DNA of 64,000 bases from a virus: positions 1-64,000 of the IMG/VR virus record IMGVR_UViG_3300046092_000205, one strand, 5' to 3'. Below are positions 1 through 64,000 of the stretch, piece after piece (the first letter of the stretch is position 1; each line of letters begins with the position of its first letter). The translations under genes and the position numbers were made by a program. The notes beneath the pieces are model-generated. The model was not told the DNA's origin and ran no database searches. It worked only from the letters and a program-made list of their open reading frames with translations.

Positions 1-5
1 AGTTA

Positions 6-836
6 ATGAAGCAGAGTGCTATTAGTAATAATCTCAGCACTGAAGTTATTGGAACCAAAAAACTTATCTATTACACTGTGTACGGTGAGTGGTACATTAA
101 ACTCTTGGAGAAATCCATAGAGTCTCTTATTGAAACCAGTATTGCGAGCTTTGATATATTAATCATATCTGATGGGGAATCTCAAAAGAAAATAAAAAAC
201 CTTAATGTAATGCAAAACAATACATTAAATGTGTTTTACCATACGGTAAATGTCCCAGTGGACGGAATCGCCGCATCAATGAATAAAACTATAATTTATG
301 ATTTTGAGTTGATTGATAATTATTCACATGTTTTGTTTTTGGACTGCGATATTCTCGCTCTTAAAGATGTGGATATGATTTTTAACCTTTTAACAGAATC
401 AGAAAAATTCTATTGTGTTTGTAATCCGCAAGTCAACAGCGGAGGTTACTTGGGTATTTTTCACGGTTTAGATTACAACAAAGAAGAGGTATTTGAGCTA
501 GCGGTAAATCAGCGCCAAAGACCTTTTAACGCAGGTCAATTTGCATTTTTAAACACTGCTCGTATGCGCAAGCACTTTAAAAATATTAATTATTTTATCG
601 CCAATTGGAATGGCCCTTACTTTTTTGAGCAAGTTTTTATGAACATTTACTTTTTGTATGCAAATTGCTGCAATAATGTTCTTTCTGATTCTGTGTGTTT
701 GGCTAACGCATCTGTAAATAATACAGAAGCTAAACACTCTTCTGGTGATATTTTAATTCATTTTATTGCTCCTGCTCTTAGCGGTGAAGTTAAACTTGAT
801 TACCTCACCCAATATTTCGATGCCCATAAGTTATAA
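6..836 (+). CDS. GT8-like glycosyltransferase
   Basis: Probable GT-A fold glycosyltransferase that would move a sugar from a nucleotide-sugar donor to an unknown acceptor. The sequence shows a hydrophobic strand ending in the DxD-type motif LFLDCDILAL (about residues 110-120), which binds metal and donor phosphate. A downstream FNAGQFAFLNT resembles the FNSGVMLIN segment typical of family GT8. At 276 residues it is the size of a bare catalytic domain, without signal peptide or membrane segment. It overlaps the sulfotransferase gene by 17 bases, so the two are probably translated together and may act on one glycan. The start at 6 is the first in-frame ATG, but upstream sequence lies outside the window. 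The family call is by motif only. Confidence 0.6.
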   Translation: MKQSAISNNLSTEVIGTKKLIYYTVYGEWYIKLLEKSIESLIETSIASFDILIISDGESQKKIKNLNVMQNNTLNVFYHTVNVPVDGIAASMNKTIIYDFELIDNYSHVLFLDCDILALKDVDMIFNLLTESEKFYCVCNPQVNSGGYLGIFHGLDYNKEEVFELAVNQRQRPFNAGQFAFLNTARMRKHFKNINYFIANWNGPYFFEQVFMNIYFLYANCCNNVLSDSVCLANASVNNTEAKHSSGDILIHFIAPALSGEVKLDYLTQYFDAHKL

Positions 837-1485
837 TCACGAAACAATTTTTGTTCACATTCCTAAGACTGCTGGAACAAGCATTAACAAAATGTTGGAA
901 TGCAATTCTGAAAATGAATTTGTCTCATTCGATTGGATGAGGAGCATGAAAAATAAACCTTTTTTACCGAAAATGAGCTATGAGGAGTTGATGAATTACT
1001 TATATTGTCATCCACAACATCTCAAAGCGCATCAATTGCGAACCATCTTTCCTGTGGAGTGGAATAAATTTTATAAATTTACGGTTGTTCGTAATCCTTA
1101 TGAGAGATTTGTTTCTGAGTATGAATACGTTCAATACCACCCAGTCAATAAGGCTTTAGATTATAAAGGTGTTGACTTTGAGACATTCGTAAGAATGGTT
1201 TACAAGTTACCTGATTTTACCCGAAAGCTTATTTTTGATTATCATTTTGATTTACAAAAAGACTTTATTGTTGATGATAATAAAGTGATCATAGATGAAG
1301 TATTTAAATACGAAAATATAAATACATGCTTTAAAGTGTTGCAAATCATAACGGATAATGAACCTAGTCACGAATTGAAATACAAGCAAAAACCTTACCA
1401 AGAATATTATACTAAAGATGCAAAATATCTTGTGGAACAAATGGTCAAAAAAGATTTAACCTATTTTGGTTATTCTTTCGAATAA
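820..1485 (+). CDS. Sulfotransferase family protein
   Basis: Predicted PAPS-dependent sulfotransferase of the Sulfotransfer_2 type. The N-terminal strand-loop IFVHIPKTAGTSI matches the 5'-phosphosulfate-binding loop. FTVVRNPYERFVSEY matches the 3'-phosphate-binding motif with its conserved Arg and Ser. A longer reading frame opens at 766, but the ATG at 820 places the PSB loop about ten residues from the N terminus, as is usual in this family, and leaves only a 17-base overlap with the glycosyltransferase. Such enzymes sulfate sugars or tyrosines. Next to a glycosyltransferase, a glycan acceptor is the reasonable inference. It is a short version (221 residues) of the fold, and the substrate is unknown. 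Confidence 0.75.
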   Translation: MPISYNHETIFVHIPKTAGTSINKMLECNSENEFVSFDWMRSMKNKPFLPKMSYEELMNYLYCHPQHLKAHQLRTIFPVEWNKFYKFTVVRNPYERFVSEYEYVQYHPVNKALDYKGVDFETFVRMVYKLPDFTRKLIFDYHFDLQKDFIVDDNKVIIDEVFKYENINTCFKVLQIITDNEPSHELKYKQKPYQEYYTKDAKYLVEQMVKKDLTYFGYSFE

Positions 1486-1509
1486 GAAACTTTCGGCGAA
1501 TCTTTTATT

Positions 1510-1899
1510 TTACTTTGAACCAAAGTCGATAGTCACGCCATTCTTTTTGATTACTTTATCCTTACTTGAGTCGAAGTAATCAACGTTGTTGGTTTTTTTA
1601 TAATCGCCAAGCCATTTTTCTTTAACAAAATCTTTACCAGCTTTCTCAGTTCGAAGAATACTAGCCTCTTTTGCGGCATCAAGTAAATTGCCGTATGTTC
1701 CTTTTTTTCTGCCAGTTTTCTCTACAAAATCTTGTTTAGAGAATGGGTCAATTCTATTATCAACACTAGCAGTTGGGACTGTATAAACTCTCCTCCACTC
1801 TTTTTTATCGGGTCCAACGAATTTTTTTTCGTCATTCATGTGGAAAAATACATCAACGTATTCGGTTTCCGTTTCATTAGTGAAAATATAGAGTGGCAT
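1510..1899 (-). CDS. Hypothetical protein, FmdB-like N terminus without cysteines
   Basis: Small protein of 129 residues. Its start, MPLYIFTNETETEYVDVF, resembles the first strands of FmdB-type zinc-ribbon proteins, but the two CxxC pairs of that family are absent, so zinc binding is not expected. The rest is lysine-rich with no domain I recognise. It is the last gene of the leftward early-type cluster and lies tail to tail with the sulfotransferase, separated by 24 bases. Function unknown. The resemblance to FmdB is weak and covers only about 40 residues. Confidence 0.55.
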   Translation of the reverse strand: MPLYIFTNETETEYVDVFFHMNDEKKFVGPDKKEWRRVYTVPTASVDNRIDPFSKQDFVEKTGRKKGTYGNLLDAAKEASILRTEKAGKDFVKEKWLGDYKKTNNVDYFDSSKDKVIKKNGVTIDFGSK

Positions 1900-1907
1900 A
1901 GTAAATA

Positions 1908-2165
1908 TTAACCTTGAATACTGGAAGCTTCCATTAGTTCTTTATTGCGAATTTCAATAAAATGCTTTGCCTCTTCTATGGTTTTAAAATCACAAGAGTA
2001 TTCGTCACTAATATCCTCGTCATGATTTTCATACCAAATAACTTGGTCGCACTCTAGCTTTTGAGAGAGTCTCCAATAATAATCATTTGATTCATCACTA
2101 AGGTATGATGAGCAATACCATTCGGTATTAGAATCATCGTCATAACATTTAATCCAGTTAAGCAT
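1908..2165 (-). CDS. Hypothetical acidic protein
   Basis: An 85-residue, strongly acidic and aromatic protein with many Asp, Glu, Trp and Tyr residues. No domain is recognised. It sits one base after the Hsp20 stop and eight bases before the next gene, so it is a member of the same leftward operon. Its acidity could suit a protein-binding or DNA-mimic role, but nothing in the sequence proves this. Confidence 0.5.
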   Translation of the reverse strand: MLNWIKCYDDDSNTEWYCSSYLSDESNDYYWRLSQKLECDQVIWYENHDEDISDEYSCDFKTIEEAKHFIEIRNKELMEASSIQG

Positions 2166-2166
2166 A

Positions 2167-2532
2167 TTAAAGAATTTTAATTGCTGTTTTTGCCGTAACT
2201 TTCATTGGAAAGGCGATGCTCAATAAGCCATCCTCAACTTTCGCAAGGCAATTATCCAAGTCAAAATACTTGTAATTTGGAATTCTATATTCTTCCTTGA
2301 AACCATTTTTTTCTTTTTTTCCAACAACAGTAAGAGCTTCGCTATCGCCTTCGATAGTTACGGAAATTTCATTTTTAGAGTAGCGTGGAACCTCAAGCTC
2401 AAAAAGCATTGAACCATCTTCATTATAAGACCAAACATCGTTAACATAAGTTCCGTCTTTGATCAGATTGATTTTTTCTTGCTGTTCATCAATAAGGTTT
2501 TGAATGAAGTTTTGTAGTGATTGTGTATTCAT
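2167..2532 (-). CDS. Hsp20 / alpha-crystallin small heat-shock protein
   Basis: Small heat-shock protein expected to act as an ATP-independent holdase. The alpha-crystallin beta-sandwich runs from about residue 35 to the end: LFELEVPRYSKNEISVTI, then LTVVGKKEKNGFKEEYRIP, then a final strand pair containing KVEDGLLSIAFP, which matches the family GxLxxxxP signature. The C-terminal IKIL tail resembles the I-x-I/V motif that docks on a neighbouring subunit. Phage Hsp20 proteins are known from several large marine phages and are thought to help virion or host-protein folding. The ATG overlaps the stop of the upstream glycosyltransferase (ATGA), which implies coupled translation. Confidence 0.85.
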   Translation of the reverse strand: MNTQSLQNFIQNLIDEQQEKINLIKDGTYVNDVWSYNEDGSMLFELEVPRYSKNEISVTIEGDSEALTVVGKKEKNGFKEEYRIPNYKYFDLDNCLAKVEDGLLSIAFPMKVTAKTAIKIL

Positions 2533-3593
2533 GAGAGTATTTGGTTTAGTGTTTTAGAGTATGTCATATTTTGGCCTAAAGCTAGGCCATCTGTATTGAC
2601 CGCACTAACTTTACTTTCTGCGCGTTCAAAAGCGTTGATCAAAGCTTCGTCTGAGTAGTAACAGAAAGATCCTTGATTAAAATCTTGCCCTTTATGGAAG
2701 AACCAATCATCGTAGCACTCTTTCATTCCTTCGCTCTCTAAAGAGATTGAGTTTTCGCTTGTGGCCCAACTTTTATGACCGCCATAATTTGTAACGATAC
2801 TCCACTTACCAAGGCATGTGGAATTAAAAGCTGGGAGATTCCAAGACTCAGAAAAACTTGCGCCACTCAAATCAATATCAATAGCATTAGTCAAATCAAC
2901 AACTTCGGCATTTGTTCCAAGTGGAGGAATAATACTTACATTCCACCATTTTTTATTATCAAGAGCAGCAGCTAAAAGTTTTTGATTATCTTCGTCGCTA
3001 AAAAATGGATTATGAACGCATAAAGTCAGCGAGTGATCAGGGTTGTTGCCATACTTCTTAACCCACAAATTAATAATCTTTTCGGTATTTTTTCTGCGTT
3101 CAAATTTCTGAACCAGACCCCAAGACGTTCTTCCTTCAAGATACTTCTTGCCTGAAGGTTTAATATCTTCATCAAATCCGAGATTATAAGAACCAACATT
3201 GGAAATGCCATTGTTCCGAAATACATTTTCAGAAAACTGTCCGCACATCCATGTTTTCTTCTGCAAGTTCACAATAGACTTTTCTGCATCAGTTGGGGAA
3301 TTACATTCATAAAATGTAATAAGCTGTTGATTCGGCCCGAAAAGATTTTCTGAGCCATTTATATGCCAAAGCTTATATGAAGCAACATCTCGATTGAGAA
3401 TCTTAAATCTTTGGTCAACACTCTTTTGTAGCCATTTTACAAAATCTTGATGCGGCTGAAACGGAGCTAAATCAGTTTTACCGATTGGAAAAAAACCAAC
3501 ATCATAATCTCTCCTCCACATTTCGCGAAGAAGATTGTAAGAAACTTGACCGAGACTAAGGCGGGAAACTGGGGCTGAAAAAACTAATTGCAT
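2529..3593 (-). CDS. GT-B fold glycosyltransferase
   Basis: A 354-residue protein resembling GT4-type glycosyltransferases. The N-terminal half (SAPVSRLSLGQVSYNLLREM) resembles the acceptor-side Rossmann start with the glycine-containing loop after strand 1. The C-terminal half has the donor-domain layout: a linker containing RKNTEKIINLWVKK, a strand LTLCVHNP, then LTNAIDIDLSGASFSESWNLPAFNSTCLGKWSIVTNYGG in consecutive pieces, where the E of FSESWNLP corresponds to the Ex7E donor motif. No membrane segment is seen. This is the second glycosyltransferase outside the sugar cassette at 11.7-17.9 kb. Donor and acceptor are unknown. Confidence 0.6.
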   Translation of the reverse strand: MQLVFSAPVSRLSLGQVSYNLLREMWRRDYDVGFFPIGKTDLAPFQPHQDFVKWLQKSVDQRFKILNRDVASYKLWHINGSENLFGPNQQLITFYECNSPTDAEKSIVNLQKKTWMCGQFSENVFRNNGISNVGSYNLGFDEDIKPSGKKYLEGRTSWGLVQKFERRKNTEKIINLWVKKYGNNPDHSLTLCVHNPFFSDEDNQKLLAAALDNKKWWNVSIIPPLGTNAEVVDLTNAIDIDLSGASFSESWNLPAFNSTCLGKWSIVTNYGGHKSWATSENSISLESEGMKECYDDWFFHKGQDFNQGSFCYYSDEALINAFERAESKVSAVNTDGLALGQNMTYSKTLNQILS

Positions 3594-3687
3594 AATTTAA
3601 AAGGTTTTTTGGCTTTTATGCGATTACCAAAATGGGGATGAAAATTAACCACTCAAACAAAAAGAGCGCCGCAATCCCAAGTGTTTA

Positions 3688-3954
3688 CTACTCGCAGTCT
3701 GGCAAGTCGCTAGACTTGATATTCGGAATAAATACCATTGACTCAGATTGAGTCGCAGGACTTTCAGTGCGAACAATAACTCCGACTCGCGCAATCTCAA
3801 AAATGTAAGTGATGATTGATTCATCAGATTGAAGAATCTTCCATGGGGAATTAGGGGCAAGAAGTTGCTTCTTCAGGTAAGGCTCCACTGTTTCTACAAG
3901 AATTTCTGGTTCACTATTCACGATGGTATTTTCTGTTGTTTCGTTTTTAGGCAT
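3688..3954 (-). CDS. Hypothetical protein
   Basis: An 88-residue protein with a polar, acidic N terminus, a central LKKQLLAPNSPWKILQSDES segment and a hydrophobic strand IITYIFEIARVGVIV. No family recognised. An overlapping frame (3645-3860) codes a serine/leucine-rich peptide of unlikely composition and is treated as a shadow. Flanking gaps are about 95 bases downstream and 54 bases upstream. The upstream gap holds a 12-base AT palindrome (GTTTAATTAAAC, 3987-3998). Confidence 0.45.
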   Translation of the reverse strand: MPKNETTENTIVNSEPEILVETVEPYLKKQLLAPNSPWKILQSDESIITYIFEIARVGVIVRTESPATQSESMVFIPNIKSSDLPDCE

Positions 3955-4008
3955 ATTATTAGTTGGTTATGTGTTTTTGTGTTTTTGTTTAATTAAACAT
4001 TTTTTTAA

Positions 4009-4407
4009 TTAAAATGGAGGGCCGTCGTCATTTTCATCTTGAGCGACTACAGATTTCTTATTAGAGGCTGCGGGTTTTGATTCTGTCTTGCTATCCGCCT
4101 TATCGCTTTTTCCACCAAGAAAATTAAACTGAGTAGCGTTGCAAACAATTTTAGAGAACTTTTGACCATCTTTCTCCCATGACTCTTCATCTGCTGACCC
4201 AGCAACAAAGACAGATGATCCTTTCTTTGCATACTTAAGGGCGACTTCTCCAGCTTTATTATTAAAGAATTTAGCTGTGAAATATACGGTTTTGTCCTTA
4301 CCTTGGTCAGTAGCGATTCTAAGCTCAACGATTTCAAGACCGCCATTTGTTTTGCGGAGTTCGGGGTCTGCGCAGAGGTTTCCTGCGATAGTTAGTGTGG
4401 TAGGCAT
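4009..4407 (-). CDS. ssb: Single-stranded DNA-binding protein
   Basis: OB-fold SSB of 132 residues. Visible features: the first strand TLTIAGNLCADPELRKT, the conserved glycine and aromatic positions of the OB barrel (VYFTAKFFNNKAGEVALKY, then KKGSSVFVAGSADEESW), a low-complexity linker, and the acidic C-terminal tip DENDDGPPF used by bacterial SSBs to recruit partners. A longer frame opens at 4452, but the ATG at 4407 starts the conserved fold and lies four bases after the sigma-like gene, as expected for a compact operon. It would coat ssDNA during replication and recombination. Confidence 0.9.
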   Translation of the reverse strand: MPTTLTIAGNLCADPELRKTNGGLEIVELRIATDQGKDKTVYFTAKFFNNKAGEVALKYAKKGSSVFVAGSADEESWEKDGQKFSKIVCNATQFNFLGGKSDKADSKTESKPAASNKKSVVAQDENDDGPPF

Positions 4408-4411
4408 ATAT

Positions 4412-4978
4412 TTATGGGTTGTTTGTTTGAGAGAAATGTTTTTTAGCGTCATTTATAAATTGACCGTGAACTAAAGTAGCCCATGACACGCTGATGTCAA
4501 GTTTTTTTGCTATTTGTTTCCAGCCTAATTTACTTCCGCTATTATAACGCATCTCAACAATATTTCTTGCAAGTTCATTTGGATAATTTTCAGCGTATTG
4601 GAAAATTTGTTCAATTTTAAACTTATTTGAATAGTCTTCTGGCTCTTTTTCTGCTAGCGGAGTGTCTAGAGAATCAATAAAAACAGTATCCTTATCTTGG
4701 CCGCGATTCTTTAAGGTTAAACATTTCCATTTAATTGTTTGCCCAAGATAAGTTGAGAACTTCATATTGCTCTCTGGCTTATACTTCATTACTGCGTCAT
4801 ACAAATGAAATGCTCTCTCGTTTTTAAAATCCTCTTTCTGTGTTGCAAAGGTATCGCTTGGCAAGGAACGATCCAATACTTGCAGAAATACGCCAGTATG
4901 ATTACTGATGAGTTGCGACATAGCTGCGCTATCACCAGTTTCTTTAACTCGCATTACAAGGGAAAAATCGTCTGCCAT
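4412..4978 (-). CDS. Sigma-70-like factor, candidate late sigma
   Basis: A 188-residue sigma-like protein. Residues 50-95 (AFHLYDAVMKYKPESNMKF, then STYLGQTIKWKCLTL) match sigma region 2, with the KFSTYL segment that melts the -10 element. Near the C terminus LGWKQIAKKLDISVSWAT is a helix-turn-helix like region 4. It is much shorter than host sigma-70, similar in size to T4 gp55. No anti-sigma or AsiA-like gene is seen nearby. It overlaps the dNMP kinase gene by 25 bases and is followed by SSB. It is the best candidate to recognise the GTGTAAAT motif found upstream of structural and homing-endonuclease genes, which is an inference. Confidence 0.75.
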   Translation of the reverse strand: MADDFSLVMRVKETGDSAAMSQLISNHTGVFLQVLDRSLPSDTFATQKEDFKNERAFHLYDAVMKYKPESNMKFSTYLGQTIKWKCLTLKNRGQDKDTVFIDSLDTPLAEKEPEDYSNKFKIEQIFQYAENYPNELARNIVEMRYNSGSKLGWKQIAKKLDISVSWATLVHGQFINDAKKHFSQTNNP

Positions 4979-5541
4979 TCGGAGAGTTTGTGTTCAAACA
5001 AACTGTTTATCAGTTGTTCACCTTTATAATAAAGAATTTCTTTATTATCACTACAATTTTCCCAAGAAAATTTAAAATCTGCCATATCTTTTAAGATTGG
5101 ATTATTGATTTCTTCGTCAGTGCCAATTGGGGGATACTCATTACCAAGTTCGTCGTATCGGGTAATATGAAGAAGAAACTTTTCGCCACAAAAATAATCA
5201 AACTCTGAAGGATAACGGCAATCAGACACAATTGCTAAGTGTGGAGTTTTGTCATCTTGAATTTTCTGCTCTACCGTTTTTACCCAATAATTCTTATCAA
5301 TATTTCGGCACATTTGACCGTATGCCAAAAGCATTGGGCGAATTAAAGGTTTTTCAACAGCGTCCTCTGTGAACGCTGAAACTCCATGATTCGACAAAAG
5401 AAGTGGATCTAGTTTGTTCTTTAATTCATCTGCAAAAGCATATCGCTTAGCAAGAATTCCTTTTTTAGTTAGAAAACGAATGAAGCCTTCCGTCACCGAA
5501 TCTTTCCCAACTCTTCCATTTCCAGAATTAAATATAATCAT
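4954..5541 (-). CDS. Deoxynucleoside monophosphate kinase
   Basis: P-loop kinase resembling phage dNMP kinases (T4 gp1 type), which phosphorylate dNMPs to dNDPs. The N terminus carries a P-loop variant GNGRVGKDS (residues 8-16). YAFADELK is the typical early substrate-binding segment and LAIVSDCRYPSEFDYF is the D-x-R segment following the central strand. The length of 195 residues fits. The ATG overlaps the stop of the preceding small gene (ATGA). With the MazG-like enzyme and NrdAB it forms the phage's dNTP supply. Confidence 0.8.
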   Translation of the reverse strand: MIIFNSGNGRVGKDSVTEGFIRFLTKKGILAKRYAFADELKNKLDPLLLSNHGVSAFTEDAVEKPLIRPMLLAYGQMCRNIDKNYWVKTVEQKIQDDKTPHLAIVSDCRYPSEFDYFCGEKFLLHITRYDELGNEYPPIGTDEEINNPILKDMADFKFSWENCSDNKEILYYKGEQLINSLFEHKLSEWQTIFPL

Positions 5542-5774
5542 TGTTTTAAAACCCTTTCTTGATCTTCGTCGTCAAATAATTTGTCATTTGGTTCATCAAA
5601 CTCGTCCCATTCGAAACTCGGTAATTTCATACGACGAACAGTTCCATTCATTTCGTCCATTTCCCAGCGAGTATCTGCCTCTGAATAATCCCTATTTAAG
5701 GTTTCAAGAACATTGACTAATCCCTTAAAACAATCAGATGCGCGAGTTTTTAAATACTTTAATTGTGTGTCCAT
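5538..5774 (-). CDS. Hypothetical acidic protein
   Basis: A 78-residue acidic protein starting MDTQLKYLKTRASDCF and ending in a D/E-rich stretch. The frame extends upstream to a TTG at 5798 and an ATG at 5786. The ATG at 5774 is preferred because it follows the previous stop after four bases in the AT-rich TAAnnnATG arrangement common in this genome. It is translationally coupled to the dNMP kinase by an ATGA overlap. No family recognised. Confidence 0.5.
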   Translation of the reverse strand: MDTQLKYLKTRASDCFKGLVNVLETLNRDYSEADTRWEMDEMNGTVRRMKLPSFEWDEFDEPNDKLFDDEDQERVLKQ

Positions 5775-5778
5775 ATTT

Positions 5779-5964
5779 TTAACCATAACTGTAATCAACT
5801 AACCGATCATACTTAAAAACTAAATTTAATCGGCGAGGATCATAATCATTCGATTTGATAAATGGCCTATTGTTAACTTCTGCAATGCGCCATGGAATTT
5901 CTTGCTCATTTAAAGTTGCAGTGACATACCTTACTGACTTTTGAAGTAGGTCTTTAATATTCAT
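5779..5964 (-). CDS. I78-like protease-inhibitor-fold small protein
   Basis: A 61-residue protein. The second half, WRIAEVNNRPFIKSNDYDP followed by RRLNLVF and a final DYSYG, resembles the I78/potato-inhibitor-I-like phage proteins. These share the pattern R-x-V-x-x-D/N-G-x-x-x-x-x-T-x-D-Y-x-P-x-R-L-N. Such small proteins are common in phages and are usually unstudied. An inhibitor role is known only for some bacterial I78 members. The ATG overlaps the stop of the MazG-like gene (ATGA). Similarity was judged by eye on about 35 residues. Confidence 0.45.
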   Translation of the reverse strand: MNIKDLLQKSVRYVTATLNEQEIPWRIAEVNNRPFIKSNDYDPRRLNLVFKYDRLVDYSYG

Positions 5965-6320
5965 GATAGTTTATCTGCGCGAATTTGAGCGGCCTCATCG
6001 GAATATCCTTTGTTGTAACGAACGCACAATTTTTGATAGTTAGTATCGAGGACTTCTTCTCTTGTGACGCCAATAGATTGACGGATTGCTTCAACAAAAA
6101 ATTCAATATCGCCAAGCTCTTCGATTACGTTTTCACGATCAAGAGGTTTGTTATAAACAATATACTTTTTAAAAGCATCGGAAAGCTCTCCAGCCTCCCC
6201 AGAAATTCCAGAAGCTAAATGCCACTGATTGCATTTTTCTGGAGTAAGGGAATCAAGAATATCTTGGCCGCTTTTTACAAGGCGCGAAACAAATAAGGAG
6301 TAATTAATGGGTAGGCTCAT
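5961..6320 (-). CDS. MazG-like nucleotide pyrophosphohydrolase
   Basis: All-alpha NTP pyrophosphohydrolase of the MazG/dUTPase-like type, predicted to hydrolyse (d)NTPs or alarmones to monophosphates. GISGEAGELSDAFKKYI (about residues 37-53) supplies the ExxE metal-binding helix, and NVIEELGDIEFFVEAI supplies the second ExxD helix. The length of 119 residues is that of a single MazG domain. The frame opens at 6323 with TTG; the ATG at 6320 is the likely start. It is the first gene of the leftward cluster and faces nrdB across a long gap. Confidence 0.85.
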   Translation of the reverse strand: MSLPINYSLFVSRLVKSGQDILDSLTPEKCNQWHLASGISGEAGELSDAFKKYIVYNKPLDRENVIEELGDIEFFVEAIRQSIGVTREEVLDTNYQKLCVRYNKGYSDEAAQIRADKLS

Positions 6321-6337
6321 CAACGATATATACGAGT

Positions 6338-6365
6338 ATCAAATTAAATTCTATCATAAGGTCAA
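6338..6365 (-). promoter_or_regulatory. Possible promoter of the leftward early cluster
   Basis: On the minus strand TTGACC (6365-6360) is followed after 16 bases by TTTGAT (6343-6338), 18 bases ahead of the MazG-like ATG. The spacing equals that of the clearer rightward promoters, but the -10 match is only fair. Confidence 0.35.
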
Positions 6366-6844
6366 ACTGCGGAAAATATTTTTGGCTCCTCGCGTACGTT
6401 TTTATATGGTTCGCTTCGCTCACTCAGTTTCCGATTTTCGCTTCGCTTCAATCTTTGAATGGGGATTAATCCCCAAACCCCTTTAGCTCTCAGAATCTTG
6501 TGTTGTTCCAACCCTTCGCTTCTTCGGTGCATCGCTTTCGCTATCTCATCTCTACTACCATGGGGCGCTTTCTTTCGCGAACTCTAAAGCTTTAGATTGC
6601 CAACGTTCAGCCCCCTTCTTTTATGTTTCCCCCAATCATACATATTTTTGCCTATCAATCTATCAATTTTTTTTTCGACCGCTTTATAAAATGTTGTTTT
6701 TGAAGGAATTAGAAAATTGTTTCATTCTTGTCACATTGATAGATTTATAAAATCATTGGAAATTGAGAGCTTAAAATTAAAGCTATTGAATCTCAATCTC
6801 AATAATAAATCTGCTTCAAATCGAAGAAAAAAATGAAAAACAGC

Positions 6845-6872
6845 TAGACATTCAATTTTTAAACTGTAAGTA
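6845..6872 (+). promoter_or_regulatory. Candidate early promoter of nrdB
   Basis: TAGACA (6845-6850), 16 bases, TAAGTA (6867-6872). The spacing matches the other early promoters of this genome. The nrdB ATG lies 12 bases after the -10, close to the predicted transcript start, with no Shine-Dalgarno sequence. Confidence 0.45.
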
Positions 6873-6883
6873 TATTGCACCTT

Positions 6884-7876
6884 ATGAAAGAAGAATCAAA
6901 AATTACAATTTTCGACGAACAAATCGCCAGAAAGCCAGACCGTTATCCATGGGCGCAGGACTATATTTCTGCAATGCACGATGGTTTTTGGACCCACAAA
7001 GAGTTTAGTTTTTCTAGCGACATTCAAGATTACAAAGTAAACTTGTCGGAAGAAGAGCGTCAAATTATCACAAAAACGCTTTCTGCAATTGGGCAGATTG
7101 AAATCGCCGTTAAAAAGTTTTGGTCGCGCCTAGGAGACAATCTACCGCACCCAAGCTTAACAGATCTTGGATTGGTCATGGGAGCAGTTGAAGTTATTCA
7201 CAATAACGCTTACCAACGGCTTCTTGACGTTCTTGGCATGGAAGATATTTTTGAGGAGAATTTGAAACTTGATGTTGTTTCTGGAAGAGTTAATTATCTT
7301 CGGAAATACACTCATCGTTTTTATAAGGATTCTAAAAAGCAATACATTTACGCCCTGATTCTTTTCACCTTATTCATCGAAAACGTATCTCTATTTTCTC
7401 AATTCTATGTTATCCTTTGGTTTGGAAGATATAGGAATGTGCTGAAAGACACTACTCAGCAGGTGACTTATACAAAAAATGAAGAATTGATCCACGCAAA
7501 AGTTGGCATCAAACTCGTCAATACGATTCGCCAAGAATTCCCAGAGCTTTTTGATTATGATTTGGAGCAAAGAATTCTGCACGAAGCAGAAGAAGCATTT
7601 AAAGCTGAGTCTAAAATTATTGACTGGATTATTGGAGATTGGCAAGATAAAAGAATTTCCGCGCCGATCTTAAAAGAGTATATCAAAGGAAGAATTAATG
7701 ATTCTTTGAGTGAAATTGGCTTCGCAAAGATTTTTGAGATTGACAAAGACATCTCCCGCGATTATGAGTGGATGGATGAAGAGGTTCTCGGCAATAACGC
7801 CGTTGATTTCTTTTACCAACGCCCAGTTGATTACAGCAAAAAGAACAAGAGTTTTGACGAAGACGATCTGATTTAA
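6884..7876 (+). CDS. nrdB: Ribonucleotide reductase small (radical) subunit
   Basis: Class I NrdB, 330 residues, which generates the tyrosyl radical used by NrdA to make dNDPs. Visible di-iron ligands: Glu in IGQIEIAVKKFW, ExxH in AVEVIHNNAY, Glu in LFIENVSLFSQF and ExxH in NEELIHAKVG. The radical tyrosine position, four residues after the first His, is Tyr (HNNAY), as in canonical class Ia enzymes. The frame begins at a TTG at 6875; the ATG at 6884 is the likely start. It is followed after five bases by nrdA. The C terminus ends in an acidic DEDDLI tail, the part that docks on NrdA. Confidence 0.93.
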   Translation: MKEESKITIFDEQIARKPDRYPWAQDYISAMHDGFWTHKEFSFSSDIQDYKVNLSEEERQIITKTLSAIGQIEIAVKKFWSRLGDNLPHPSLTDLGLVMGAVEVIHNNAYQRLLDVLGMEDIFEENLKLDVVSGRVNYLRKYTHRFYKDSKKQYIYALILFTLFIENVSLFSQFYVILWFGRYRNVLKDTTQQVTYTKNEELIHAKVGIKLVNTIRQEFPELFDYDLEQRILHEAEEAFKAESKIIDWIIGDWQDKRISAPILKEYIKGRINDSLSEIGFAKIFEIDKDISRDYEWMDEEVLGNNAVDFFYQRPVDYSKKNKSFDEDDLI

Positions 7877-7881
7877 AAAAT

Positions 7882-8948
7882 ATGGAATATAAAAAATACT
7901 ACTGGTTAAATGATAAGTCCCGCGAATTCCTCACTAGAGGATATGTAAGGGACGGACAAACCGCCGAACAGAGAGTTCGTGAAATTGCAGAGGCGGCAGA
8001 GAAATACCTTGGAATCGAAGGATATGCTGATAAATTCGAGGATTATATGTCTCGCGGATGGTTTAGCCTTTCATCTCCATTATGGGCTAATTATGGCCTA
8101 AAAGAGGCTTGCCATGTTCATGCAATGGCTCTTACATTGAAGATACGATGGATTCAATCCTCACTAAAGTTGGTGAGCTTGGAACAATGGACAAGCATGG
8201 CGCTGGAACATCTGCTTTCTTTGGGGCATTAAGAGAAAGGGGTGCGGAGATTTCATCTGGAGGTTCGTCTAATGGGCCAGTTCACTTTATGGAATTGTTC
8301 GATAAAGTTACGAGCGTAATTTCTCAATCAAATGTGAGACGCGGATCAATGGCCGCGTATCTCCCAGTAGATCATCCTGATATTCTTGAATTTTTAAAAA
8401 TCAAATCAGAGGGTAATCCAATCCAAGATTTAAGCATCGGAGTTTGCATTTCTGATGAATGGATGGAAAGTCTCCTTAATAAGGATAAGGATAAGCTAAA
8501 AATTTGGGGCGAAATTATCAAAAAGCGCTTTGAGAGTGGCTATCCGTATGTATTTTTCACTGGAACAGCCAATAAAAATGCACCAAAAGTTTACAGAGAT
8601 AAGGGCATTAAGATTCATGCTAGCAATCTTTGCGTGACAGGAGATACCTTAATTGATGTTTTAATTGATGATGAAGCTTTTCAAATAAAAATCGAAGAAC
8701 TTGGCTTTTACCTAAAAAAACACAAAAATATTAAAGTTAAGTCTTTTGACGTAGAAACCGAAAAAGAAGTTTTCTCTGAAATTCTTGATTTCGCTCAAAC
8801 TGGAGAGTCGGAGGAACTCTATGAAATTGAAGATGAAAATGGAAACGTAGTTAAATGCACTGGGAATCATAAGATTTATACGCAAAATAGAGGTTATGTA
8901 GAAGCTCGTCTTCTAGAAGAAACTGATATTTTAGTTAACGCAAAATAA
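7882..8948 (+). CDS. nrdA: NrdA N-terminal part, -1 frame change, ending in an N-intein
   Basis: Class I ribonucleotide reductase large subunit, first half. The initial frame (from 7882) codes the N-terminal region through SLSSPLWANYGLK. From about 8103 the reading continues in the -1 frame as RGLPCSCNGSYIEDTMDSIL, which carries the first redox cysteine region. A single -1 shift on the A-run at 8098-8104 joins the frames; otherwise the first frame stops at 8232. The extein ends at IHASNL. From Cys (8631) to the stop follows a 105-residue N-intein. The catalytic rest is made by a separate gene at 9820 and must be added by protein trans-splicing. Without both events no active NrdA forms. The alternative explanation for the frame change is a missing A in the assembly. 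Confidence 0.88.
8098..8104 (+). other. Frame-change site in nrdA (CTA AAA G)
   Basis: The zero frame reads CTA AAA GAG. Homology requires K followed by RGLPCSC, which is read by slipping one base back on the A-run. An AAA codon preceded by A and followed by G can slip on its own, but the full X XXY YYZ heptamer is absent. No obvious downstream pseudoknot was traced. It could be programmed frameshifting or a one-base homopolymer error. Confidence 0.6.
8631..8945 (+). mobile_element. N-terminal half of a split intein (NrdA)
   Basis: Begins with the nucleophile Cys (CVTGDTLID, block A) directly after the extein ASNL. Block B is seen as VVKCTGNHKIYTQN, which carries the TxxH motif. It ends after VEARLLEETDILVNAK and a stop codon, with no endonuclease domain and no C-terminal splicing block. 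The partner C-intein is at 9820-9918. The insertion is immediately before the conserved active-site Cys of NrdA. Confidence 0.9.
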
Positions 8949-8949
8949 A

Positions 8950-8983
8950 GTGTAATCTCTAAGCACAGGTAGTGCTTAGAGAT
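8950..8983 (+). promoter_or_regulatory. Late-type promoter motif plus hairpin ahead of the homing endonuclease
   Basis: GTGTAATC (8950-8957) resembles the GTGTAAAT late motif. A perfect 12-base inverted repeat overlaps it: left arm ATCTCTAAGCAC (8955-8966), loop AGGTA, right arm GTGCTTAGAGAT (8972-8983), ending directly at the endonuclease ATG (8984). From the motif spacing in other genes, transcription would start near 8964-8966, so a late transcript would lose most or all of the left arm and could not form the hairpin. Read-through nrdA transcripts would form it and hide the start codon region. This is the logic known for T4 I-TevI; here it is inferred. Confidence 0.6.
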
Positions 8984-9823
8984 ATGAATTACAAAAAAAT
9001 ACATGACAAATTTGTTGAATATATAAAAACAACTAGACCAAGGCAAAGATTAATTAGCAGAAATCCACTAGATGAGAGATTGCAAAACCGCTTTATCTAC
9101 ATAGAAATTCATCATATTATTCCGCGCTCTCTTGGTGGCTTAGATGATGAAAAAAACTTAATAGAACTTCTTCCAGAGGAACATATTTTTATTCACATGC
9201 TTCGTTATAAAATTTTTAACAAAAGGGAAGATATGCTCGCTATAAGATTCATGCTTAATGGATTTGATAGCTCTAATCGTACCAAGGGAGCATTTAAACT
9301 CGTATTGAATAAAAAAATAAGAATGGGATACGCATGGATTAGAACTCATGCCCAACTTTTTCGTGAAACAAAAGGATGGCAAACAAAAGAAGGGATAAAA
9401 AGAATTTCAGAGGCAAGAAAAGGCACAATGCCAGTTAGAGACTTAGAAAGTGGTAAGATCGTAGGTTCAGTTTCCACTGATCATCCGAATGTGCTTTCTG
9501 GCAAATGGGTACATCACTCGAAAGGCAGGAAGCAATCTCAAAAAGAAATAGAAAAAAAGAGAATAAGACAGACTGGACAAAATAATGCAAATGCATCTGG
9601 GTTAAGTGATGAATATTTTATTCAGAAAGGCGTTGAAGTTTCTGGTATTTTTGATAGAATTCTTTCGTGGGGAAATATGTTAATTCTTTCAGAAAGGGAT
9701 GGATTCAAATGGATTAAAAGCTTTAAAAGTAGATTTGGCGGAAAAGGGTTAAAAGAATACTATCGTTTAGTAGAAGAGAGAACGGGAAAAAAATTTGACA
9801 ATACAAAAAGATTTAAACTATGA
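8984..9823 (+). CDS. HNH homing endonuclease in the nrdA break
   Basis: Free-standing homing endonuclease, 279 residues, lying between the two split nrdA genes. The HNH domain is near the N terminus: YIEIHHIIPRSLGGLDDEKN followed by LIELLPEEHIFIHMLRYKIF, with the HH, N and distal H metal and catalytic positions. The middle and C-terminal parts are basic and rich in KGRKQS-type segments, like NUMOD DNA-binding modules. A frame extends to a GTG at 8972 inside the hairpin arm; the ATG at 8984 is chosen. The stop overlaps the ATG of the C-terminal nrdA gene (ATGA), so that gene may be translated by coupling from this message. Confidence 0.85.
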   Translation: MNYKKIHDKFVEYIKTTRPRQRLISRNPLDERLQNRFIYIEIHHIIPRSLGGLDDEKNLIELLPEEHIFIHMLRYKIFNKREDMLAIRFMLNGFDSSNRTKGAFKLVLNKKIRMGYAWIRTHAQLFRETKGWQTKEGIKRISEARKGTMPVRDLESGKIVGSVSTDHPNVLSGKWVHHSKGRKQSQKEIEKKRIRQTGQNNANASGLSDEYFIQKGVEVSGIFDRILSWGNMLILSERDGFKWIKSFKSRFGGKGLKEYYRLVEERTGKKFDNTKRFKL

Positions 9824-9918
9824 TTAAAATTAAAAAATATAAACATTCAGAGCCAGTATATGACATTACAGTGGAAAAAACTAAAAACTTTTTCGCCAAT
9901 AATATCTTGGTTCACAAC
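9820..9918 (+). mobile_element. C-terminal half of the NrdA split intein
   Basis: A 33-residue C-intein. Block F is VYDITVEKTKNFFANNILV, block G is VHN, followed by the +1 nucleophile Cys of the extein. The initiator Met is supplied by the ATGA overlap with the endonuclease stop. Its length is typical for natural C-inteins. Confidence 0.9.
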
Positions 9919-10821
9919 TGCAATGAAATAAGTTTGTCGTCCGATAAAGATTCTTCATTCGTATGTGTTCTTTCTTCCATTAATTTACTTCATTGGGATG
10001 AACTAAAAGATACTGATGCTATTGAAACAATGACGTATTTTCTCGATACCGTTACCGAAGAATATATCAAGAAAACAAATGGCGTAAAATTCATGGAAGC
10101 TGCGAATAAATTCGCTAAAGAACAACGCGCAGTTGGACTTGGTGTTCTTGGATGGCACTCTTATCTTCAAAGCAAAATGATTTCTTTTGAGAGCATGGAA
10201 GCCAAAATGCTTAATTCTCAAATTTTCTCGACCCTAAATAAAAAATCTTTAGCGGCGAGCAAAGAGATGGCTATCAAATATGGCGAACCAGAACTTCTCA
10301 AGGGCTATGGAGAGAGACAGGTGACGCGACTTGCTGTTGCCCCAACAACGAGTAGCTCATTTATCCTTGGACAAGTATCTCAAGGAATTGAACCTCAGAA
10401 TTCAAACTATTATGTAAAAAAACTGGCAAAAGGTTCCTTTACATATAAAAATCCCTATCTAAAAGACCTCCTTGAAAGTAAGGATAATGATAGTCAAGAA
10501 ATTTGGAAAACTATTCTTGAACGCGGCGGTTCTGTTCAGCATCTTGAATTCTTGTCTCAAGAAGAAAAGGATGTGTTTAAAACATTTGGAGAAATTTCTC
10601 AAAAAGAAATTGTTATTCAAGCCTCTGCTCGTCAAAAACATATCGACCAATCTCAGAGCTTAAACTTATCCCCTCATCCAGATACAACAATCAAAGAAAT
10701 GAGTCAGCTTATGATCTTTGGTTGGCAGCAAGGAGTAAAGGGTTATTATTACCATCGCAGTTCAAATCCAAGTCAAATGCTGGCTAGAAATTTACTTCAA
10801 TGCCAGAGTTGTGAAGCGTGA
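9820..10821 (+). CDS. nrdA: C-intein fused to the NrdA catalytic and C-terminal part
   Basis: The first 33 residues are a C-intein ending ANNILVHN; the next residue, Cys, begins the C-extein CNEISL. This Cys corresponds to the thiyl-radical cysteine of class I NrdA (E. coli NLCLEI). Further NrdA landmarks: VCVLSSINL (second redox Cys region), GLGVLGWHSYLQ, APTTSSSFILGQVSQGIEP, the tyrosine pair in GVKGYYYHRS for radical transfer, and the C-terminal CQSCEA swinging-arm cysteines. The 300 extein residues complete the protein begun at 7882. A rho-independent terminator follows at 10922. Confidence 0.93.
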   Translation: MIKIKKYKHSEPVYDITVEKTKNFFANNILVHNCNEISLSSDKDSSFVCVLSSINLLHWDELKDTDAIETMTYFLDTVTEEYIKKTNGVKFMEAANKFAKEQRAVGLGVLGWHSYLQSKMISFESMEAKMLNSQIFSTLNKKSLAASKEMAIKYGEPELLKGYGERQVTRLAVAPTTSSSFILGQVSQGIEPQNSNYYVKKLAKGSFTYKNPYLKDLLESKDNDSQEIWKTILERGGSVQHLEFLSQEEKDVFKTFGEISQKEIVIQASARQKHIDQSQSLNLSPHPDTTIKEMSQLMIFGWQQGVKGYYYHRSSNPSQMLARNLLQCQSCEA

Positions 10822-10921
10822 TAATTTTCTCGGAGCGCCTCTTCTGAATGCGCAATTCTTCGGGATTCTTCAAAAAGTCCACGACAGGAACAAATAAACA
10901 AACACCCTGAAACGGCAAAAT

Positions 10922-10954
10922 CCCCCTCAGATAGACGGTTGCAAACGTCCTGAG
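10922..10954 (+). terminator. Rho-independent terminator after nrdA
   Basis: Arms CCCCCTCAG and CTGAGGGGG with further pairing of GACG to CGTC inside, followed by six T. It may also act on the opposite strand, since AAAA precedes the left arm. The 100 bases between the nrdA stop and this hairpin hold no convincing gene. Confidence 0.85.
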
Positions 10955-10967
10955 GGGGTTTTTTATT

Positions 10968-11645
10968 TTAACACTCTCCGCATTCTCCGTCACATCCACA
11001 ATCATCTGATTCTGGAATGTCGATCAAGAGTGGATCAAGGGCCAAAATATCTTTTTGTTCTGGAAGGTTATCCCAGTCAATTTGATCTTCATTCTCGAAA
11101 GAGAAAATAATCTCAGATCCAACTACTTTACTCACTGGTTTTTTTGACCAATTCTTGCATGACCAATAATTGGCCTTCCATTTTGGACCTGGATTATCGC
11201 AGTTATGACGGGCGCGATAATTTTTTCTACGTTCAGGGTCGTCTCTTTTAATTTCCATATTTGGGTCGCCGAATGTGACCTTGACAATATTACCTTTGTC
11301 ATTTTTTACGTAAACACCGAATTTTTTCTTTGACCCGCTTGGAAGGCGAAATGGCTTATTTAGCGCTTTACCTTCGTTTGCGGCTGCGGAAATTTCCTCC
11401 CACTCATCAATCATGTCTATAATAGAATCATTAATATCGAATGAACCAATCTGTTTTTGGATTTTCTTTCCAGATGGCTTCTTACCTTGGTAGGATACTT
11501 TTCCACCGCGTTTTTTATATTCGTTTAACACCCATAGATTCTTAACATAAGAGTTGTCGCCGCCAAATTTTTTTGTGGCGTCTTGTCTAACTTTATTCAA
11601 TAGCTCTGAGTTTTTATATTTTACCGCGCTTAAAGAAATATCCAT
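10968..11645 (-). CDS. Late protein with a phage capsid-associated conserved domain and Cys-rich tail
   Basis: A 225-residue protein. The segment KKFGVYVKNDKGNIVKVTFG followed by DPNMEIKRDDPERRKNYRARH, NCDNPGPKWKANYW and SCKNW strongly resembles a domain seen in many tailed phages, often at the end of prohead core or protease-related proteins; its biochemical role is unknown to me. The C terminus is acidic and ends CGCDGECGEC, a possible metal site. A perfect GTGTAAAT late motif stands 15 bases ahead of its ATG, so it is probably expressed late, alone, against the surrounding genes. A structural or assembly role is inferred. Confidence 0.65.
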   Translation of the reverse strand: MDISLSAVKYKNSELLNKVRQDATKKFGGDNSYVKNLWVLNEYKKRGGKVSYQGKKPSGKKIQKQIGSFDINDSIIDMIDEWEEISAAANEGKALNKPFRLPSGSKKKFGVYVKNDKGNIVKVTFGDPNMEIKRDDPERRKNYRARHNCDNPGPKWKANYWSCKNWSKKPVSKVVGSEIIFSFENEDQIDWDNLPEQKDILALDPLLIDIPESDDCGCDGECGEC

Positions 11646-11652
11646 ATATTAT

Positions 11653-11660
11653 ATTTACAC
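11653..11660 (-). promoter_or_regulatory. Late promoter motif GTGTAAAT
   Basis: Minus-strand GTGTAAAT whose first base lies 15 bases before the ATG at 11645. Same motif and spacing as at six structural genes. Confidence 0.7.
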
Positions 11661-11697
11661 TGATAGATAATGTGCATTCTTTCGTTACTATAAGAGA

Positions 11698-12423
11698 ATG
11701 ATAAGGGTTTTATTTAGAACATGTGATAATGTCTCCGCTGTGAACGGCGGTGATTCTTGCCGTCCTCTACTCCTTAAGAAAGAAGAAATTTTAAGAGTCG
11801 CCGCAAATTCTTTATCTCAATGTTTGAAAAATGCGGATCATGAAGTTTATCTAATTGGAGATGGCCTTAGGGATGAAACCGTCTCCTTTTTAACGGGCGT
11901 TTTTGAAACAGAAAACGTATTTAACTCTCAAACTAGGCTTGGAAGTGGTGGTAGTTTATTGGCTGCATCCAATATGGTTTCGGACTTTAATGAAGACGAT
12001 ATAGTATTTTTTGCCGAAGACGATTATTTGTTTATTCCAGAGGTATTTTCCACAAGACTTCTTGATTTTATAAAATTCGCTAATAGCGAAATAAAAACGC
12101 CATGGTTTATTCATCCAACGGATTACCCAGATCAATATACTAGATCATTCAATAGAAGCTATATTATTCAAACCAATTCTGGCTATTGGAGAGAGGTATC
12201 TAGCACGACAGGAACCTTCTTATGCCGCGCAAAAGATTATATGCTATTCAAAGATTATTTTGATGAATGCTATAACTCCCAAGATAAAGATGGGAACCTA
12301 TCTAAAATTTTTGGCAAAAATGCTTTGTGTTTTTCTCCAATTCCATCTATTGGAACGCATCTCCATATCGGAACAATGCCAAATTATATAGATTGGGAAA
12401 CTCAAATTAAAAAATTTAAATGA
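11698..12423 (+). CDS. GT-A glycosyltransferase, first gene of the sugar cassette
   Basis: A 241-residue putative glycosyltransferase. After an N-terminal strand (MIRVLFRTCDN) comes a strand ending in VFFAEDDYLFIP, where EDD takes the place of the DxD metal site, and later GTFLCRAKDYMLF and PIPSIGTHLH, as in small GT-A enzymes. No membrane anchor. Its stop overlaps the ATG of the next gene (ATGA), and the following two genes are joined the same way, so the set is one translational unit. It could attach the unusual sugar made by its neighbours. Acceptor unknown. Confidence 0.6.
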   Translation: MIRVLFRTCDNVSAVNGGDSCRPLLLKKEEILRVAANSLSQCLKNADHEVYLIGDGLRDETVSFLTGVFETENVFNSQTRLGSGGSLLAASNMVSDFNEDDIVFFAEDDYLFIPEVFSTRLLDFIKFANSEIKTPWFIHPTDYPDQYTRSFNRSYIIQTNSGYWREVSSTTGTFLCRAKDYMLFKDYFDECYNSQDKDGNLSKIFGKNALCFSPIPSIGTHLHIGTMPNYIDWETQIKKFK

Positions 12424-13772
12424 AAAAGCAAAAAATAATTATTACTGGTGGATTAGGTTATATTGGTTCAGAGCTTTGCAAAATTTACTCTGGCGTATCG
12501 AGATTCCATAATATCACTGTTTTAGACAATAGATTTGTCTCTGAGAGAGTATCTCAATTAAGAAATTGGGGAATCAATTTTATTCAGTGCGATATTCTTG
12601 ATAAAGAAAACCTTTTGAAAATTATCTATGATGCTGACGTAATTATTCATCTCGCTGGGGTAACAGATGTTGCTTATACGAAGTTCGGTGAGAACGATGA
12701 AAATAATAAAAAAATCAACGAAGCTGGGATCGACGGAACATCAAATATTTTAAATCTTAGCCCAAAAGACTGCAAGATTATTTTTCCATCAACTCATGTT
12801 GTTTTTGAGGGTTGCACTGAGACAAAAAGGGGTATTGCAGAGGACTTTGCTCCATGCGCTGAACTAACATACTCGAAAGCAAAAGTTCAATCTGAAATTG
12901 ATATTGCAGCATCTGGAAAACCTTATGTCATCTTGCGCCTTGGCTCCGTCTACGGATACTCTGGAGACGCTATGAGAATTGGGATTATGCCAAACTTGTT
13001 CTCGAAAATCGCATCTCAGGGTGGTAAAATTAAATTATTCTCTGGTGGCGTTCAATTGAAAAGTCTAGTTTCAATTATTGATGTGGCAAGATGCTTTAAA
13101 TTCATGGCGGATTCCGATATTAAAAATGAAATCTTCCATGTGTCAAAAGAAGAGGTGACTGTAAAAGGCGTTGCCATGCTATGCAAAAAATTTGCTCCAT
13201 CACTAGTCCTAGAGGAAACAGATGATGAAATTCCTAATCTTGGTTATACGATCTCTAATGAGAAGCTTTTGAAAACAGGATTCTCTTTTATTTTTAATCT
13301 AGAAGAGAGCATTAAAGAAATGATTGAAAAATGGTCAAAACAACCAATCAATGAAGAGCTTGAATATCTTCAAAATGGTCAAAAAGAGTTTGTTGACATT
13401 AGAGGTAAAATTTCAAATTACGAACTATCAGAGCCAATTAATCTTATTGGTTTGATTCATTCAAAAACAGGATCAGTTAGGGCGAATCATTTTCATCCGA
13501 TTCAAGAGCAGAAATGCTTATTGGTTTCTGGCTCATATATCAGCGTTACAAAAGATCTTTTGATTGAAGACGCTTCAGTCGAAACTCGCTTAGTAAAAGC
13601 TGGTGATTTAGCCGTTATCAAACCTAATGTCGCTCACGCAATGGTCTTCCTAGAGGATTCTACTTTCTTAAACCTTGTGAGGGGAGAGAGGGAGCATGAA
13701 AATTATGGAATCACCCATACTGTCCCATATATTTTAGTTAACGAAGAACTTAGAAAACAAATTTTATCATGA
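12420..13772 (+). CDS. NAD-dependent sugar epimerase/dehydratase fused to a cupin
   Basis: A two-domain protein of 450 residues. Residues 1-310 are an extended SDR: nucleotide-binding IIITGGLGYIGSELCK, then DADVIIHLAGVTDVAY, a catalytic region FPSTHVVFEG and YSKAK (YxxxK), and LRLGSVYGYSGD. Residues 325-450 are a cupin: SVRANHFHPIQEQKCLLVSG supplies the His pair and Gln/Glu metal positions, with GDLAVIKPNVAHAMVFLED as the second cupin motif. Cupins of this kind act as sugar 3,5-epimerases or ketoisomerases. Fusion of both activities in one phage protein suggests consecutive steps on one nucleotide sugar, which is an inference. Confidence 0.8.
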   Translation: MKKQKIIITGGLGYIGSELCKIYSGVSRFHNITVLDNRFVSERVSQLRNWGINFIQCDILDKENLLKIIYDADVIIHLAGVTDVAYTKFGENDENNKKINEAGIDGTSNILNLSPKDCKIIFPSTHVVFEGCTETKRGIAEDFAPCAELTYSKAKVQSEIDIAASGKPYVILRLGSVYGYSGDAMRIGIMPNLFSKIASQGGKIKLFSGGVQLKSLVSIIDVARCFKFMADSDIKNEIFHVSKEEVTVKGVAMLCKKFAPSLVLEETDDEIPNLGYTISNEKLLKTGFSFIFNLEESIKEMIEKWSKQPINEELEYLQNGQKEFVDIRGKISNYELSEPINLIGLIHSKTGSVRANHFHPIQEQKCLLVSGSYISVTKDLLIEDASVETRLVKAGDLAVIKPNVAHAMVFLEDSTFLNLVRGEREHENYGITHTVPYILVNEELRKQILS

Positions 13773-14980
13773 ATAAAAAAGAATGCAGATCGTGTAGTGG
13801 AATTGATTTAAAGGATGTGCTTTCTTTAGGAGATAGTCCTCTTGCTAATAATCTCACAAGGTATGGGGAAGTTGCTCAGAAATTTCCGCTTGAGATTAAA
13901 TGGTGTGCCGACTGTTTCAATGTGCAGTTGTCCTATGTCGTTCCACCAGAAGAAATGTTCAAAAACTATCTTTATGTTTCTTCGACATCTAAATCATTTA
14001 GAGAGCATTTTAGTTGTGCCGCCAAAAAGTATGTTGAAATGTTTTCTCTTGATGAAAACTCCCTTGTCGTAGACTTGGGAAGCAACGATGGTGTTTTTTT
14101 AAAACCAATGCAAGAACTTGGTATTAGAGTTTGTGGAGTTGAACCAGCAGAAAATATTGCACAAATCGCGCTATCTAATGGTGTTCCTACGATTAATAAG
14201 TTCTTTGACGAAACCGTGGTTGAAGAAATCACCGCTAACTTTGGCAAAGCTAATATAGTAACCGCATCAAATGTTTTTGCTCACGCAGATGATTTAGATG
14301 GAATTGCAAAAAATGTTTTGAAAATACTAAAAGAAGATGGAACTTTTATTATTGAGGTTCAATATCTTATTGATACAATCAAGGATTTGACTTTCGATAA
14401 TATTTATCATGAACATGTTAATTATTGGACCGTAACATCATTGGAGACATTCTTTTCTAAACGAGGGTTGAATATTAATAGAGTTGAATATATAGATACT
14501 CATGGAGGATCAATTAGAGTTTACAGTAGCCGCTCCCCAGCTAAGGAATATTCTGTTGATTCCTTTCTCCTCGACGAAGAAAATTTTGGCGTTAAAAATT
14601 ACAGGACATATTTATCTTTCGCAGATAAAGTAAATGAAATTAAGGAAGCGACAAAGCTCAATGCTGCAAACTTAAAGACGCAGTATAAAAAAATCTACGG
14701 ATATGGCTCTCCTGCAAAAGCCACAACGGCGTTAAATTTCTACGAATTAGACCCCTGCTTTTTATTAGCCACGATTGAGGATAACGCCCTGAAACACGGG
14801 AAACTTATCCCATGTGTTAATATTCCAATTATTTCAAAAGAAGATGCAATTAAAGATTATCCAGACCTGATTGTGGTATTAGCGTGGAATTTCTTTGATG
14901 AAATCGTTAAGAATAACAAGAATTTATTTCCAAACACTAAATTTATCTCTATTAAAGATTTGGAGTTATTAAATTTTTAA
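13769..14980 (+). CDS. Nucleotide-sugar C-methyltransferase
   Basis: A 403-residue SAM-dependent enzyme with the three-part layout of TDP-sugar C-3 methyltransferases (TylCIII/NovU/TcaB9 type). The N-terminal zinc site is CRSCSG with WCADC about 40 residues later. The central Rossmann MTase contains LVVDLGSNDGVFLKPM (SAM motif I) and the conserved FDNIYHEHVNYWT. The C-terminal domain has KKIYGYGSPAKATTALNFY and later LIVVLAWNF. In that family the enzyme adds a methyl branch at C3 of a 4-keto-6-deoxy sugar. It is coupled to the epimerase-cupin gene by an ATGA overlap. Confidence 0.88.
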   Translation: MNKKECRSCSGIDLKDVLSLGDSPLANNLTRYGEVAQKFPLEIKWCADCFNVQLSYVVPPEEMFKNYLYVSSTSKSFREHFSCAAKKYVEMFSLDENSLVVDLGSNDGVFLKPMQELGIRVCGVEPAENIAQIALSNGVPTINKFFDETVVEEITANFGKANIVTASNVFAHADDLDGIAKNVLKILKEDGTFIIEVQYLIDTIKDLTFDNIYHEHVNYWTVTSLETFFSKRGLNINRVEYIDTHGGSIRVYSSRSPAKEYSVDSFLLDEENFGVKNYRTYLSFADKVNEIKEATKLNAANLKTQYKKIYGYGSPAKATTALNFYELDPCFLLATIEDNALKHGKLIPCVNIPIISKEDAIKDYPDLIVVLAWNFFDEIVKNNKNLFPNTKFISIKDLELLNF

Positions 14981-15004
14981 CACTACGATTGCATACTCCA
15001 TAAA
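14977..15004 (+). promoter_or_regulatory. Possible promoter before the FkbM-like gene
   Basis: TTAACA (14977-14982), 16 bases, CATAAA (14999-15004), with the ATG 10 bases further. Spacing as in the other early promoters; match moderate. Confidence 0.35.
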
Positions 15005-15014
15005 CTAAAATAAT

Positions 15015-15722
15015 ATGATTGAAGAATTACTGAATGAAATAAAGCCATACTCTTTACCTTTTAAAATGGTAAGAGTCGGTAATCCTTTAAGAGACGGAGG
15101 CTATGGGTTATATGAAAAATTTACAATAGAGTCTGATGCTGTTTATTCTTTTGGGGTTGGACAACTTCCAGAGCAAGTCGAGTTTGATAGGCAGATGGCT
15201 TCGTTAGGTAAAAAAGTTTATATGTATGATTATAGCGTAGATGGACCTCCTATTGATCATGAAAATTTTATCTTCCATAAAGAATTTGTATCGTCTGAAA
15301 ATGCTTATGAATTTTTAAAAATTAACGGAGATTTAGATAAGAATAATCTTTTGGGGCAATTTGATATTGAAGGTGCTGAATACGAAATGATTTTAAATGT
15401 GGAAGATGATTTTTTTAATCATTTCTCTCAGTTGTGTTTTGAGTTTCACGAACTTTCAAATCCAACAATTGAAAAAATTGAAGCATTCAGAAAATTGAAT
15501 GATAAATATTACCTATACCATATCCATGCAAATAATCATACAGATATTTTTGACGAAAGCGGCCAAATGCCTTATGCATTAGAAATTTCTTTTTTAAGAA
15601 AAGACTTGGTTAAAAATATCAATCCTTATCTTGATAAGAATCCAAGACCTATTCTTGGCATTGATAGATCCTGCTGTTTGGAGAGGCCAGAATTTTATTT
15701 AAATTGGTGGTGCAAAGATTAA
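15015..15722 (+). CDS. FkbM-like methyltransferase-fold protein
   Basis: A 235-residue protein resembling Methyltransf_21/FkbM enzymes. VRVGNPLRDGGYGLYE at the N terminus and LLGQFDIEGAEYEMIL in the middle (the KxDxEGxE-like element) are the best matches, and the C-terminal part shows the strand order expected after them. The SAM glycine motif is weak (VYSFGVGQLPEQVEFD), so binding is plausible but not certain. FkbM-type enzymes often O-methylate sugars, which fits its place in the cassette. Confidence 0.6.
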   Translation: MIEELLNEIKPYSLPFKMVRVGNPLRDGGYGLYEKFTIESDAVYSFGVGQLPEQVEFDRQMASLGKKVYMYDYSVDGPPIDHENFIFHKEFVSSENAYEFLKINGDLDKNNLLGQFDIEGAEYEMILNVEDDFFNHFSQLCFEFHELSNPTIEKIEAFRKLNDKYYLYHIHANNHTDIFDESGQMPYALEISFLRKDLVKNINPYLDKNPRPILGIDRSCCLERPEFYLNWWCKD

Positions 15723-15724
15723 TT

Positions 15725-16879
15725 ATGGAACACATATATAAAAACATTGAAGGTTGGTTTGATTTTTTAAATCTATACTCATTTATAGTCAATCAAGCTG
15801 ATGGAGAATCTAAATTTGTTGAGGTCGGCAGTTGGCTTGGCAAAAGCTCTTCTTACATGGCTGTCGAGATTGCCAATTCAAAAAAGAATATTTCTTTTTA
15901 TTGCGTCGATACTTGGCAGGGCAGCGTAGAGCACTCTTCTAATGATTTGATTATTAAAAATGAACTATATGACTCTTTTTTAAAAAACATCTCGCCCGTA
16001 AAAGATTACATTACTCCGATTAGGTCATTGTCGAAAGAAGCTTCTGAGAAATTTGAAGACGAATCTTTGGACTTTGTTTTTATTGATGCTGGACATTCAT
16101 ATGAAGATGTATATGAAGATTTAAGATGCTGGTTTCCGAAGTTGAAAAAAGGAGGATACTTTGCTGGGCATGATTATAGCTATGCTTGGCCAGGAGTAAT
16201 GAAAGCAGTAGTTGAATGGTCAGTCGAGAATAACTACATTATTTCAATGGTAGAGGAAAGCTGCTGGTTAATGAAAAAACCAATAGAATCTAACAAAGTA
16301 ACTGTTGCTTCTTCTCATTATAAAGAAGACTTAAATTGGGTTAATTTTATTAAATATCCTGTTCGAATTTATTCTAAAACTTTGGAAAATAAAAACTTTA
16401 TCAATTTTAATAAAGTTCAAGAAGTCCCAGCCTATTTAAAATATATTATTGAAAATTATCAGGCATTGCCAGAATACAGTATTTTTATTCATGGTCACTT
16501 AATGGCAGAACATCAAAGCGATAATATCGTCAACATTATCAATAATCTTGATTTCAATCAAGATATTATTAATTTGAATCGCAAAGATTGGGTTCAAACA
16601 ATTTCTAAAGGCGACGAATTTGAAGATAGAAAGTTTTCGTGGATTGAAGAGAATTGGAATGATTTAATTGGAGAATATTTACCAATGCCAAATTCATTAA
16701 CTTTCCCGTCTTGCGCTCAATTCGCGATACACAAATCAAAAATTACTCAATACCCAATTGAATTTTGGAAAAGTTTATTTAAATGGTGCGAAGAAACAAA
16801 ATTAGAAAATTATATTTCCAGTAGAATTTTCGAATATATTTGGTATTATATTTTTTCAAAACAAAACATTTTTCAATGA
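15725..16879 (+). CDS. SAM methyltransferase fused to a DUF3431-like domain
   Basis: Residues 1-190 are a class I methyltransferase (Methyltransf_24 type): FVEVGSWLGKSSSYMAVEI for SAM motif I, FYCVDTWQGS for motif II, LDFVFIDAGHSYEDV and KLKKGGYFAGHDY further on. Residues 195-384 match DUF3431, a glycosyltransferase-like family: VTVASSHYKEDLNWVNFI, EVPAYLKYIIENYQALPEYS, FIHGHLM and a late CAQFAIHKSKI. The fusion suggests a methylated sugar transferred or capped by one protein. A frame opens at 15704, but the ATG at 15725 follows the previous stop directly. The stop overlaps the gmd ATG. Confidence 0.72.
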   Translation: MEHIYKNIEGWFDFLNLYSFIVNQADGESKFVEVGSWLGKSSSYMAVEIANSKKNISFYCVDTWQGSVEHSSNDLIIKNELYDSFLKNISPVKDYITPIRSLSKEASEKFEDESLDFVFIDAGHSYEDVYEDLRCWFPKLKKGGYFAGHDYSYAWPGVMKAVVEWSVENNYIISMVEESCWLMKKPIESNKVTVASSHYKEDLNWVNFIKYPVRIYSKTLENKNFINFNKVQEVPAYLKYIIENYQALPEYSIFIHGHLMAEHQSDNIVNIINNLDFNQDIINLNRKDWVQTISKGDEFEDRKFSWIEENWNDLIGEYLPMPNSLTFPSCAQFAIHKSKITQYPIEFWKSLFKWCEETKLENYISSRIFEYIWYYIFSKQNIFQ

Positions 16880-17928
16880 AAACAGTTATCATTACAGGAG
16901 TAACAGGTCAAGATGGTTCGCTAATGGCGGACTATCTATTGCAAAATACAGATTTTTTTGTATATGGAGCGCATAGGCGTTTAAGCGTTCCTAATCATGG
17001 CAACATCGAGCATCTTAAAAATAACTCAAGATTTTCTACAATAGACTTGGATATTACTGATACTGAAAACATCAATCAGGTCATTCGCGAAATTAAACCA
17101 GATTATTTTATTAACTTTGCCGCCAATTCCTTTGTTGGTAATAGTTGGAAAATGCCAGTAAACCACATGCAAACAAATTGCATGGGAGTTCTTTTCTGTT
17201 TAGAGGCTATCCGTAACTACTCGCCAGAAACTAGATTTTATAATGCTGGTAGTAGCGAGCAATTTGGAGACGTAATTTATTCTCCTCAAGATATTAATCA
17301 TCCGTTTCGTCCAAGATCACCATATGGAGCGGCTAAATGCGCTGCGCATCACCTTGTAAAAGTCTATCGCGACTCTTATAACATTTACGCTGTTCAAGGT
17401 ATCTTGTTTAATCATGAGGGCGTCCGTCGCGGCGAAGAGTTTGTAACTCGAAAAATTACAAAAGGAGTTGCCAGAATCAATTCAAGTATTTGCGACGAAA
17501 AACCTTTTGAGCCAATTAAACTTGGTAACCTCTCCGCCACTAGGGACTGGTCTGATTCAGAGGACTTCGTTGAAGCTGTGTGGTTAATGCTAAATAAAGA
17601 AGAACCTAAAGATTACCTACTTTCTTCCAATGAGACTCACACTATTAGAGAGTTTGTAGAAAAGGCATTTTTAGCTGCTGGTATCGAAGGCGCTTGGATT
17701 GGAGAAGGCTTGAATGAGAAGTTTATTGTGCCAAATTGGGTGCATGATATTTCTGGAGTTAAATCAAGTGTACTTGTTGAAATTGATCCAGTTTTTTTTC
17801 GACCTTGCGAAGTCCAAAGTTTATTTGGAAATTCAGACACGGCAAGAAAAGAGCTTAATTGGAACCCAAAAGTGTCATTTGATCAGCTTGTTAAAAAAAT
17901 GGTTATGTGGGATATAAATAACTCTTGA
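16876..17928 (+). CDS. gmd: GDP-mannose 4,6-dehydratase
   Basis: Converts GDP-D-mannose to GDP-4-keto-6-deoxy-D-mannose. Nearly full length (350 residues). Features: NADP loop VIITGVTGQDGSLMADYLL, IKPDYFINFAANSFVGNSW, the catalytic Ser/Glu segment AGSSEQFGDV, YGAAK (YxxxK), the ILFNHEGVRRGEEFVTRKI substrate segment, and LGNLSATRDWSDSEDFVEA, close to the family LGNLDAKRDWGHAKDYVEA. The frame opens at 16840, but the ATG at 16876 overlaps the preceding stop (ATGA) and begins the Rossmann strand. It supplies the 4-keto intermediate used by the epimerase-cupin and C-methyltransferase genes. Confidence 0.93.
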   Translation: MKTVIITGVTGQDGSLMADYLLQNTDFFVYGAHRRLSVPNHGNIEHLKNNSRFSTIDLDITDTENINQVIREIKPDYFINFAANSFVGNSWKMPVNHMQTNCMGVLFCLEAIRNYSPETRFYNAGSSEQFGDVIYSPQDINHPFRPRSPYGAAKCAAHHLVKVYRDSYNIYAVQGILFNHEGVRRGEEFVTRKITKGVARINSSICDEKPFEPIKLGNLSATRDWSDSEDFVEAVWLMLNKEEPKDYLLSSNETHTIREFVEKAFLAAGIEGAWIGEGLNEKFIVPNWVHDISGVKSSVLVEIDPVFFRPCEVQSLFGNSDTARKELNWNPKVSFDQLVKKMVMWDINNS

Positions 17929-17952
17929 CATTTCCAAGTTCTACTTTAAAGT
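17925..17952 (+). promoter_or_regulatory. Early promoter of the recombination/replication operon
   Basis: TTGACA (17925-17930), 16 bases, TAAAGT (17947-17952), overlapping the end of gmd. The next ATG is at 17958, at or before the expected start point, so the message should be leaderless or nearly so. Confidence 0.7.
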
Positions 17953-17957
17953 AGTTC

Positions 17958-18116
17958 ATGGATTTTTCACCAGTTATTCACATTTGTAGATGCATTTCCG
18001 ATTTAACGGAAATGATGTTGCCGTATTTAATTTGGCCAACAATTGTCATTTTATTACTTTGCTTGCTTTTAGCGATAAGCACATGCTTGAACAGTAAAGG
18101 AAAATTTTTAGATTAA
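17958..18116 (+). CDS. Small single-pass membrane protein
   Basis: A 52-residue reading frame not previously counted because of its size. It starts six bases after the promoter -10 element and ends one base before the next ATG. Residues 21-43 (LPYLIWPTIVILLLCLLLAI plus STC) form one strongly hydrophobic helix, preceded by a Cys-containing segment (IHICRC) and followed by a short NSKGKF tail. Positive charges follow the helix, suggesting an N-out orientation. No family recognised. Position as first gene after an early promoter suggests an early host-membrane role such as superinfection exclusion or replication anchoring; that is speculative. Confidence 0.6.
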   Translation: MDFSPVIHICRCISDLTEMMLPYLIWPTIVILLLCLLLAISTCLNSKGKFLD

Positions 18117-18117
18117 T

Positions 18118-18477
18118 ATGCCGCGCTCAAAAAAAATTAAAAACCCCAAGCCTCCGCAAATTAATAAAAAAAACTTGCTGGAAAAGTTAGTTGAAAAGCC
18201 AACTCAAAACATTAGAGAATGGTCTATTCGTGAGTTTACCTTGATGAAAAGACTGGAAGATGCTTACTCATTAGAGTTCTTGAATGTTATTGATTTTGGA
18301 AAGAAGCTTCCAAGCTTAGCCGTATTGTCTAGTGAATGGGGTAAAACCGAATTGGCGCGAAGATTTCACGCCTTTAATTATCAACCGCTACCGCAAGAGC
18401 AAATAATTTTATCATCTGAAAAATTTGGAAAAGACGTTGAGGTAAAGAAGAAACAATCTCTGAGAGAAATACTATAA
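18118..18477 (+). CDS. Hypothetical protein
   Basis: A 119-residue protein with a very basic, proline-containing N terminus (RSKKIKNPKPPQINKK) and a more folded middle (REWSIREFTLMKRLEDAYSL). No domain recognised. It lies one base after the small membrane protein and two bases before the RecA-like gene, so it belongs to the recombination operon and might bind nucleic acid through its basic tail. Confidence 0.55.
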   Translation: MPRSKKIKNPKPPQINKKNLLEKLVEKPTQNIREWSIREFTLMKRLEDAYSLEFLNVIDFGKKLPSLAVLSSEWGKTELARRFHAFNYQPLPQEQIILSSEKFGKDVEVKKKQSLREIL

Positions 18478-18479
18478 TT

Positions 18480-19625
18480 ATGGCCGTGAATCGAAAAACC
18501 CTACCACCAAAAGAGGAAAAAAAACAATCCTCAAGTTCCGCCCTTCAAAACTTTTTGAAGACAGCTACTCATTACAACAATGTAATTCCAGAAGAGACAA
18601 TTATTTCTTCTGGATCATTAATCCTTGATTCTGATATTCAAGTTAGGTCTGGAATGATTGTGCGCCTCGTTGGTAAAGGCTCAGAAGTTGGAAAGTCTAG
18701 TCAAGGATTTGTTTTCCTTGAAAACTATATGAAGACAATGCCAAACTCAAAGTGCTTATATGTGAAAGCAGAAGGGCGTCTTTCTAAAGATAAGTCAGCG
18801 AAGACTGGCCTTAAATTTGTTTATGATATTGAAGATTGGACAGAGGGAACGGTGTTTGTTGTTTGCTCAAATATCGCAGAACCAATTTTTAAGCTCATCG
18901 TCGATACAGTCCATGATGCATATCACGCTGGAGAACGTATTGCGTGGATGATTGATTCTATGGATGGACTAATCCTAGAAGACGATTTGAAGAAGGGAGT
19001 GACGAGCGGAGGCATGGTTGCTGGCGTTCCTAAGCTAACTAAGTTGCTTTTTAGGCATTTAGCACTGCCTAATATGCATTATGATGCTCTTGGTATTATC
19101 ACGGGTCAATATGCTGCGCAAATTAAAATCGACACATACTCGCCTACCGCTCCAAACCAAGGGAGTTCTAGTGGTGGATCATCACAGCAGCATCAAGCAG
19201 ATTATGTTTTCGAATATCAGCCAGTGAATCAAGGAGACTTAATTCTCGAAAATGACGCACTTAAACCCGACAAGTTTACAAATAAAATTCTTGGTAAATT
19301 CGCCCGAATTAAGATTTTAAAATCCGCTGATGATGTTACTGGCAACATGTATTCAGTGCCAATTCGTCGCGGAGAGCAATATAAAGGTTCGCTTCAAGTT
19401 TGGCAGAGTAAAGAGGTAGCCGATTTATTAATTGGTTATCAGCTTCTATCTAAGGGTGGAGCGTGGTTGACTTTTGAAGCAGATATTATTGAATCAGCAA
19501 AATCAGAAGGTGTTGAACTCCAAGAAAAAATAAATGGAATCAACAAGCTATATAACTACCTTGAAGAAGATTCTGCGGCAATGGAATTTCTAAAAAAGAA
19601 AATCTTAGCAATCATTACTGAATGA
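18480..19625 (+). CDS. RecA-like recombinase / ATPase
   Basis: RecA-fold protein of 381 residues. IISSGSLILDSDIQVRSGMI resembles the TGSLxLD entry of RecA. The Walker A is GKGSEVGKSS (about residues 65-74). The strand ERIAWMIDSMDGLILED is the Walker B with its Asp, and LGIITGQYAAQIK resembles the RecA motif near loop L2. A Gly/Ser/Gln-rich stretch (about residues 225-240) replaces a mobile loop. It would form the phage's strand-exchange filament with SSB. The 3' end overlaps the nuclease start (ATGA). Confidence 0.85.
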   Translation: MAVNRKTLPPKEEKKQSSSSALQNFLKTATHYNNVIPEETIISSGSLILDSDIQVRSGMIVRLVGKGSEVGKSSQGFVFLENYMKTMPNSKCLYVKAEGRLSKDKSAKTGLKFVYDIEDWTEGTVFVVCSNIAEPIFKLIVDTVHDAYHAGERIAWMIDSMDGLILEDDLKKGVTSGGMVAGVPKLTKLLFRHLALPNMHYDALGIITGQYAAQIKIDTYSPTAPNQGSSSGGSSQQHQADYVFEYQPVNQGDLILENDALKPDKFTNKILGKFARIKILKSADDVTGNMYSVPIRRGEQYKGSLQVWQSKEVADLLIGYQLLSKGGAWLTFEADIIESAKSEGVELQEKINGINKLYNYLEEDSAAMEFLKKKILAIITE

Positions 19626-20032
19626 CATTCCTTGATTTACAAGGCAGAAAAAAAACCCTAAAAAAAGCTACAAAATACTTAATAGATTGGGACGCTAAAA
19701 CTCGTTCTAAATTTCAAGATTCTGTTAAACAATTTTTACGTCCATATTGGAAGCGCGATCAGGTTTTTGAAGAACTAAGAATCGTTGGGACTCTTTGCAC
19801 ATTTGATTTGTATAATGCGTCCCAGAGAATTGCTTGCGAAGTTCAAGGGAGCCAACACGGTTCATACAATAAGTTTTTTCATCGCGGAAGTAAAATGAAC
19901 TTCCTTTCGCAAATTAAAAGAGACTTGGATAAGCATGAATTTTGCCGACTCAACAATATTATCTTGGTGGAAATTCTTCCCAAAGATCAACTTAGTGAGC
20001 AATTTTTTTCTGATTTAGGCGTATTATTGTAG
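19622..20032 (+). CDS. Vsr-like/PD-(D/E)XK nuclease
   Basis: A 136-residue nuclease-like protein. TLCTFDLYNASQRIACEVQG followed by SQH gives the D-x(n)-ExQ core of the Vsr/endonuclease-like fold, and FLSQIKRDLDKHEFCRLNNI followed by ILVEIL matches the distal D-x-x-K and final-strand pattern. The same pattern occurs in the homing endonuclease at 28306. Beside a RecA-like gene it could process recombination intermediates, or it may be a domesticated homing-endonuclease relative. No zinc-binding set is seen. Confidence 0.65.
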   Translation: MTFLDLQGRKKTLKKATKYLIDWDAKTRSKFQDSVKQFLRPYWKRDQVFEELRIVGTLCTFDLYNASQRIACEVQGSQHGSYNKFFHRGSKMNFLSQIKRDLDKHEFCRLNNIILVEILPKDQLSEQFFSDLGVLL

Positions 20033-20034
20033 AG

Positions 20035-20283
20035 ATGTCTAATCAATCATTCCAAATTCCAGAGCAGTTTCTAGTGAAACTCTACGAACTAACGGGTTCC
20101 GCCGATAAAAATAAAGGATTTATACTATTCTTAATAGATAACGATGGAAACCCGCGTCCTATTTTAAGTAAAATGGACATGTCAACAAATATGTGCCTAA
20201 GAAAATGCGCTGAGATATACTTGCGCGAACTTGATGATCATGATGCTATTGGCTCAAGTGAACGAGATGATCATGAAGAATAA
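20035..20283 (+). CDS. Hypothetical protein
   Basis: An 82-residue protein with a mixed alpha/beta pattern (GFILFLIDNDGNPRPILSKM) and an acidic C terminus ending DDHEE. It follows the nuclease stop by two bases. The early promoter of the helicase gene begins four bases after its stop. No family recognised. Confidence 0.5.
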   Translation: MSNQSFQIPEQFLVKLYELTGSADKNKGFILFLIDNDGNPRPILSKMDMSTNMCLRKCAEIYLRELDDHDAIGSSERDDHEE

Positions 20284-20286
20284 TCC

Positions 20287-20314
20287 TTGACTGTAACTTA
20301 AAACAGTTTATCTT
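20287..20314 (+). promoter_or_regulatory. Early promoter of the helicase gene
   Basis: TTGACT (20287-20292), 16 bases, TATCTT (20309-20314). The helicase ATG is at 20320, again with room only for a leaderless or near-leaderless message. The distance from -35 to ATG (33 bases) equals that at 17925. Confidence 0.6.
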
Positions 20315-20319
20315 TAAAT

Positions 20320-21819
20320 ATGCTATACGATTTCACTCTCCAACAAAAACTAATCACTTCCATTCTTAAATACCCACAAGAATGGTTGTCTGTTAAGTCT
20401 TTTTTTTCTGAAGATGATGTAGTCGATGGAGACTATAAAGATTCATTAGTTGTTTCTTTGGTGCGTCAAGCAGTGGAAAAGGGTGAGGCTGTTGATGCGA
20501 ATATTATCGCTCAACGAATTGAACGAATGAATCTAAATATAGATACGGATATGAGCTTAGCTCAATATGTCCTATCTCTTGGAATGAGGAACTGCGCGGA
20601 AGGATCTGTTTTAAGAATCGCTAAAGAGTTGAAGAAACTTTCTTTGAGGCGTGAATTAGCTGCCACTGGAGAAGAAATCAAGAAAAGGATGGAAAGCTTA
20701 GATCCATCGGCAAGCTATTCTGAGATCATTGAAACATCAGATTCAATTTACAACAAAAAAGTAAATCATTTTGAATTAGATGGTGATATTCCAGTAAATA
20801 TTTACGATGATATGGAACGTATCATTGAGGAGGCTGGAAAAAATCAAGACGAAGCAATTTTCGGTAAGTTTCCTACGGTAAATAAGATTTATGGGAGCCT
20901 CCATAAACCAGGAAATATTACTTGTATTACGAGTCGATCAGGAAGTGGCAAAACAACCTTGGCCATGGATGAATGCTGTTTTGTTGGCGACAAATACGAC
21001 ATTCCAGTGCTGCATTTTGACAACGGAGAAATGAGTATTGAAGAATTAACTTTTCGCCGCGCATCGTCGTTATCTGAAGTTCCACATCATCTTATTGAAT
21101 CTGGGAAATGGAGAAACAATCCTTTAACCGCACAAAAAGTTCGTGATGCTCTGAATAAAATCAAGAGTGGCAAAAGTAAATTTTACTACTACTGTGTTGC
21201 TGGTATGACGGCAGATGAAATGGTTGGCTTAGCAACAAAGTTTTATTACTCTACGGTTGGGCGTGGTAAAAAAATGATCTTGTCTTTTGACTATATTAAG
21301 ACAACTAATCAGCTTGGTGGAAGTATGACCGAATGGCAAGTGGTCGGAGAAATTGTTGATAAATTTAAAAAGTTTGTGCAGAAAGATATTCTTTTTGAAA
21401 ATCGGCCAATGGTTAGTATGTTCACATCTGTTCAGAGCAATAGAATGGGTGTCACAACAAATAAAAAAGCCGATCAAATTGTTGATGATGAAAGCACTGT
21501 GAGTTTGTCAGACCGCATTATTCAATTTTGCTCTCACATGTTTATCTTGAGAAAGAAAACAATGGATGAAATTGCTGAAGAAGGGGTTGAATTTGGCACT
21601 CATAAATTAATTTGCATTAAAGCGCGTCATCTTGGAGAAGACGTAATGGGTCACTTGGAGCCAGTGAAAGTAGGAGATAAATTACGCCAAAACTTTATCA
21701 ATTTGCAATTTGCTAATTTTGCTCTTGCGGAGAAGGGAGATCTGCGTAATATTGCGAGATCGAAATCAGTGAACCCAAAATTACAATCAGAATATGAAGA
21801 TGAGCCATCGCCATTTTAA
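20320..21819 (+). CDS. dnaB: Replicative DNA helicase, DnaB-like
   Basis: DnaB-family hexameric helicase, 499 residues. The N-terminal helical domain (QQKLITSILKYPQEW) is followed by the RecA-like domain with Walker A TSRSGSGKTTLA (about residues 204-215), the FDNGEMSIEELTFRRA segment, typical of DnaB motif 1a in the form x-S-x-E-M, and KMILSFDYIKT as Walker B. KARHLGEDVMGHLEPVKVGD is near the C terminus. It ends EYEDEPSPF, an acidic tail with a terminal PF like the SSB tip. It would unwind DNA ahead of the Pol III-type polymerase. No loader gene is evident in the window. Confidence 0.93.
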   Translation: MLYDFTLQQKLITSILKYPQEWLSVKSFFSEDDVVDGDYKDSLVVSLVRQAVEKGEAVDANIIAQRIERMNLNIDTDMSLAQYVLSLGMRNCAEGSVLRIAKELKKLSLRRELAATGEEIKKRMESLDPSASYSEIIETSDSIYNKKVNHFELDGDIPVNIYDDMERIIEEAGKNQDEAIFGKFPTVNKIYGSLHKPGNITCITSRSGSGKTTLAMDECCFVGDKYDIPVLHFDNGEMSIEELTFRRASSLSEVPHHLIESGKWRNNPLTAQKVRDALNKIKSGKSKFYYYCVAGMTADEMVGLATKFYYSTVGRGKKMILSFDYIKTTNQLGGSMTEWQVVGEIVDKFKKFVQKDILFENRPMVSMFTSVQSNRMGVTTNKKADQIVDDESTVSLSDRIIQFCSHMFILRKKTMDEIAEEGVEFGTHKLICIKARHLGEDVMGHLEPVKVGDKLRQNFINLQFANFALAEKGDLRNIARSKSVNPKLQSEYEDEPSPF

Positions 21820-21856
21820 TATATCCAATGTCCTGTAATTGCGAAACTTCTGACCT

Positions 21857-22084
21857 ATGCTCCAACAATTAAAAACCCTTATTGCTACTTGCGACAACTG
21901 TGGATATGATCAAGAATTTCAATCCACAAAACATGAATACCCAGTTGGCTGGGCCAAAGCGGTTCGTCGAGAATACCTCGGAACACGCATGGACAACGAA
22001 AGAGATGCGCTATGCCCACACTGTATCCACTCAGTCCAAAATGGATTCAAAAAATACCACAAATCAACCATCTGTATCCCTTGA
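21857..22084 (+). CDS. Small four-cysteine zinc-ribbon protein
   Basis: A 75-residue protein with CDNCG near residue 12 and CPHC near residue 53, the spacing of a zinc ribbon or treble clef, and a conserved-looking YPVGWAKAVRREYLG between them. It overlaps the primase gene by 44 bases in another frame. Because the primase lacks the usual zinc cysteines, this protein might serve as its separate zinc module. That is inference; similar small zinc proteins of unknown role occur in other phages. Confidence 0.6.
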   Translation: MLQQLKTLIATCDNCGYDQEFQSTKHEYPVGWAKAVRREYLGTRMDNERDALCPHCIHSVQNGFKKYHKSTICIP

Positions 22085-23108
22085 ATTTGAAGCAGGACGA
22101 GTTTATGAGATACTATCTGACCTTGGATACCAACTACAGGATTTCGGCCAGTATTATCGAACTAAAGCGCTTTATCGAGGCGGCGATTCCACTAACTCAT
22201 TAAAAGTCTGGAAGAATTCTGGTTACTGCGTTGACTACGCTGCTGATAAAAAGTTTTCACTGAGAGAGCTATTAAGCCATCATATTCAAGATTGGCGAAA
22301 GATTAAAGAAATACTTGGTGGGCAAAAAGTTTTAGCCCCAATCAAAATTGAGAAAAAAATAATTATGCCAAGAATTTATCCACCTGATTGTTTAGACCGC
22401 TTACTTCCCAACTACTCATTTTATGAAAAACGTAAAATAAGTAAGGACGTTCAGCGTAAATATAAAATCGGATACGCTACTGTAGGCAAGATGTACCAAA
22501 GAATGGTTTTTCCAATCTATAATGAAAATGAACAAATTATTGGTTTTTCTGGAAGGCATATTGATTATAAAGAAGAAGCTAGTGCTCCAAAATGGAAACA
22601 TCTAGGAGAAAAGCAGGAATGGATTTTTCCATATAATCTACCCAGCTTATTAGCCGCCAAAGAAAAAATTGATAGTGGCGCAAAAGTAATGCTTGTTGAG
22701 AGTATTGGAGATTCTATGGTTTTAACAGAGAATGGATTAGAAAATCATCTTGTCACTTTTGGTTTGGGATGCTCGCCAACAATGCAGGGCTTCCTACTCT
22801 CTAAAGATCCAGAAGAAATTATTATCGTTGGAAACAATGATGAAGGCCCAAACTTTGATTACAACCGTGGATTAGTCGCCTCAATTAAAACATTGATGAA
22901 GTTATCTAGCATTTTCCCGATTGACAAATTAAAGATTCGGTTGCCTAGTCTTAATGACCTTGGGGAAATGCATGAAGCTGGTATTGATATAGTTAAGTGG
23001 TCCTGCAATCACGAAGTCTTGGCGAACTCAAAAATCAAAGAATTTATTAACACTAACCAACAATATTTTGCCGTGGATAAAGTGGCGAAATTTTTAAAGA
23101 AAATCTAA
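22041..23108 (+). CDS. DNA primase (TOPRIM) with a degenerate N-terminal zinc domain
   Basis: A 355-residue DnaG-like primase. The N-terminal part (YYRTKALYRGGDSTNSLKVW, then a hydrophobic FSLRELLSHH) has the strand layout of a CHC2 zinc domain but not its Cys/His set. The middle holds the RNA-polymerase core (KMYQRMVFPIYNENEQIIGF, then SGRHID). The TOPRIM domain follows: AKVMLVESIGDSMVLTENGL with the catalytic Glu, and IIIVGNNDEGPN in place of DxD, where NND is a variation. The frame extends to 21882, but the ATG at 22041 begins the sequence that looks like primase. Confidence 0.8.
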   Translation: MDSKNTTNQPSVSLEFEAGRVYEILSDLGYQLQDFGQYYRTKALYRGGDSTNSLKVWKNSGYCVDYAADKKFSLRELLSHHIQDWRKIKEILGGQKVLAPIKIEKKIIMPRIYPPDCLDRLLPNYSFYEKRKISKDVQRKYKIGYATVGKMYQRMVFPIYNENEQIIGFSGRHIDYKEEASAPKWKHLGEKQEWIFPYNLPSLLAAKEKIDSGAKVMLVESIGDSMVLTENGLENHLVTFGLGCSPTMQGFLLSKDPEEIIIVGNNDEGPNFDYNRGLVASIKTLMKLSSIFPIDKLKIRLPSLNDLGEMHEAGIDIVKWSCNHEVLANSKIKEFINTNQQYFAVDKVAKFLKKI

Positions 23109-24187
23109 TGTCCTTACAAATAACTCAATCAGCTAGCAAAGTTAAAACAGCATTAGGTTGCTCTTGGAAATACTACAGTAGTTACCTTTTGCACATTCCA
23201 TCACGCTCCAACAATGGAGCGAAAGTCGGGGGTAATGTCCACATCATTCTTGAGTGCCTTGCTGTTGACAAAAGAAAAGCGCTAGTTCAAAAAATTCTTG
23301 AAGCTAAAGATATTTTTGTTAGCCAAAGCATTAGACATTTAACTTATAAACTAGCGCGTAAAAACGATACTGATACGCCAGAAAATATTGAAAAGGTTAA
23401 AGATTTTGTATTGAATGGTTTGTCTTATGATTTCTATGGAAATCTTCGTGAAAACTTAGCTCATTCTTATACAGAAAAAGATTTCTTATTCGAAGAGCCA
23501 GAGAAATATAAGATCAGGGGATTTATTGACCGCCTCTTTCTTTATGAAGACGGTCATGCTTTAATTAGAGATTATAAAACGAGCAAAGAAACTTATCGAG
23601 GCTCCGATATTAAAGATCCACTGCAAGCAAACTTCTACGCAAAAGCTGTTAGAAAAATGTCAGACGCAGGAATTATTCCTCCCGTTAAAACTATCAGTTG
23701 TGAGTTTCTTTTTCTTAAGTTTGATTGCTCTTTGGAATCGGAATGGGCAACAGGAGAGTATCAAGGGAAAGTCACAAAAAAACAGTATCACAATGGTGGA
23801 GGTAAAATCACTGTAAATTTCACAGAGGAAGAAATTGATGGGTTTGATTATGAGCTAGAGGATTACCAACAATATCTTGAATCTTTTGATGAAGAAAAAG
23901 CTACTGAAAATTTTGCTGTAGATCAAGGTATGCCATCTGATGATTCTTTTTCTGGTAAACTATTGTGTGGTTTTGGAACTTATGCTGGCCAACTTAAAAA
24001 AGATGGCACGTTAATGTTTTCCTGTGAGGCCCGTCACCCATTCCCCTATTATTATATCGAAAAAGATGGCCAATGGATTGCATCTTGTTTTATTGATGAA
24101 CGCGAAAAGCTCTTGACAAAGTATCCTATTGAAGTATATTTATGGACAGAAAAATTCTACAGCGGCTGTCTGCGCCATCAAAAATAA
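23108..24187 (+). CDS. RecB/Cas4-like PD-(D/E)XK nuclease
   Basis: A 359-residue nuclease of the PDDEXK_1 family. SASKVKTALGCSWKYYSSYL matches the N-terminal SxSxxxxxxxCPxxYxY motif. GGNVHIILECLA gives the GxxxH motif. KIRGFIDRLFLYEDGHALIR with DYKTSKE supplies the D and ExK-type DYK active site. LQANFYAKAV is the QxxxY motif. Two later Cys (FGTYAG region and MFSCEARHPFP) may form part of an iron-sulfur site with Cys 18, as in AddB/Cas4, but this is uncertain. It probably resects DNA ends for RecA-type recombination. Its 3' end contains the next promoter. Confidence 0.82.
   Translation: MSLQITQSASKVKTALGCSWKYYSSYLLHIPSRSNNGAKVGGNVHIILECLAVDKRKALVQKILEAKDIFVSQSIRHLTYKLARKNDTDTPENIEKVKDFVLNGLSYDFYGNLRENLAHSYTEKDFLFEEPEKYKIRGFIDRLFLYEDGHALIRDYKTSKETYRGSDIKDPLQANFYAKAVRKMSDAGIIPPVKTISCEFLFLKFDCSLESEWATGEYQGKVTKKQYHNGGGKITVNFTEEEIDGFDYELEDYQQYLESFDEEKATENFAVDQGMPSDDSFSGKLLCGFGTYAGQLKKDGTLMFSCEARHPFPYYYIEKDGQWIASCFIDEREKLLTKYPIEVYLWTEKFYSGCLRHQK
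24113..24140 (+). promoter_or_regulatory. Early promoter inside the nuclease gene
   Basis: TTGACA (24113-24118), 16 bases, TATATT (24135-24140), inside the coding sequence of the RecB-like gene. A short frame (ATG at 24142) follows at once, then the PHP-domain gene at 24189. Confidence 0.55.
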
Positions 24188-24192
24188 AATGA
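24142..24192 (+). CDS. Possible 16-residue leader peptide
   Basis: Reading frame MDRKILQRLSAPSKIK, out of frame with the nuclease gene. It starts one base after the promoter -10 element, probably upstream of or at the transcript start, and its TGA overlaps the ATG of the PHP gene (ATGA). If the transcript includes the ATG it could couple translation into the polymerase gene. Evidence is positional only. Confidence 0.25.
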   Translation: MDRKILQRLSAPSKIK

Positions 24193-24929
24193 TTCCACTC
24201 TTCAAGTCTACTTACTCCCGCAAGAGCATACTCACTCTTGATAAACCATCACCACCAAACTCTGGCCCAGATTCAATTCTTTCCATTGCCAAAGACTACA
24301 GCTTGGATCAAATAGTTTTAGTGGAGGATGAGTTCACTGGCTTTAAAACTGCACTTGACAGATGTAAAGAATTGGGTATTAAATTGATTTTTGGCATCCG
24401 TTTCAATATCTGCAATGATAGGATGGCGGAGGATAAAAAGTCATCAAATCATAAATTAATCGTTTTCGCTAAAAATGACAATGGCGCAAAGCTTTTGATG
24501 AAACTCTATTCTTTAGCGTTTTCTGAGTCAGAAGGTTTTTTAGACTGTATGACTTTAAAAGATAAATGGTCGCCAGACTTAGCCCTTGCAGTTCCATTTT
24601 ATGATTCATTTATGCATCGTAATTCTTTTTACTTCCAGACTTGTATTCCAGATTTGGGGTTCGCAGCGCCCACATTATTCTTGGAGAATAATGGTTTACC
24701 TTTTGATGAAAAACTTCGATCTAAAGTATTTAAATTAGCCGAAGAAAATAATTGGCTCACCAAGGAAGCGAAAACCATTTACTACCGCAATAAAAAAGAC
24801 TACGAATCGTATGTCACGTATCGTATCATAACTGGTCGAATTGGCGGTAAGAATCAAACCTTAGATAAACCCGAATTGGAGGATATGTCTAGTAATGAAT
24901 TCAGTTGGGAAAGCTTTGTGGAAAAATAA
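24189..24929 (+). CDS. Separate, degenerate PHP domain of DNA polymerase III alpha
   Basis: A 246-residue protein that corresponds to the N-terminal PHP domain of DnaE, here encoded apart from the polymerase core. FKSTYSRKSILTLDKP and LDQIVLVEDEFTGFKTALD, then LGIKLIFGIRFNICND follow the PHP pattern. However, the His/Asp metal ligands of active PHP domains (the HxH near the N terminus and the TDHG motif) are replaced, so metal-dependent activity is unlikely. A structural role in polymerase assembly is inferred. The frame opens at 24129; the ATG at 24189 begins the domain, just after the nuclease stop. Confidence 0.7.
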   Translation: MIPLFKSTYSRKSILTLDKPSPPNSGPDSILSIAKDYSLDQIVLVEDEFTGFKTALDRCKELGIKLIFGIRFNICNDRMAEDKKSSNHKLIVFAKNDNGAKLLMKLYSLAFSESEGFLDCMTLKDKWSPDLALAVPFYDSFMHRNSFYFQTCIPDLGFAAPTLFLENNGLPFDEKLRSKVFKLAEENNWLTKEAKTIYYRNKKDYESYVTYRIITGRIGGKNQTLDKPELEDMSSNEFSWESFVEK

Positions 24930-24930
24930 T

Positions 24931-25269
24931 ATGAACCGACAAAAATGGCTAAAATCTTTAAAACGCGGCGATAAAGTTTGGATTGTTCCTTTTCAATTTT
25001 ATTGCGTGAGCCGATTAACTTGGAAGCAAACATTTGGTGGGTGGTTTGATTTAAAAGGTTCGAATGGAGAAGATTGTCTTTTAGACTATGGTGGTCTTTT
25101 GCAGTTTCCCGCCTCAAATATCTTTCCAACAAAGAGAGAGGCGCAAATTTTTGCCGCACCTTTAAAAATTAAATTCATTAAGAAAAGAATGAATTCTCTG
25201 AACAAAGAATCACAAAAGCTCTATAAAGAATGGAGTAAACTTGAAAAAATTTTAGAAAAACATGACTGA
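24931..25269 (+). CDS. Hypothetical protein in the polymerase operon
   Basis: A 112-residue basic protein. The N-terminal half has strands around GDKVWIVPFQFYCVSRLTW; the C terminus is a long Lys/Glu helix likely to form a coiled coil. A frame opens at 24895, but the ATG at 24931 follows the PHP stop by one base. It overlaps the exonuclease gene by eight bases. Not recognised; a bridging subunit between polymerase parts is conceivable but unsupported. Confidence 0.55.
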   Translation: MNRQKWLKSLKRGDKVWIVPFQFYCVSRLTWKQTFGGWFDLKGSNGEDCLLDYGGLLQFPASNIFPTKREAQIFAAPLKIKFIKKRMNSLNKESQKLYKEWSKLEKILEKHD

Positions 25270-25897
25270 TCAACTATTAAGATTTAATTACGGGCAGAAA
25301 TTCATTACATTTGATTTCGAAACAGCCAATCTTGCATTGGGAACTGGTCTTCCATGGCAGCTTGGCTATATAACTCATCAAGGTAAAAAACAAACTGGCG
25401 AATTTGAGCGAAAAATATTTTGGCCAGATTATCAAATAGCTGATAATATTGCAATGCTAAATCATTTTGATCAGCATACCTACGAAAGTGAAGCTCGCGA
25501 CCCACTGGAGGTTTTAGAAGAATTTGAAGCTTATCTTTACAATCCAGAGTATATTGTAGTTTCAATGAATGGATTGGGTTTTGATTGCTTTATCCATAAT
25601 AATTGGAGGAAGGCTCTTGGTAAAAAAACAGACTATTCATGGATGAATAGACACTTGGATATTTTACCTTTGTATAGAGCGGTTCACGGTGGAGCTAAAG
25701 TCGCTGATAATGACGATCTTTTATGCTGGCAATATAGACATCTACACAATAGGGATCGAAAGGTTAAAGCTTCACTATCGGCGCAGTTAAAGTATTTTAG
25801 CATTCCATTTGATGAAGCTAATAAGCACGATGCGGTTTACGATGTAAAACTGACCTTTGAAGTCTTTCAGAAGATAATCTGGCAATTAGAAATCTAA
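25262..25897 (+). CDS. DnaQ-like DEDDh 3'-5' exonuclease
   Basis: A 211-residue proofreading-type exonuclease. Exo I is FITFDFETANLALGTG (DxE). Exo II is VSMNGLGFDCFIHNNW with its Asp. Exo III is KHDAVYDVKLTFEVF, with the His and Asp of the DEDDh class. It sits among the Pol III alpha fragments and probably replaces the lost PHP activity and acts as an epsilon subunit. No beta-clamp-binding motif was looked for beyond visual scan. Confidence 0.85.
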   Translation: MTDQLLRFNYGQKFITFDFETANLALGTGLPWQLGYITHQGKKQTGEFERKIFWPDYQIADNIAMLNHFDQHTYESEARDPLEVLEEFEAYLYNPEYIVVSMNGLGFDCFIHNNWRKALGKKTDYSWMNRHLDILPLYRAVHGGAKVADNDDLLCWQYRHLHNRDRKVKASLSAQLKYFSIPFDEANKHDAVYDVKLTFEVFQKIIWQLEI

Positions 25898-25900
25898 TAC

Positions 25901-26533
25901 ATGAACATTATTCAAGTAGATAAAAAAACAGCCGATCACTGGATAACTCAAAAACATTATTCTCGTCGCGCATCTATTTTCTGGGCAGCATTCGGATTGG
26001 AAATTAATGGTAAACTTGAAGGCGTTGTGGTTTATGGTCAACCATCTCCACCTATTCAAAAGCACGCATTTAAAGATCGTGATTTTCGTTTGTATGAACT
26101 TTCGCGTTTAGTAATCCAAACAAAAGAAAAGAACGCGGCAAGTTTCTTGATTGGTAATTCGCTCAAGCTGCTAGAGAAACCATGTGCTGTCGTATCTTAT
26201 GCGGATAGCGAATGGAATCATTGCGGATTCGTTTATCAAGCTACAAATTGGCTGTATACTGGAGCAACAAAGTCTCACGATCATTCTTATATGGTAAACG
26301 GAGAAAGACTTCACCCAATGACCATTAGGGACAGATTTGGGGTTACTAATTTAAAGCAATGGGCAAAAGAAAATAAAATACAAACCATTAAACCTGCCGA
26401 AAAACATCGCTATTTTTATATCTGCGGAAACAAGCGAGAAAAAAAATCTATACTTGACAGACTGAACTATTCGGTGTTAAGTAGTTATCCAAAAATCAAT
26501 CCATCTCGATACAACGACGGCGACACTATTTAA
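25901..26533 (+). CDS. Mom-like DNA adenine hypermodification protein
   Basis: A 210-residue GNAT-fold protein of the phage Mom family, which in phage Mu converts adenine to a carbamoylmethyl form and blocks restriction. Features: QKHYSRRASIFWAAFGLEI near the N terminus, GVVVYGQPSPP, YELSRLVIQTKEKNAASFLI (the conserved ELSRL segment), VVSYADSEWNHCGFVYQATN followed by WLYTGAT, and a late RYFYICG. It lies inside the polymerase operon, so modification may be linked to replication. No Com-like regulator is apparent. Which adenine context is modified cannot be told from sequence. Confidence 0.8.
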   Translation: MNIIQVDKKTADHWITQKHYSRRASIFWAAFGLEINGKLEGVVVYGQPSPPIQKHAFKDRDFRLYELSRLVIQTKEKNAASFLIGNSLKLLEKPCAVVSYADSEWNHCGFVYQATNWLYTGATKSHDHSYMVNGERLHPMTIRDRFGVTNLKQWAKENKIQTIKPAEKHRYFYICGNKREKKSILDRLNYSVLSSYPKINPSRYNDGDTI

Positions 26534-26534
26534 T

Positions 26535-28304
26535 ATGTTTGAAGAATTCCAATCACTAAATAAACCATTACTCGCGGGAGTTCGGCTTCCAAAAATTTCT
26601 ATTGAACCACGCTTCTATGAGCAATTAGAAGTTTCGCCAAAGGTTTCCAATTATGAATTTTTACGCCGCCTTTGCTGGAGGGGTATTAAAAAATTGGGAA
26701 TCGACAAGAAATCAAATGCCAAAGAATATTACGAGCAAGTCAAAAAAGAATTGACCACCTTTGAAGAGCTTTCTTTCACAGATTATATTCTTCTCAATTG
26801 GGAGATCCTCAACTTTTGCCATGAAAAAAATATCCCAACAAATGCTGGTCGAGGTTCTGCTGGCTCATCATTAGTTTTGGCTCTTATCGGAGTTACAAAA
26901 ATTGATCCCTTTGAATACAAGCTCTTCTTTGAGAGGTTCGTTTCCAAAAGTCGAGCCAAGAAAATTATTGACGATGGAATAACCTATCTTGATGGATCAC
27001 TAGTTCCAGACGTTGACAATGATATTGATTACAGTCGTCGTCATGAAGTAATGTCTTTCATCGAGGAGAAGCATAGAGGACGCACATGCAAAATCCTTAC
27101 ATTGAATACTCTTAGTGGAAAACTCTGCATTAAAGAGGCTCTCAAAATTGTTGATGGAGTTAATGAGGATATTGCGAATGCTGTTTCAAATTCTATTCCA
27201 AAAAAGTTTGGAAAGGTTTTGGATTTTGAAGATGCAATTAAAGAAAGCCCAGCTTTTGCTCAATACATCAAGCAGTATAGTCGCTCTTACGAAGTGGCTC
27301 TTAAGCTGGAAGGATTGATTAAAAACACTGGCGTTCATCCATCTGGAATCGCTATCTGCCATGATGATCTTGATGATACAATGCCGTATGGAAGAACAAA
27401 AGATGGCGACCTTATTTCTGGATTTGAAATGAATGACGTTGCATCAGTAGCAATTAAGTTTGATATTCTTGGGCTAAGAACACTAACAGTTTTAGACCAA
27501 GTTTGCAAAATGACAGGACTGGTTCTTGAAGATATTGATAAAGACGATAAAGAAACATATCAATTCTTGCAGAACTTAATTGCTCCTCAAGGCTTATTCC
27601 AGATTGAAACCGATACTGGATTTAGAGTTTGTCAAAAAGTGCGGCCTAAAAACCTACATGATTTATCTGCTGTGTTAGCAATTGCGCGCCCTGGGGCTTT
27701 GGCTTTTGCGGATCAATATGCAAAGTTTTCTAATACTGGTGAGGTAACAAGTATTCACCCATTCTTTGATGACATTCTAGGTTGGACAGGATCAATTCCT
27801 CTATACCAAGAACAGTTGATTGCAATGGCCCGTAAAATTGGGTTCACCGCTGATGAAGGCGAGCAACTGAGGCGCATAGTTGGCAAAAAGAAAGTCGATC
27901 AGATGAAAGAGTGGCGCGAGAAGATCCAATTAAAAATTCAAGAAAATAGTCTTGATACAAAAATTGGAGAAATCTTATGGAAAGTTGCTGAGGACTCTGC
28001 GAATTATAGCTTTAATGCTTGCCTTTCTCCAGAAACCGTTGTTCAAAAAGAATCTGGATTTGACTGTCTTTCCAATATCAAAAAAGGGGACAAAGTGTTG
28101 GCTTATGACGTAAAAAATAAGAAAGACCATTTTGTAGAAGTTGTTGATATTCATCCTAATTTTGTAGAGCTATTTAAGATTGAATTTGAAGATGGAAGGA
28201 TAATCGAATGTTCCATGGATCATAAATTTCTCTGCGAGGACGGAAAAATGAGGGCGATGAAAAATATATTGAGAGGTAATCATAGTATTGTGTGTAAAGA
28301 TTAG
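26535..28304 (+). CDS. dnaE: DNA polymerase III alpha core, first part, ending in an N-intein
   Basis: Residues 1-495 are the DnaE polymerase core without PHP domain: NAGRGSAGSSLVLALIGV (about 103-120), the catalytic LVPDVDNDIDYSRRHEV (two Asp, residues 159-163), IKFDILGLRTLTVLD (third Asp, about 310), GLFQIETDTG, IARPGALAFADQYAKF and GEQLRRIVGKKK. The extein ends NYSFNA. Residues 496-589 are an N-intein and then a stop. The remaining fingers, HhH and OB regions are encoded at 29229 and must be joined by trans-splicing. This is the replicative polymerase of the phage; no PolA or PolB type gene is seen in the window. Confidence 0.92.
   Translation: MFEEFQSLNKPLLAGVRLPKISIEPRFYEQLEVSPKVSNYEFLRRLCWRGIKKLGIDKKSNAKEYYEQVKKELTTFEELSFTDYILLNWEILNFCHEKNIPTNAGRGSAGSSLVLALIGVTKIDPFEYKLFFERFVSKSRAKKIIDDGITYLDGSLVPDVDNDIDYSRRHEVMSFIEEKHRGRTCKILTLNTLSGKLCIKEALKIVDGVNEDIANAVSNSIPKKFGKVLDFEDAIKESPAFAQYIKQYSRSYEVALKLEGLIKNTGVHPSGIAICHDDLDDTMPYGRTKDGDLISGFEMNDVASVAIKFDILGLRTLTVLDQVCKMTGLVLEDIDKDDKETYQFLQNLIAPQGLFQIETDTGFRVCQKVRPKNLHDLSAVLAIARPGALAFADQYAKFSNTGEVTSIHPFFDDILGWTGSIPLYQEQLIAMARKIGFTADEGEQLRRIVGKKKVDQMKEWREKIQLKIQENSLDTKIGEILWKVAEDSANYSFNACLSPETVVQKESGFDCLSNIKKGDKVLAYDVKNKKDHFVEVVDIHPNFVELFKIEFEDGRIIECSMDHKFLCEDGKMRAMKNILRGNHSIVCKD
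28020..28301 (+). mobile_element. N-terminal half of a split intein (DnaE)
   Basis: A 94-residue N-intein starting CLSPETVVQ (block A, nucleophile Cys) after extein SFNA. KKGDKVLAYDVKNKKDHF is typical of the region between blocks A and B, and block B is IIECSMDHKFLCEDG (SxxH in place of TxxH). It ends at IVCKD and a stop. Its last codons contain the GTGTAAAG promoter of the next gene. The partner is at 29229-29342. Confidence 0.92.
28292..28299 (+). promoter_or_regulatory. Late promoter motif inside the N-intein
   Basis: GTGTAAAG, 14 bases ahead of the endonuclease ATG (28306). The same variant occurs ahead of the tail tube gene. It is written into intein codons for V-C-K-D. Confidence 0.6.
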
Positions 28305-28305
28305 T

Positions 28306-29265
28306 ATGGCCATCATTGAATATAGCGATAACAAAAAAATCATACCTCAATCAGCATTTGAAACTTGCTTAATTTCTGGGAAAACAAAAACTCAAATTTC
28401 GAAAGAGTTTAGGGGAAGGGAAAATGGAGTCTATTACTTAGATAAATTTGCAAATAATTTAAAAGGCTACGATATTTCTGTTAAGGAGTATGTTTGCCGA
28501 TTCTTAAAAATTGAATGGCCAAAATGTCCAGTATCAAATGAAGACGTAGGATACCTCATCCGAGGTAACGGCCTTATTTTTAGCTTATTTAAGAGAGGAA
28601 GGGTAAACAAAGAACATTGCGAGGCATTTAGAAAAGGATGCGAAAAACTCTCCAAAGATAGAGTGGGGGAAAATAACCCAATGTTCGGCAGGGATTCGTG
28701 GAATAAAGGTCTTTCTATCGAAGACGAAAGAGTAAGAAAAATGGCGGAAAAAACTCGTGGGAGAAAAGCCTCGCAAGAAACGAGGGAAAAGCAGAAAGCA
28801 GTTAGAAAAAATCATCCACTCAAAGCTAGGCACACTCAAAAACATAGTGAAGAAAGCAAGAATAAATGCAGAGAAGCCACTGCGAAAGGTTGGGCAAATG
28901 GGCGATTTAATAAAAAAACTTCTATCGAACAGAAAATGGAGGACTTTTTAAAAACGCTCCCCCTAAAAGAAGATTTCATTTTTCAGTTTCAACACGGTTA
29001 TTTTACTCTTGACTTTGCGTTTCCGAATGCTAAAGTGGGTATCGAGTGTCAAGGTGGATTTTTTCACACCGACCCTAGATTATACCCAAATGGTCCAAAA
29101 ACAAAAATACAAGAAAGAAATCTCGTTAGAGACATTGAGAAAAGGAAGTATTTTTCCTCAGAAAACTGGCAAACAATAGAGTGCTGGGAAATTGAAATAA
29201 ATAATAATAAATTTAAAGAAGAAATTATATGCGCTTTGCAAAAATTAAATCTGCTACAAGAATAG
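28306..29265 (+). CDS. Vsr-like homing endonuclease in the dnaE break
   Basis: Free-standing homing endonuclease of 319 residues. The C-terminal catalytic part contains KVGIECQGGFFHTDPRLYPN and later LVRDIEKRKYFSSENW and TIECWEIEI, the E-x-Q/H-x-D/P pattern of the Vsr-like endonucleases known from fractured, split-intein-bearing genes. The middle has NUMOD3-type repeats (NPMFGRDSWNKG, RGRKASQETREKQK) for DNA binding. The frame opens at 28288; the ATG at 28306 lies right after the N-intein stop. Its last 37 bases overlap the C-intein gene in another frame, so it could be co-translated with it. Confidence 0.85.
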   Translation: MAIIEYSDNKKIIPQSAFETCLISGKTKTQISKEFRGRENGVYYLDKFANNLKGYDISVKEYVCRFLKIEWPKCPVSNEDVGYLIRGNGLIFSLFKRGRVNKEHCEAFRKGCEKLSKDRVGENNPMFGRDSWNKGLSIEDERVRKMAEKTRGRKASQETREKQKAVRKNHPLKARHTQKHSEESKNKCREATAKGWANGRFNKKTSIEQKMEDFLKTLPLKEDFIFQFQHGYFTLDFAFPNAKVGIECQGGFFHTDPRLYPNGPKTKIQERNLVRDIEKRKYFSSENWQTIECWEIEINNNKFKEEIICALQKLNLLQE

Positions 29266-29342
29266 GAAAGAGAAGTACGTTGGATTTAGAAGTCGATCAT
29301 AAAGATCATAACTTTTATGCGGAAGGACTAGTCACGAGCAAT
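29229..29342 (+). mobile_element. C-terminal half of the DnaE split intein
   Basis: A 38-residue C-intein: block F LDLEVDHKDHNFYAEGLV and block G TSN, followed by Ser +1. The penultimate Ser instead of His is the same as in cyanobacterial DnaE split inteins (ending in SN), but the +1 residue is Ser, not Cys, and the site is three residues later. Confidence 0.92.
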
Positions 29343-30410
29343 TCACATTCTTATTGCTACGGGGTGACTAGTTTTTATACAGCCTACTGCAAAGTTCATT
29401 ATCCACAGGAATTTTTCCTTGCATTATTGAAGATGGCTCAAAATGAACCCGATCCGCTATCCGAAATTTTCAAAATCTCCCAAGAGCTTGCTCTATTTGG
29501 AATCAAACTCTTACCTCCTGACCTTTCTAAGTCTAAAGAAGAGTTTTCCATTGAGGGTAAAGACCTCCGCTATGGATTGAATTCGATCAAAGGTGTTTCA
29601 GAAAAGAGCATTCAAAACCTATTAGACTTTCGCGGTCAAGAATTCTCAAATAAATATCAAGTATTCCAATCGGCCAAAGATTGTGGATTGAATATTGGTA
29701 TTGTTTGCACATTGATTCAGGCTGGATGCCTAGATTCTTTTGGGGAGAATCGTTGCAAAATGGTTCTTGAAGCTCAAATGTTTAGCAAGCTCACGGAAAA
29801 AGAAAAACTCTCTGTTTTAGAACTTGGAGAGCATCATAAGTATGATATTTTTGCCGCCTTAAAAGATGGCGCTGATGGCAAAATACTTAATGATAAAAAT
29901 AAAAGCACATTCACCGAAAAGCGAATCCAAAAACTTCGCGAGGAGCATGGCAAATATAAACAAATCTATGATCAAAATATCAAACACCAAAAATTCTGTA
30001 ATTGGTATTTCGAGCGCGAAATGTTGGGGTATTCATATTCGTATACATTAAGAGAAGTGTTTGAAGAGCCGAAGAGCGCATTTACTTCAATTCTAGAATT
30101 TAATTCTCTCGACGACAACACGTTAGTTCGTATTGTTGGAGTCGTGACCGAAGTGAAAAAGACAACATCTAAAAAAGGTAATAAATACATGATGCTAGAC
30201 ATTTCTGATGAGAGCGGTAAGCTATCTGGAATGTTTGGAGATAACGGCAAAGATAATAAATGGTCGCGTCATCTTGAAGAAAAGCTACCAGTTCCACAAG
30301 AGGATTCTATAGTTACAGTGGTAGGAAAGAAATTCGGAGATTTGCTTATGGTAGATAAGTTCTCAATTATTGATGAGAAAATATATACTCGCCTATCGCA
30401 AATAAAATAA
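29229..30410 (+). CDS. dnaE: C-intein fused to the C-terminal part of DNA polymerase III alpha
   Basis: Residues 1-38 are a C-intein ending EGLVTSN. From Ser 39 the extein SHSYCYGVTSFYTAYCKVHY followed by PQEFFLALL continues the DnaE core (compare the standard FNKSHAxAYxxxxYQTAxLKAxYPxEF). Then come the helix-hairpin-helix region (DLRYGLNSIKGVSEKSIQNL), an insert with many charged residues (about 190-260), and an OB fold (VRIVGVVTEVKKTTSKKGNK, then YMMLDISDESG). Together with the gene at 26535 it makes a polymerase without the PHP domain. Confidence 0.92.
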   Translation: MRFAKIKSATRIGKRSTLDLEVDHKDHNFYAEGLVTSNSHSYCYGVTSFYTAYCKVHYPQEFFLALLKMAQNEPDPLSEIFKISQELALFGIKLLPPDLSKSKEEFSIEGKDLRYGLNSIKGVSEKSIQNLLDFRGQEFSNKYQVFQSAKDCGLNIGIVCTLIQAGCLDSFGENRCKMVLEAQMFSKLTEKEKLSVLELGEHHKYDIFAALKDGADGKILNDKNKSTFTEKRIQKLREEHGKYKQIYDQNIKHQKFCNWYFEREMLGYSYSYTLREVFEEPKSAFTSILEFNSLDDNTLVRIVGVVTEVKKTTSKKGNKYMMLDISDESGKLSGMFGDNGKDNKWSRHLEEKLPVPQEDSIVTVVGKKFGDLLMVDKFSIIDEKIYTRLSQIK

Positions 30411-30411
30411 C

Positions 30412-30439
30412 TTGACAAATAACATATACCGATTAAAGT
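30412..30439 (+). promoter_or_regulatory. Early promoter of the Clp-like gene
   Basis: TTGACA (30412-30417), 16 bases, TAAAGT (30434-30439), starting one base after the polymerase stop. The ATG is 10 bases after the -10. Identical core to the promoter at 17925. Confidence 0.75.
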
Positions 30440-30448
30440 CACACAGTA

Positions 30449-32776
30449 ATGCAACAAACACCTAATTTAATCCGCCATATTGAAGAAGCCTCAAAAACTT
30501 CGCAAAAAAATAATCGCCCAAACAATGTTGTCGATTTATTTTCGCAACTTTTAAATGAGAGCAAATTTCAAAATTTGCTAACATCTTTTAAAATAAATCC
30601 CGAAGCTGTTAAAGATAGCTTATCTGAAAAATTACCAGATGTTTTCCCAGAGATTTTTGAAGGATGTGAGGAGGAATATAATACTGTCTTAAAAGAGGCT
30701 GAAGATTCGGCAAAAGAATTGGGTTATGGATATTTTGATACCGAACATCTTTTTCATGAGCTTCTAAATTCATCGCCCACCATTAAATCTTTTTTCGCCA
30801 TCCACGATATTTCCTTGGATGAAATTTTAGAAAAAACAGCAGACATGGTTTCTTTAAAAGATGAAGGCTTGAAAGAATTATCAAGAGAATTATCTGAGCC
30901 AGATTTCCCAACAATTGATAAGTTTTGCAAGAACCTATCAATTGATTATGGAACTGAATCTCAAAAAATCTATGGACGTTCCGAAGAAATTTCCAATATT
31001 TTAGATGTTCTTTGCCGACATAAAAAAGGAAATGCTATTCTAATTGGAGATCCAGGAGTTGGTAGAAAAAGCATTATTCGCGGCGTCATCGAAAAAATTA
31101 ATAGCGGCAAAAGCTCAGAGGTCTTGCGTGAAAAAACATTTTATGAGCTTGACATTACAGCAATTATTGCTGGAGCTTCAATGTTTGGCTCTATCGAAGG
31201 TCGTTTTAAAAACCTGACAAAGGAACTGGAGGATCACGGCAGCGCTGTTCTTGTTATTCCAGATTTCCAAGTAGTTTCTGGAAGTGGATTTAAAGATGGT
31301 CCAAGTGAAATTTCAAATTTCTTGAAGAGTATTTTAGCGCGGCCAAATATTTCTTGTCTCGCGACAATTACCCAAGTTGATTACAAGAAGCATATTGAGA
31401 AGGATCAATCTATGACTAATCTTTTTGAGGTTATCAAAGTTAAAGAGCCAACTAAAGAAGAAACGCGCCAAATCATTGTGAATTCAATCTACGAATTGGA
31501 AGATTGTCACTATGTTGAATTTCCAATGGAAACAGTTGATATGGTTTTGGATCTTTGCGAAAAGTATCTTCCCTATAGACGTTTCCCAGAAAAAGCATTT
31601 GATACACTTGACTTTCTTGGAGCTAGAACTAAGAATGAGCACTTTACTCATCCGCCAAAACTTCATGAAGAATGGCAATCTATCATGGATAAAATTGGCC
31701 CAAATATCCAACAAGACTCTCCAGAGTTTATCAAATTGAATCGACGCATGGAAAAATGGGCGAAAAAACTGAATAAGTGGATGGAATACACCGATAGAAA
31801 TATTCCATCAATTTCACCACAAAAGGCTATTTCAACATTTGCTGAAAAGTATAAAATTACCGAAAATCAACTCAAGCAACTTCAAACATCAACAATTGAT
31901 GGGCTTGCCGAAAAATTAAAAAGCGCAATCTTTGGCCAAGATCATGCTATTGATAAAGTATGCGATGTTCTGCTGTGCTCGAAAGTTGGTTTGAGAGATA
32001 AAAATAAACCACTAGGTAAATTCATGTTTGTTGGATCAACTTCGACTGGCAAGACCGAATTAAGTAAGCAGCTAGCAGTAAATTACTTTGGCGATGACAA
32101 GGCTTTATTAAAGTTGGATATGTCTGAATTTTCAGAAAAGTTTTCTAGCTCATCTCTAATTGGAACAACTGCTGGGTACGTGGGATATGAAAACGGTGGG
32201 CGTCTAACTGAATTCGTAAAGCATAACCCATCATGCGTTGTTCTGTTTGACGAAATTGAGAAGGCTGATAGGAGCGTTCACAATCTTCTACTTCAAATCA
32301 TGGACGATGGCTATCTTACTGATGGTCAAGGATTCAGGGTAGATTTTACAAACACAATCGTTATTCTCACAACAAATTCTGGTAGTGAACCACCAAAATC
32401 AATGGGCTTTAATATTGAGCCGTCAAATGATCATCATGAAAAAGCGGCCAAAAAAGATTTTGCCCCTGAATTTAGAGCGCGAGTCGATGAAATTGTTGTA
32501 TTCAAAGATATGGATGACAAAATGATGACGAGTATCCTTAGCAAATTCATTAACCAGTCACTGGAAAAACTAAAAGAATCTGGAGTTTCAGTTACTATTG
32601 AAGAATCTGTAAAAAATCTTTTGCTCAAAGAAGTTAAGTCCCAAGGCTCGCACTCGCGAGAAATCCAAACAACTGTGAGACGAAAATTAGATGTGCCACT
32701 TGCAAAGTTTATTATTAATAATAGACCCAAAACAATTTTTGTAAAATCTTGCGAAAACAAGATAGAAATATTGTAA
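30449..32776 (+). CDS. Clp/Hsp100-like double AAA+ ATPase
   Basis: A 775-residue unfoldase resembling ClpA/ClpC/ClpB. A Clp N-type domain (LGYGYFDTEHLFHELLNSSP) is followed by AAA domain 1 with Walker A GDPGVGRKS (about 200-208). Its Walker B region reads AVLVIPDFQ instead of hhhhDE, so the first ring is probably inactive in hydrolysis. Domain 2 is intact: GSTSTGKTELS, CVVLFDEIEKADRSVHNLLL, and the arginine-finger region FAPEFRARVDEIV. A 100-residue region between the domains contains a Trp/Lys-rich helix pair, possibly a short middle domain. Whether it feeds host ClpP cannot be decided here. Confidence 0.88.
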   Translation: MQQTPNLIRHIEEASKTSQKNNRPNNVVDLFSQLLNESKFQNLLTSFKINPEAVKDSLSEKLPDVFPEIFEGCEEEYNTVLKEAEDSAKELGYGYFDTEHLFHELLNSSPTIKSFFAIHDISLDEILEKTADMVSLKDEGLKELSRELSEPDFPTIDKFCKNLSIDYGTESQKIYGRSEEISNILDVLCRHKKGNAILIGDPGVGRKSIIRGVIEKINSGKSSEVLREKTFYELDITAIIAGASMFGSIEGRFKNLTKELEDHGSAVLVIPDFQVVSGSGFKDGPSEISNFLKSILARPNISCLATITQVDYKKHIEKDQSMTNLFEVIKVKEPTKEETRQIIVNSIYELEDCHYVEFPMETVDMVLDLCEKYLPYRRFPEKAFDTLDFLGARTKNEHFTHPPKLHEEWQSIMDKIGPNIQQDSPEFIKLNRRMEKWAKKLNKWMEYTDRNIPSISPQKAISTFAEKYKITENQLKQLQTSTIDGLAEKLKSAIFGQDHAIDKVCDVLLCSKVGLRDKNKPLGKFMFVGSTSTGKTELSKQLAVNYFGDDKALLKLDMSEFSEKFSSSSLIGTTAGYVGYENGGRLTEFVKHNPSCVVLFDEIEKADRSVHNLLLQIMDDGYLTDGQGFRVDFTNTIVILTTNSGSEPPKSMGFNIEPSNDHHEKAAKKDFAPEFRARVDEIVVFKDMDDKMMTSILSKFINQSLEKLKESGVSVTIEESVKNLLLKEVKSQGSHSREIQTTVRRKLDVPLAKFIINNRPKTIFVKSCENKIEIL

Positions 32777-32810
32777 TCTGTCGTTAATATACTGACAACA
32801 GTCAATACAT

Positions 32811-32993
32811 ATGAACAACATCGAAACAACCCTAAAGTCTACCCGTGGCCGCTTTTTTACACTCTCCACTAAGCAAGGAGAGAAGTTTAATGCTCAAGCT
32901 CGCGGAATGACAAAGTGCTACATTACAGTCTTTGATCGCAATAAGAATCGCTTGCGTAAGCTAGCCAAAACAAGTGTGATTGGCGTAAACTAA
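32811..32993 (+). CDS. Small SH3-barrel-like phage protein
   Basis: A 60-residue protein: TRGRFFTLSTKQGEKFNAQA, then KCYITVFDRNKNRLRKLA and SVIGVN. The pattern of three to four strands, with a final basic strand, resembles small phage proteins of the SH3 beta-barrel type that often occur in many copies per phage family; function unknown. It starts 34 bases after the Clp-like gene and its stop directly abuts the next ATG. Very basic, so nucleic acid contact is possible. Confidence 0.55.
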   Translation: MNNIETTLKSTRGRFFTLSTKQGEKFNAQARGMTKCYITVFDRNKNRLRKLAKTSVIGVN

Positions 32994-33149
32994 ATGTCGC
33001 GCGCACTTGATGGAAAGCTACCATCGAGAGCAACGCACAAACTTAAGGTACCGCACCAATTTGGGTCGCTCAGTTCAACCAAGACCCAGAACGGAAAATG
33101 TGATAAGTTGAACTATCACGGCCTTGAGCATCAAATCCCAAATTACTGA
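32994..33149 (+). CDS. Small basic hypothetical protein
   Basis: A 51-residue frame starting immediately after the preceding stop (TAAATG). It is rich in Ser, Lys and His with one Cys. Its last codons (EHQIPNY) form the left arm of the terminator hairpin. No family recognised. Its base composition is less AT-rich than its neighbours. It is supported by the tight junction and by filling the gap before the terminator; a non-coding role of this stretch is the alternative. Confidence 0.4.
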   Translation: MSRALDGKLPSRATHKLKVPHQFGSLSSTKTQNGKCDKLNYHGLEHQIPNY

Positions 33150-33168
33150 AAAGTAGTTTGGGATTTTT
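33133..33168 (+). terminator. Rho-independent terminator of the replication block
   Basis: A 15-base stem (AAATCCCAAATTACT with AGTAGTTTGGGATTT, one G-T wobble), GAAA loop, then a short T-run. It ends the early rightward transcripts before the tail-fibre block. Confidence 0.85.
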
Positions 33169-33182
33169 CGTTTATTATAAAT

Positions 33183-34220
33183 ATGCGTCTAGAAAATATT
33201 CTCCGAGAAAAGATTTACGCTTTTTCAATGCACTCAGAAACTTCTGAAGCAGAAATCTTTCTCCTAAAAGAAATTGCCGCTAAAAATAAATTGGGTGAAT
33301 ATATTAGCTCATTAGTATTGGATAATAATGATAACTATGACTCTTATCGCTTGGATACGTCAGATGGTCATTTTTGCGTAAAATTATCTCTTGATCCTCA
33401 AGATTCCTCTATCAAAAAAGACTTTGAGACGCTTTCTCAATTATTGGATAAACATTTACCTTACGCTATTGCTCTGGGAGATTTAAAAGATTTTCACGCT
33501 CAATATTCCGTCTCTTCATTTGTTTATGGACAAAGTTGCGCTGAGTTAGGCAAATCTCACATCACATCTCTAAAGGATAAATTTTTAGAATTAATTAACG
33601 GTTTGGCTGAGAAAAAAATAAAAGCTCAATCATTTAAAGAATTCGTAGAGGAGAAATACCTATTTTCAGATATTACAAAAACGCCTCAATTCAAAGAAGT
33701 TGATTTTTCTAAGGATATGGAAGTTTTAGAAATCTGCACATCTGAACTTATTGCTACAAAAAAACTAATAAAAGAAGCCTATAATTCCTGCATGGAAGGT
33801 CAACAATTATGCCATGGAAACATTACTCCATCAAGACTATTAATTCGTGGCGACGAATTTTCTTTAATTAATTTTGATGATTCTTATATTGGGAATCCAT
33901 TAATTGATCTTTGTTCTCTAAAATATGAGTTTTTTATTCAAGATGGTATGGAGGCGGCAATTATTAATGATTTTCGCGCAAAAAATAATTTTGAGATGGC
34001 CGACTATAGAAAATGTGCGAATTTAGTTAAGATTATGAAGTTTCATGATTTAATTAACGACTTTATTAAGTATGTTTATATTTATAGGGGAGTAAAGCAT
34101 AGAAAAATTCTTGAACTAACTGAAAAAATGAGTAGATCATTTGGCTTATTCGGTGGGTTGCCACCGTTCGAAAGACACAAAGAAAAAATAGCTGAGCTAT
34201 TTACGTCAAGCGTAATTTAA
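33183..34220 (+). CDS. APH/choline-kinase-like fold protein, catalytic Asp replaced
   Basis: A 345-residue protein with the layout of phosphotransferase (APH) enzymes. It has an N-lobe with strand HFCVKLSLDPQ, where Lys could bind ATP. The C-lobe reads LCHGNITPSRLLIRGDEFSL and INFDDSYIGNPLIDLCSLKY, aligning to the HGDxxPxNxL and IDWExAxxGDPxxDL motifs. The catalytic Asp of HGD is Asn here (HGN), while the metal-binding Asp of the second motif remains, so it may be a pseudokinase or have altered chemistry. It is the first gene after the terminator and precedes tail-fibre genes. Confidence 0.65.
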   Translation: MRLENILREKIYAFSMHSETSEAEIFLLKEIAAKNKLGEYISSLVLDNNDNYDSYRLDTSDGHFCVKLSLDPQDSSIKKDFETLSQLLDKHLPYAIALGDLKDFHAQYSVSSFVYGQSCAELGKSHITSLKDKFLELINGLAEKKIKAQSFKEFVEEKYLFSDITKTPQFKEVDFSKDMEVLEICTSELIATKKLIKEAYNSCMEGQQLCHGNITPSRLLIRGDEFSLINFDDSYIGNPLIDLCSLKYEFFIQDGMEAAIINDFRAKNNFEMADYRKCANLVKIMKFHDLINDFIKYVYIYRGVKHRKILELTEKMSRSFGLFGGLPPFERHKEKIAELFTSSVI

Positions 34221-34233
34221 GATTTGGAGCACG

Positions 34234-34241
34234 GTGTAAAA
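34234..34241 (+). promoter_or_regulatory. Late promoter motif of the fibre operon
   Basis: GTGTAAAA, 17 bases ahead of the ATG at 34251. Confidence 0.6.
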
Positions 34242-34250
34242 TAATACACA

Positions 34251-34595
34251 ATGAGTGCTTCATATAATTTAACAGGTTCTAGTGCTATAGAGAGAGGCTC
34301 TTGTGCGTCTTTTTCTTTTGATTTAAATGCTTCCTCTGGCGAATATGGAATCTCTGGATATTTAGTTTCTGGATTTATTCGCCGCAAATGGGATAGAAAT
34401 TTAGAAACAACTTGGAATTCTCAAATTCTTTCTACTGGATCTGGTATTGTTAATATGACTCTTACCGCCGATCAAACATCCAGATTATCATTAGCTCCAT
34501 TAGAGCATGAAGTATTTCTTTATCCCCCATCTTCTGGATGCCCCATAAGAATTCTTGACGGAGAAATAGAAGTAAAAGGCGGTGATATTTTTTAA
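34251..34595 (+). CDS. Virion protein, BppU-like N-terminal domain type
   Basis: A 114-residue all-beta protein. It begins with alternating strands (YNLTGSSAIERGSCASFSFD), continues with YGISGYLVSGFIRRKW and ends EHEVFLYPPSSGCPIRILDG plus EIEVKGG. This order matches small phage structural proteins related to the N-terminal domain of receptor-binding baseplate proteins, which attach fibres. It is the first gene under the late motif and is followed four bases later by the large fibre gene, so an adaptor role is likely. Confidence 0.55.
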   Translation: MSASYNLTGSSAIERGSCASFSFDLNASSGEYGISGYLVSGFIRRKWDRNLETTWNSQILSTGSGIVNMTLTADQTSRLSLAPLEHEVFLYPPSSGCPIRILDGEIEVKGGDIF

Positions 34596-34598
34596 TTT

Positions 34599-37500
34599 AT
34601 GGCTGATTTAAATATTACAATTAATCCTCCGCCAGCAATTTCCGTAGGAATTAGTCCGCCGCAATCCACTTCGATTACTGTTGGAGATGGAATTCCACCC
34701 CATAATATAACTCATTCTCCTGCTGGATCAGATAGTTTGGCCACATGGTACGCTACAGTTAATGATTTAAGTATCGTGAGTGGTTCACTATCAAGCGGCA
34801 CTGTATCACTTACTGGCAATCAAAATATTTCGGGCGTAAAAAACTTTTATTCTCGACCAACACTTAATGACATCGGTCTTCAAACAACTGGCGAATATGA
34901 AGAATTTAATTCGTGGAAGGAATATAAAGGCACTCTTTATCCTAATCCAAATAACGACTTAAATAGAAACTATAGTGTCTTACTAGACGCCGAAGATAAT
35001 TCTGGCCCATCTGGAGCAACGATTTGGTACAATATTCCCCAATGGACAGGAGCGAAACCAGTTGGAACGGGTATTTCTTCGTTTTATAACACTGGTTTTT
35101 GGGCGCGGGATTATGACTGGTCATGCGTATCGTTTAAGGGCGCTAGAGCGCGTGCTGATGGGTTTCCATCAATATGTATAACGTTAATCTCCAAGAGACA
35201 CGCTATTGGCGTTCAACATTGGCAACTTGGGCGGGGGGACAAGGTAGCATTTGTTTCTAATGTGGAAACTGGTTACACTTGGGAGGCGACAATCGCGGAT
35301 GCTTACAATTTGAATGGGGATTTGTTATTATACTCATTCACTGAAGATGCTCCAAGCCAAATTCGTCCAGCCTCAATTATTCGTTCTCCAGTAGCGTCAT
35401 CATGGCAAGCAAACTCGTTATTAGGGACAAGAGGGTTCATGGTTAAGGATTCGACAGTATTGAATGAGACTTTTGGCGGTATTAAAACTGGAGTAGGCGG
35501 CTTTATTGGGGGAGCTTTAGATATAACATATTCGCTTAGTGCTGGCGGTGCTGGCGCGAGATATACTGGCTTTCATGTGGGCGGAGACTCGTCAAGCCCT
35601 GTATTTATACCACTTAGAGATGGGAGACTTGTGTATGTTAGCTCTGCGACTTTTGTTGGCAATGGGACTTTTGTGGGTGATCCAAATATTATATCTGGAA
35701 TCAATGTTTTTACAACTGGATATTCTATAGATTATTGGGATGTTCCAAAAGTTCCAGTATTTTCCGTCGATCCAACAAATGTAATCCGTAACCTCGGAAC
35801 GGAGACGAATAAATGGTATGAAATAAACTGCGGTTATGTTAAAGCATTAAATCTTGATGGATTGTTGTCTGAGAGTAATATTCAACTATTTAACGAGGTT
35901 TTATATGGGGAAGATGTTGTTATCGCAGATCCAATAACTTCTAAAGGATTAACTTACAATTCAGAAGGTTGGGATTATCCAAACCTAATTAATTTTAGCG
36001 GCACTTTCCCAAATAATTATTTTTCTAGATTTGTTATCCCAAATTCTGGCGCATCCATTAACTTCACTTCATCAGGACCAACATTATTGATGCCAAATGG
36101 TAGTGGGTTTTCTGGCGCTGGCTATGTTATTGAGGCTAGAGGGGTAGATTCTAACAAAATACTCATTCAGCCAATATCAGTCCCATTTGGAACTTATGCA
36201 ACTGGCAACGTTATCCGACCCTCTCAAACAGGTAATTTTGTTGATAAATCTTCTGCTGTATTACTCACTGGTAATCAAAATATTTCGGGCGTAAAAAACT
36301 TTGCTCATATTACAGCCTTAAGTCTTCAAGGAGATTTAAGGGAGTTGGATATTTCTACCTATAATGAGTATTTTTATGGGGAAACAGTTAACGCAACCCA
36401 AGAAAATCTTCAGGGATTAACTATTAATACACAAGAAGTTGCCGAATCAAATACAATTAATTTCAGTGGCAACTACCGAGATACCTTTTGGGCTAGATTT
36501 GTTATCCCAAATTCTGGCGCATCCATTAATTTTTCTTCATCAGGGCCAACATTACTGATGCCCAATGGTAGTGGCTTTTCTGGTGTTGGCTATGTTATTG
36601 AGGCTAGAGCGGTGGGCTATAACAAAATACTTATTCAGCCAATAGCTTTCCCATCTGGAACTCATGTAACTGGCAACGTTATCCGACCCTCTGAAACTGG
36701 GCAATTTACTGGGGTGTTCTACCCGTATTCAGGTAATCCAGCGGGTTATGTTCAAGGGGCAGTTGTTAGACCATCTAATACTGGAAATTTTGTTGATAAA
36801 TCTTCCGCTGTACTGCTTACTGGGAATCAAAATATTTCGGGCACTAAAAACTTTACTTATGTTACAGCATTAAGTCTTCAAGGAGACTTAAGAGAGTGGG
36901 ATACTTTAATCTATAATGAGTATATATATGGGGAAACGATTAATATAACCCAAAACGATCTTAATGGAATAACTGTTAATGCAGCGCTGCCTGACATAAC
37001 CAACATAATTAATTTCAGCGGAGCTTACTCTGATACCTTTTGGGCTAGATTCGTTATCCCAAATTCTGGCTCATCTATAAACTTTTCTTCATCAGGGCCA
37101 ACATTATTAATGCCCCATGGTAGCGGTTTTTCTGGCGTTGGCTATGTTATTGAGGCTAGATCAGTAGATTTTAACAAAATACTCATTCAGCCAATCTCAT
37201 TTCCATCTGGAACTTACAGTAGTACTACTGGTTATCTTACGGGCTATGTCAATAAAACAGAAACAGGAAGTTTCATAACAACCGCTCAAACAGGTCAATT
37301 TGTTTCGACTGGATCTACAGGTCAATTTGTTACAGGAAGCGTTGTAAGGCCAAGCCAAACTGGAGCATTTCTTACTACTGGCGCGGCTGATAATCGTTAC
37401 GCTTTGCAGTCAGCAACTGGTAATTTTGTTACCACAGGTCAAACGGGTAATTTTCTAACAAGTGGAACACCCATTGAAACTATTCAGTTATACGCTAAAA

Positions 37501-38165
37501 ATGACGAATCTTTTACCTTGTACAAGGGTCAAGCTGTTTATATTGGCGGAGCCAATGGAACAAATGCATTAATCAAAAGAGCGTCAAATACTGGAGAACT
37601 AACCTCTTCAAAAACTATTGGTCTTTTAGCTCAGAACTTAAATGCTGATGATTTTGGCTATATTATATCAGAAGGAATTCTGGAGGGAATTAACACAAGT
37701 GCGGCTACCGCTGGTGATCCAATGTGGCTTGGCACAACTGGAGATCTTATTTTTGGCACTGGCAATAAACCTTATGGCAATAATCACCTTGTTTATTTAG
37801 GTGTTGTTCTGCGCTCTCAATCGAGTAACGGTAAAGTTTATATCAAGCCTCAAAACGGTTTTGAGATTGAGGAATTGCATCGTGTCTACGCTAAAAATGC
37901 AATCAGTAAAGATACTTTAATGTATGATTCGACGAGCGGATCTTGGTTTGCGCGTCAAATTTCAACTGGAGACGTATCTGGTATTTCGTCTTACGCCACA
38001 AATAGTTCTGTTGTATCTCTTACTGGAGATCAAAATATCTCTGGAGTTAAAAATTTTTATTCTCGCCCAACAGTCAATGGAACAGGAGTTTTACTCAGCG
38101 GAGAATCAATTACTACTCAACCCAATGATGCCAATTTGATTATTGGTTTATCTCTCTTTCTTTAA
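34599..38165 (+). CDS. Large modular tail fibre protein
   Basis: A 1188-residue fibre. The N terminus is proline/isoleucine-rich (INPPPAISVGISPPQ). A conserved linker TGNQNISGVKNF occurs four times (nucleotides near 34811, 36265, 36819, 38021). Three successive modules of about 150 residues share RFVIPNSGASINFSSSGPTL and GYVIEARxxxxNKILIQPI. A stretch rich in TGQFVTTGQTGNF follows, then a domain starting FTLYKGQAVYIGGANGTNAL that is common in phage structural proteins. No chaperone or intramolecular protease is seen at the C terminus. It probably forms a trimeric shaft and host-binding part. Confidence 0.8.
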   Translation: MADLNITINPPPAISVGISPPQSTSITVGDGIPPHNITHSPAGSDSLATWYATVNDLSIVSGSLSSGTVSLTGNQNISGVKNFYSRPTLNDIGLQTTGEYEEFNSWKEYKGTLYPNPNNDLNRNYSVLLDAEDNSGPSGATIWYNIPQWTGAKPVGTGISSFYNTGFWARDYDWSCVSFKGARARADGFPSICITLISKRHAIGVQHWQLGRGDKVAFVSNVETGYTWEATIADAYNLNGDLLLYSFTEDAPSQIRPASIIRSPVASSWQANSLLGTRGFMVKDSTVLNETFGGIKTGVGGFIGGALDITYSLSAGGAGARYTGFHVGGDSSSPVFIPLRDGRLVYVSSATFVGNGTFVGDPNIISGINVFTTGYSIDYWDVPKVPVFSVDPTNVIRNLGTETNKWYEINCGYVKALNLDGLLSESNIQLFNEVLYGEDVVIADPITSKGLTYNSEGWDYPNLINFSGTFPNNYFSRFVIPNSGASINFTSSGPTLLMPNGSGFSGAGYVIEARGVDSNKILIQPISVPFGTYATGNVIRPSQTGNFVDKSSAVLLTGNQNISGVKNFAHITALSLQGDLRELDISTYNEYFYGETVNATQENLQGLTINTQEVAESNTINFSGNYRDTFWARFVIPNSGASINFSSSGPTLLMPNGSGFSGVGYVIEARAVGYNKILIQPIAFPSGTHVTGNVIRPSETGQFTGVFYPYSGNPAGYVQGAVVRPSNTGNFVDKSSAVLLTGNQNISGTKNFTYVTALSLQGDLREWDTLIYNEYIYGETINITQNDLNGITVNAALPDITNIINFSGAYSDTFWARFVIPNSGSSINFSSSGPTLLMPHGSGFSGVGYVIEARSVDFNKILIQPISFPSGTYSSTTGYLTGYVNKTETGSFITTAQTGQFVSTGSTGQFVTGSVVRPSQTGAFLTTGAADNRYALQSATGNFVTTGQTGNFLTSGTPIETIQLYAKNDESFTLYKGQAVYIGGANGTNALIKRASNTGELTSSKTIGLLAQNLNADDFGYIISEGILEGINTSAATAGDPMWLGTTGDLIFGTGNKPYGNNHLVYLGVVLRSQSSNGKVYIKPQNGFEIEELHRVYAKNAISKDTLMYDSTSGSWFARQISTGDVSGISSYATNSSVVSLTGDQNISGVKNFYSRPTVNGTGVLLSGESITTQPNDANLIIGLSLFL
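35839..37215 (+). repeat. Three imperfect fibre modules
   Basis: Modules starting near 35839, 36310 and 36862 share long stretches of almost identical DNA (for example around 36027, 36498 and 37050). The similarity at base level indicates recent duplication or continued recombination. Confidence 0.75.
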
Positions 38166-38168
38166 ATT

Positions 38169-38534
38169 ATGCCAACCTATACTAAAATACCACTATCTCA
38201 AAACGCTATTGGAGCGGGAATTATCGTAACATCTTCAGGAGTTCCAGGCACTTTCTTGCACGCTACACCAAGCAATAGTGTGGACCTTGATGAAATTTGG
38301 TTGTATGCTAACAATACAGGAATGTCGGATGCATTTCTTACTCTGTATTGGGGAACTACTGGAGCTTCTAACGTTCTTGGCCCTGTTACTGTTCAGGCTT
38401 ATGCTGGACCAACTCTTATATCTCCTGGGCTAGTGCTTGAGGGTAGTGGCTCAACAGCTAGTGTTGTTTATGGCACAAGCTCAGTTCCTAGTGGAATCAG
38501 TGTGTATGGTTACGTTAATAGAATCACAGCTTAA
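38169..38534 (+). CDS. Small beta-rich virion protein
   Basis: A 121-residue protein rich in Gly, Ser, Thr and Val with short strands (VDLDEIWLYANNTGMSDAFL, then TLYWGTTGASNVLGPV) and no signal peptide. It stands three bases after the fibre stop and two before the next adhesin gene. Similar small proteins follow fibre genes in other phages as tip or joint components. Function inferred from place and composition only. Confidence 0.5.
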   Translation: MPTYTKIPLSQNAIGAGIIVTSSGVPGTFLHATPSNSVDLDEIWLYANNTGMSDAFLTLYWGTTGASNVLGPVTVQAYAGPTLISPGLVLEGSGSTASVVYGTSSVPSGISVYGYVNRITA

Positions 38535-38536
38535 TT

Positions 38537-41062
38537 ATGAGTGCTCGTTACGGTCAAAAAGTTGGTCCATTTTCAACTAAAAAGGTTGCTTCTTCTTTTG
38601 TTTCTAACAATAGAAATGATCTACCATATACAGGAACTGCTGCACCATTTAGACCCGCACCACCAACTCCTTATGTAAGACCAGCAGATTATCTAGCAAT
38701 GCCAACAATTGCTAACACTGAACAAAAAGTAGCATTGTTGGTTTTTATTAGTAATGATAATTCTAATTTTTTATCATTGATTGTCGCGGGAAATTATACA
38801 GTTGATTGGGGTGACGGTGTGGTTGAAAATATAAATACTGGTGTTCAAGCAAACCATATTTACGATTTTGCAACTTATGATCCAACCAATTCAACACTAA
38901 CGACAGATGGATTCAAACAAGCTATTGTTATTATTACACCCCAAGCTGGTAGCAACTTAACTGGTTTAAATCTTGTGGTAAGGCATCCATCCACCACAGG
39001 ATTTAATGCTTATGCCCAACCTATTATAGAAGCATATGTTTCTTGTCCCAACGCAACAAGTTTGGCGTTTTCGTTTTCAGCAACTTCTGTTTTTTGTAGA
39101 AAAACAAGTTATATAAATTTAATTAATACTGGATCAATAACATTATTCAGTAATTTATTTAACCTGATGTCGGGTTTACAAAAAGTCGATATAGGCAAAA
39201 CCGCTGCAATTACTAATACACAAGCCATGTTTCAGTATTGTTATTCGTTAAAAGAAATTACGGTTTCAAATGATACAAATTTTTCCAGTATTACAAATAC
39301 ATCATCTATGTTTAGTACTTGCTACTCTTTAATAAATGTTCCTTTGTTTAATACTGGAAGTGTAGGAAACATGAATTTCATGTTTCAGGATTGTAGGTCA
39401 TTGATTTCAGTACCCTTGTTTGATACTAGAAGTGCAACAACAATGACAAACATGTTTCGTGAGTGCAGGTCATTGATTTCAGTACCCTTGTTTAATACCG
39501 TGAATGTATTAACCATATCAGACATGTTTGTGAACTGTTTTGGTTTAACAGCAGTCCCTTTGTTTGATACTAGAAGCGTAACAACAATGGCAAACATGTT
39601 CTCTAGCTGTACAAGTTTATCATCAGTTCCTTTATTAAATACCATAAATGTAACGACCATGAATGGTATGTTTTATGAGTGCAGGTCATTGACTACAGTG
39701 CCATTGTTTGATACTACAAAAGTAACAATCATGAGCAATATGTTTATAAACTGTTCTGCTTTAAGAACAGTACCTTTATTTAATACTGCAAATGTTACAG
39801 CTATGGACTCTATGTTTAACGGGTGCATTAGTTTAACAACTGTTCCTTTATTTAACACAATCAAAGTTACAACTATGGCTAGTATGTTTTTAAGTTGTGT
39901 CAGTTTAGTAAATGTACCCTTATTCAATACACCAGCTTTAACAAATATTAGTGGTATATTTGCTAACTGCGCTATGTTAAAAACTATACCTTTATTAAAT
40001 ACAGAGAATGTGACAAACACAAGTAGTATGGTTAATGGTTGTGTATCTTTAACGTCTATACCTTTGTTTAATACAACAAAGGTAACAAATATGAATTCTA
40101 TGTTTCAGAATTGTTATTCTTTAAAGTCTGTACCTTTATTTGATACAGCGAATGTACTAAGTATGCGCAATATGTTTACTGCTTGTTATTCTTTAATGTC
40201 TGTACCTTTATTTAATACGGTAAAAGTTACAGATATGTATCAGATGTTTGCTAGTTGTGTATCTTTAACATTTTTACCTTCGCTCAACACTTCTCTTGTA
40301 ACACTTATGGAAAGTATGGTTAACAATTGCCCATCTTTAACGGCTATTCCCAGCTTTAATGTTACCAATGTATCTATTTTTAATGCCTTCACTGGCAATG
40401 CTTGTTACTCTGTTGCATCTTTATTAATGACTAATGTAAAATATACATTAGATATTAATAACTGTAAATTGTCAAAACAAGCCTTAGAAACTTTTTTTAC
40501 AAACTTAGGAACGGCAACTGCTGGTGCAACTAGAACATTAACATTAACAAACAACTGGGGAGCGCCTACGCCAGTATCGTTGAATGGTACTACAACCGAA
40601 GGGTCTGTGACGATAGCGATGGCAAGCACAACTGGATTATCTACTGGTATGCAAGTTACTGGAACCAACACCCCTTTAACAACAGGTGAAACTGTAACAT
40701 TTACAGATACAGGTGATTTGGTAAGTACTGTTGTGGCGCATGGCTTGAGTAATGGAGATGAAGTGTCTTTTTCAGCTATCACTACAACAACAGGTATTGT
40801 AATTAATACAATTTATTTTGTGGTTAATGCTGATACTAATACTTTTCAGGTTGCAGCCTCCGTTGGTGGTGCAGCATTGCCATTAACAACTAACGGATCT
40901 GGAACAGTTAAATACAATTCAACAATTGTGAGTATTAATCCAAATGTCAGTGTTACAATGTCTAGACCAATGGTGGGTAATAGTGGAACTCCAATATCAC
41001 TCTCTTTTCGTTTGCTTCAAACATACAGAGCAGTACTCAAAGGTTTCGCAATTACAGGATAA
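38537..41062 (+). CDS. Tail adhesin with BspA-like (DUF285) leucine-rich repeats
   Basis: An 841-residue protein. An N-terminal region carries YTVDWGDGVVENINTG, typical of PKD/BspA-type surface proteins. Then come at least 15 perfect-length 24-residue repeats of the form MFxxCxSLxxVPLFNTxxVTxM (nucleotides 39308-40387), with one Cys per repeat forming a ladder. The C terminus is a beta-rich part with Ig/tail-spike-like segments (STTGLSTGMQVTG, SFSAITTTTGIVINT). Bacterial BspA proteins bind cell surfaces; here the setting among fibres suggests the receptor-binding tip. Repeat number can change by recombination. Confidence 0.82.
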   Translation: MSARYGQKVGPFSTKKVASSFVSNNRNDLPYTGTAAPFRPAPPTPYVRPADYLAMPTIANTEQKVALLVFISNDNSNFLSLIVAGNYTVDWGDGVVENINTGVQANHIYDFATYDPTNSTLTTDGFKQAIVIITPQAGSNLTGLNLVVRHPSTTGFNAYAQPIIEAYVSCPNATSLAFSFSATSVFCRKTSYINLINTGSITLFSNLFNLMSGLQKVDIGKTAAITNTQAMFQYCYSLKEITVSNDTNFSSITNTSSMFSTCYSLINVPLFNTGSVGNMNFMFQDCRSLISVPLFDTRSATTMTNMFRECRSLISVPLFNTVNVLTISDMFVNCFGLTAVPLFDTRSVTTMANMFSSCTSLSSVPLLNTINVTTMNGMFYECRSLTTVPLFDTTKVTIMSNMFINCSALRTVPLFNTANVTAMDSMFNGCISLTTVPLFNTIKVTTMASMFLSCVSLVNVPLFNTPALTNISGIFANCAMLKTIPLLNTENVTNTSSMVNGCVSLTSIPLFNTTKVTNMNSMFQNCYSLKSVPLFDTANVLSMRNMFTACYSLMSVPLFNTVKVTDMYQMFASCVSLTFLPSLNTSLVTLMESMVNNCPSLTAIPSFNVTNVSIFNAFTGNACYSVASLLMTNVKYTLDINNCKLSKQALETFFTNLGTATAGATRTLTLTNNWGAPTPVSLNGTTTEGSVTIAMASTTGLSTGMQVTGTNTPLTTGETVTFTDTGDLVSTVVAHGLSNGDEVSFSAITTTTGIVINTIYFVVNADTNTFQVAASVGGAALPLTTNGSGTVKYNSTIVSINPNVSVTMSRPMVGNSGTPISLSFRLLQTYRAVLKGFAITG
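39308..40387 (+). repeat. Fifteen 72-base repeats encoding a leucine-rich solenoid
   Basis: Units start every 72 bases (39308, 39380, 39452 and so on to 40316). The encoded Cys, the VPLFNT core and the Met at each unit start are conserved; the surface positions vary. A divergent unit precedes at 39227. Confidence 0.9.
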
Positions 41063-41067
41063 TTTAT

Positions 41068-41490
41068 ATGAACAACCAAGGATTTTATAAAAAAGAAGAC
41101 ACTCAAATTCTCTATGCCCCAAACATTGTAGAGGGTCCAAGCTATGTATTAGTAGCGGCAGATAAAGACTCCTACGATTATCCCGTAGACGGCTGGATAT
41201 GGTCTGAGTCAGAAGAAAGCGCAATCTCATACTTTGAAACCGCAATTCCTAACGCTCCATTATTTGATGTACAGCCAGAAAATTATAAACTCGCAGCGGG
41301 TAAAACTGACGAAGAAGAGTTTATGAAACTTGTTACCTTATCGACTCTTGCGTTGTCGCAAAATAGATTTGAGCCAACCACTGAACTAACAATTTGGGAT
41401 CACATTAAAACTCCGCGAACAATCTCTGTTGAGAGGTTTTTGGAAATCATGGTAGACTACGGAATGTATTGCTACGCTTTAAGAAACTAA
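41068..41490 (+). CDS. Hypothetical protein, possible fibre accessory
   Basis: A 140-residue acidic, aromatic protein (YPVDGWIWSESEESAISYFE) five bases after the adhesin gene. Its size, acidity and place are like tail-fibre assembly proteins, but no family signature is seen. It ends tail to tail with the SET-domain gene, with four overlapping bases. Confidence 0.5.
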   Translation: MNNQGFYKKEDTQILYAPNIVEGPSYVLVAADKDSYDYPVDGWIWSESEESAISYFETAIPNAPLFDVQPENYKLAAGKTDEEEFMKLVTLSTLALSQNRFEPTTELTIWDHIKTPRTISVERFLEIMVDYGMYCYALRN

Positions 41491-41891
41491 TTAATCCAAT
41501 CTCTCTCTTCTATTGGGTAGAAACAATAGAGTTCTTCTCCTTGTTTTATATCTCGATCAGTGTAGTAAACATCTGCTGTTTCGTCATGCCATAAATTCGG
41601 CAATTCCGAATGGTTGACGTAATAGCTCATGTCTATTCTGTCTAAATGGCCGTCTATCCAAAAGCCAACCTCATTAGAGTGGCAAACATCTCTAACATGT
41701 TTCTTAACTGAGAAATCGCAGTCTTCTATTTCTTTCCACTCAATAAAATGAGAGAATCCTTTGGGGCCAAATATAGGGTATCCTTCGGGGATACTTGTTA
41801 GGGCAAAAACCCCTACTCCAGCATTAGGTATTTTTGATGGCGCTAGTTTGCACTGTGGCAAGTTGAGGCTCTGGATGATGGATTGGCGCAT
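41487..41891 (-). CDS. SET-domain protein lysine methyltransferase
   Basis: A 134-residue minimal SET domain. SKIPNAGVGVFALTSIPEGY is the SET-N motif (GxGxFA). YYVNHSELPNLWHDETADVY contains the cofactor-binding NHSxxPN. YTDRDIKQGEELYCFYPIEE carries RDIxxGEELxxxY with the catalytic Tyr. It lacks pre- and post-SET zinc regions, like the small viral SET proteins. It would methylate lysines of a host or virion protein using SAM; the target is unknown. It overlaps the previous gene by 68 bases. Confidence 0.85.
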   Translation of the reverse strand: MRQSIIQSLNLPQCKLAPSKIPNAGVGVFALTSIPEGYPIFGPKGFSHFIEWKEIEDCDFSVKKHVRDVCHSNEVGFWIDGHLDRIDMSYYVNHSELPNLWHDETADVYYTDRDIKQGEELYCFYPIEERDWIN

Positions 41892-42507
41892 CTGAAAATT
41901 CTGTAAAATAACTATAATCAGTGAACTTATTTCTTTTGTTCTCTACAGAATATACATTTAAATCAATTTTATATCCTGGATTTTTTTCAATAGGTTCGTA
42001 AACCCAAGCATCATCATGCCAAATGATTCTATTGTTTGGATAGGCATAGAAATTGCCATTATCCATTTTAAAGAAATGAGCGCATTTATGTTCTGGGGTT
42101 TCGCTGAAATTAGTATCTAGCATTGCTTTGTTCTCCCATGACCAATCCATGGTAAACATGTATTCGCCACACTCTTTAGTGTTAGATGGTGTGACTAGCT
42201 TTGCTCTCAATCCTTTGAGTCTCTGGCGCACTTGAACGTCAACGTAGGGACTAAAGCAGTCCCAATACATTGCGTGCTGTAAAGGCACTGGATCACAAGG
42301 CTTCCAACAGAACGCAGTGATTGGGCGACGAGTCCAATTCACTCCATTGTTAAGGTATGATTCAAATAATGGAACTCTCTTTTCTATTGACGCTACAGAA
42401 TGAACATCGGTTGGAGTGTATTCACCATGACCTTTTTCATGGTTAAATAAATATTCGTTTCGGATTAAGCAAGTAATTGTTGGAATATTATGATTAAGGT
42501 AAGCCAT
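41824..42507 (-). CDS. Hypothetical virion-region protein
   Basis: A 227-residue protein rich in Trp, Tyr and Cys. It starts NHNIPTITCLIRNEYLFNHE and contains PITAFCWKPCDPVPLQHAMY and FYAYPNNRIIWHDDAWVYEP. The frame opens with TTG at 42543; the ATG at 42507 lies just after the fibre stop and is chosen. No family is recognised. The paired position with the SET gene, which it overlaps, suggests joint expression; it might be the SET substrate or partner, but nothing proves it. Confidence 0.55.
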   Translation of the reverse strand: MAYLNHNIPTITCLIRNEYLFNHEKGHGEYTPTDVHSVASIEKRVPLFESYLNNGVNWTRRPITAFCWKPCDPVPLQHAMYWDCFSPYVDVQVRQRLKGLRAKLVTPSNTKECGEYMFTMDWSWENKAMLDTNFSETPEHKCAHFFKMDNGNFYAYPNNRIIWHDDAWVYEPIEKNPGYKIDLNVYSVENKRNKFTDYSYFTEFSDAPIHHPEPQLATVQTSAIKNT

Positions 42508-42521
42508 AAATCGCTTCGAAA

Positions 42522-43934
42522 TTAAACTCCTATTGGGAACCAAACGCCAGAGCGCGGCGTTCCATTTGTAGTTCCTACGTTAACTAAGAGAACCGCGCGT
42601 CCATAAACTGGAAAACTAGTAGTTCCAGTAGGCAAACCATTATTGCCACCAACAGCAGTCGAACCAGTCAAGAATAGGCCCATTTCTCCAATTATCCCAG
42701 TGTATGGTGTAATCCAATTTCCAGTGGCGGAACCTGCTGTTGCGGCTGGAACTGCTTGTGATGCCCAAAAATCCGCTAAGGTATCATAGACGGTATTAAC
42801 GGTAGAAGATCCAAGTCCAGCGGCAATAATTTTTGGGCGAATAAAGCCGTCGAATTTGACGTATTGGCCAGTGCCATTTCTAATCGTTAAATCCCCAGAG
42901 TGAGTGGTATTTCCAGTAATGAAGTTATTCCCAAGCAGAGAATTATTTCCAGTCAAAACAGTTGTTCCAGTGACAACAACGCCGCTAAAATAACCAGTTT
43001 TAGCAGTTAAAATACCGTTAATGGTTTCGTTGCCAGTCACGAACAAATTATTAGAAACACGAAGACTACCAGTTAAATTATAGTCTCCAGTTTGATCAAC
43101 ATTTTGATTAATCTTTAATCTATCGCTCTCACTAGCTCCAGTAGTGAAAAACGTAGAAGAGCGAATCGTAGTCGTTCCATTTGCCACGGTTAAGTCGCCA
43201 GTAAGAGCCGTATTACCATTGACAAATAAATTACCAGTTAATGAAAACGGCCCACCCTGATAAAAATTACCAGTATGAGAAAATACGCCACTTAAATTAG
43301 CAAAACCAGTATGAGAGAGTGTGCCGCCAGTAATGGAAACATTAGAATGAAAAACTGCTGATCCGCTAGTTGCTAAATTTCCACTAATTGAAGCATTATT
43401 TCCAAAAACTACTGCATTTACAAATGTTGCAGTATTTCTAAATAGATTTGTGCCCCCGAAAGTGTTATTGCCAGATGATACGATATTGCCAGAAATATTT
43501 GCGTTGCCGCTTAAAAAAGTTAACCCAGTAACTGTTAAATCTTTGATAGACGCCGCTCCAGTTACAGTAATTGAAGTAAGCGCAGTTGCCGCGACATTAA
43601 AATTTGCATTAAGAGTTCCATTGACGGTTACATCTCCGCCGAAAACAGCATTTGTCCCAGTAAATCCCGTAGCATAAATCGTTCCAAAACGATTGGACAC
43701 TGCACCTAAATCTACTAGTCCATCGTTATGGGGGGAAAATCTTCCAGAAACGTTTCCAGATGCGTCTAAACCATTTCGCGCAACTAAATTACCACTAAAG
43801 GTTTTTACTCCATTAATTGTTTGGTTTCCTGATTGATAAACAACGCCAGAACCATTGGGGAAAAGACCTGAATGAGCGGCGCTAACTGCTTGGTCAATTC
43901 TTTGCGATGTATTAAGTAGTGAAAAAACAGCCAT
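42522..43934 (-). CDS. Repetitive tail fibre / beta-helix protein
   Basis: A 470-residue protein. After an N-terminal helix (LLNTSQRIDQAVSAAHSG) come many short repeats with TGN/SGN turns (SGNLATSGSAVFHSNVSITG), suited to a beta-helix or triple-stranded shaft. QSGNQTINGVKTFSGNL is the same linker type as in the fibre at 34599. The C terminus (TNGTPRSGVWFPIGV) looks like a compact tip. It probably forms another fibre attached to the distal tail proteins encoded upstream. Confidence 0.72.
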   Translation of the reverse strand: MAVFSLLNTSQRIDQAVSAAHSGLFPNGSGVVYQSGNQTINGVKTFSGNLVARNGLDASGNVSGRFSPHNDGLVDLGAVSNRFGTIYATGFTGTNAVFGGDVTVNGTLNANFNVAATALTSITVTGAASIKDLTVTGLTFLSGNANISGNIVSSGNNTFGGTNLFRNTATFVNAVVFGNNASISGNLATSGSAVFHSNVSITGGTLSHTGFANLSGVFSHTGNFYQGGPFSLTGNLFVNGNTALTGDLTVANGTTTIRSSTFFTTGASESDRLKINQNVDQTGDYNLTGSLRVSNNLFVTGNETINGILTAKTGYFSGVVVTGTTVLTGNNSLLGNNFITGNTTHSGDLTIRNGTGQYVKFDGFIRPKIIAAGLGSSTVNTVYDTLADFWASQAVPAATAGSATGNWITPYTGIIGEMGLFLTGSTAVGGNNGLPTGTTSFPVYGRAVLLVNVGTTNGTPRSGVWFPIGV

Positions 43935-43939
43935 ATTCC

Positions 43940-44149
43940 TTAGACTGTTTTACACTCAACCGTTAAAATGTTCGCATCGCCCGAATAAAAATAATAATTA
44001 GGATATTCGTCTTGAGACGAAAGACATAAGTCAGAATCAACATATCCTCCGCCCTCGAATAAAAGAAAATAATTCTCTCCGTCTTCGGATTTTAAAACGG
44101 GACCGCTCGAATTAATTGTTATGGAATTATTTGAAAATATAGCAGTCAT
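43940..44149 (-). CDS. Small hypothetical tail-operon protein
   Basis: A 69-residue beta-type protein (SSGPVLKSEDGENYFLLFEG, later YPNYYFYSGDANILTVE). Its ATG overlaps the stop of the large upstream gene (ATGA). No family recognised. Expression with the distal tail genes suggests a virion role. Confidence 0.5.
   Translation of the reverse strand: MTAIFSNNSITINSSGPVLKSEDGENYFLLFEGGGYVDSDLCLSSQDEYPNYYFYSGDANILTVECKTV
43948..43955 (-). promoter_or_regulatory. Late promoter motif inside the preceding gene
   Basis: Minus-strand GTGTAAAA within the last codons of the 43940-44149 gene, 21 bases ahead of the fibre ATG at 43934. Confidence 0.5.
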
Positions 44150-45768
44150 GGGATATATACAGAAATTCCGTTTCCAGCGATAAAATTAACATTACTCCAA
44201 GCAGTTACTCTATAAGAATAATAAGACTCATTACCGCGAGAAGGACTATTATCAGAATAATTTGTTGAAGTTGTTGTGGCTCCAATAATATCGCTATAAG
44301 TAAAGCCCCCATCTTCTGAAATTTGCACCTGATAATAATCTGTAAAATTAGATGCATTCCATGTTAAATTCACACTAGAGCCATTATCCACAGCAGTAAT
44401 CATATGAGGCGATGGACTAGGCTCGTTGCACCAATTGTCTGAAAGCATCAAACATCCATTTTCATCCACCAAGTAATTAAAGGAATTCCCATCTCCAGAA
44501 ATATACAAATAAGGATCAATAGTTAAAACATCTCCAGAGCTATCAATTAATTTGCTAGAATCAGAAGAGTATAAATAATATGGCTCTGCGCCATCAGACA
44601 GAACTCCAAATTTTTGCATTAATCCACCACCCTCATGGCATTGGAAACCAAATGAAATGTCCGCAGAAACAAGGTCATTAATTGCAGATGTCTGAGAGTA
44701 AGAGTTGAGCTTGGCATTTTCAATTTTAATAGAGCGACTCTCGGTGAAGAATCCAGTGGAGCCAGAAACTCCAGTTAATAAAAAACCAGATAATTCGGCA
44801 AAACTTTTACCCGATAAAAATAAATCTTGCGGGTCGAGAAAATTTAATTGAGCGCTGTATTTTTGCTCCCCGCCCATAATCCCAGAAAAGAAACCAGATG
44901 AAAAATTAGAAACAACAGTTGAAACGCTCAATTGACCCTGAACTGGATATTTAATTTTTCTCCCGCGAGGAAAATTACTTCCAAATCCATAGACAGTTTC
45001 CCTTTGAATCGAGAGTCCAAAATCTAGCGATTGAATCTTAGCGTCTGATAGCGGACTTAAAACAGCAGATGGGATTTCTAAATTATTTAAAATAGCCGCA
45101 AATTTTATTTCAGTTGTTGGCAGAATAGGCATTTGACCTATTGTAATCTCATCAAGAGCTACAGCGATTTGAGGCCAATCCAAAGACAAATAGTAAGAAT
45201 TTTGTTCGCCACTTTCTAAATGGATTGCTGGAACTTTTACGCGGTTCGAAGAAATAACACTAGCTTCTATATTAGATCCAACGAAAGAAGCGGAAGATCG
45301 CGCTAAGTCTCCGACTTTTATTGAAAAACCATACTGATTAATAAAACAGTTTCCAATGGCCAAACATTCAATACCATTAAGAGACTGTTGATCTTGTATT
45401 TGTTTAATAAAATCATGTGATTGTTTGTCGGAGATGAAAAGATAAACATTGAACGAGGATTCACTCCTGTCTTTAAATACAGAAGAATATTCACTATTAA
45501 ATCCAAAATTTAGACCAAGAGCATTTTCATTATCGAATTTTCTTGTGGGTAAAAAAGATAAATCAAAAGAAATATCGGGAGCCAAAGAAGGATCATCCAC
45601 GGCTAGCTTTTGAGAGCCAATTTGAGCAGCGGAGTTTCTAGCGACTTCCACCGAAAAACCAAATGAGTCATTCAAACCAATAAACGATAATCCGCGACGA
45701 TCATTTGATTGGTAATCCAAAAAATCAACCGCCACTAAAATAGAGTTACTTTTAATCCAATGCTTCAT
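44146..45768 (-). CDS. Distal tail protein with tube-like domains and Fn3 domain
   Basis: A 540-residue structural protein. The segment SLDFGLSIQRETVYGFGSNF followed by PRGRKIKYPVQGQLSVSTVV is clearly related to FELSLPLSRSPIERLGSKFA plus FARVTDFPITATLSIEAIV in the tail tube protein at 60613, so a tail-tube-type domain is present. The C terminus carries a fibronectin type III domain (VDNGSSVNLTWNASNFTDYY, then QVQISEDGGFTYS). Order after the tape measure places it at the tail tip. Confidence 0.65.
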   Translation of the reverse strand: MKHWIKSNSILVAVDFLDYQSNDRRGLSFIGLNDSFGFSVEVARNSAAQIGSQKLAVDDPSLAPDISFDLSFLPTRKFDNENALGLNFGFNSEYSSVFKDRSESSFNVYLFISDKQSHDFIKQIQDQQSLNGIECLAIGNCFINQYGFSIKVGDLARSSASFVGSNIEASVISSNRVKVPAIHLESGEQNSYYLSLDWPQIAVALDEITIGQMPILPTTEIKFAAILNNLEIPSAVLSPLSDAKIQSLDFGLSIQRETVYGFGSNFPRGRKIKYPVQGQLSVSTVVSNFSSGFFSGIMGGEQKYSAQLNFLDPQDLFLSGKSFAELSGFLLTGVSGSTGFFTESRSIKIENAKLNSYSQTSAINDLVSADISFGFQCHEGGGLMQKFGVLSDGAEPYYLYSSDSSKLIDSSGDVLTIDPYLYISGDGNSFNYLVDENGCLMLSDNWCNEPSPSPHMITAVDNGSSVNLTWNASNFTDYYQVQISEDGGFTYSDIIGATTTSTNYSDNSPSRGNESYYSYRVTAWSNVNFIAGNGISVYIP

Positions 45769-48047
45769 AAAATTTCCAATCCATGCTTGGCTCCAAGGTC
45801 ACGCATCATTAGTGAGAAGTTCACATCTCCAGTCATCACAACAATTTCTGAAATATGCCCAATAAATGGCGCTGGAACTTGACTGTCGTGTCCAGTAGAT
45901 AAAACTCCATTTGATCCATAACGATTTATGCCAATAGATCCAGGAAAAACAATATTTGAATTCCCAACCTTTAGTCCAGTTGATGGGGTTTGAGTATTTA
46001 CAGCACCAGTTATAATTCCAGCAGCGCCCCCATAAATTCCTACTACATTATAAGAATTTCCAGATAATTCAGCAAAAAACGTGTTGCCGAGATTAGTCTT
46101 GCTGTATAAACGGTTGTTGGAAATCATCATTCCTCGATTCCAATAATCAGAAAAAACGCTCATAGTTCCATTCGACTGGGGTTTCACTACGGCAAAAATT
46201 GCGTATTGATTAGGGCAGTCAAGATAAGTGGATTGAGTCAAATAAGACTCGCCATTAAAATAAAGTGCTGGCCGAGCATTTAATTCCAACTCATCAAATC
46301 GAGGACGTAAAGAATCGGTGACAACCGATCTTGAAGCATTGTAATTACGAATGCTATCGCGCCATGTAAAAATACTTTCTCCATTTTTAGAATCTTTCAA
46401 AGTATCCTGTTGGAAATGGCAAATTGGATACCCATATCCAGATACATCTAAAGGAATTTTAACATTGTCGGCGTTAATGGTCCATCCGCGCCAACCTAAA
46501 GTATTAATATTATTAAAACTAAAGCTGCCAATTTTTTCATTATTCTGAAAATCTACAAACTCCCCGTCTTTAAGATCGAAAACGCCTGAGTGATTTTGAA
46601 AATTCACAAAAGCATCTAAACAATTATTGATTTGCGTCGAAGAAAATTTATTTCCGCTACAATATAATCCAGTCAGAGAGCTATTACTGTAAGTATCCAA
46701 TGTCGAAATTCTATTATTGGCTATTTTTAAACTTTTTAAATTAGTTAACCCAGCAATAGATAGCTCTGACAATGAATTACTAGTTAAATCTAAATGCTCC
46801 AATTTTCTAGAGTCACTCACTAGAGCTTGAGAAATTGTGTTGCTTGGAAGAGATAATGATTTAATTGAAGAACGATCACTCAAAGAAAATGATTCAATTC
46901 TTTGGTCCTTAATAAAAACACCAGTAGCAGCGCCATAAATACCAACAGTTTCTGGGCTATTTACCCAATGCTTATCAACAAGTCCGTCCACTTGAACGAA
47001 TTTTTCACCCCCATTATAGCTCAATAAGAAAAAATCATTTATAGAATCAACAGTAAATTTAATACTAGATTCATCGTTATGTTGGTTTATTAATATTGCT
47101 GGCGAATTATTTTTAAGTAATACCCCTAATGTATCTTCAATTAAATCCAACTCAATATTATTAGAGTTCTTATATACCCATGTATGACGCCATGATGGAC
47201 AAAAGAAAATTTTGTCACGGTTATAAATTTTTGGAGCGCGATAAATAAATTTCAATTCTCCAAATTTACTTTCCACAAAATGAAGTAGTGATTTCGTTTG
47301 AGTATCTGTTAATCCATTAAATTTTAAATTAAGATTTTCAATAGAGTGGATATTCTTTTTATCATATACTCTTTGATAAAATGAATTGGAGAATTCAATT
47401 CTCGACACATCTGGTTTTGTAGCAACGGAATACTCGAAAGCAGTGTCTAAAAATAAATTCTGAGTCCACATACTCCCAGTGGAAAATGGGGCGTTAGAAG
47501 GGCTAGAAACGTGATTTCCTGTACAGTAAAAGAAATTGTTAAATTTATTTTGATTGTCAGCTTCAAAATATCTAATCGCGTAATTATTTACAGACTCGCC
47601 AATCTTCCACTGCTCAATATCCTGATTAACAAAAGACAGTCCACTCCAATTTAATTGAGGAGAACGGTTGTCGATAACTATTCTCGCCGCTACTTCATTT
47701 TCGGTATTAGAACGTGCCGTCCATGAAAAATCATCCGCAAAGCCACTAATGGTTTGATAAATATTAGAAGCATCTTGCATCACAACTGGCAGAGTTCCGC
47801 TTCTTGATTCGAAATAATTTAAAATTTGCGCCGCCTCCTCATCTCTAACTTTAAAAGAGAGATTATATTCAGCTATCACAGAATTCAGTGATTGGCCCAT
47901 TCTTCTAAGTACACGATTAGGATATTTAACTTCGGAAGCTCGCGTAGAAAAAGAAACGGAAGATCCATATGTTGGAGATATTGTTAAACCAGTAAGCTCC
48001 GTAACACCAATAATGTTTCTGTCTCTATTGTAAAATAAATCACTCAT
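45765..48047 (-). CDS. Tail-tip protein with LRR and LamG-like domains
   Basis: A 760-residue mosaic. The N-terminal 330 residues have the look of distal-tail/minor-tail proteins (FSTRASEVKYPNRVLRRMGQ, and two YNLSFKVRDEEA/LNLKFNGLTDTQ-type halves, a possible internal duplication). Residues 395-490 are leucine-rich repeats (LEHLDLTSNSLSELSIAGLT and SLKIANNRISTLDTY). Residues 560-760 form a LamG/concanavalin-like domain (ALYFNGESYLTQSTYLDCPN, then AIFAVVKPQSNG, ending with GHISEIVVM). Both added domains are typical ligand binders, so a role in adsorption is likely. Confidence 0.65.
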   Translation of the reverse strand: MSDLFYNRDRNIIGVTELTGLTISPTYGSSVSFSTRASEVKYPNRVLRRMGQSLNSVIAEYNLSFKVRDEEAAQILNYFESRSGTLPVVMQDASNIYQTISGFADDFSWTARSNTENEVAARIVIDNRSPQLNWSGLSFVNQDIEQWKIGESVNNYAIRYFEADNQNKFNNFFYCTGNHVSSPSNAPFSTGSMWTQNLFLDTAFEYSVATKPDVSRIEFSNSFYQRVYDKKNIHSIENLNLKFNGLTDTQTKSLLHFVESKFGELKFIYRAPKIYNRDKIFFCPSWRHTWVYKNSNNIELDLIEDTLGVLLKNNSPAILINQHNDESSIKFTVDSINDFFLLSYNGGEKFVQVDGLVDKHWVNSPETVGIYGAATGVFIKDQRIESFSLSDRSSIKSLSLPSNTISQALVSDSRKLEHLDLTSNSLSELSIAGLTNLKSLKIANNRISTLDTYSNSSLTGLYCSGNKFSSTQINNCLDAFVNFQNHSGVFDLKDGEFVDFQNNEKIGSFSFNNINTLGWRGWTINADNVKIPLDVSGYGYPICHFQQDTLKDSKNGESIFTWRDSIRNYNASRSVVTDSLRPRFDELELNARPALYFNGESYLTQSTYLDCPNQYAIFAVVKPQSNGTMSVFSDYWNRGMMISNNRLYSKTNLGNTFFAELSGNSYNVVGIYGGAAGIITGAVNTQTPSTGLKVGNSNIVFPGSIGINRYGSNGVLSTGHDSQVPAPFIGHISEIVVMTGDVNFSLMMRDLGAKHGLEIL

Positions 48048-48844
48048 TTTAAAAATCCTCCAAAAGTTAGATTTTTTACAGGTTGACCATCGGCGGATGA
48101 TTGAATGGTTTCTCCCAGTAGTTGAGCGTTAGGAATAGAAAAATTTGCGACAGTATTAACCAAAGTACGATCCTTAATAATGATATTAACATTATCTGAC
48201 GCAAAATTCTCTGCATAAGAGTAAGAATTACGCATATTAGAATCTCCAATCTCCATATCAACTGAAGCAGAGATATTAAGTGGCGAAATAAAATTTACGG
48301 ACTCAGCTTTTATCCCGCCCTCCAAAGAATAAATAGGTTGCCGCGAAATATCAATAGAGTAATTTATAGACCTTACTCTATTCGATGCGAAATCCATGCC
48401 AGATACAGTAATACTCCTAGGGCTTGGAATAAATAAGCCATCATCAACTTCGCCAGTTAATACGGAAGCTCCGCTATTTAATCCACACCAAACAGAAACC
48501 CTAGCGGTTACTTGTGGGACATCTCCAACGCCGCAAGAAACAGAGTAACTGGTTAGATAGCCAGACTCAAAAGAGTAACTTTTGCCGCCGTAGGAAAAAT
48601 TTCCAGAAAAAGAAGAATCGCCCGTAAAATTCAATATAGGGTCACTATAAATTAATGACCGCGAAAACTCCACTACGCTTTCAATTGGGCCGTTCATAAA
48701 AAAACCAAATGATGAATCTCCTAATACGGGAGAATTCTCTAGTGGATTTGTATAACCCAAAGATAAGCTAGAAACTCCAGATAGTTTTTGCCCATTAATT
48801 GAAAAAACTTGTTCGGTGTTTAAAAATTGATTTGAGGCACTCAT
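48044..48844 (-). CDS. Tail tube-like distal tail protein
   Basis: A 266-residue beta protein related to the tail tube at 60613. LTSYSVSCGVGDVPQVTARV parallels ISNYSVSAAVGDFPTVSVSA, and INYSIDISRQPIYSLEGGIK parallels the SRSPIERLGSK segment. It is the first gene after the tape measure, where siphophages place the distal tail protein that caps the tube. ATG overlaps are found on both sides with the neighbouring genes. Confidence 0.65.
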   Translation of the reverse strand: MSASNQFLNTEQVFSINGQKLSGVSSLSLGYTNPLENSPVLGDSSFGFFMNGPIESVVEFSRSLIYSDPILNFTGDSSFSGNFSYGGKSYSFESGYLTSYSVSCGVGDVPQVTARVSVWCGLNSGASVLTGEVDDGLFIPSPRSITVSGMDFASNRVRSINYSIDISRQPIYSLEGGIKAESVNFISPLNISASVDMEIGDSNMRNSYSYAENFASDNVNIIIKDRTLVNTVANFSIPNAQLLGETIQSSADGQPVKNLTFGGFLK

Positions 48845-51800
48845 TTTCCTCTAAGAGTTCCCCCTAATCTTTTTTCTTCCTGAAGAATTTGAACGACAGC
48901 CTCTTTAATGCGGCGATTCATATTTTTCTGGTCCTCACTTTGTTTACCATCTTCAGAAGCTGTTGTTTGGCCATTTTTATCCATTGCCACATTAACAGTG
49001 ACATTATTTTGCGCGGATAATTTCTGAACTAATTCGTCGAGTTTGGATATAAGTTTTTCATTTAGCTCTTCTGATTTTTCATCAGATACGCCAGTGGATT
49101 GACCAGAGTTAATAGCGTTGAGCTTGGAAACTCCAAGATTTTTCATCGCTTTTGGATTTAAAACTCCCTCGCCTCCATTTAGTAAAGCTGGTACATTGTC
49201 TCCATAACCATCACCATTAACAACGCCGCCAGATGCGCGACGAGCAGAGCTTACAACGTTTCTTGATGAAAGAGATGATCCAGAAGACAATCCAGGAGGA
49301 CGATCACTAATGTTCCTACCTCCAGTCATATTAGTAGAACCAAGCTCAGAAGGAGTTCCTGCATTAAAATAGGAACCAACGGCAGCGCCAGCGACTGTGA
49401 CTGCGGCAGAAATAAGTAGTTGTTTTTGCCTTTCTTTTCTAGCTTTTTTAAGAGCTTCCATTTGCTCTTTATATTGCTTACGCAAATCTTTATCTTGGAA
49501 AAATAAACCAAGAGCTTGGTCTTTAGCTTCTTGAGTCGCAGACTGAAGAGGATTTCCGCTTTGGCGTGCAAAATTAGTTAAACGCACACTTTCTGGCTCA
49601 AGCTCTACTAAACCAGCACCGCTTCCTAAAGAAAACATTTTATCTGTCGCTCCAGAAGTAGCATTTTGACTTGCGTAAGCCAAAAGATTTTGCGAGCCAC
49701 GAATAGCTTTGCCAGAAATGCCTGGGTCAACTAGTCCACCCTTAGCCATTTTCTGAAGACGACCTTCATTCAATGCCTCGAACAATTGAGGGCCATATTT
49801 TTTGACGCTCTGTTTATTAATCATGAATTCACCACCCATACCCATGATAGGTACATCATCTTTAGTTCCAGAGCCTCCAGTAACAGGTCCACCAGAAGCC
49901 ATGCCAGAACCTCCAAAAAAACTTCCCACAGCTTTTAATCCACCAGAAACTAAGTTGCCTCCTCCGCCGCCTCCATTACCAAATAAAGCGTTCGTAGCAA
50001 TCTTAGCAAGATTATCAAGAGCAGCATCACGAAGTTTATTGGCAAAGGAAAGCGCCACATCCAAGAGAGAATTTTTCAAATCTCCAGTTCCGTTAGCGGC
50101 AGCTTTCAAGGCTTCCGATAGCGCATCTTTAAATCCAAATGTTGCCGCTTCTCCAAAGTCAGAATTAAATGTGCTAATTTCATCTCTCATCTGTGCCGTA
50201 GCATTGCCAACACCAGAACGTAATGAGCGCTGCTCTTTCAGTCTCTTATTCTGAGCTTCAATTAATGCGGCGATTTGCTCATCAACATTTCCACCGCGTT
50301 CTTTAATGGAAATTATATCCTCTAGAGCTTTTTTCTCTTGAGTTAATTGAATTTTTTGAACACTTGTGGTCGCCGAAGCAATTTCAAATTCTTTTTGGCG
50401 CAAAGCTGTTCTTTCGGCCAAAAACTTCTCTCCTTCAAGACCAGTTTTACCAGATGATTGAAGATCACCAAATGCTTGTTGAGAAGCGAGTGCGGAACCA
50501 AGAGAAGAAGTATCAGTGGACCTGAGGGCATTAAGAATATTAGAAGATTCAACTTCGCCAAGATTTTGGCTGAATTGATAAGCTGCATTTGCCAAGAGAG
50601 TCATGGCTGATGCGGATTGGCCTATATAATTCTTTTGAGTTTCTAACGCAGTAATTTGATCGTTAATAGATCTATTGGCCCTTTCATACTCATCTTCAAT
50701 AAGTTTTAAACCAATAACTTGCTCTTCGAGTGTTTGATCTTTATCTTTAAATAAATTTTTCTTAGCTTCCTCTCTTCGTATTTTTGCGGTATCAACACCC
50801 TCTCTTAGATTTTTAATTTGCAAATCTGTTGTCGAGCGTTGAATGTTCGCTTGCTGACTGGCTGGAAGATTTGGATTTGAACTTTGGGCGTTCAAAAGCG
50901 CAATTTGCGATTCCGTCAAAGACTTGCGAGATTCAATGTCGGAAAGCTTGGAGTTATTCTTGAGAGTTGCTAAAGATTGCTGTGCGCGAATTTGCTCAGT
51001 AATTTTAGCTTCAGCCTTTAACTGCTCATTAGTAATACCTAATTGACCTCTTTTTGCCGCGCTAATGTCATCAATTCCACTAAGCTGAGCTAGGATTTCA
51101 GCTTTGGTTGTTTCGAGCACTTGATCGCCGCCCAAAGTATCTATTAGAGCTACAATTTGCCTTTTTGTCTCCTCGACCCCAAGACCCAATCCTTTAATCT
51201 GCTCAACACCAGACTTCAACTCTTCCACCTTGATAGTGTAGCCACCTTCACCAGCAAGTTTATCAAGGTTTTTTGTGGCAATATCAAAAATATCGCCACG
51301 CAAGGATCTTTCCAGCTTTAAAACCTCAAGTCTGGCTTGTAAATCAGCCCGTTCAACGTTTGAAATTTGAGAAGTTTTGATTTGCGTCTCTAAAATTCTT
51401 TCTGCATCCGTGGCGAAATCTAGTTGTAATTTTTTTAATTGAATAGCGGATGCAACTTGAGCTTGAGCAGTTTCAGGATTAGAGAATAACTCTGGATCAC
51501 GAGCTTGTTGCTCCGCCCGTAATGATGGTTTTCCCTGAAAATATCCCGTTAAGCGAGTTGTCGCGGATTCTTTGCCGCCCGAAGATAAATTAAAAATATC
51601 TGGGCTGCGAATATACTCAAACGCTGAAGTAATAATTTTTTCACGCAACTGCTCAAGACCATCTTTTGCAGATACTTCGATTTTTTTATCTTTTGCAAAA
51701 GTTTTTAATTCTTCCTCGGATAAAGACCCTATTCTCGCAAACAAATCCGCCAAGACAGTTTGAACATCTTTTGGAAGGTCTGATACCAATTCTTTCCTAA

Positions 51801-54800
51801 ATACACCCGTTGCAAAACTCTTATTTACGGCATACCCGCCTACGTCCGATATTCTATTTTCTACAACTTCTACTCTGTTACCAGTCTTTTGTTTACCAAG
51901 AATTTCTCCAATTTGTTTTCTGAATAATTCAGACTGAACTTCTTCTGGTTTTTTACCTTCAGTATCAACACCTTGAAGCTTAGCTCGAATAGAGGCTTGC
52001 TGATTAGTTTGCTGGAGTTTTAAATCCCTAAAGACATCTTCTCTTGTTTTCCCTACGAATTGACCATTCTCAAATAAAGACTTACTAAAGGTTTCTAGTG
52101 ATTCTTTCGCCCTTTCGCCCTCTGCGGATAAACCAGTAACAAATTCTCTAATTGATGCATACGCATTAATACCGAAATATTTTAATACTGAATTAACAGC
52201 GAATAAACCAATTGCTACCTGCCCAATAACAGGAAGAAGTCTTACGAATCCAGCACTAAATTTAGTTAGACCCCCAGCAACTGATCCGAGGATAGATCCA
52301 ACCTTTGCAGCCCTAGAATTTCCAGCCAATAAACCAACGGCACTGGAACCAAGTCCTTGGCGTCTTGCAGAAAACGCTCTACCAAAATTACCGCCAACAC
52401 CCCCAAGTAATCTAGATCCACTACCAGCATTTAAGCCACCAAGCTCGCTAAGTTTTTTAATGCCGACAAAAGCAATAGCTAAATCCCTAATAGTATCAAT
52501 AGTAGTATCTATCTCAAACCCTAAAACTGAAAACGCCTCTTTGAGAACGCTTGCTCCAAGAAAAATAGTGCCAGTTTGAGCGCCAAATTCAGTAGCAGCT
52601 TCGCTGAAAGATTTACTAATTTCTTCGGTAGAATCAGCCAAGTCTGTTTGCTCTGACGCTAGTCTTTCAGACGCCCCAAATGAAGCCATGGAACCACCAG
52701 ATGTTCTATTCCTAACCTCAAAATTATTCACTGCATTTGCGGCAGCAGAAAATCCGCGAGGTTGATTTTCAATAGCGGCGAGTCTTCTTTCTAGTCCAAT
52801 TTGAGTCGCTCTAGTTAGTGGATCGCTTGATTTAGCTTGGCCACGAACAGGTTGATAAGAACCGAGAGGATTAAAAGCGCCAAAAGACTTTTTGTATTCT
52901 GGATTCTCTTCCACACCCTTATCCGTATTGATAAATGGCTCTATTAATTTACCGTCAACCATTCCCCCAAATCCACCTAATCTAGTAATACTTCTGCTCA
53001 AAGCAAGAGGATTGCCTCCTCCAATTTGTGTTCTAGCTTTAGATTGGCTAGTGTTGCTATAACCTATGTTATTCAACATAGCAGCTTTTGAAAGAGGATC
53101 GCTTAAATTAGCTGCATCAGTTTTTATTTTACTAACTCTAGCAGATTCAGCAGCTCTTAACTTTCGCTTTTGAGCGTTTTCTTTAATCTGTAAATCATAA
53201 GCGTCTTTGACCGAAGTCTCATATGTTTTTAATTCTTTAGAGAATCTAATCGCCGTTGTTCCAATCTCCCGCAAAGATTTACCCGTCAAATTAAAACCAG
53301 CCTCTCTTACGGCTTTATTAATTGCATTGGTAAACTTTAATCCAGCCACATTTTGATTTGATAAAGTACGAGCAGTTTGCTCAACTACTTTTTCAAGTTT
53401 TCCAACCGAAAGGAATTTACCTGATTTGCTCGCTACCGTTGAGCCAGAAAGGGATAAAGATGGAACTTCGCCTTCTGCCGCCCTTTTCCCATAGCCCATC
53501 TTATCCAACATATCCCGATTAAGAACTGCCGCCCCACTACCCATTGGAGCAATAGCTTCAGAAGTATTGGCTACCATCGGACCTTTTTTGCCGCCACCAA
53601 ATGGAAAATCTTTAATTAAAACAACGCCAGCGTTTCTATTTGCCCCGCCGACACCTTTTTTAATATCAGCATACTCAGCTTGAATTAAGTCAGGAACATA
53701 ACCTTTTGCCGCGCCAAATCCCTTTCTGCCTCTTGGGGTTGGCTGACCACTCGCGCCAATACCAAACGAAGGGGCAATAGCTCCAGCAATAGCTTTTGAT
53801 GTGGCTATTCGCCGAGCATCTTGGTCTGCGGCGTCTTTATAAGCTTTTGCAAGTAATTGAGCTTGAGCAACTTGGTTACCACCAAGACTGAGCAACTGCG
53901 CTTCAATATCCTCTCTAGTTCTAAGGGTATTTAAAATAGAAACTTGAATAGCCTCTTGATTTTTGGAGGCAGCATTAATTCCAAGAACATTAGTGAAACT
54001 ATCTTTTGCGAAGACGGCAAACTTCTTTAGAATCAAACCAATAGATAAAGCTCCAGCAGCACCAGCAACAAGAATACCGTCGCCAATAATATTAGCAAGC
54101 GCTTTTGTAAACGATGGCCCCTCTTTAGAAAGGCCGTCAATTAGAAACTTCCCAATTCCACCAAGAGCTTCAGTAATATTACTTAAAGCTGGAGCAATAG
54201 TCACATCTCCAAATAAAGATCCCAACTGAGTCCCAGTGGCAAGTAATCCTTTAATTTGAGAATCGAGAGTTTGATTCAGTTTTTCATTCGCAATAGCAGC
54301 TTCAATAGATGCGTTTGCTGAAGTAGAAACGACTTCATCATACCTTCTTGAAGCACCCTCTGCGCTTTTCAAAGCATTTGTTAAAGCGGATAACTGATTG
54401 ATTTGAAGCGTACCAGCTAATTGGCGTAAAGCGGTTCTTTTCGCCGTTTCATCCATACCGTTTAAACTATTGGCAAAATTGTCAATAATTTTAATGGCTG
54501 GCAAAAAATTTTCGTTAACATCAGTAACGGAAACTCCCAATTGACGAAGTTGAGCTATACTTTCTGGGCGACCAACGCGCTCGAAAATAGTTTTCAGGGA
54601 GTTACCAATAACTGAGCCACCGCGAGCAGTAGCCTCTTGAAGAACTGTAACCGTTGCTGTTAATTCATCAAATCCAACACCAGCCTCCTGAGCAAAAGAA
54701 CCAGACCTCTTGATAGCTTCAATCAAATCCGCACTTGAAACAGCGTATTTATTATCGACAGCAATTAATTTATTTAAAACATCCGTAGTTGAAAGACCTT

Positions 54801-55374
54801 CTTTTTTGAAAGTATTTACGGCGGCAGTTAAACCCTCAACTGAGGATTTGGCATCCAAACCAGAAAGGCGAGTAAGAACCAAGGCATCTTTAACGCGAGT
54901 AAGGGTTTCGGCAGCGCCTAAACCTTGACGAGCAAATTCGAGAGCAGCTTTGGAGGTTTCATCAAAAGACTGTCCCGTCTGACGAGCAACATCAAAAACT
55001 CCACGACCAAATTTTTCTAATTGGCCAGCAGTAGAGGTAAATTGGTCGCCAACAACAGCGATTTTCGCGAATGCAGCTTCAACTTCAATTGTTGATTTAA
55101 CAAGATTAACAAAACCTCTTTGAAGGGCTGAAATAACCGCAACAGAAGCGCCGAAAGCAAGAACGCGAGCATTTGCCGCTTCTAAACTTTTCGTAAATTC
55201 ATCCGCACTACCAGAAAGCCTACCAAGTCCTTTATTTATTCCATCTAAACCTCTAGCATCAGTAGCTAGATTAACTTTGAGTGGGCGTCTAGATACGGTA
55301 TCTTGGAGCTTACGCATTGCTTGCGTAATTCCATCGAATTCTGGCTGAAATGAAATTTTTGGGTCGTTGGCCAT
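48841..55374 (-). CDS. Tail tape measure protein
   Basis: A 2177-residue tape measure that sets tail length and is ejected with the DNA. The N-terminal domain shows the conserved family core (AFAKIAVVGDQFTSTAGQLE, then ARQTGQSFDETSKAALEFAR and VLQEATARGGSVIGNSLKTI). Hydrophobic segments occur near residues 435-460, 1050-1080 and 2005-2025. Long helical coiled-coil regions fill the middle. The Gly-rich ends contain KDDVPIMGMGGEFMINKQSV, a motif common in tape measures. With the usual rule of about 1.5 angstrom per residue the tail would be roughly 0.3 micrometre. Confidence 0.93.
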   Translation of the reverse strand: MANDPKISFQPEFDGITQAMRKLQDTVSRRPLKVNLATDARGLDGINKGLGRLSGSADEFTKSLEAANARVLAFGASVAVISALQRGFVNLVKSTIEVEAAFAKIAVVGDQFTSTAGQLEKFGRGVFDVARQTGQSFDETSKAALEFARQGLGAAETLTRVKDALVLTRLSGLDAKSSVEGLTAAVNTFKKEGLSTTDVLNKLIAVDNKYAVSSADLIEAIKRSGSFAQEAGVGFDELTATVTVLQEATARGGSVIGNSLKTIFERVGRPESIAQLRQLGVSVTDVNENFLPAIKIIDNFANSLNGMDETAKRTALRQLAGTLQINQLSALTNALKSAEGASRRYDEVVSTSANASIEAAIANEKLNQTLDSQIKGLLATGTQLGSLFGDVTIAPALSNITEALGGIGKFLIDGLSKEGPSFTKALANIIGDGILVAGAAGALSIGLILKKFAVFAKDSFTNVLGINAASKNQEAIQVSILNTLRTREDIEAQLLSLGGNQVAQAQLLAKAYKDAADQDARRIATSKAIAGAIAPSFGIGASGQPTPRGRKGFGAAKGYVPDLIQAEYADIKKGVGGANRNAGVVLIKDFPFGGGKKGPMVANTSEAIAPMGSGAAVLNRDMLDKMGYGKRAAEGEVPSLSLSGSTVASKSGKFLSVGKLEKVVEQTARTLSNQNVAGLKFTNAINKAVREAGFNLTGKSLREIGTTAIRFSKELKTYETSVKDAYDLQIKENAQKRKLRAAESARVSKIKTDAANLSDPLSKAAMLNNIGYSNTSQSKARTQIGGGNPLALSRSITRLGGFGGMVDGKLIEPFINTDKGVEENPEYKKSFGAFNPLGSYQPVRGQAKSSDPLTRATQIGLERRLAAIENQPRGFSAAANAVNNFEVRNRTSGGSMASFGASERLASEQTDLADSTEEISKSFSEAATEFGAQTGTIFLGASVLKEAFSVLGFEIDTTIDTIRDLAIAFVGIKKLSELGGLNAGSGSRLLGGVGGNFGRAFSARRQGLGSSAVGLLAGNSRAAKVGSILGSVAGGLTKFSAGFVRLLPVIGQVAIGLFAVNSVLKYFGINAYASIREFVTGLSAEGERAKESLETFSKSLFENGQFVGKTREDVFRDLKLQQTNQQASIRAKLQGVDTEGKKPEEVQSELFRKQIGEILGKQKTGNRVEVVENRISDVGGYAVNKSFATGVFRKELVSDLPKDVQTVLADLFARIGSLSEEELKTFAKDKKIEVSAKDGLEQLREKIITSAFEYIRSPDIFNLSSGGKESATTRLTGYFQGKPSLRAEQQARDPELFSNPETAQAQVASAIQLKKLQLDFATDAERILETQIKTSQISNVERADLQARLEVLKLERSLRGDIFDIATKNLDKLAGEGGYTIKVEELKSGVEQIKGLGLGVEETKRQIVALIDTLGGDQVLETTKAEILAQLSGIDDISAAKRGQLGITNEQLKAEAKITEQIRAQQSLATLKNNSKLSDIESRKSLTESQIALLNAQSSNPNLPASQQANIQRSTTDLQIKNLREGVDTAKIRREEAKKNLFKDKDQTLEEQVIGLKLIEDEYERANRSINDQITALETQKNYIGQSASAMTLLANAAYQFSQNLGEVESSNILNALRSTDTSSLGSALASQQAFGDLQSSGKTGLEGEKFLAERTALRQKEFEIASATTSVQKIQLTQEKKALEDIISIKERGGNVDEQIAALIEAQNKRLKEQRSLRSGVGNATAQMRDEISTFNSDFGEAATFGFKDALSEALKAAANGTGDLKNSLLDVALSFANKLRDAALDNLAKIATNALFGNGGGGGGNLVSGGLKAVGSFFGGSGMASGGPVTGGSGTKDDVPIMGMGGEFMINKQSVKKYGPQLFEALNEGRLQKMAKGGLVDPGISGKAIRGSQNLLAYASQNATSGATDKMFSLGSGAGLVELEPESVRLTNFARQSGNPLQSATQEAKDQALGLFFQDKDLRKQYKEQMEALKKARKERQKQLLISAAVTVAGAAVGSYFNAGTPSELGSTNMTGGRNISDRPPGLSSGSSLSSRNVVSSARRASGGVVNGDGYGDNVPALLNGGEGVLNPKAMKNLGVSKLNAINSGQSTGVSDEKSEELNEKLISKLDELVQKLSAQNNVTVNVAMDKNGQTTASEDGKQSEDQKNMNRRIKEAVVQILQEEKRLGGTLRGK

Positions 55375-55402
55375 CCTTAGTCCTTGTTCTAAGGATTTAC
55401 AC
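55373..55402 (-). promoter_or_regulatory. Late promoter motif and hairpin at the tape measure start
   Basis: Minus-strand GTGTAAAT (55402-55395) lies 28 bases ahead of the ATG. Overlapping its end is a hairpin with 8-base arms (ATCCTTAG and CTAAGGAT, 55373-55380 with 55389-55396), whose downstream arm contains the A and T of the ATG. The loop on the mRNA shows AAGGA, one of the few Shine-Dalgarno-like sequences here. It may tune tape-measure translation. Confidence 0.55.
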
Positions 55403-55465
55403 GCTGGTCAGTTTTGTTCTCATAGGATTTTGACGTAGGGACATATTGTTTATGATAACTATTTA

Positions 55466-55473
55466 GTGTAAAT
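55466..55473 (+). promoter_or_regulatory. Late promoter motif of the GIY-YIG gene
   Basis: GTGTAAAT, 16 bases before the ATG at 55482, divergent from the tape measure promoter. Confidence 0.65.
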
Positions 55474-55481
55474 AGGTATAA

Positions 55482-56573
55482 ATGGACATTGGAATATACA
55501 GAATTACTTGCACGGGAAATAATAAATGCTATATTGGACAATCTATATACCTCCATCGTAGAGAAAATGAGCATTTAAACGATTTAAAAAGAGGAAAACA
55601 TCACAACCGTTTTCTACAAAATTCATACAAGAAATATGGATCAGACTCTATAAAATTTGAAATAATCGAACTATGCGAAAAAAGCCAGCTAAATAAAAGA
55701 GAGGTTTACTGGATTGAATACCACAACTCTTTTCGCGATGGATTTAATTCCACGCTCGGCGGAAAACTAAATTATATCGAGCCTAAAAAGTTTGATTTTG
55801 TAAATTTGAAACGCGGAATTGAAGTTTATTGCAGCATACCAGAATTAGTGGCAATGTATCCAGACGACAATCTGGATAAAAGTTATTTATATAAAACAAT
55901 TAACGGAAAGACCTTTTCTTATAGAGGGTGGAGTTACAAACACTCAATTTTTAAATCTCAAAAAGGGGTCAAGCATAGAATCCCAATCTCTATGACAAAT
56001 ATAGCCTCTGGAGAAACGCTGTCATTTATTAGTATGACGGAAGCCGCTAAATATATTGGAACTGAGGTAAGTTCGATAATTTTAATTAAAAAAGGGAGGG
56101 GAACTCATGTGAAAGGTTGGACAATCGAAGGAGTCAAAAACAAAAAACAATGGAAAACTATTGAAATTAAACTTGAAAATATAAAGACTGGGGAAATTAA
56201 ATCCTTCGCTTCTCGCTCGGAAGCGGCTAAATATTTAAATGTTGATTCTGGGTTTATAACTCGGTTAGCTCAAAATAAAATTCAAACATGCAAAGGTTGG
56301 AAAATTCTTGGGACTACTTTGGAAAATAAGAGTAAAAAACATATATATGCGAAGAACCAAGGAAAAATTTATTTTTTTGAATCTGGTAACTCATTTGCTA
56401 AATACCTTAATGTGCATCGCGATACGCTCAAATTCTTCTTGACGGGAAAAAGAAATCACTATAAAACTTGGAGCAAACCTAGTGAAGACGAATTCCAAGT
56501 TTTGCCAATAATTGATCCTGCGAAAGATAACCATTCGAATTCTTCAATTCTTCCGCCAAATCTCCAACCTTAA
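55482..56573 (+). CDS. GIY-YIG homing endonuclease with NUMOD1 repeats
   Basis: A free-standing endonuclease of 363 residues on the strand opposite the tail genes. The GIY-YIG domain is at the N terminus: DIGIYRITCTGNNKCYIGQS (GIY and YIG), the Arg in HRRENEHLNDLKRGKHHN, the Glu in FEIIELCEKSQLNKREVYWI, and the Asn in NSTLGG. Three NUMOD1-type DNA-binding repeats follow (SMTEAAKYIGTEVSSIILIK, SRSEAAKYLNVDSGFITRLA, SGNSFAKYLNVHRDTLKFFL). The 3' end overlaps 95 bases of the converging structural gene. It is a mobile gene that inserted between tape measure and chaperone genes. Confidence 0.92.
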   Translation: MDIGIYRITCTGNNKCYIGQSIYLHRRENEHLNDLKRGKHHNRFLQNSYKKYGSDSIKFEIIELCEKSQLNKREVYWIEYHNSFRDGFNSTLGGKLNYIEPKKFDFVNLKRGIEVYCSIPELVAMYPDDNLDKSYLYKTINGKTFSYRGWSYKHSIFKSQKGVKHRIPISMTNIASGETLSFISMTEAAKYIGTEVSSIILIKKGRGTHVKGWTIEGVKNKKQWKTIEIKLENIKTGEIKSFASRSEAAKYLNVDSGFITRLAQNKIQTCKGWKILGTTLENKSKKHIYAKNQGKIYFFESGNSFAKYLNVHRDTLKFFLTGKRNHYKTWSKPSEDEFQVLPIIDPAKDNHSNSSILPPNLQP

Positions 56574-57468
56574 CACCGTCATCAGCCATATATTCAGCAT
56601 CCTCTCTCGTTCCTACGACAAAAGATGTTGAGCCTTCTCTGTCTGAATTCTTAGGTTTGGCCTTATCTTTATTTCTTGAGGATTCTGCGAAATCGAGTAA
56701 AGCTTTAGGATCTTTGCGAATACGATCAGGAATTTTATCAACATTTTGAAATATGTTAAGAAACATTCTTCCATAAACAAGAATCTTCTGCTGAAAAATA
56801 CTAGTTTTAATTAGTGGTAAACCAAAAAAATCCCATGGCTTTTCACAAAATGGCATATACATATTAAAAAAGTCACACAATACTGCTTTCTGAATATTCT
56901 CATCAGAAAAACGCACCATCATTTTTTGATAACCTTCATAAATGCCAGATAAGTCATCTAACTCAATAGCCCCAAATTCTTCGTCGGAAAATTTTAGATT
57001 CTTTAAACTTTCATCAAAATAAATTAAATGGCGCAAAAATTCTTCATTCGCTTTTCGCGCTGCAAAATCTTCAGCAGTTTGGCCAATTAATTCTCTTTTT
57101 TTAGAGCGTAAAATATTTAATTTACCCTCTTCTTCATCAATTAATTTTTGTGCTTCTTTTTGTTGCGAAGGTAAAACGCATTTTTTTTTACTTTGCAAAA
57201 GATTTTTAACGTAGATTTCGCTTTCTGAAATTTTTAAATCATCTTCGTCAGTCCAGTCGCCATCTTTTTTTAATTGCTCAAGACGATCATTTTCGGAGCA
57301 GATGCCTTTGGCGATAGTTTTTTCCGTGAAATATTCAACTAATTTTGATAGTCTATTTTGATCATTGATATTGATATGACGAAGAAAAACCGAGTCGCCT
57401 TGATAGGTCAACTCGGTATACCCTTGGAAAATCTCCGAAATAAGGGAGATGTAGTTACTATCAACCAT
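56479..57468 (-). CDS. Putative tail assembly chaperone (downstream)
   Basis: A 329-residue mainly helical, charged protein just upstream of the tape measure gene, the position of the long tail assembly chaperone in siphophages. No sequence motif proves the role. Features: LTYQGDSVFLRHININDQNR at the N terminus, a Lys/Glu-rich helical middle, and a C-terminal AEELKNSNGYLSQDQLLAKL. It overlaps the previous gene by eight bases, so the pair may be expressed by re-initiation rather than by the classical frameshift. Its last 95 bases lie under the GIY-YIG gene. Confidence 0.45.
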   Translation of the reverse strand: MVDSNYISLISEIFQGYTELTYQGDSVFLRHININDQNRLSKLVEYFTEKTIAKGICSENDRLEQLKKDGDWTDEDDLKISESEIYVKNLLQSKKKCVLPSQQKEAQKLIDEEEGKLNILRSKKRELIGQTAEDFAARKANEEFLRHLIYFDESLKNLKFSDEEFGAIELDDLSGIYEGYQKMMVRFSDENIQKAVLCDFFNMYMPFCEKPWDFFGLPLIKTSIFQQKILVYGRMFLNIFQNVDKIPDRIRKDPKALLDFAESSRNKDKAKPKNSDREGSTSFVVGTREDAEYMADDGVKVGDLAEELKNSNGYLSQDQLLAKLGIRLH

Positions 57469-58207
57469 TACCTTCGATAGACTTAATCATATCCGCCAAC
57501 TCTTCTGGCGTTGCATTGCGATTATACTGCCAAACAGCATAAACAATCCAAAGCTTTTGTCGCACTTGAGAATAAACCTCATCAGGATTTTCTTCTTTAG
57601 TATAGTAACTTTCGCGCCTTTCTTCCGTATCCGCGCCAGAATAAAGAGGAACAAGTTTTTCGCCGTCTTCAATCCATGAAAGATTCAGTGCATACCAGAG
57701 AAGTCTTTGAGAATCAGCCTTTGTTTCAGCGGTAAGCTCAAAAAGATTTTGGTAACGATTCTCAATCTTAAGAATAGTTTGAGTCAAATCAATAACTTGA
57801 GTAGATAGTTCGTCTACTTTCTTATTCTTTTTCTTGCCATTTTCGGCGAAGGCACTTAGTTTCGTATATTCATCACGAACTTCACCTAGCTCCTTGAGTA
57901 GTTTTGCATATTCCTTGGCGTCAGCATCGCTCATCAACCCGCCATTATCGCTATACTTGTTCGCAAGCATAGCCTTTGTAACGAGGCCACGCTTCAAAAA
58001 TTTTGAAAACTGAACAGCATACTCTTCTTCAGCCTCATCTTCTTGGCGGCGAGTTGGTCGCTTAATAACAACCTTAACTGGTTCATCGACAGTCTTTTTC
58101 AGCGTTTTAGTAATTTCGGCTCCAGATTCATCAATGGTTGTCTCTTTTTCAGACTTTTCCACTTTACGGTTTACGGAGAAGGTATAAAGAATTTTATCGT
58201 CAGGCAT
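57461..58207 (-). CDS. Putative tail assembly chaperone (upstream)
   Basis: A 248-residue protein. The N terminus is a beta hairpin of the form ILYTFSVNRKVEKSEKETTI, a basic VKVVIKRPTRRQEDEAEEEY, then a long coiled coil (LLKELGEVRDEYTKLSAFAE to LKIENRYQNLFELTAETKA). A final helical domain has LLWYALNLSWIEDGEKLVPL. Its composition and position fit a tape-measure chaperone. Function by context only. Confidence 0.45.
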   Translation of the reverse strand: MPDDKILYTFSVNRKVEKSEKETTIDESGAEITKTLKKTVDEPVKVVIKRPTRRQEDEAEEEYAVQFSKFLKRGLVTKAMLANKYSDNGGLMSDADAKEYAKLLKELGEVRDEYTKLSAFAENGKKKNKKVDELSTQVIDLTQTILKIENRYQNLFELTAETKADSQRLLWYALNLSWIEDGEKLVPLYSGADTEERRESYYTKEENPDEVYSQVRQKLWIVYAVWQYNRNATPEELADMIKSIEGNG

Positions 58208-58228
58208 GGTATTAATAATAGCAGAAAA

Positions 58229-58519
58229 TTATTGTTTAAACACAAAAGTTACATTATACCTATCAGTTTCAGAATCCATCGCTCGCGAGACATCGTTTCC
58301 AACATCAAGAATTTTCTTACGAATTCTTAAAAATCTGTCATCAGTTAAAGGATTTGCAGCGTAAAGCATTGGTAAATACTCACTTGGCAATTGATCTTGC
58401 AAAAGACGGTATCTCTCATCGTGATCTTCTTTAATGCTTTCAATCTCCGAAAGTAAAGTTTTAAAGAGACTTTTTACGTGGGCATGTTGCCGCTCCAATA
58501 GTTGTTCCTTGGCGTTCAT
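58229..58519 (-). CDS. Hypothetical helical protein
   Basis: A 96-residue protein made mostly of helix (LLERQHAHVKSLFKTLLSEI, IKEDHDERYRLLQDQL) with a C-terminal strand (RYNVTFVFKQ). First gene leftward of the divergent late promoter. No family recognised; the tail operon position suggests an assembly role. Confidence 0.5.
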   Translation of the reverse strand: MNAKEQLLERQHAHVKSLFKTLLSEIESIKEDHDERYRLLQDQLPSEYLPMLYAANPLTDDRFLRIRKKILDVGNDVSRAMDSETDRYNVTFVFKQ

Positions 58520-58541
58520 TTTTTCCTGTTCCTTAGCTATT

Positions 58542-58561
58542 GTTACACTTGCAGTGTAAAT
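58542..58561. promoter_or_regulatory. Divergent late promoter pair
   Basis: TTACACT, TGC, AGTGTAA form a perfect inverted repeat (58543-58559). The plus-strand motif GTGTAAAT (58554-58561) is 14 bases before the ATG at 58568. The minus-strand copy reads GTGTAAC, 29 bases before the ATG at 58519. One site can therefore serve both neck and tail transcripts. Confidence 0.65.
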
Positions 58562-58567
58562 TCTACT

Positions 58568-59041
58568 ATGGCGACCAGTTATTTAACCACGTTACAAAAA
58601 CGAAATATTGCAGATGTGTTCGACAATATTGCGAAAACGTTTGAGAGAACAATTTATGGGTTTAAAGACGGCGAAAGAATTTCTTTGGCATCGAATCCGC
58701 AATTCAATGCTTTTTACAAGCAGCAAAGTTCAAATACCGAATTTTCTGAAGTCTCTATGGAGATTCAAGCACGCATTAGATATGTTAAATCTGATGAAGA
58801 ATTATTTACGCTTAAAGGTAATTCTAACGATTCAGAACAGCAAAATAAAATAGCCTTACCTGCTGGTTCAGTTAAAATAAAAGTAAATAGAGAAGGCTAC
58901 GAGTTTATCAGGGACGCACGCAGAATAGAACTTGATGGAAATAGATTTTCCATTGTTTCAAATGCTCGCCAAATTGCAATGTTCGGCCCAGACTATTCTC
59001 CATATTACGAATATATCCTCACTCCAACCGACGAGTCGTAA
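58568..59041 (+). CDS. Neck / head-completion protein candidate
   Basis: A 157-residue protein with an N-terminal helix (LQKRNIADVFDNIAKTFERT) and a beta-rich rest (QFNAFYKQQSSNTEFSEVSM; later FSIVSNARQIAMFGPD). A reading frame starts at 58502, but the late promoter places transcription downstream, making the ATG at 58568 the start. The stop overlaps the next ATG (TAATG). Small beta proteins between capsid and tail tube genes are usually head-tail connectors; no closer match. Confidence 0.5.
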   Translation: MATSYLTTLQKRNIADVFDNIAKTFERTIYGFKDGERISLASNPQFNAFYKQQSSNTEFSEVSMEIQARIRYVKSDEELFTLKGNSNDSEQQNKIALPAGSVKIKVNREGYEFIRDARRIELDGNRFSIVSNARQIAMFGPDYSPYYEYILTPTDES

Positions 59042-59673
59042 TGGCTAAATTTTCTATTGGAAATCTAAAAGAGCAACTTAAAAAGCAACTTAAAAATACT
59101 CAAGTTGTTAAAAAAATTATTACATATTTAAATCCGCCCACTCAAAAAGTTTTTTCTCGATTAAAATCTGAAATGATTAGCGAGTTTCGCCAATTGAAAG
59201 TTGTAGAAGCTATCGAATATGGGCCTGGGTTTGGAGACAATGACTTTGCTGGAATTTTGGGCGGGTCAGGCGATTTGTTTTCTTTCTTGGGTTTTAAGCG
59301 CCGTCAAAAACCCATTAATGCCTTAATAGCATTATTTAAAAAAATGAAAATTCGACGCACAGTTTATTTGACATGGGTGGTAGATGATTTTCCCACGATA
59401 GATAGTATTGAAGAAGTTACGAAAGACCAATTAGAATGGGCTAGCGGATATTCTTGGGCCACTGGATTAGAGGATGGAATTCCAGGTCTGGGCAGATATG
59501 TAAATGCACCTTTCGCTTCTATGGATGTGGGCGAATCAAGATCGCATTATGGCTTGCAGAAGAAAAATGGGTCAAATGCATCAACCCAACCGATAAAATG
59601 GATAACCCCTTTTATAAGAGATTGGTTTGTTAAATTTGAAGCCGCAGGGTTTAAAATAGCCAAAGAAGTGTAG
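59041..59673 (+). CDS. Neck protein candidate
   Basis: A 210-residue basic protein. N-terminal amphipathic helices (KEQLKKQLKNTQVVKKIITY), a central glycine-rich YGPGFGDNDFAGILGGSGDL, and a later VYLTWVVDDFPTIDSIEEVT. Overlaps the previous gene by one base. The set 58568-60542 probably forms the head-tail joint, but individual assignments are open. Confidence 0.45.
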   Translation: MAKFSIGNLKEQLKKQLKNTQVVKKIITYLNPPTQKVFSRLKSEMISEFRQLKVVEAIEYGPGFGDNDFAGILGGSGDLFSFLGFKRRQKPINALIALFKKMKIRRTVYLTWVVDDFPTIDSIEEVTKDQLEWASGYSWATGLEDGIPGLGRYVNAPFASMDVGESRSHYGLQKKNGSNASTQPIKWITPFIRDWFVKFEAAGFKIAKEV

Positions 59674-59675
59674 GG

Positions 59676-59683
59676 GTGTAAAT
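59676..59683 (+). promoter_or_regulatory. Late promoter motif
   Basis: GTGTAAAT, 15 bases before the ATG at 59691; no Shine-Dalgarno sequence. Confidence 0.65.
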
Positions 59684-59690
59684 CTTTAAT

Positions 59691-60542
59691 ATGGTTCCGC
59701 AATTTTCCCACGAAGTTCAGTCGTCATTCATTTTATGGTTTGACCATCATCTTCTTGATAAAGGGCAAGCTTTCACTAATAAAACAGGAAAATTTTATTA
59801 CGCCGCTGATTCTTCTATTCCAACATATAAAAGTTTTTCTTCACCATACAAGCAATGGGTAGCCGATTCTTCAATATCTGGGGCTATAGTTCCTTCTGGC
59901 GTGTGGGTGAATAATAATTTTTCTGGCCGCTCAAATAATTTATTTTTAGATTATGATAACGGACGAGTTCTTGCTAGCGGCCTATCAACTTCCACTCAAC
60001 CAACAGGATCTTTTGCTCATAAAGAGTTTAATGTCTACGCTACGAATGATTCAGTAGAAGATTTAATTATTGAGAGAAAATATTTGCCAGCACCAAAAGT
60101 CGGCACAAATATTGCCGTTTCTGGCATTCCTCCGTATCAACCAATAGTTCCAGCAATTTTTATTGCAGCCCAAAATGTTGAAAATGCACCATTTGCCTTT
60201 GGTGGCATGGATACAACAGAGGTGAAATTAACTGCCACGATTTTCTGCGAGACAAACTATCAATTAGATGGAGTCCTAGGACTCTTTGCTGATACAAGAG
60301 ACAAAACAATTGCCCGTATTCCTTTCGCGAGCGCTCCTTTTAATGAATTTGGCGACCTTAAGACAGGATATTATAATTATAATAATCTATCTAGTCAGAG
60401 TCTTATTAGCGGATTGCCGCTCTTTATTGAAAGGGTTTCGACAGTTAAAATAACAGATCAATTACGGAAATCCGTGCAAAATGAAATGTTTATTGGCTTA
60501 ATTAACTTTACCGTAAGCCAACAAAGATACCCAAGAGCTTAA
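59691..60542 (+). CDS. Tail terminator / neck candidate
   Basis: A 283-residue beta-rich protein with aromatic N terminus (SHEVQSSFILWFDHHLLDKG), Gly/Ser turns (YATNDSVEDLIIERKYLPAP) and a C terminus VKITDQLRKSVQNEMFIGLI. It lies between a neck gene and the tail tube and has its own late promoter. A tail-completion role is inferred only from this order. Confidence 0.45.
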   Translation: MVPQFSHEVQSSFILWFDHHLLDKGQAFTNKTGKFYYAADSSIPTYKSFSSPYKQWVADSSISGAIVPSGVWVNNNFSGRSNNLFLDYDNGRVLASGLSTSTQPTGSFAHKEFNVYATNDSVEDLIIERKYLPAPKVGTNIAVSGIPPYQPIVPAIFIAAQNVENAPFAFGGMDTTEVKLTATIFCETNYQLDGVLGLFADTRDKTIARIPFASAPFNEFGDLKTGYYNYNNLSSQSLISGLPLFIERVSTVKITDQLRKSVQNEMFIGLINFTVSQQRYPRA

Positions 60543-60578
60543 ATTTTTGTGCAGTAAGCTAAATATACTAGCTCTTTA

Positions 60579-60586
60579 GTGTAAAG
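60579..60586 (+). promoter_or_regulatory. Late promoter motif of the tail tube gene
   Basis: GTGTAAAG, 34 bases before the ATG at 60613. Unlike most late genes it leaves a short leader of about 20 bases. Confidence 0.55.
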
Positions 60587-60612
60587 ACAATTAACCCCTC
60601 TAATATACTAAA

Positions 60613-61746
60613 ATGGCCCGTAACAGAACTATTTACAACACTGAAGGCTTGATGGTAAGCCAAAACCTCCTATCTTCAGGCTCAACCACTCATGCCCAGC
60701 TAAAGCGAGTCCAGAGCGCTAACTATGGCTTTGAAATCGCCCGAACAGACGTTAATCAATTTGGCGAACTAGCCGCAATTGACCGTCTTGTTACCTCATC
60801 CCCAACAGTTAATCTTGATTTTTCTTATTATCTCGCTGATGGATATAATGAAAGAGCACTTGGATTCTTAGTTTCTAATTCGGGCGGCATTGGAGAAGGC
60901 AACTTCGCTTCTGGCGCAATCGTTGGAAATTCTGGTGTTAATTTCTATATCGTAACTGGCCCAGATGGAGAAGATCTTAATATCGCCAATCTCAGTGGCA
61001 AAGCTACTATTGGTATTGGTAATGCATTTATTTCCAATTATTCTGTATCTGCTGCCGTTGGAGATTTCCCAACTGTTTCTGTATCAGCAGAGGCTCTTAA
61101 TATTAATGCTGCCACTTATATTTCTGGCGCGACTACTCCTACTGGAACAGTTTCACCAGCTATTGCTCCCGAAAGCGGTACGCCAATTAATACTAATAAC
61201 GTTATCAGACTTCCAGCGCCAACTGCTGGCAGTGGCCCAACAGCATTGAGAGGTGGCGATATTACCTTTTCATTTGGCGACTTTATAGGTACTGCCACTG
61301 GAAAAGCATCTTCGATTGCTGATCTCAACATGTCTACTAGCAACAGTATCAACATTCAGAGTTTTGAACTTTCTCTTCCTCTTTCCCGAAGCCCAATTGA
61401 AAGACTTGGTTCTAAATTTGCATTTGCGCGAGTTACCGACTTCCCAATTACAGCAACGCTTTCTATCGAAGCTATTGTTAATGAAACTGTAGCTAGAAAC
61501 CTTGCTTCTATGATTGACGATACAACTGAAAACGATGTATCGGTTACTATTCGCAAACCAGGAAGCACTGAAGTAGCTATGAAATACACTCTTAAAGGCG
61601 CTCGCCTTGATAGTGAAAGCTTCAGTTCTGACATCGGATCAAATAAGAGTGTGTCTTTGACCTTTAGCTCTCAGATTGGTGGGCCAAATGCAACTGCTCG
61701 CGGAGTGTTCGCTTCAGGCGCTTCAGTAGATACTATCTTCAGTTAA
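60613..61746 (+). CDS. Tail tube (major tail) protein
   Basis: A 377-residue beta protein, expected as the major tail subunit. It contains the repeated pattern FISNYSVSAAVGDFPTVSVS and FELSLPLSRSPIERLGSKFA, with VTDFPITATLSIEAIVNETV, and a C-terminal SDIGSNKSVSLTFSSQIGGP. Two distal tail proteins (44146 and 48044) carry related segments. Gene order (neck, then this, then chaperones and tape measure), its own promoter and a strong terminator fit a highly expressed tube protein. Identification is by context and internal paralogy. Confidence 0.65.
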   Translation: MARNRTIYNTEGLMVSQNLLSSGSTTHAQLKRVQSANYGFEIARTDVNQFGELAAIDRLVTSSPTVNLDFSYYLADGYNERALGFLVSNSGGIGEGNFASGAIVGNSGVNFYIVTGPDGEDLNIANLSGKATIGIGNAFISNYSVSAAVGDFPTVSVSAEALNINAATYISGATTPTGTVSPAIAPESGTPINTNNVIRLPAPTAGSGPTALRGGDITFSFGDFIGTATGKASSIADLNMSTSNSINIQSFELSLPLSRSPIERLGSKFAFARVTDFPITATLSIEAIVNETVARNLASMIDDTTENDVSVTIRKPGSTEVAMKYTLKGARLDSESFSSDIGSNKSVSLTFSSQIGGPNATARGVFASGASVDTIFS

Positions 61747-61765
61747 TATACTAATTAATTACTTG

Positions 61766-61795
61766 AAACCCACCTGAAAAGGTGGGTTTTTTGTT
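61766..61795 (+). terminator. Rho-independent terminator of the tail tube gene
   Basis: Stem AAACCCACCT with AGGTGGGTTT, loop GAAA, followed by T-rich TTTGTTTTG. Confidence 0.9.
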
Positions 61796-61826
61796 TTGTT
61801 TAGCGGACGCTTGAAATGCAACTCAA

Positions 61827-61834
61827 GTGTAAAT
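61827..61834 (+). promoter_or_regulatory. Late promoter motif without a downstream gene
   Basis: GTGTAAAT with no real gene after it, only a nine-codon frame. The bidirectional hairpin at 61892 follows about 60 bases later. Confidence 0.4.
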
Positions 61835-61875
61835 ATGATTACAGGGCGCATGACTTTCATTTGAATTGTCGCGCC

Positions 61876-61917
61876 AAAAAATAAAAAAATAGACCCGCCC
61901 TTTAATTGGGGCGGGTC
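61876..61917 (-). terminator. Terminator of the connector genes (minus strand)
   Basis: Minus-strand stem GACCCGCCC with GGGCGGGTC (61892-61900 with 61909-61917), followed on that strand by TATTTTTTTATTTTTT. On the plus strand it is followed by a shorter T-run. Confidence 0.85.
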
Positions 61918-61935
61918 GCTAATTTTTAAGTTAAG

Positions 61936-62421
61936 TTATAACGAGTAATAAGACGCATACGCATACCCAGTAACCTGCATATCCAATCCGTTGATACTCT
62001 GAGGGCGTGCTCCATACATGCAATACTTATCCGCCGCTCTTTCTGCCGCGTTTGCAGCGTCTGTAGCCATGCCTCTAAAAGTCTTAGCAATCTCACTGCG
62101 GTTAGCAAATTGAATCTTATTATCGCCATCAGAAACAGAAAGAATATTCTCTCCGTTTGCGCTAGAAATCACTCCTCTAGCAGCATTTCTTGCTTGCCGT
62201 TCATAGTAACCAGCAAGATACATTGACTGAAAAATAGCTCGCGCCTCCTCATCAATTTCTGGATCAGCACCTGAAAAACTTGTATTTATCAAGTTATTTA
62301 AACTGCCAACACTAGCCGCAAACCACCCGCTAATTTGTGAAAACGTAGTGATTGTAGTATCAGAGTCGAACTCTGTAGTAAAAACGTCTCTGGCGAGTCC
62401 TGAGAATGTATTGTAGGGCAT
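61936..62421 (-). CDS. Putative head-tail connector
   Basis: A 161-residue mostly helical protein (LARDVFTTEFDSDTTITTFS, EEARAIFQSMYLAGYYERQA, then IAKTFRGMATDAANAAERAA). Short helical proteins of this size next to the capsid gene often are the gp6-type adaptors joined to the portal. It has its own late promoter and a strong terminator. Function by context. Confidence 0.5.
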   Translation of the reverse strand: MPYNTFSGLARDVFTTEFDSDTTITTFSQISGWFAASVGSLNNLINTSFSGADPEIDEEARAIFQSMYLAGYYERQARNAARGVISSANGENILSVSDGDNKIQFANRSEIAKTFRGMATDAANAAERAADKYCMYGARPQSINGLDMQVTGYAYASYYSL

Positions 62422-62427
62422 GTATTA

Positions 62428-62435
62428 ATTTACAC
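62428..62435 (-). promoter_or_regulatory. Late promoter motif
   Basis: Minus-strand GTGTAAAT whose first base is 14 bases before the ATG at 62421. Confidence 0.65.
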
Positions 62436-62443
62436 CTCTACAA

Positions 62444-62815
62444 CTAATACGTCTTCATTCCCAATGATTTCATTAACGCCAAATGCTGTGGGTTATTTTT
62501 ATCAAATTGAGGAGTTGGCGCTCTTTTAGGAATATTTAATGCGTGTTGATGCGTTCCAGCATTACGCTCAAAAGAGCGAATAAGCGCCGCTTTAATTTCT
62601 GTGGACGAAAGGTATTTATTAACGCCAACCTTAGCAGCCATATTTTGCAAATCTACAATTCCCATTGCTTCTAGATTTTCCTTGAATAAGCGAATATCAG
62701 TAGTGCCAAATGCATTTGTTTTTTTTGTGGCAAAAATAGCTTCTAATGAACGAAGTTCGTTCAAATCTTCAAGTTGGCCATTAGCGGTTTCCATATTATC
62801 TAGTGGATCAGTCAT
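62444..62815 (-). CDS. Hypothetical head-region protein
   Basis: A 123-residue helical protein: DLNELRSLEAIFATKKTNAF, LFKENLEAMGIVDLQNMAAK, then VGVNKYLSSTEIKAALIRSF, which resembles a small SAP/HeH-type helix pair, and a Pro-rich tail. The frame starts further upstream (62863) with a hydrophobic stretch that lies under the terminator of the capsid gene; the ATG at 62815 is preferred. No promoter motif is obvious, so it may depend on read-through from the capsid gene. Confidence 0.5.
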   Translation of the reverse strand: MTDPLDNMETANGQLEDLNELRSLEAIFATKKTNAFGTTDIRLFKENLEAMGIVDLQNMAAKVGVNKYLSSTEIKAALIRSFERNAGTHQHALNIPKRAPTPQFDKNNPQHLALMKSLGMKTY

Positions 62816-62851
62816 ATAGTTAATAATAAACAAAACGGCAGAAATAAACAC

Positions 62852-62881
62852 AAAAAAGCCCAAGGCTCGAAAGCCTTGGGC
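62852..62881 (-). terminator. Terminator of the capsid gene (minus strand)
   Basis: Minus-strand stem GCCCAAGGCT with AGCCTTGGGC and a four-base loop, followed by TTTTTTG. Confidence 0.9.
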
Positions 62882-62898
62882 GAATTTGTTTAGTTAGT

Positions 62899-63996
62899 TT
62901 AGCAGATAAGACCAGTCAGCACACGGTTATCCAAGATGATGCGTCCTTCAGAAAGACCACCGAAGTAACCAATTTTCTTAGTGCGGCTAGAAGCAGTTTC
63001 GAACTGATTATCAACTTCGAAGACGAACTCAGAACCAACTTCTGCATCCACTTCCGCAAGGCGGATAAGGGAGTTAGCAGCGCGGGAGCGGTCAATGCCG
63101 AGGATAAGTTCGGTTGCAGCACCATCGAAGGCAGCAGATCCAGTAGAACCATCAGCTTGTGAGTAGTTGGTGCTACCAGCGGCAACATCGAATACGGTGT
63201 TGAAGCGTTGGTTAAGACCAAATTCATTGAACTCATGAATAGCTTGACCGTAGAAGGTTGTCACATCAGCGGCGCTGAAAAGAGCTTCACGAATGCTATC
63301 AGGAGCGGCAAGGCCGTCTTTGATTGCGCTAGTCTGAGGAGCGGCTTTGGTGTTGATTGGTTGGTAAGCCATTTCGCGTAGGCTGGCCATCTTCTCAGGG
63401 GAGAGGAAGAGGTCAGTTGTGCGGCCACGGGAGCCAACAGGAGTTCCACCCAGATAAGATGTATAAATTCTTTTGCTAAGAGTAATCAAAGCATTGAAGT
63501 CATCAGGCAAGAGGCGACCAGTGGAAGCAACGCGGAAAACGTGCTGTTTGCCGCTAGTTGAAGCTGCTGCAAGAGCGGCCATAATTGGACCAACAGACTT
63601 GTTTTCGACTTGGAACAGGATGCTCTGAAGAGCTTTGCTCATTGTGCGGCCAACGACATCGAGATTAGGCGATTTTGCAAGCATACGACGATCAAAGGAG
63701 AGAGCGGTATTAAGTTCGTAGGTGCGAACAAACATCTCAGAAATGACTGGCACAACTTCATTAGTTCCAAGACCACCAGCGGCAGTCGAACTGAAGACTT
63801 GAATGTATTCTTCATCGGTAACATCGTAGAACAGGTCAGTGCGAAGGCTTGGAGCCTCGTTGCTGTCATACGTAGTTGTCGTATAAAGATTTCCAAGAAT
63901 CGGAGCCTGTTCAGCGGCGGCTGAAAGAACTGGACCCATATAGGCAGCAAAGATCTGCTGTGCTTCAGCGGCAACCGTTTTGTCGCGGCTGGCCAT
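62899..63996 (-). CDS. Major capsid protein
   Basis: A 365-residue HK97-type capsid candidate. An N-terminal helix (VAAEAQQIFAAYMGPVLSAA) is followed by LGNLYTTTTYDSNEAPSLRT, a spine helix region (LDVVGRTMSKALQSILFQVE), LITLSKRIYTSYLGGTPVGS and RTTDLFLSPEKMASLREMAY (the LSPExxxxLR segment common in capsid proteins), then a C terminus of beta strands. Codon use is more G/C-rich and regular than in neighbours, as expected for the most abundant protein. The ATG at 63996 is four bases from the window end, so its promoter is outside. Confidence 0.78.
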   Translation of the reverse strand: MASRDKTVAAEAQQIFAAYMGPVLSAAAEQAPILGNLYTTTTYDSNEAPSLRTDLFYDVTDEEYIQVFSSTAAGGLGTNEVVPVISEMFVRTYELNTALSFDRRMLAKSPNLDVVGRTMSKALQSILFQVENKSVGPIMAALAAASTSGKQHVFRVASTGRLLPDDFNALITLSKRIYTSYLGGTPVGSRGRTTDLFLSPEKMASLREMAYQPINTKAAPQTSAIKDGLAAPDSIREALFSAADVTTFYGQAIHEFNEFGLNQRFNTVFDVAAGSTNYSQADGSTGSAAFDGAATELILGIDRSRAANSLIRLAEVDAEVGSEFVFEVDNQFETASSRTKKIGYFGGLSEGRIILDNRVLTGLIC

Positions 63997-64000
63997 AGCT

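What the first reader, a model, noticed from the sequence alone, without database searches (positions are those of the whole stretch)
26535..30410. Fractured dnaE: second split intein in the same phage, three residues from the cyanobacterial DnaE site
The polymerase core ends SFNA and continues as a 94-residue N-intein. A Vsr-like homing endonuclease gene follows, then a C-intein ending TSN joined to SHSYCYG. In cyanobacteria the DnaE split intein sits before the C of CFNKSHS; here the break is between FNA and SHS. Either the site moved or two lineages converged on the same conserved loop. Two fractured essential replication genes in one phage is, to my knowledge, very unusual.
Basis: partly seen in the sequence, partly recalled or inferred. 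Interest (0 to 1): 0.92.

Follow-up and report, generated by a model that had tools for sequence, protein, structure and literature searches.

The report
Phage polymerase gene split by intein
In this uncultured phage the replicative DNA polymerase is made as two pieces with a probable gene-homing nuclease gene between them, and a split self-splicing protein should weld the pieces together; the arrangement proves to be common in uncultured phages and arose separately from the famous split polymerase of cyanobacteria.

Summary
dnaE is cut after ...ANYSFNA. A 94-aa N-intein, a homing-endonuclease gene (28306-29265) and a 38-aa C-intein ending ...TSN precede SHSYCYG. The halves are exactly complementary, the splicing residues are present, and a second contig carries the same arrangement. 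nrdA is also split, by another intein with an HNH gene. One correction: the site lies four, not three, residues from the cyanobacterial DnaE site.

This is an ordinary 'fractured gene' (split intein plus EDxHD/Vsr-like nuclease). It is neither a relocated cyanobacterial intein (AU test rejects, p=0.007) nor rare. FNx^SHS is a busy intein site: all 115 viral contigs found by a junction pattern carry inteins there. I resolved 42 distinct fractured viral loci. Between the halves lie EDxHD-like, LAGLIDADG, zinc-finger/DUF559-like or GIY-YIG genes, or nothing. One close relative has the same split intein with a different nuclease, and one contiguous intein keeps what looks like a nuclease scar. Most close relatives have an empty site.

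Trans-splicing is very likely but untested. Dassa 2009 could not be read, so whether fractured DnaE was already listed there is open. The most novel lead is chromosomal dnaE split at this site in Acidobacteriota, apparently dispersed in Chloracidobacterium as in cyanobacteria.

The parts
24129..24929 (+). PHP domain of DnaE as a separate gene (accessory; not part of the fracture). The listed TTG start may not be the real one.
   Evidence: Pfam PHP 1.2e-6; TIGR00594 positions 24-113; separate in all 71 testable relatives
26535..28019 (+). DnaE N-extein: polymerase core and most of the fingers, 495 aa, ends ANYSFNA
   Evidence: Pfam DNA_pol3_alpha 1.8e-53, DNA_pol3_finger 2.1e-31
28020..28304 (+). 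N-intein, 94 aa (CLSPETVV...SMDH...CKD) plus stop TAG
   Evidence: TIGR01445 6e-4, Intein_splicing 6.5e-4; alignment with 18 other inteins
28306..29265 (+). Free-standing homing endonuclease gene, 319 aa: NUMOD3 plus EDxHD/Vsr-like catalytic domain; ATG one base after the N-intein stop
   Evidence: family profile hits 3r3p 2e-6 and 1cw0 6e-5
29229..29342 (+). C-intein, 38 aa, ends LVTSN; its ATG lies inside the 3' end of the endonuclease gene (37-nt overlap)
   Evidence: TIGR01443 above cutoff
29343..30410 (+). DnaE C-extein, 355 aa (SHSYCYG...): rest of fingers, HhH, OB fold
   Evidence: Pfam HHH_6 1.3e-19; TIGR00594 from position 749
8631..8948 (+). N-intein of the second fractured gene, nrdA (after KIHASNL)
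   Evidence: TIGR01445 6.6e-8, above cutoff
8972..9823 (+). HNH endonuclease-like ORF between the nrdA halves
   Evidence: Pfam HNH 3e-4, just under its gathering score
9820..9918 (+). C-intein of nrdA, 33 aa (...ILVHN^CNEIS)
   Evidence: TIGR01443 3.8e-9

Best explanation
This is a fractured dnaE gene. The phage makes Pol III alpha as two proteins. Each carries half of a split intein; the halves associate and trans-splice, excising 94 + 38 residues and joining ...YSFNA to SHSYCYG... into an uninterrupted polymerase core. Cys1 attacks first, transesterification goes to Ser+1, and the terminal Asn cyclises, helped by a penultimate Ser as in cyanobacterial DnaE inteins. The gene between encodes an EDxHD/Vsr-like homing endonuclease with NUMOD DNA-binding parts. 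By inference it cuts intein-less dnaE at the conserved FNK-SHS codons, so that repair copies the whole N-intein/nuclease/C-intein block into the cut allele. The split intein makes the insertion harmless, and the nuclease can later be exchanged or lost. Shown: gene anatomy, complementary halves, conserved splicing residues, family membership of intein and nuclease, empty sites in relatives, nuclease exchange. Inferred: that splicing occurs, that the nuclease cuts, that the block homes.
For: Exact complementarity of the halves on TIGR00594 and PHROG 405, and a gapless junction against 2hpi. Splicing residues intact in the window and across 42 distinct split loci: residue 1 C27/S14/T1, block B T32/S9/A1, penultimate S36 (Asn and Ser+1 were partly search conditions). 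Orthologous fractured dnaE with 44-51% identical nuclease in L334-L338. 74 of 80 nearest DnaE relatives have an empty site. The nuclease family profile hits I-Bth0305I (3r3p) and Vsr structures. L191: same split intein (IN 36/94, IC 27/38 identical) but a GIY-YIG ORF on the other strand. Extein, intein and nuclease distances covary (Mantel r 0.75-0.81, p 1e-4). Charge split of natural split inteins: IN mean -8.5 and IC first 16 residues +3.2 in the split set, against +1.8 and -0.05 in contiguous ones; window -2 and +6. No Rfam intron in 24-33 kb.
Against: No expression, splicing or cleavage data. The window's N-intein is only weakly anionic (-2), and block B has Ser instead of the commoner Thr. 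The window's nuclease departs from the family consensus (EVDGDYFH) at ECQGGFFH; L334 shares the Q, so it may be a subfamily trait, but activity is uncertain. The nuclease hits Vsr models only weakly on its own (E 1.4e-3) and no PDB chain alone. Higher intein than extein identity between distant phages fits horizontal spread but may be a floor effect.
Confidence: 0.85

Rival explanations
1. The intein is a cyanobacterial DnaE split intein (Npu/Ssp type) acquired by the phage and shifted a few residues.
For: Same gene, same loop, both split, both with penultimate Ser. Npu DnaE is the next-best PDB match after gp41-1.
Against: Tree: the cyanobacterial-site inteins, including true viral ones L327 and L328, form a 100/100 clade without the window; AU rejects joining them (p 0.007 and 9e-5). 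Contiguous inteins occupy the FNK^SHS site on their own in Rhodococcus phages and many bacteria.
Confidence: 0.04
2. The two DnaE halves work unspliced as a two-chain polymerase; the intein pieces are decaying remnants.
For: This viral clade already keeps the PHP domain as a separate polypeptide, and a nuclease-split ribonucleotide reductase that works as two peptides is mentioned in PMC10448857.
Against: Both intein halves keep their splicing residues over dozens of diverged loci, and the C-half ORFs begin with the C-intein. Empty-site relatives have one continuous core ORF.
Confidence: 0.06
3. Group I intron or assembly artefact rather than an intein-split gene.
For: EDxHD nucleases also live in group I introns (PMC3943268).
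Against: No Rfam match. Both halves are in-frame with intein blocks. The same arrangement is on a second contig and in many independent contigs.
Confidence: 0.02

Closest known systems
Fractured genes (Dassa et al. 2009, NAR 37:2560; known to me from its title and abstract, full text not held)
   Same: Split intein interrupting a replication gene, free-standing homing-endonuclease gene between the halves, Vsr-like nuclease family, phage setting.
   Different: Host gene dnaE at FNx^SHS. I could not check whether DnaE is among that paper's enzyme types.
Cyanobacterial split DnaE intein (Ssp, Npu)
   Same: Same protein and loop; naturally split; penultimate Ser/Ala instead of His.
   Different: Site four residues upstream with Cys+1; separate clade; halves far apart with no nuclease gene.
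Contiguous DnaE inteins at the same site (Rhodococcus phages Grayson, Peregrin, Weasels2, Trina; Thermus; Planctomycetes; Omnitrophota)
   Same: Identical insertion site FNK^SHS.
   Different: One polypeptide; roughly 120-460 aa, often large enough to hold an internal nuclease; mostly other clades.
I-Bth0305I (EDxHD homing endonuclease, PDB 3r3p) and Vsr
   Same: Catalytic-domain homology (E 2e-6 and 6e-5); NUMOD-type DNA-binding extensions.
   Different: Not in a group I intron; lies between split-intein halves.
gp41-1 split intein (PDB 6qaz)
   Same: Best single solved relative (46.9 bits); lies inside the split FNx^SHS group on the tree, though on a long branch.
   Different: Different host protein; ends HN rather than SN.

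Membership tests
Fractured gene with split intein | Conserved coding region broken in two at one point, halves complementary | tested here: met
   TIGR00594 749/749; PHROG 405 793/793; gapless 2hpi junction
Fractured gene with split intein | Intein N- and C-parts fused in frame to the two exteins with splicing residues | tested here: met
Fractured gene with split intein | Free-standing endonuclease gene between the halves | tested here: met
   28306-29265
Fractured gene with split intein | Trans-splicing of the halves | not testable with these tools
   Needs expression
EDxHD (Vsr-like) homing endonucleases | Sequence homology to I-Bth0305I/Vsr catalytic domain with conserved acidic and His residues | tested here: met
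   Family profile vs 3r3p 2e-6, 1cw0 6e-5; invariant D236, E247, H254, D276, W294-E295. Window alone weak
EDxHD (Vsr-like) homing endonucleases | Cleaves the intein-less allele | not testable with these tools
   Empty sites exist in relatives
Cyanobacterial-type DnaE split intein | Insertion before C of CFNKSHS, Cys+1 | tested here: not met
   Inserted before SHS, Ser+1
Cyanobacterial-type DnaE split intein | Same clade as Ssp/Npu | tested here: not met
   AU p 0.007 and 9e-5

The most novel reading that the evidence does not exclude
The FNx^SHS loop of DnaE is a homing hot spot where split inteins act as stable platforms on which unrelated endonuclease genes are swapped, lost or fused, and from which split dnaE genes become dispersed. 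Acidobacteriota chromosomes show the series: LAGLIDADG-like ORF between the halves (L240, L276, L280), an unrelated gene between them (L211), halves on different contigs beside unrelated genes (Chloracidobacterium, L262/L419 and L266/L418). The cyanobacterial split dnaE would then be one case of a repeated route rather than a unique event.
Probability: 0.45. Interest if true: 0.82.

Novelty: new member of a known kind. Interest (0 to 1): 0.58.

Why it matters
It shows that essential phage polymerases are probably often assembled by protein trans-splicing, and supplies about 40 natural split inteins at one site, 14 of them starting with Ser, useful for splicing tools. It also gives the long-standing question of how cyanobacterial dnaE became split a set of apparent intermediates that can be tested: fractured with nuclease, nuclease exchanged, nuclease lost, re-fused with a scar, dispersed.

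Tried and rejected
AlphaFold model of the endonuclease (and later): queued, never finished; the profile search against PDB sequences was used instead. Dassa 2009 and Caspi 2003 are not held, so novelty of DnaE as a fractured gene stays open. Single-sequence phmmer of the endonuclease against PDB: none. Identity comparison as proof of horizontal transfer: between clades N-extein 32.1%, IN 38.9%; within the window clade 65.3 and 52.4; suggestive only, because inteins may saturate. A third fracture at the PHP domain was rejected: clade-wide gene separation without intein. The 113-row tree stayed at quick level; the 49-row careful tree is the one relied on. Test C (all viral split plus cyanobacterial-site inteins as one clade) was rejected too but excludes L037 and bacterial split rows by design, so it is not leaned on. 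Npu, Ssp and the first residues of gp41-1 were supplied from memory; the Npu and gp41-1 ones agree with the PDB alignments.

Full report
What is there. The window is 64 kb of a 76,495-bp IMG/VR virus record, a tailed phage by its tape-measure gene. dnaE lies in a replication block. Its polymerase core (26535-28019) ends AEDSANYSFNA and runs straight into a 94-residue N-intein that stops at 28304. One base later the ATG of a 319-aa ORF begins (28306). Inside the 3' end of that ORF, at 29229, starts a second dnaE ORF: a 38-residue C-intein ending LVTSN, then SHSYCYG and the rest of the polymerase to 30410. The two halves meet at the same profile position in two model sets (TIGR00594 749/749; PHROG 405 793/793), and the spliced sequence aligns to Thermus Pol III alpha without a gap at the junction. 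A second IMG/VR contig, under a different sample number, is 99.98% identical over 10.3 kb. nrdA (7882-10821) is also fractured, with an HNH ORF between its intein halves.

Offset. Cyanobacterial DnaE inteins interrupt Y^CFNKSHS; here the break is YSFNA^SHS, four residues further on.

Is the site known to inteins? Rhodococcus phage Grayson gp103 carries a contiguous intein of about 150 aa at FNK^SHS, and Peregrin, Weasels2, NiceHouse and Trina give the same kind of match. A junction pattern (Asn directly before SH[SA]... of DnaE) found 115 IMG/VR contigs, and every one shows an intein C-terminus there. The pattern for the cyanobacterial site found only five viral contigs.

How common is the fractured form? 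Of the viral contigs with a resolvable N-half, 37 were split; with those found through the nuclease and through DnaE, 42 distinct split loci were tabulated. One of them (L063) is a poor fit on the tree and may not belong. Between the halves lie: (A) relatives of the window's nuclease (phmmer E below 1e-21 for the nine; further loci L334-L351); (B) zinc-finger/DUF559-like proteins; (C) LAGLIDADG proteins (PF14528, 1e-7 to 1e-10); (D) one 667-aa ORF without a Pfam match; or only a short gap of about 150-230 nt. L191, whose DnaE N-extein is 65% identical to the window's over 200 aa, has the same split intein (IN 36/94, IC 27/38 identical) but a GIY-YIG ORF on the opposite strand. So the nuclease gene is exchangeable while the intein halves stay. 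L037 is a contiguous 148-aa intein nested among split ones; its linker QRRIIHGHTGCSHSTEK matches the conserved stretch KKRxIHGHTGxKHSEE of nuclease family A, which reads as a re-fusion leaving a nuclease scar. L334 has Cys instead of Ser at +1.

The nuclease. Alone it hits NUMOD3 (1.8e-4) and Vsr (1.4e-3) weakly. A nine-member profile hits 3r3p, 'Mobile intron protein', which I take from my own knowledge to be I-Bth0305I, at 2e-6, and Vsr structures at 6e-5 to 1.5e-3. Invariant D236, E247, H254, D276, W294 and E295 fit a Vsr-like active site. PMC3943268 describes EDxHD as a homing-endonuclease family using NUMODs. All five closest nucleases (L334-L338, 44-51%) sit in fractured dnaE like the window's; where the N-extein is on the contig it belongs to the window's own polymerase clade.

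Ancestry. In the 49-row careful tree of IN+IC (133 columns) the window is sister to L338 (97/89), inside a 17-row group of FNx^SHS split inteins (96/93); Npu, Ssp and two viral cyanobacterial-site inteins form a 100/100 clade elsewhere. Holding the window clade and the cyanobacterial clade together is rejected (AU p 0.007; window alone 9e-5). Thus neither 'the site moved' nor 'acquired from cyanobacteria': two lineages sit at neighbouring sites in the same conserved loop. gp41-1 is the best solved relative (46.9 bits). Of the 80 nearest DnaE relatives 74 have an empty site (one of the two search patterns favours uninterrupted sites, so the share is biased upward), so presence is patchy, as expected of a mobile block. 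Extein, intein and nuclease distances covary over 18 units (r 0.75-0.81, p 1e-4). Between distant clades the intein is more alike than the extein (38.9 against 32.1%), the reverse of within the window clade (52.4 against 65.3); this hints at lateral spread, but saturation could also give it.

Likely function. Residues for class 1 splicing are present: Cys1, block B SMDH, block F DHNF, Ser-Asn^Ser. PMC5874633 notes that cyanobacterial DnaE inteins also have Ser or Ala where most have His. Natural split inteins associate by an acidic IN and a basic IC (PMC11766414). The split set here shows that charge pattern relative to contiguous inteins at the same site (MWU p 8e-8 for IN, 2e-4 for the start of IC), with the reservations that relatedness and nuclease sequence in the first 110 residues of the large contiguous inteins contribute. 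The window follows it mainly through IC (+6 in 16 residues; IN only -2). The polymerase break falls in the fingers, so an unspliced enzyme would most likely be inactive (inference).

Bacterial parallels. In Acidobacteriota MAGs (L276, L280) and a Chloracidobacterium MAG (L240) chromosomal dnaE is fractured at this site with a LAGLIDADG-like ORF (read by eye) between; in Blastocatellia L211 a different gene (Uma2-like by eye, not scanned) lies there. In two Chloracidobacterium genomes the C-half follows metabolic genes (L262, L266), while the N-half is on another contig (L419, L418). Contigs are not closed, so dispersal is strongly indicated, not proven. No held paper joins Chloracidobacterium with split inteins.

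Verdict. The finding is real and correctly anatomised. The wider set (nuclease exchange, scar, bacterial dispersal) is what raises its interest. Whether DnaE was already listed among fractured genes in 2009 could not be checked.

Noticed in passing
L262, L266 (C-halves) and L419, L418 (N-halves), Chloracidobacterium MAGs: dnaE split at FNx^SHS with the two halves on different contigs next to unrelated genes, a parallel to cyanobacterial split dnaE at another site.
   Followed up: partly
L276, L280, L240, L211: Acidobacteriota chromosomal dnaE fractured at the same site, with a LAGLIDADG-like ORF (L276, L280, L240) or another gene (L211) between the halves.
   Followed up: partly
L328, L325, L326 (viral contigs): True cyanobacterial-site split dnaE in viruses: L328 has a structural-looking (LamG-like by eye) ORF between the halves; L325 and L326 have C-halves with no N-half next to them.
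   Followed up: partly
L037, viral contig IMGVR 3300001533_003623: Contiguous 148-aa intein whose linker carries IHGHTG..HS, the conserved motif of the nuclease family: apparent re-fusion of a fractured gene.
   Followed up: yes
window 8091-8110: nrdA N-part is broken by a one-base frameshift near a run of four A; the frame changes from LSSPLWANYG to GLPCSCNGSYIED. Probably an assembly indel, otherwise a damaged gene.
   Followed up: partly
window 25901-26533: A Mom-family DNA modification gene (Pfam Mom 6e-35) sits between the exonuclease gene and the dnaE core.
   Followed up: no
window 24129-24929 and relatives L126-L204: In this viral clade the PHP domain of DnaE is always a separate gene, about 0.9-3.7 kb upstream of the core; Rhodococcus phage Grayson also has it as a separate gene.
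   Followed up: partly
L274, L215, L261, L315 (Rokuibacteriota/Methylomirabilota): A divergent long-branched group of contiguous inteins at the same DnaE site, apart from the other bacterial ones on the 113-row tree.
   Followed up: no
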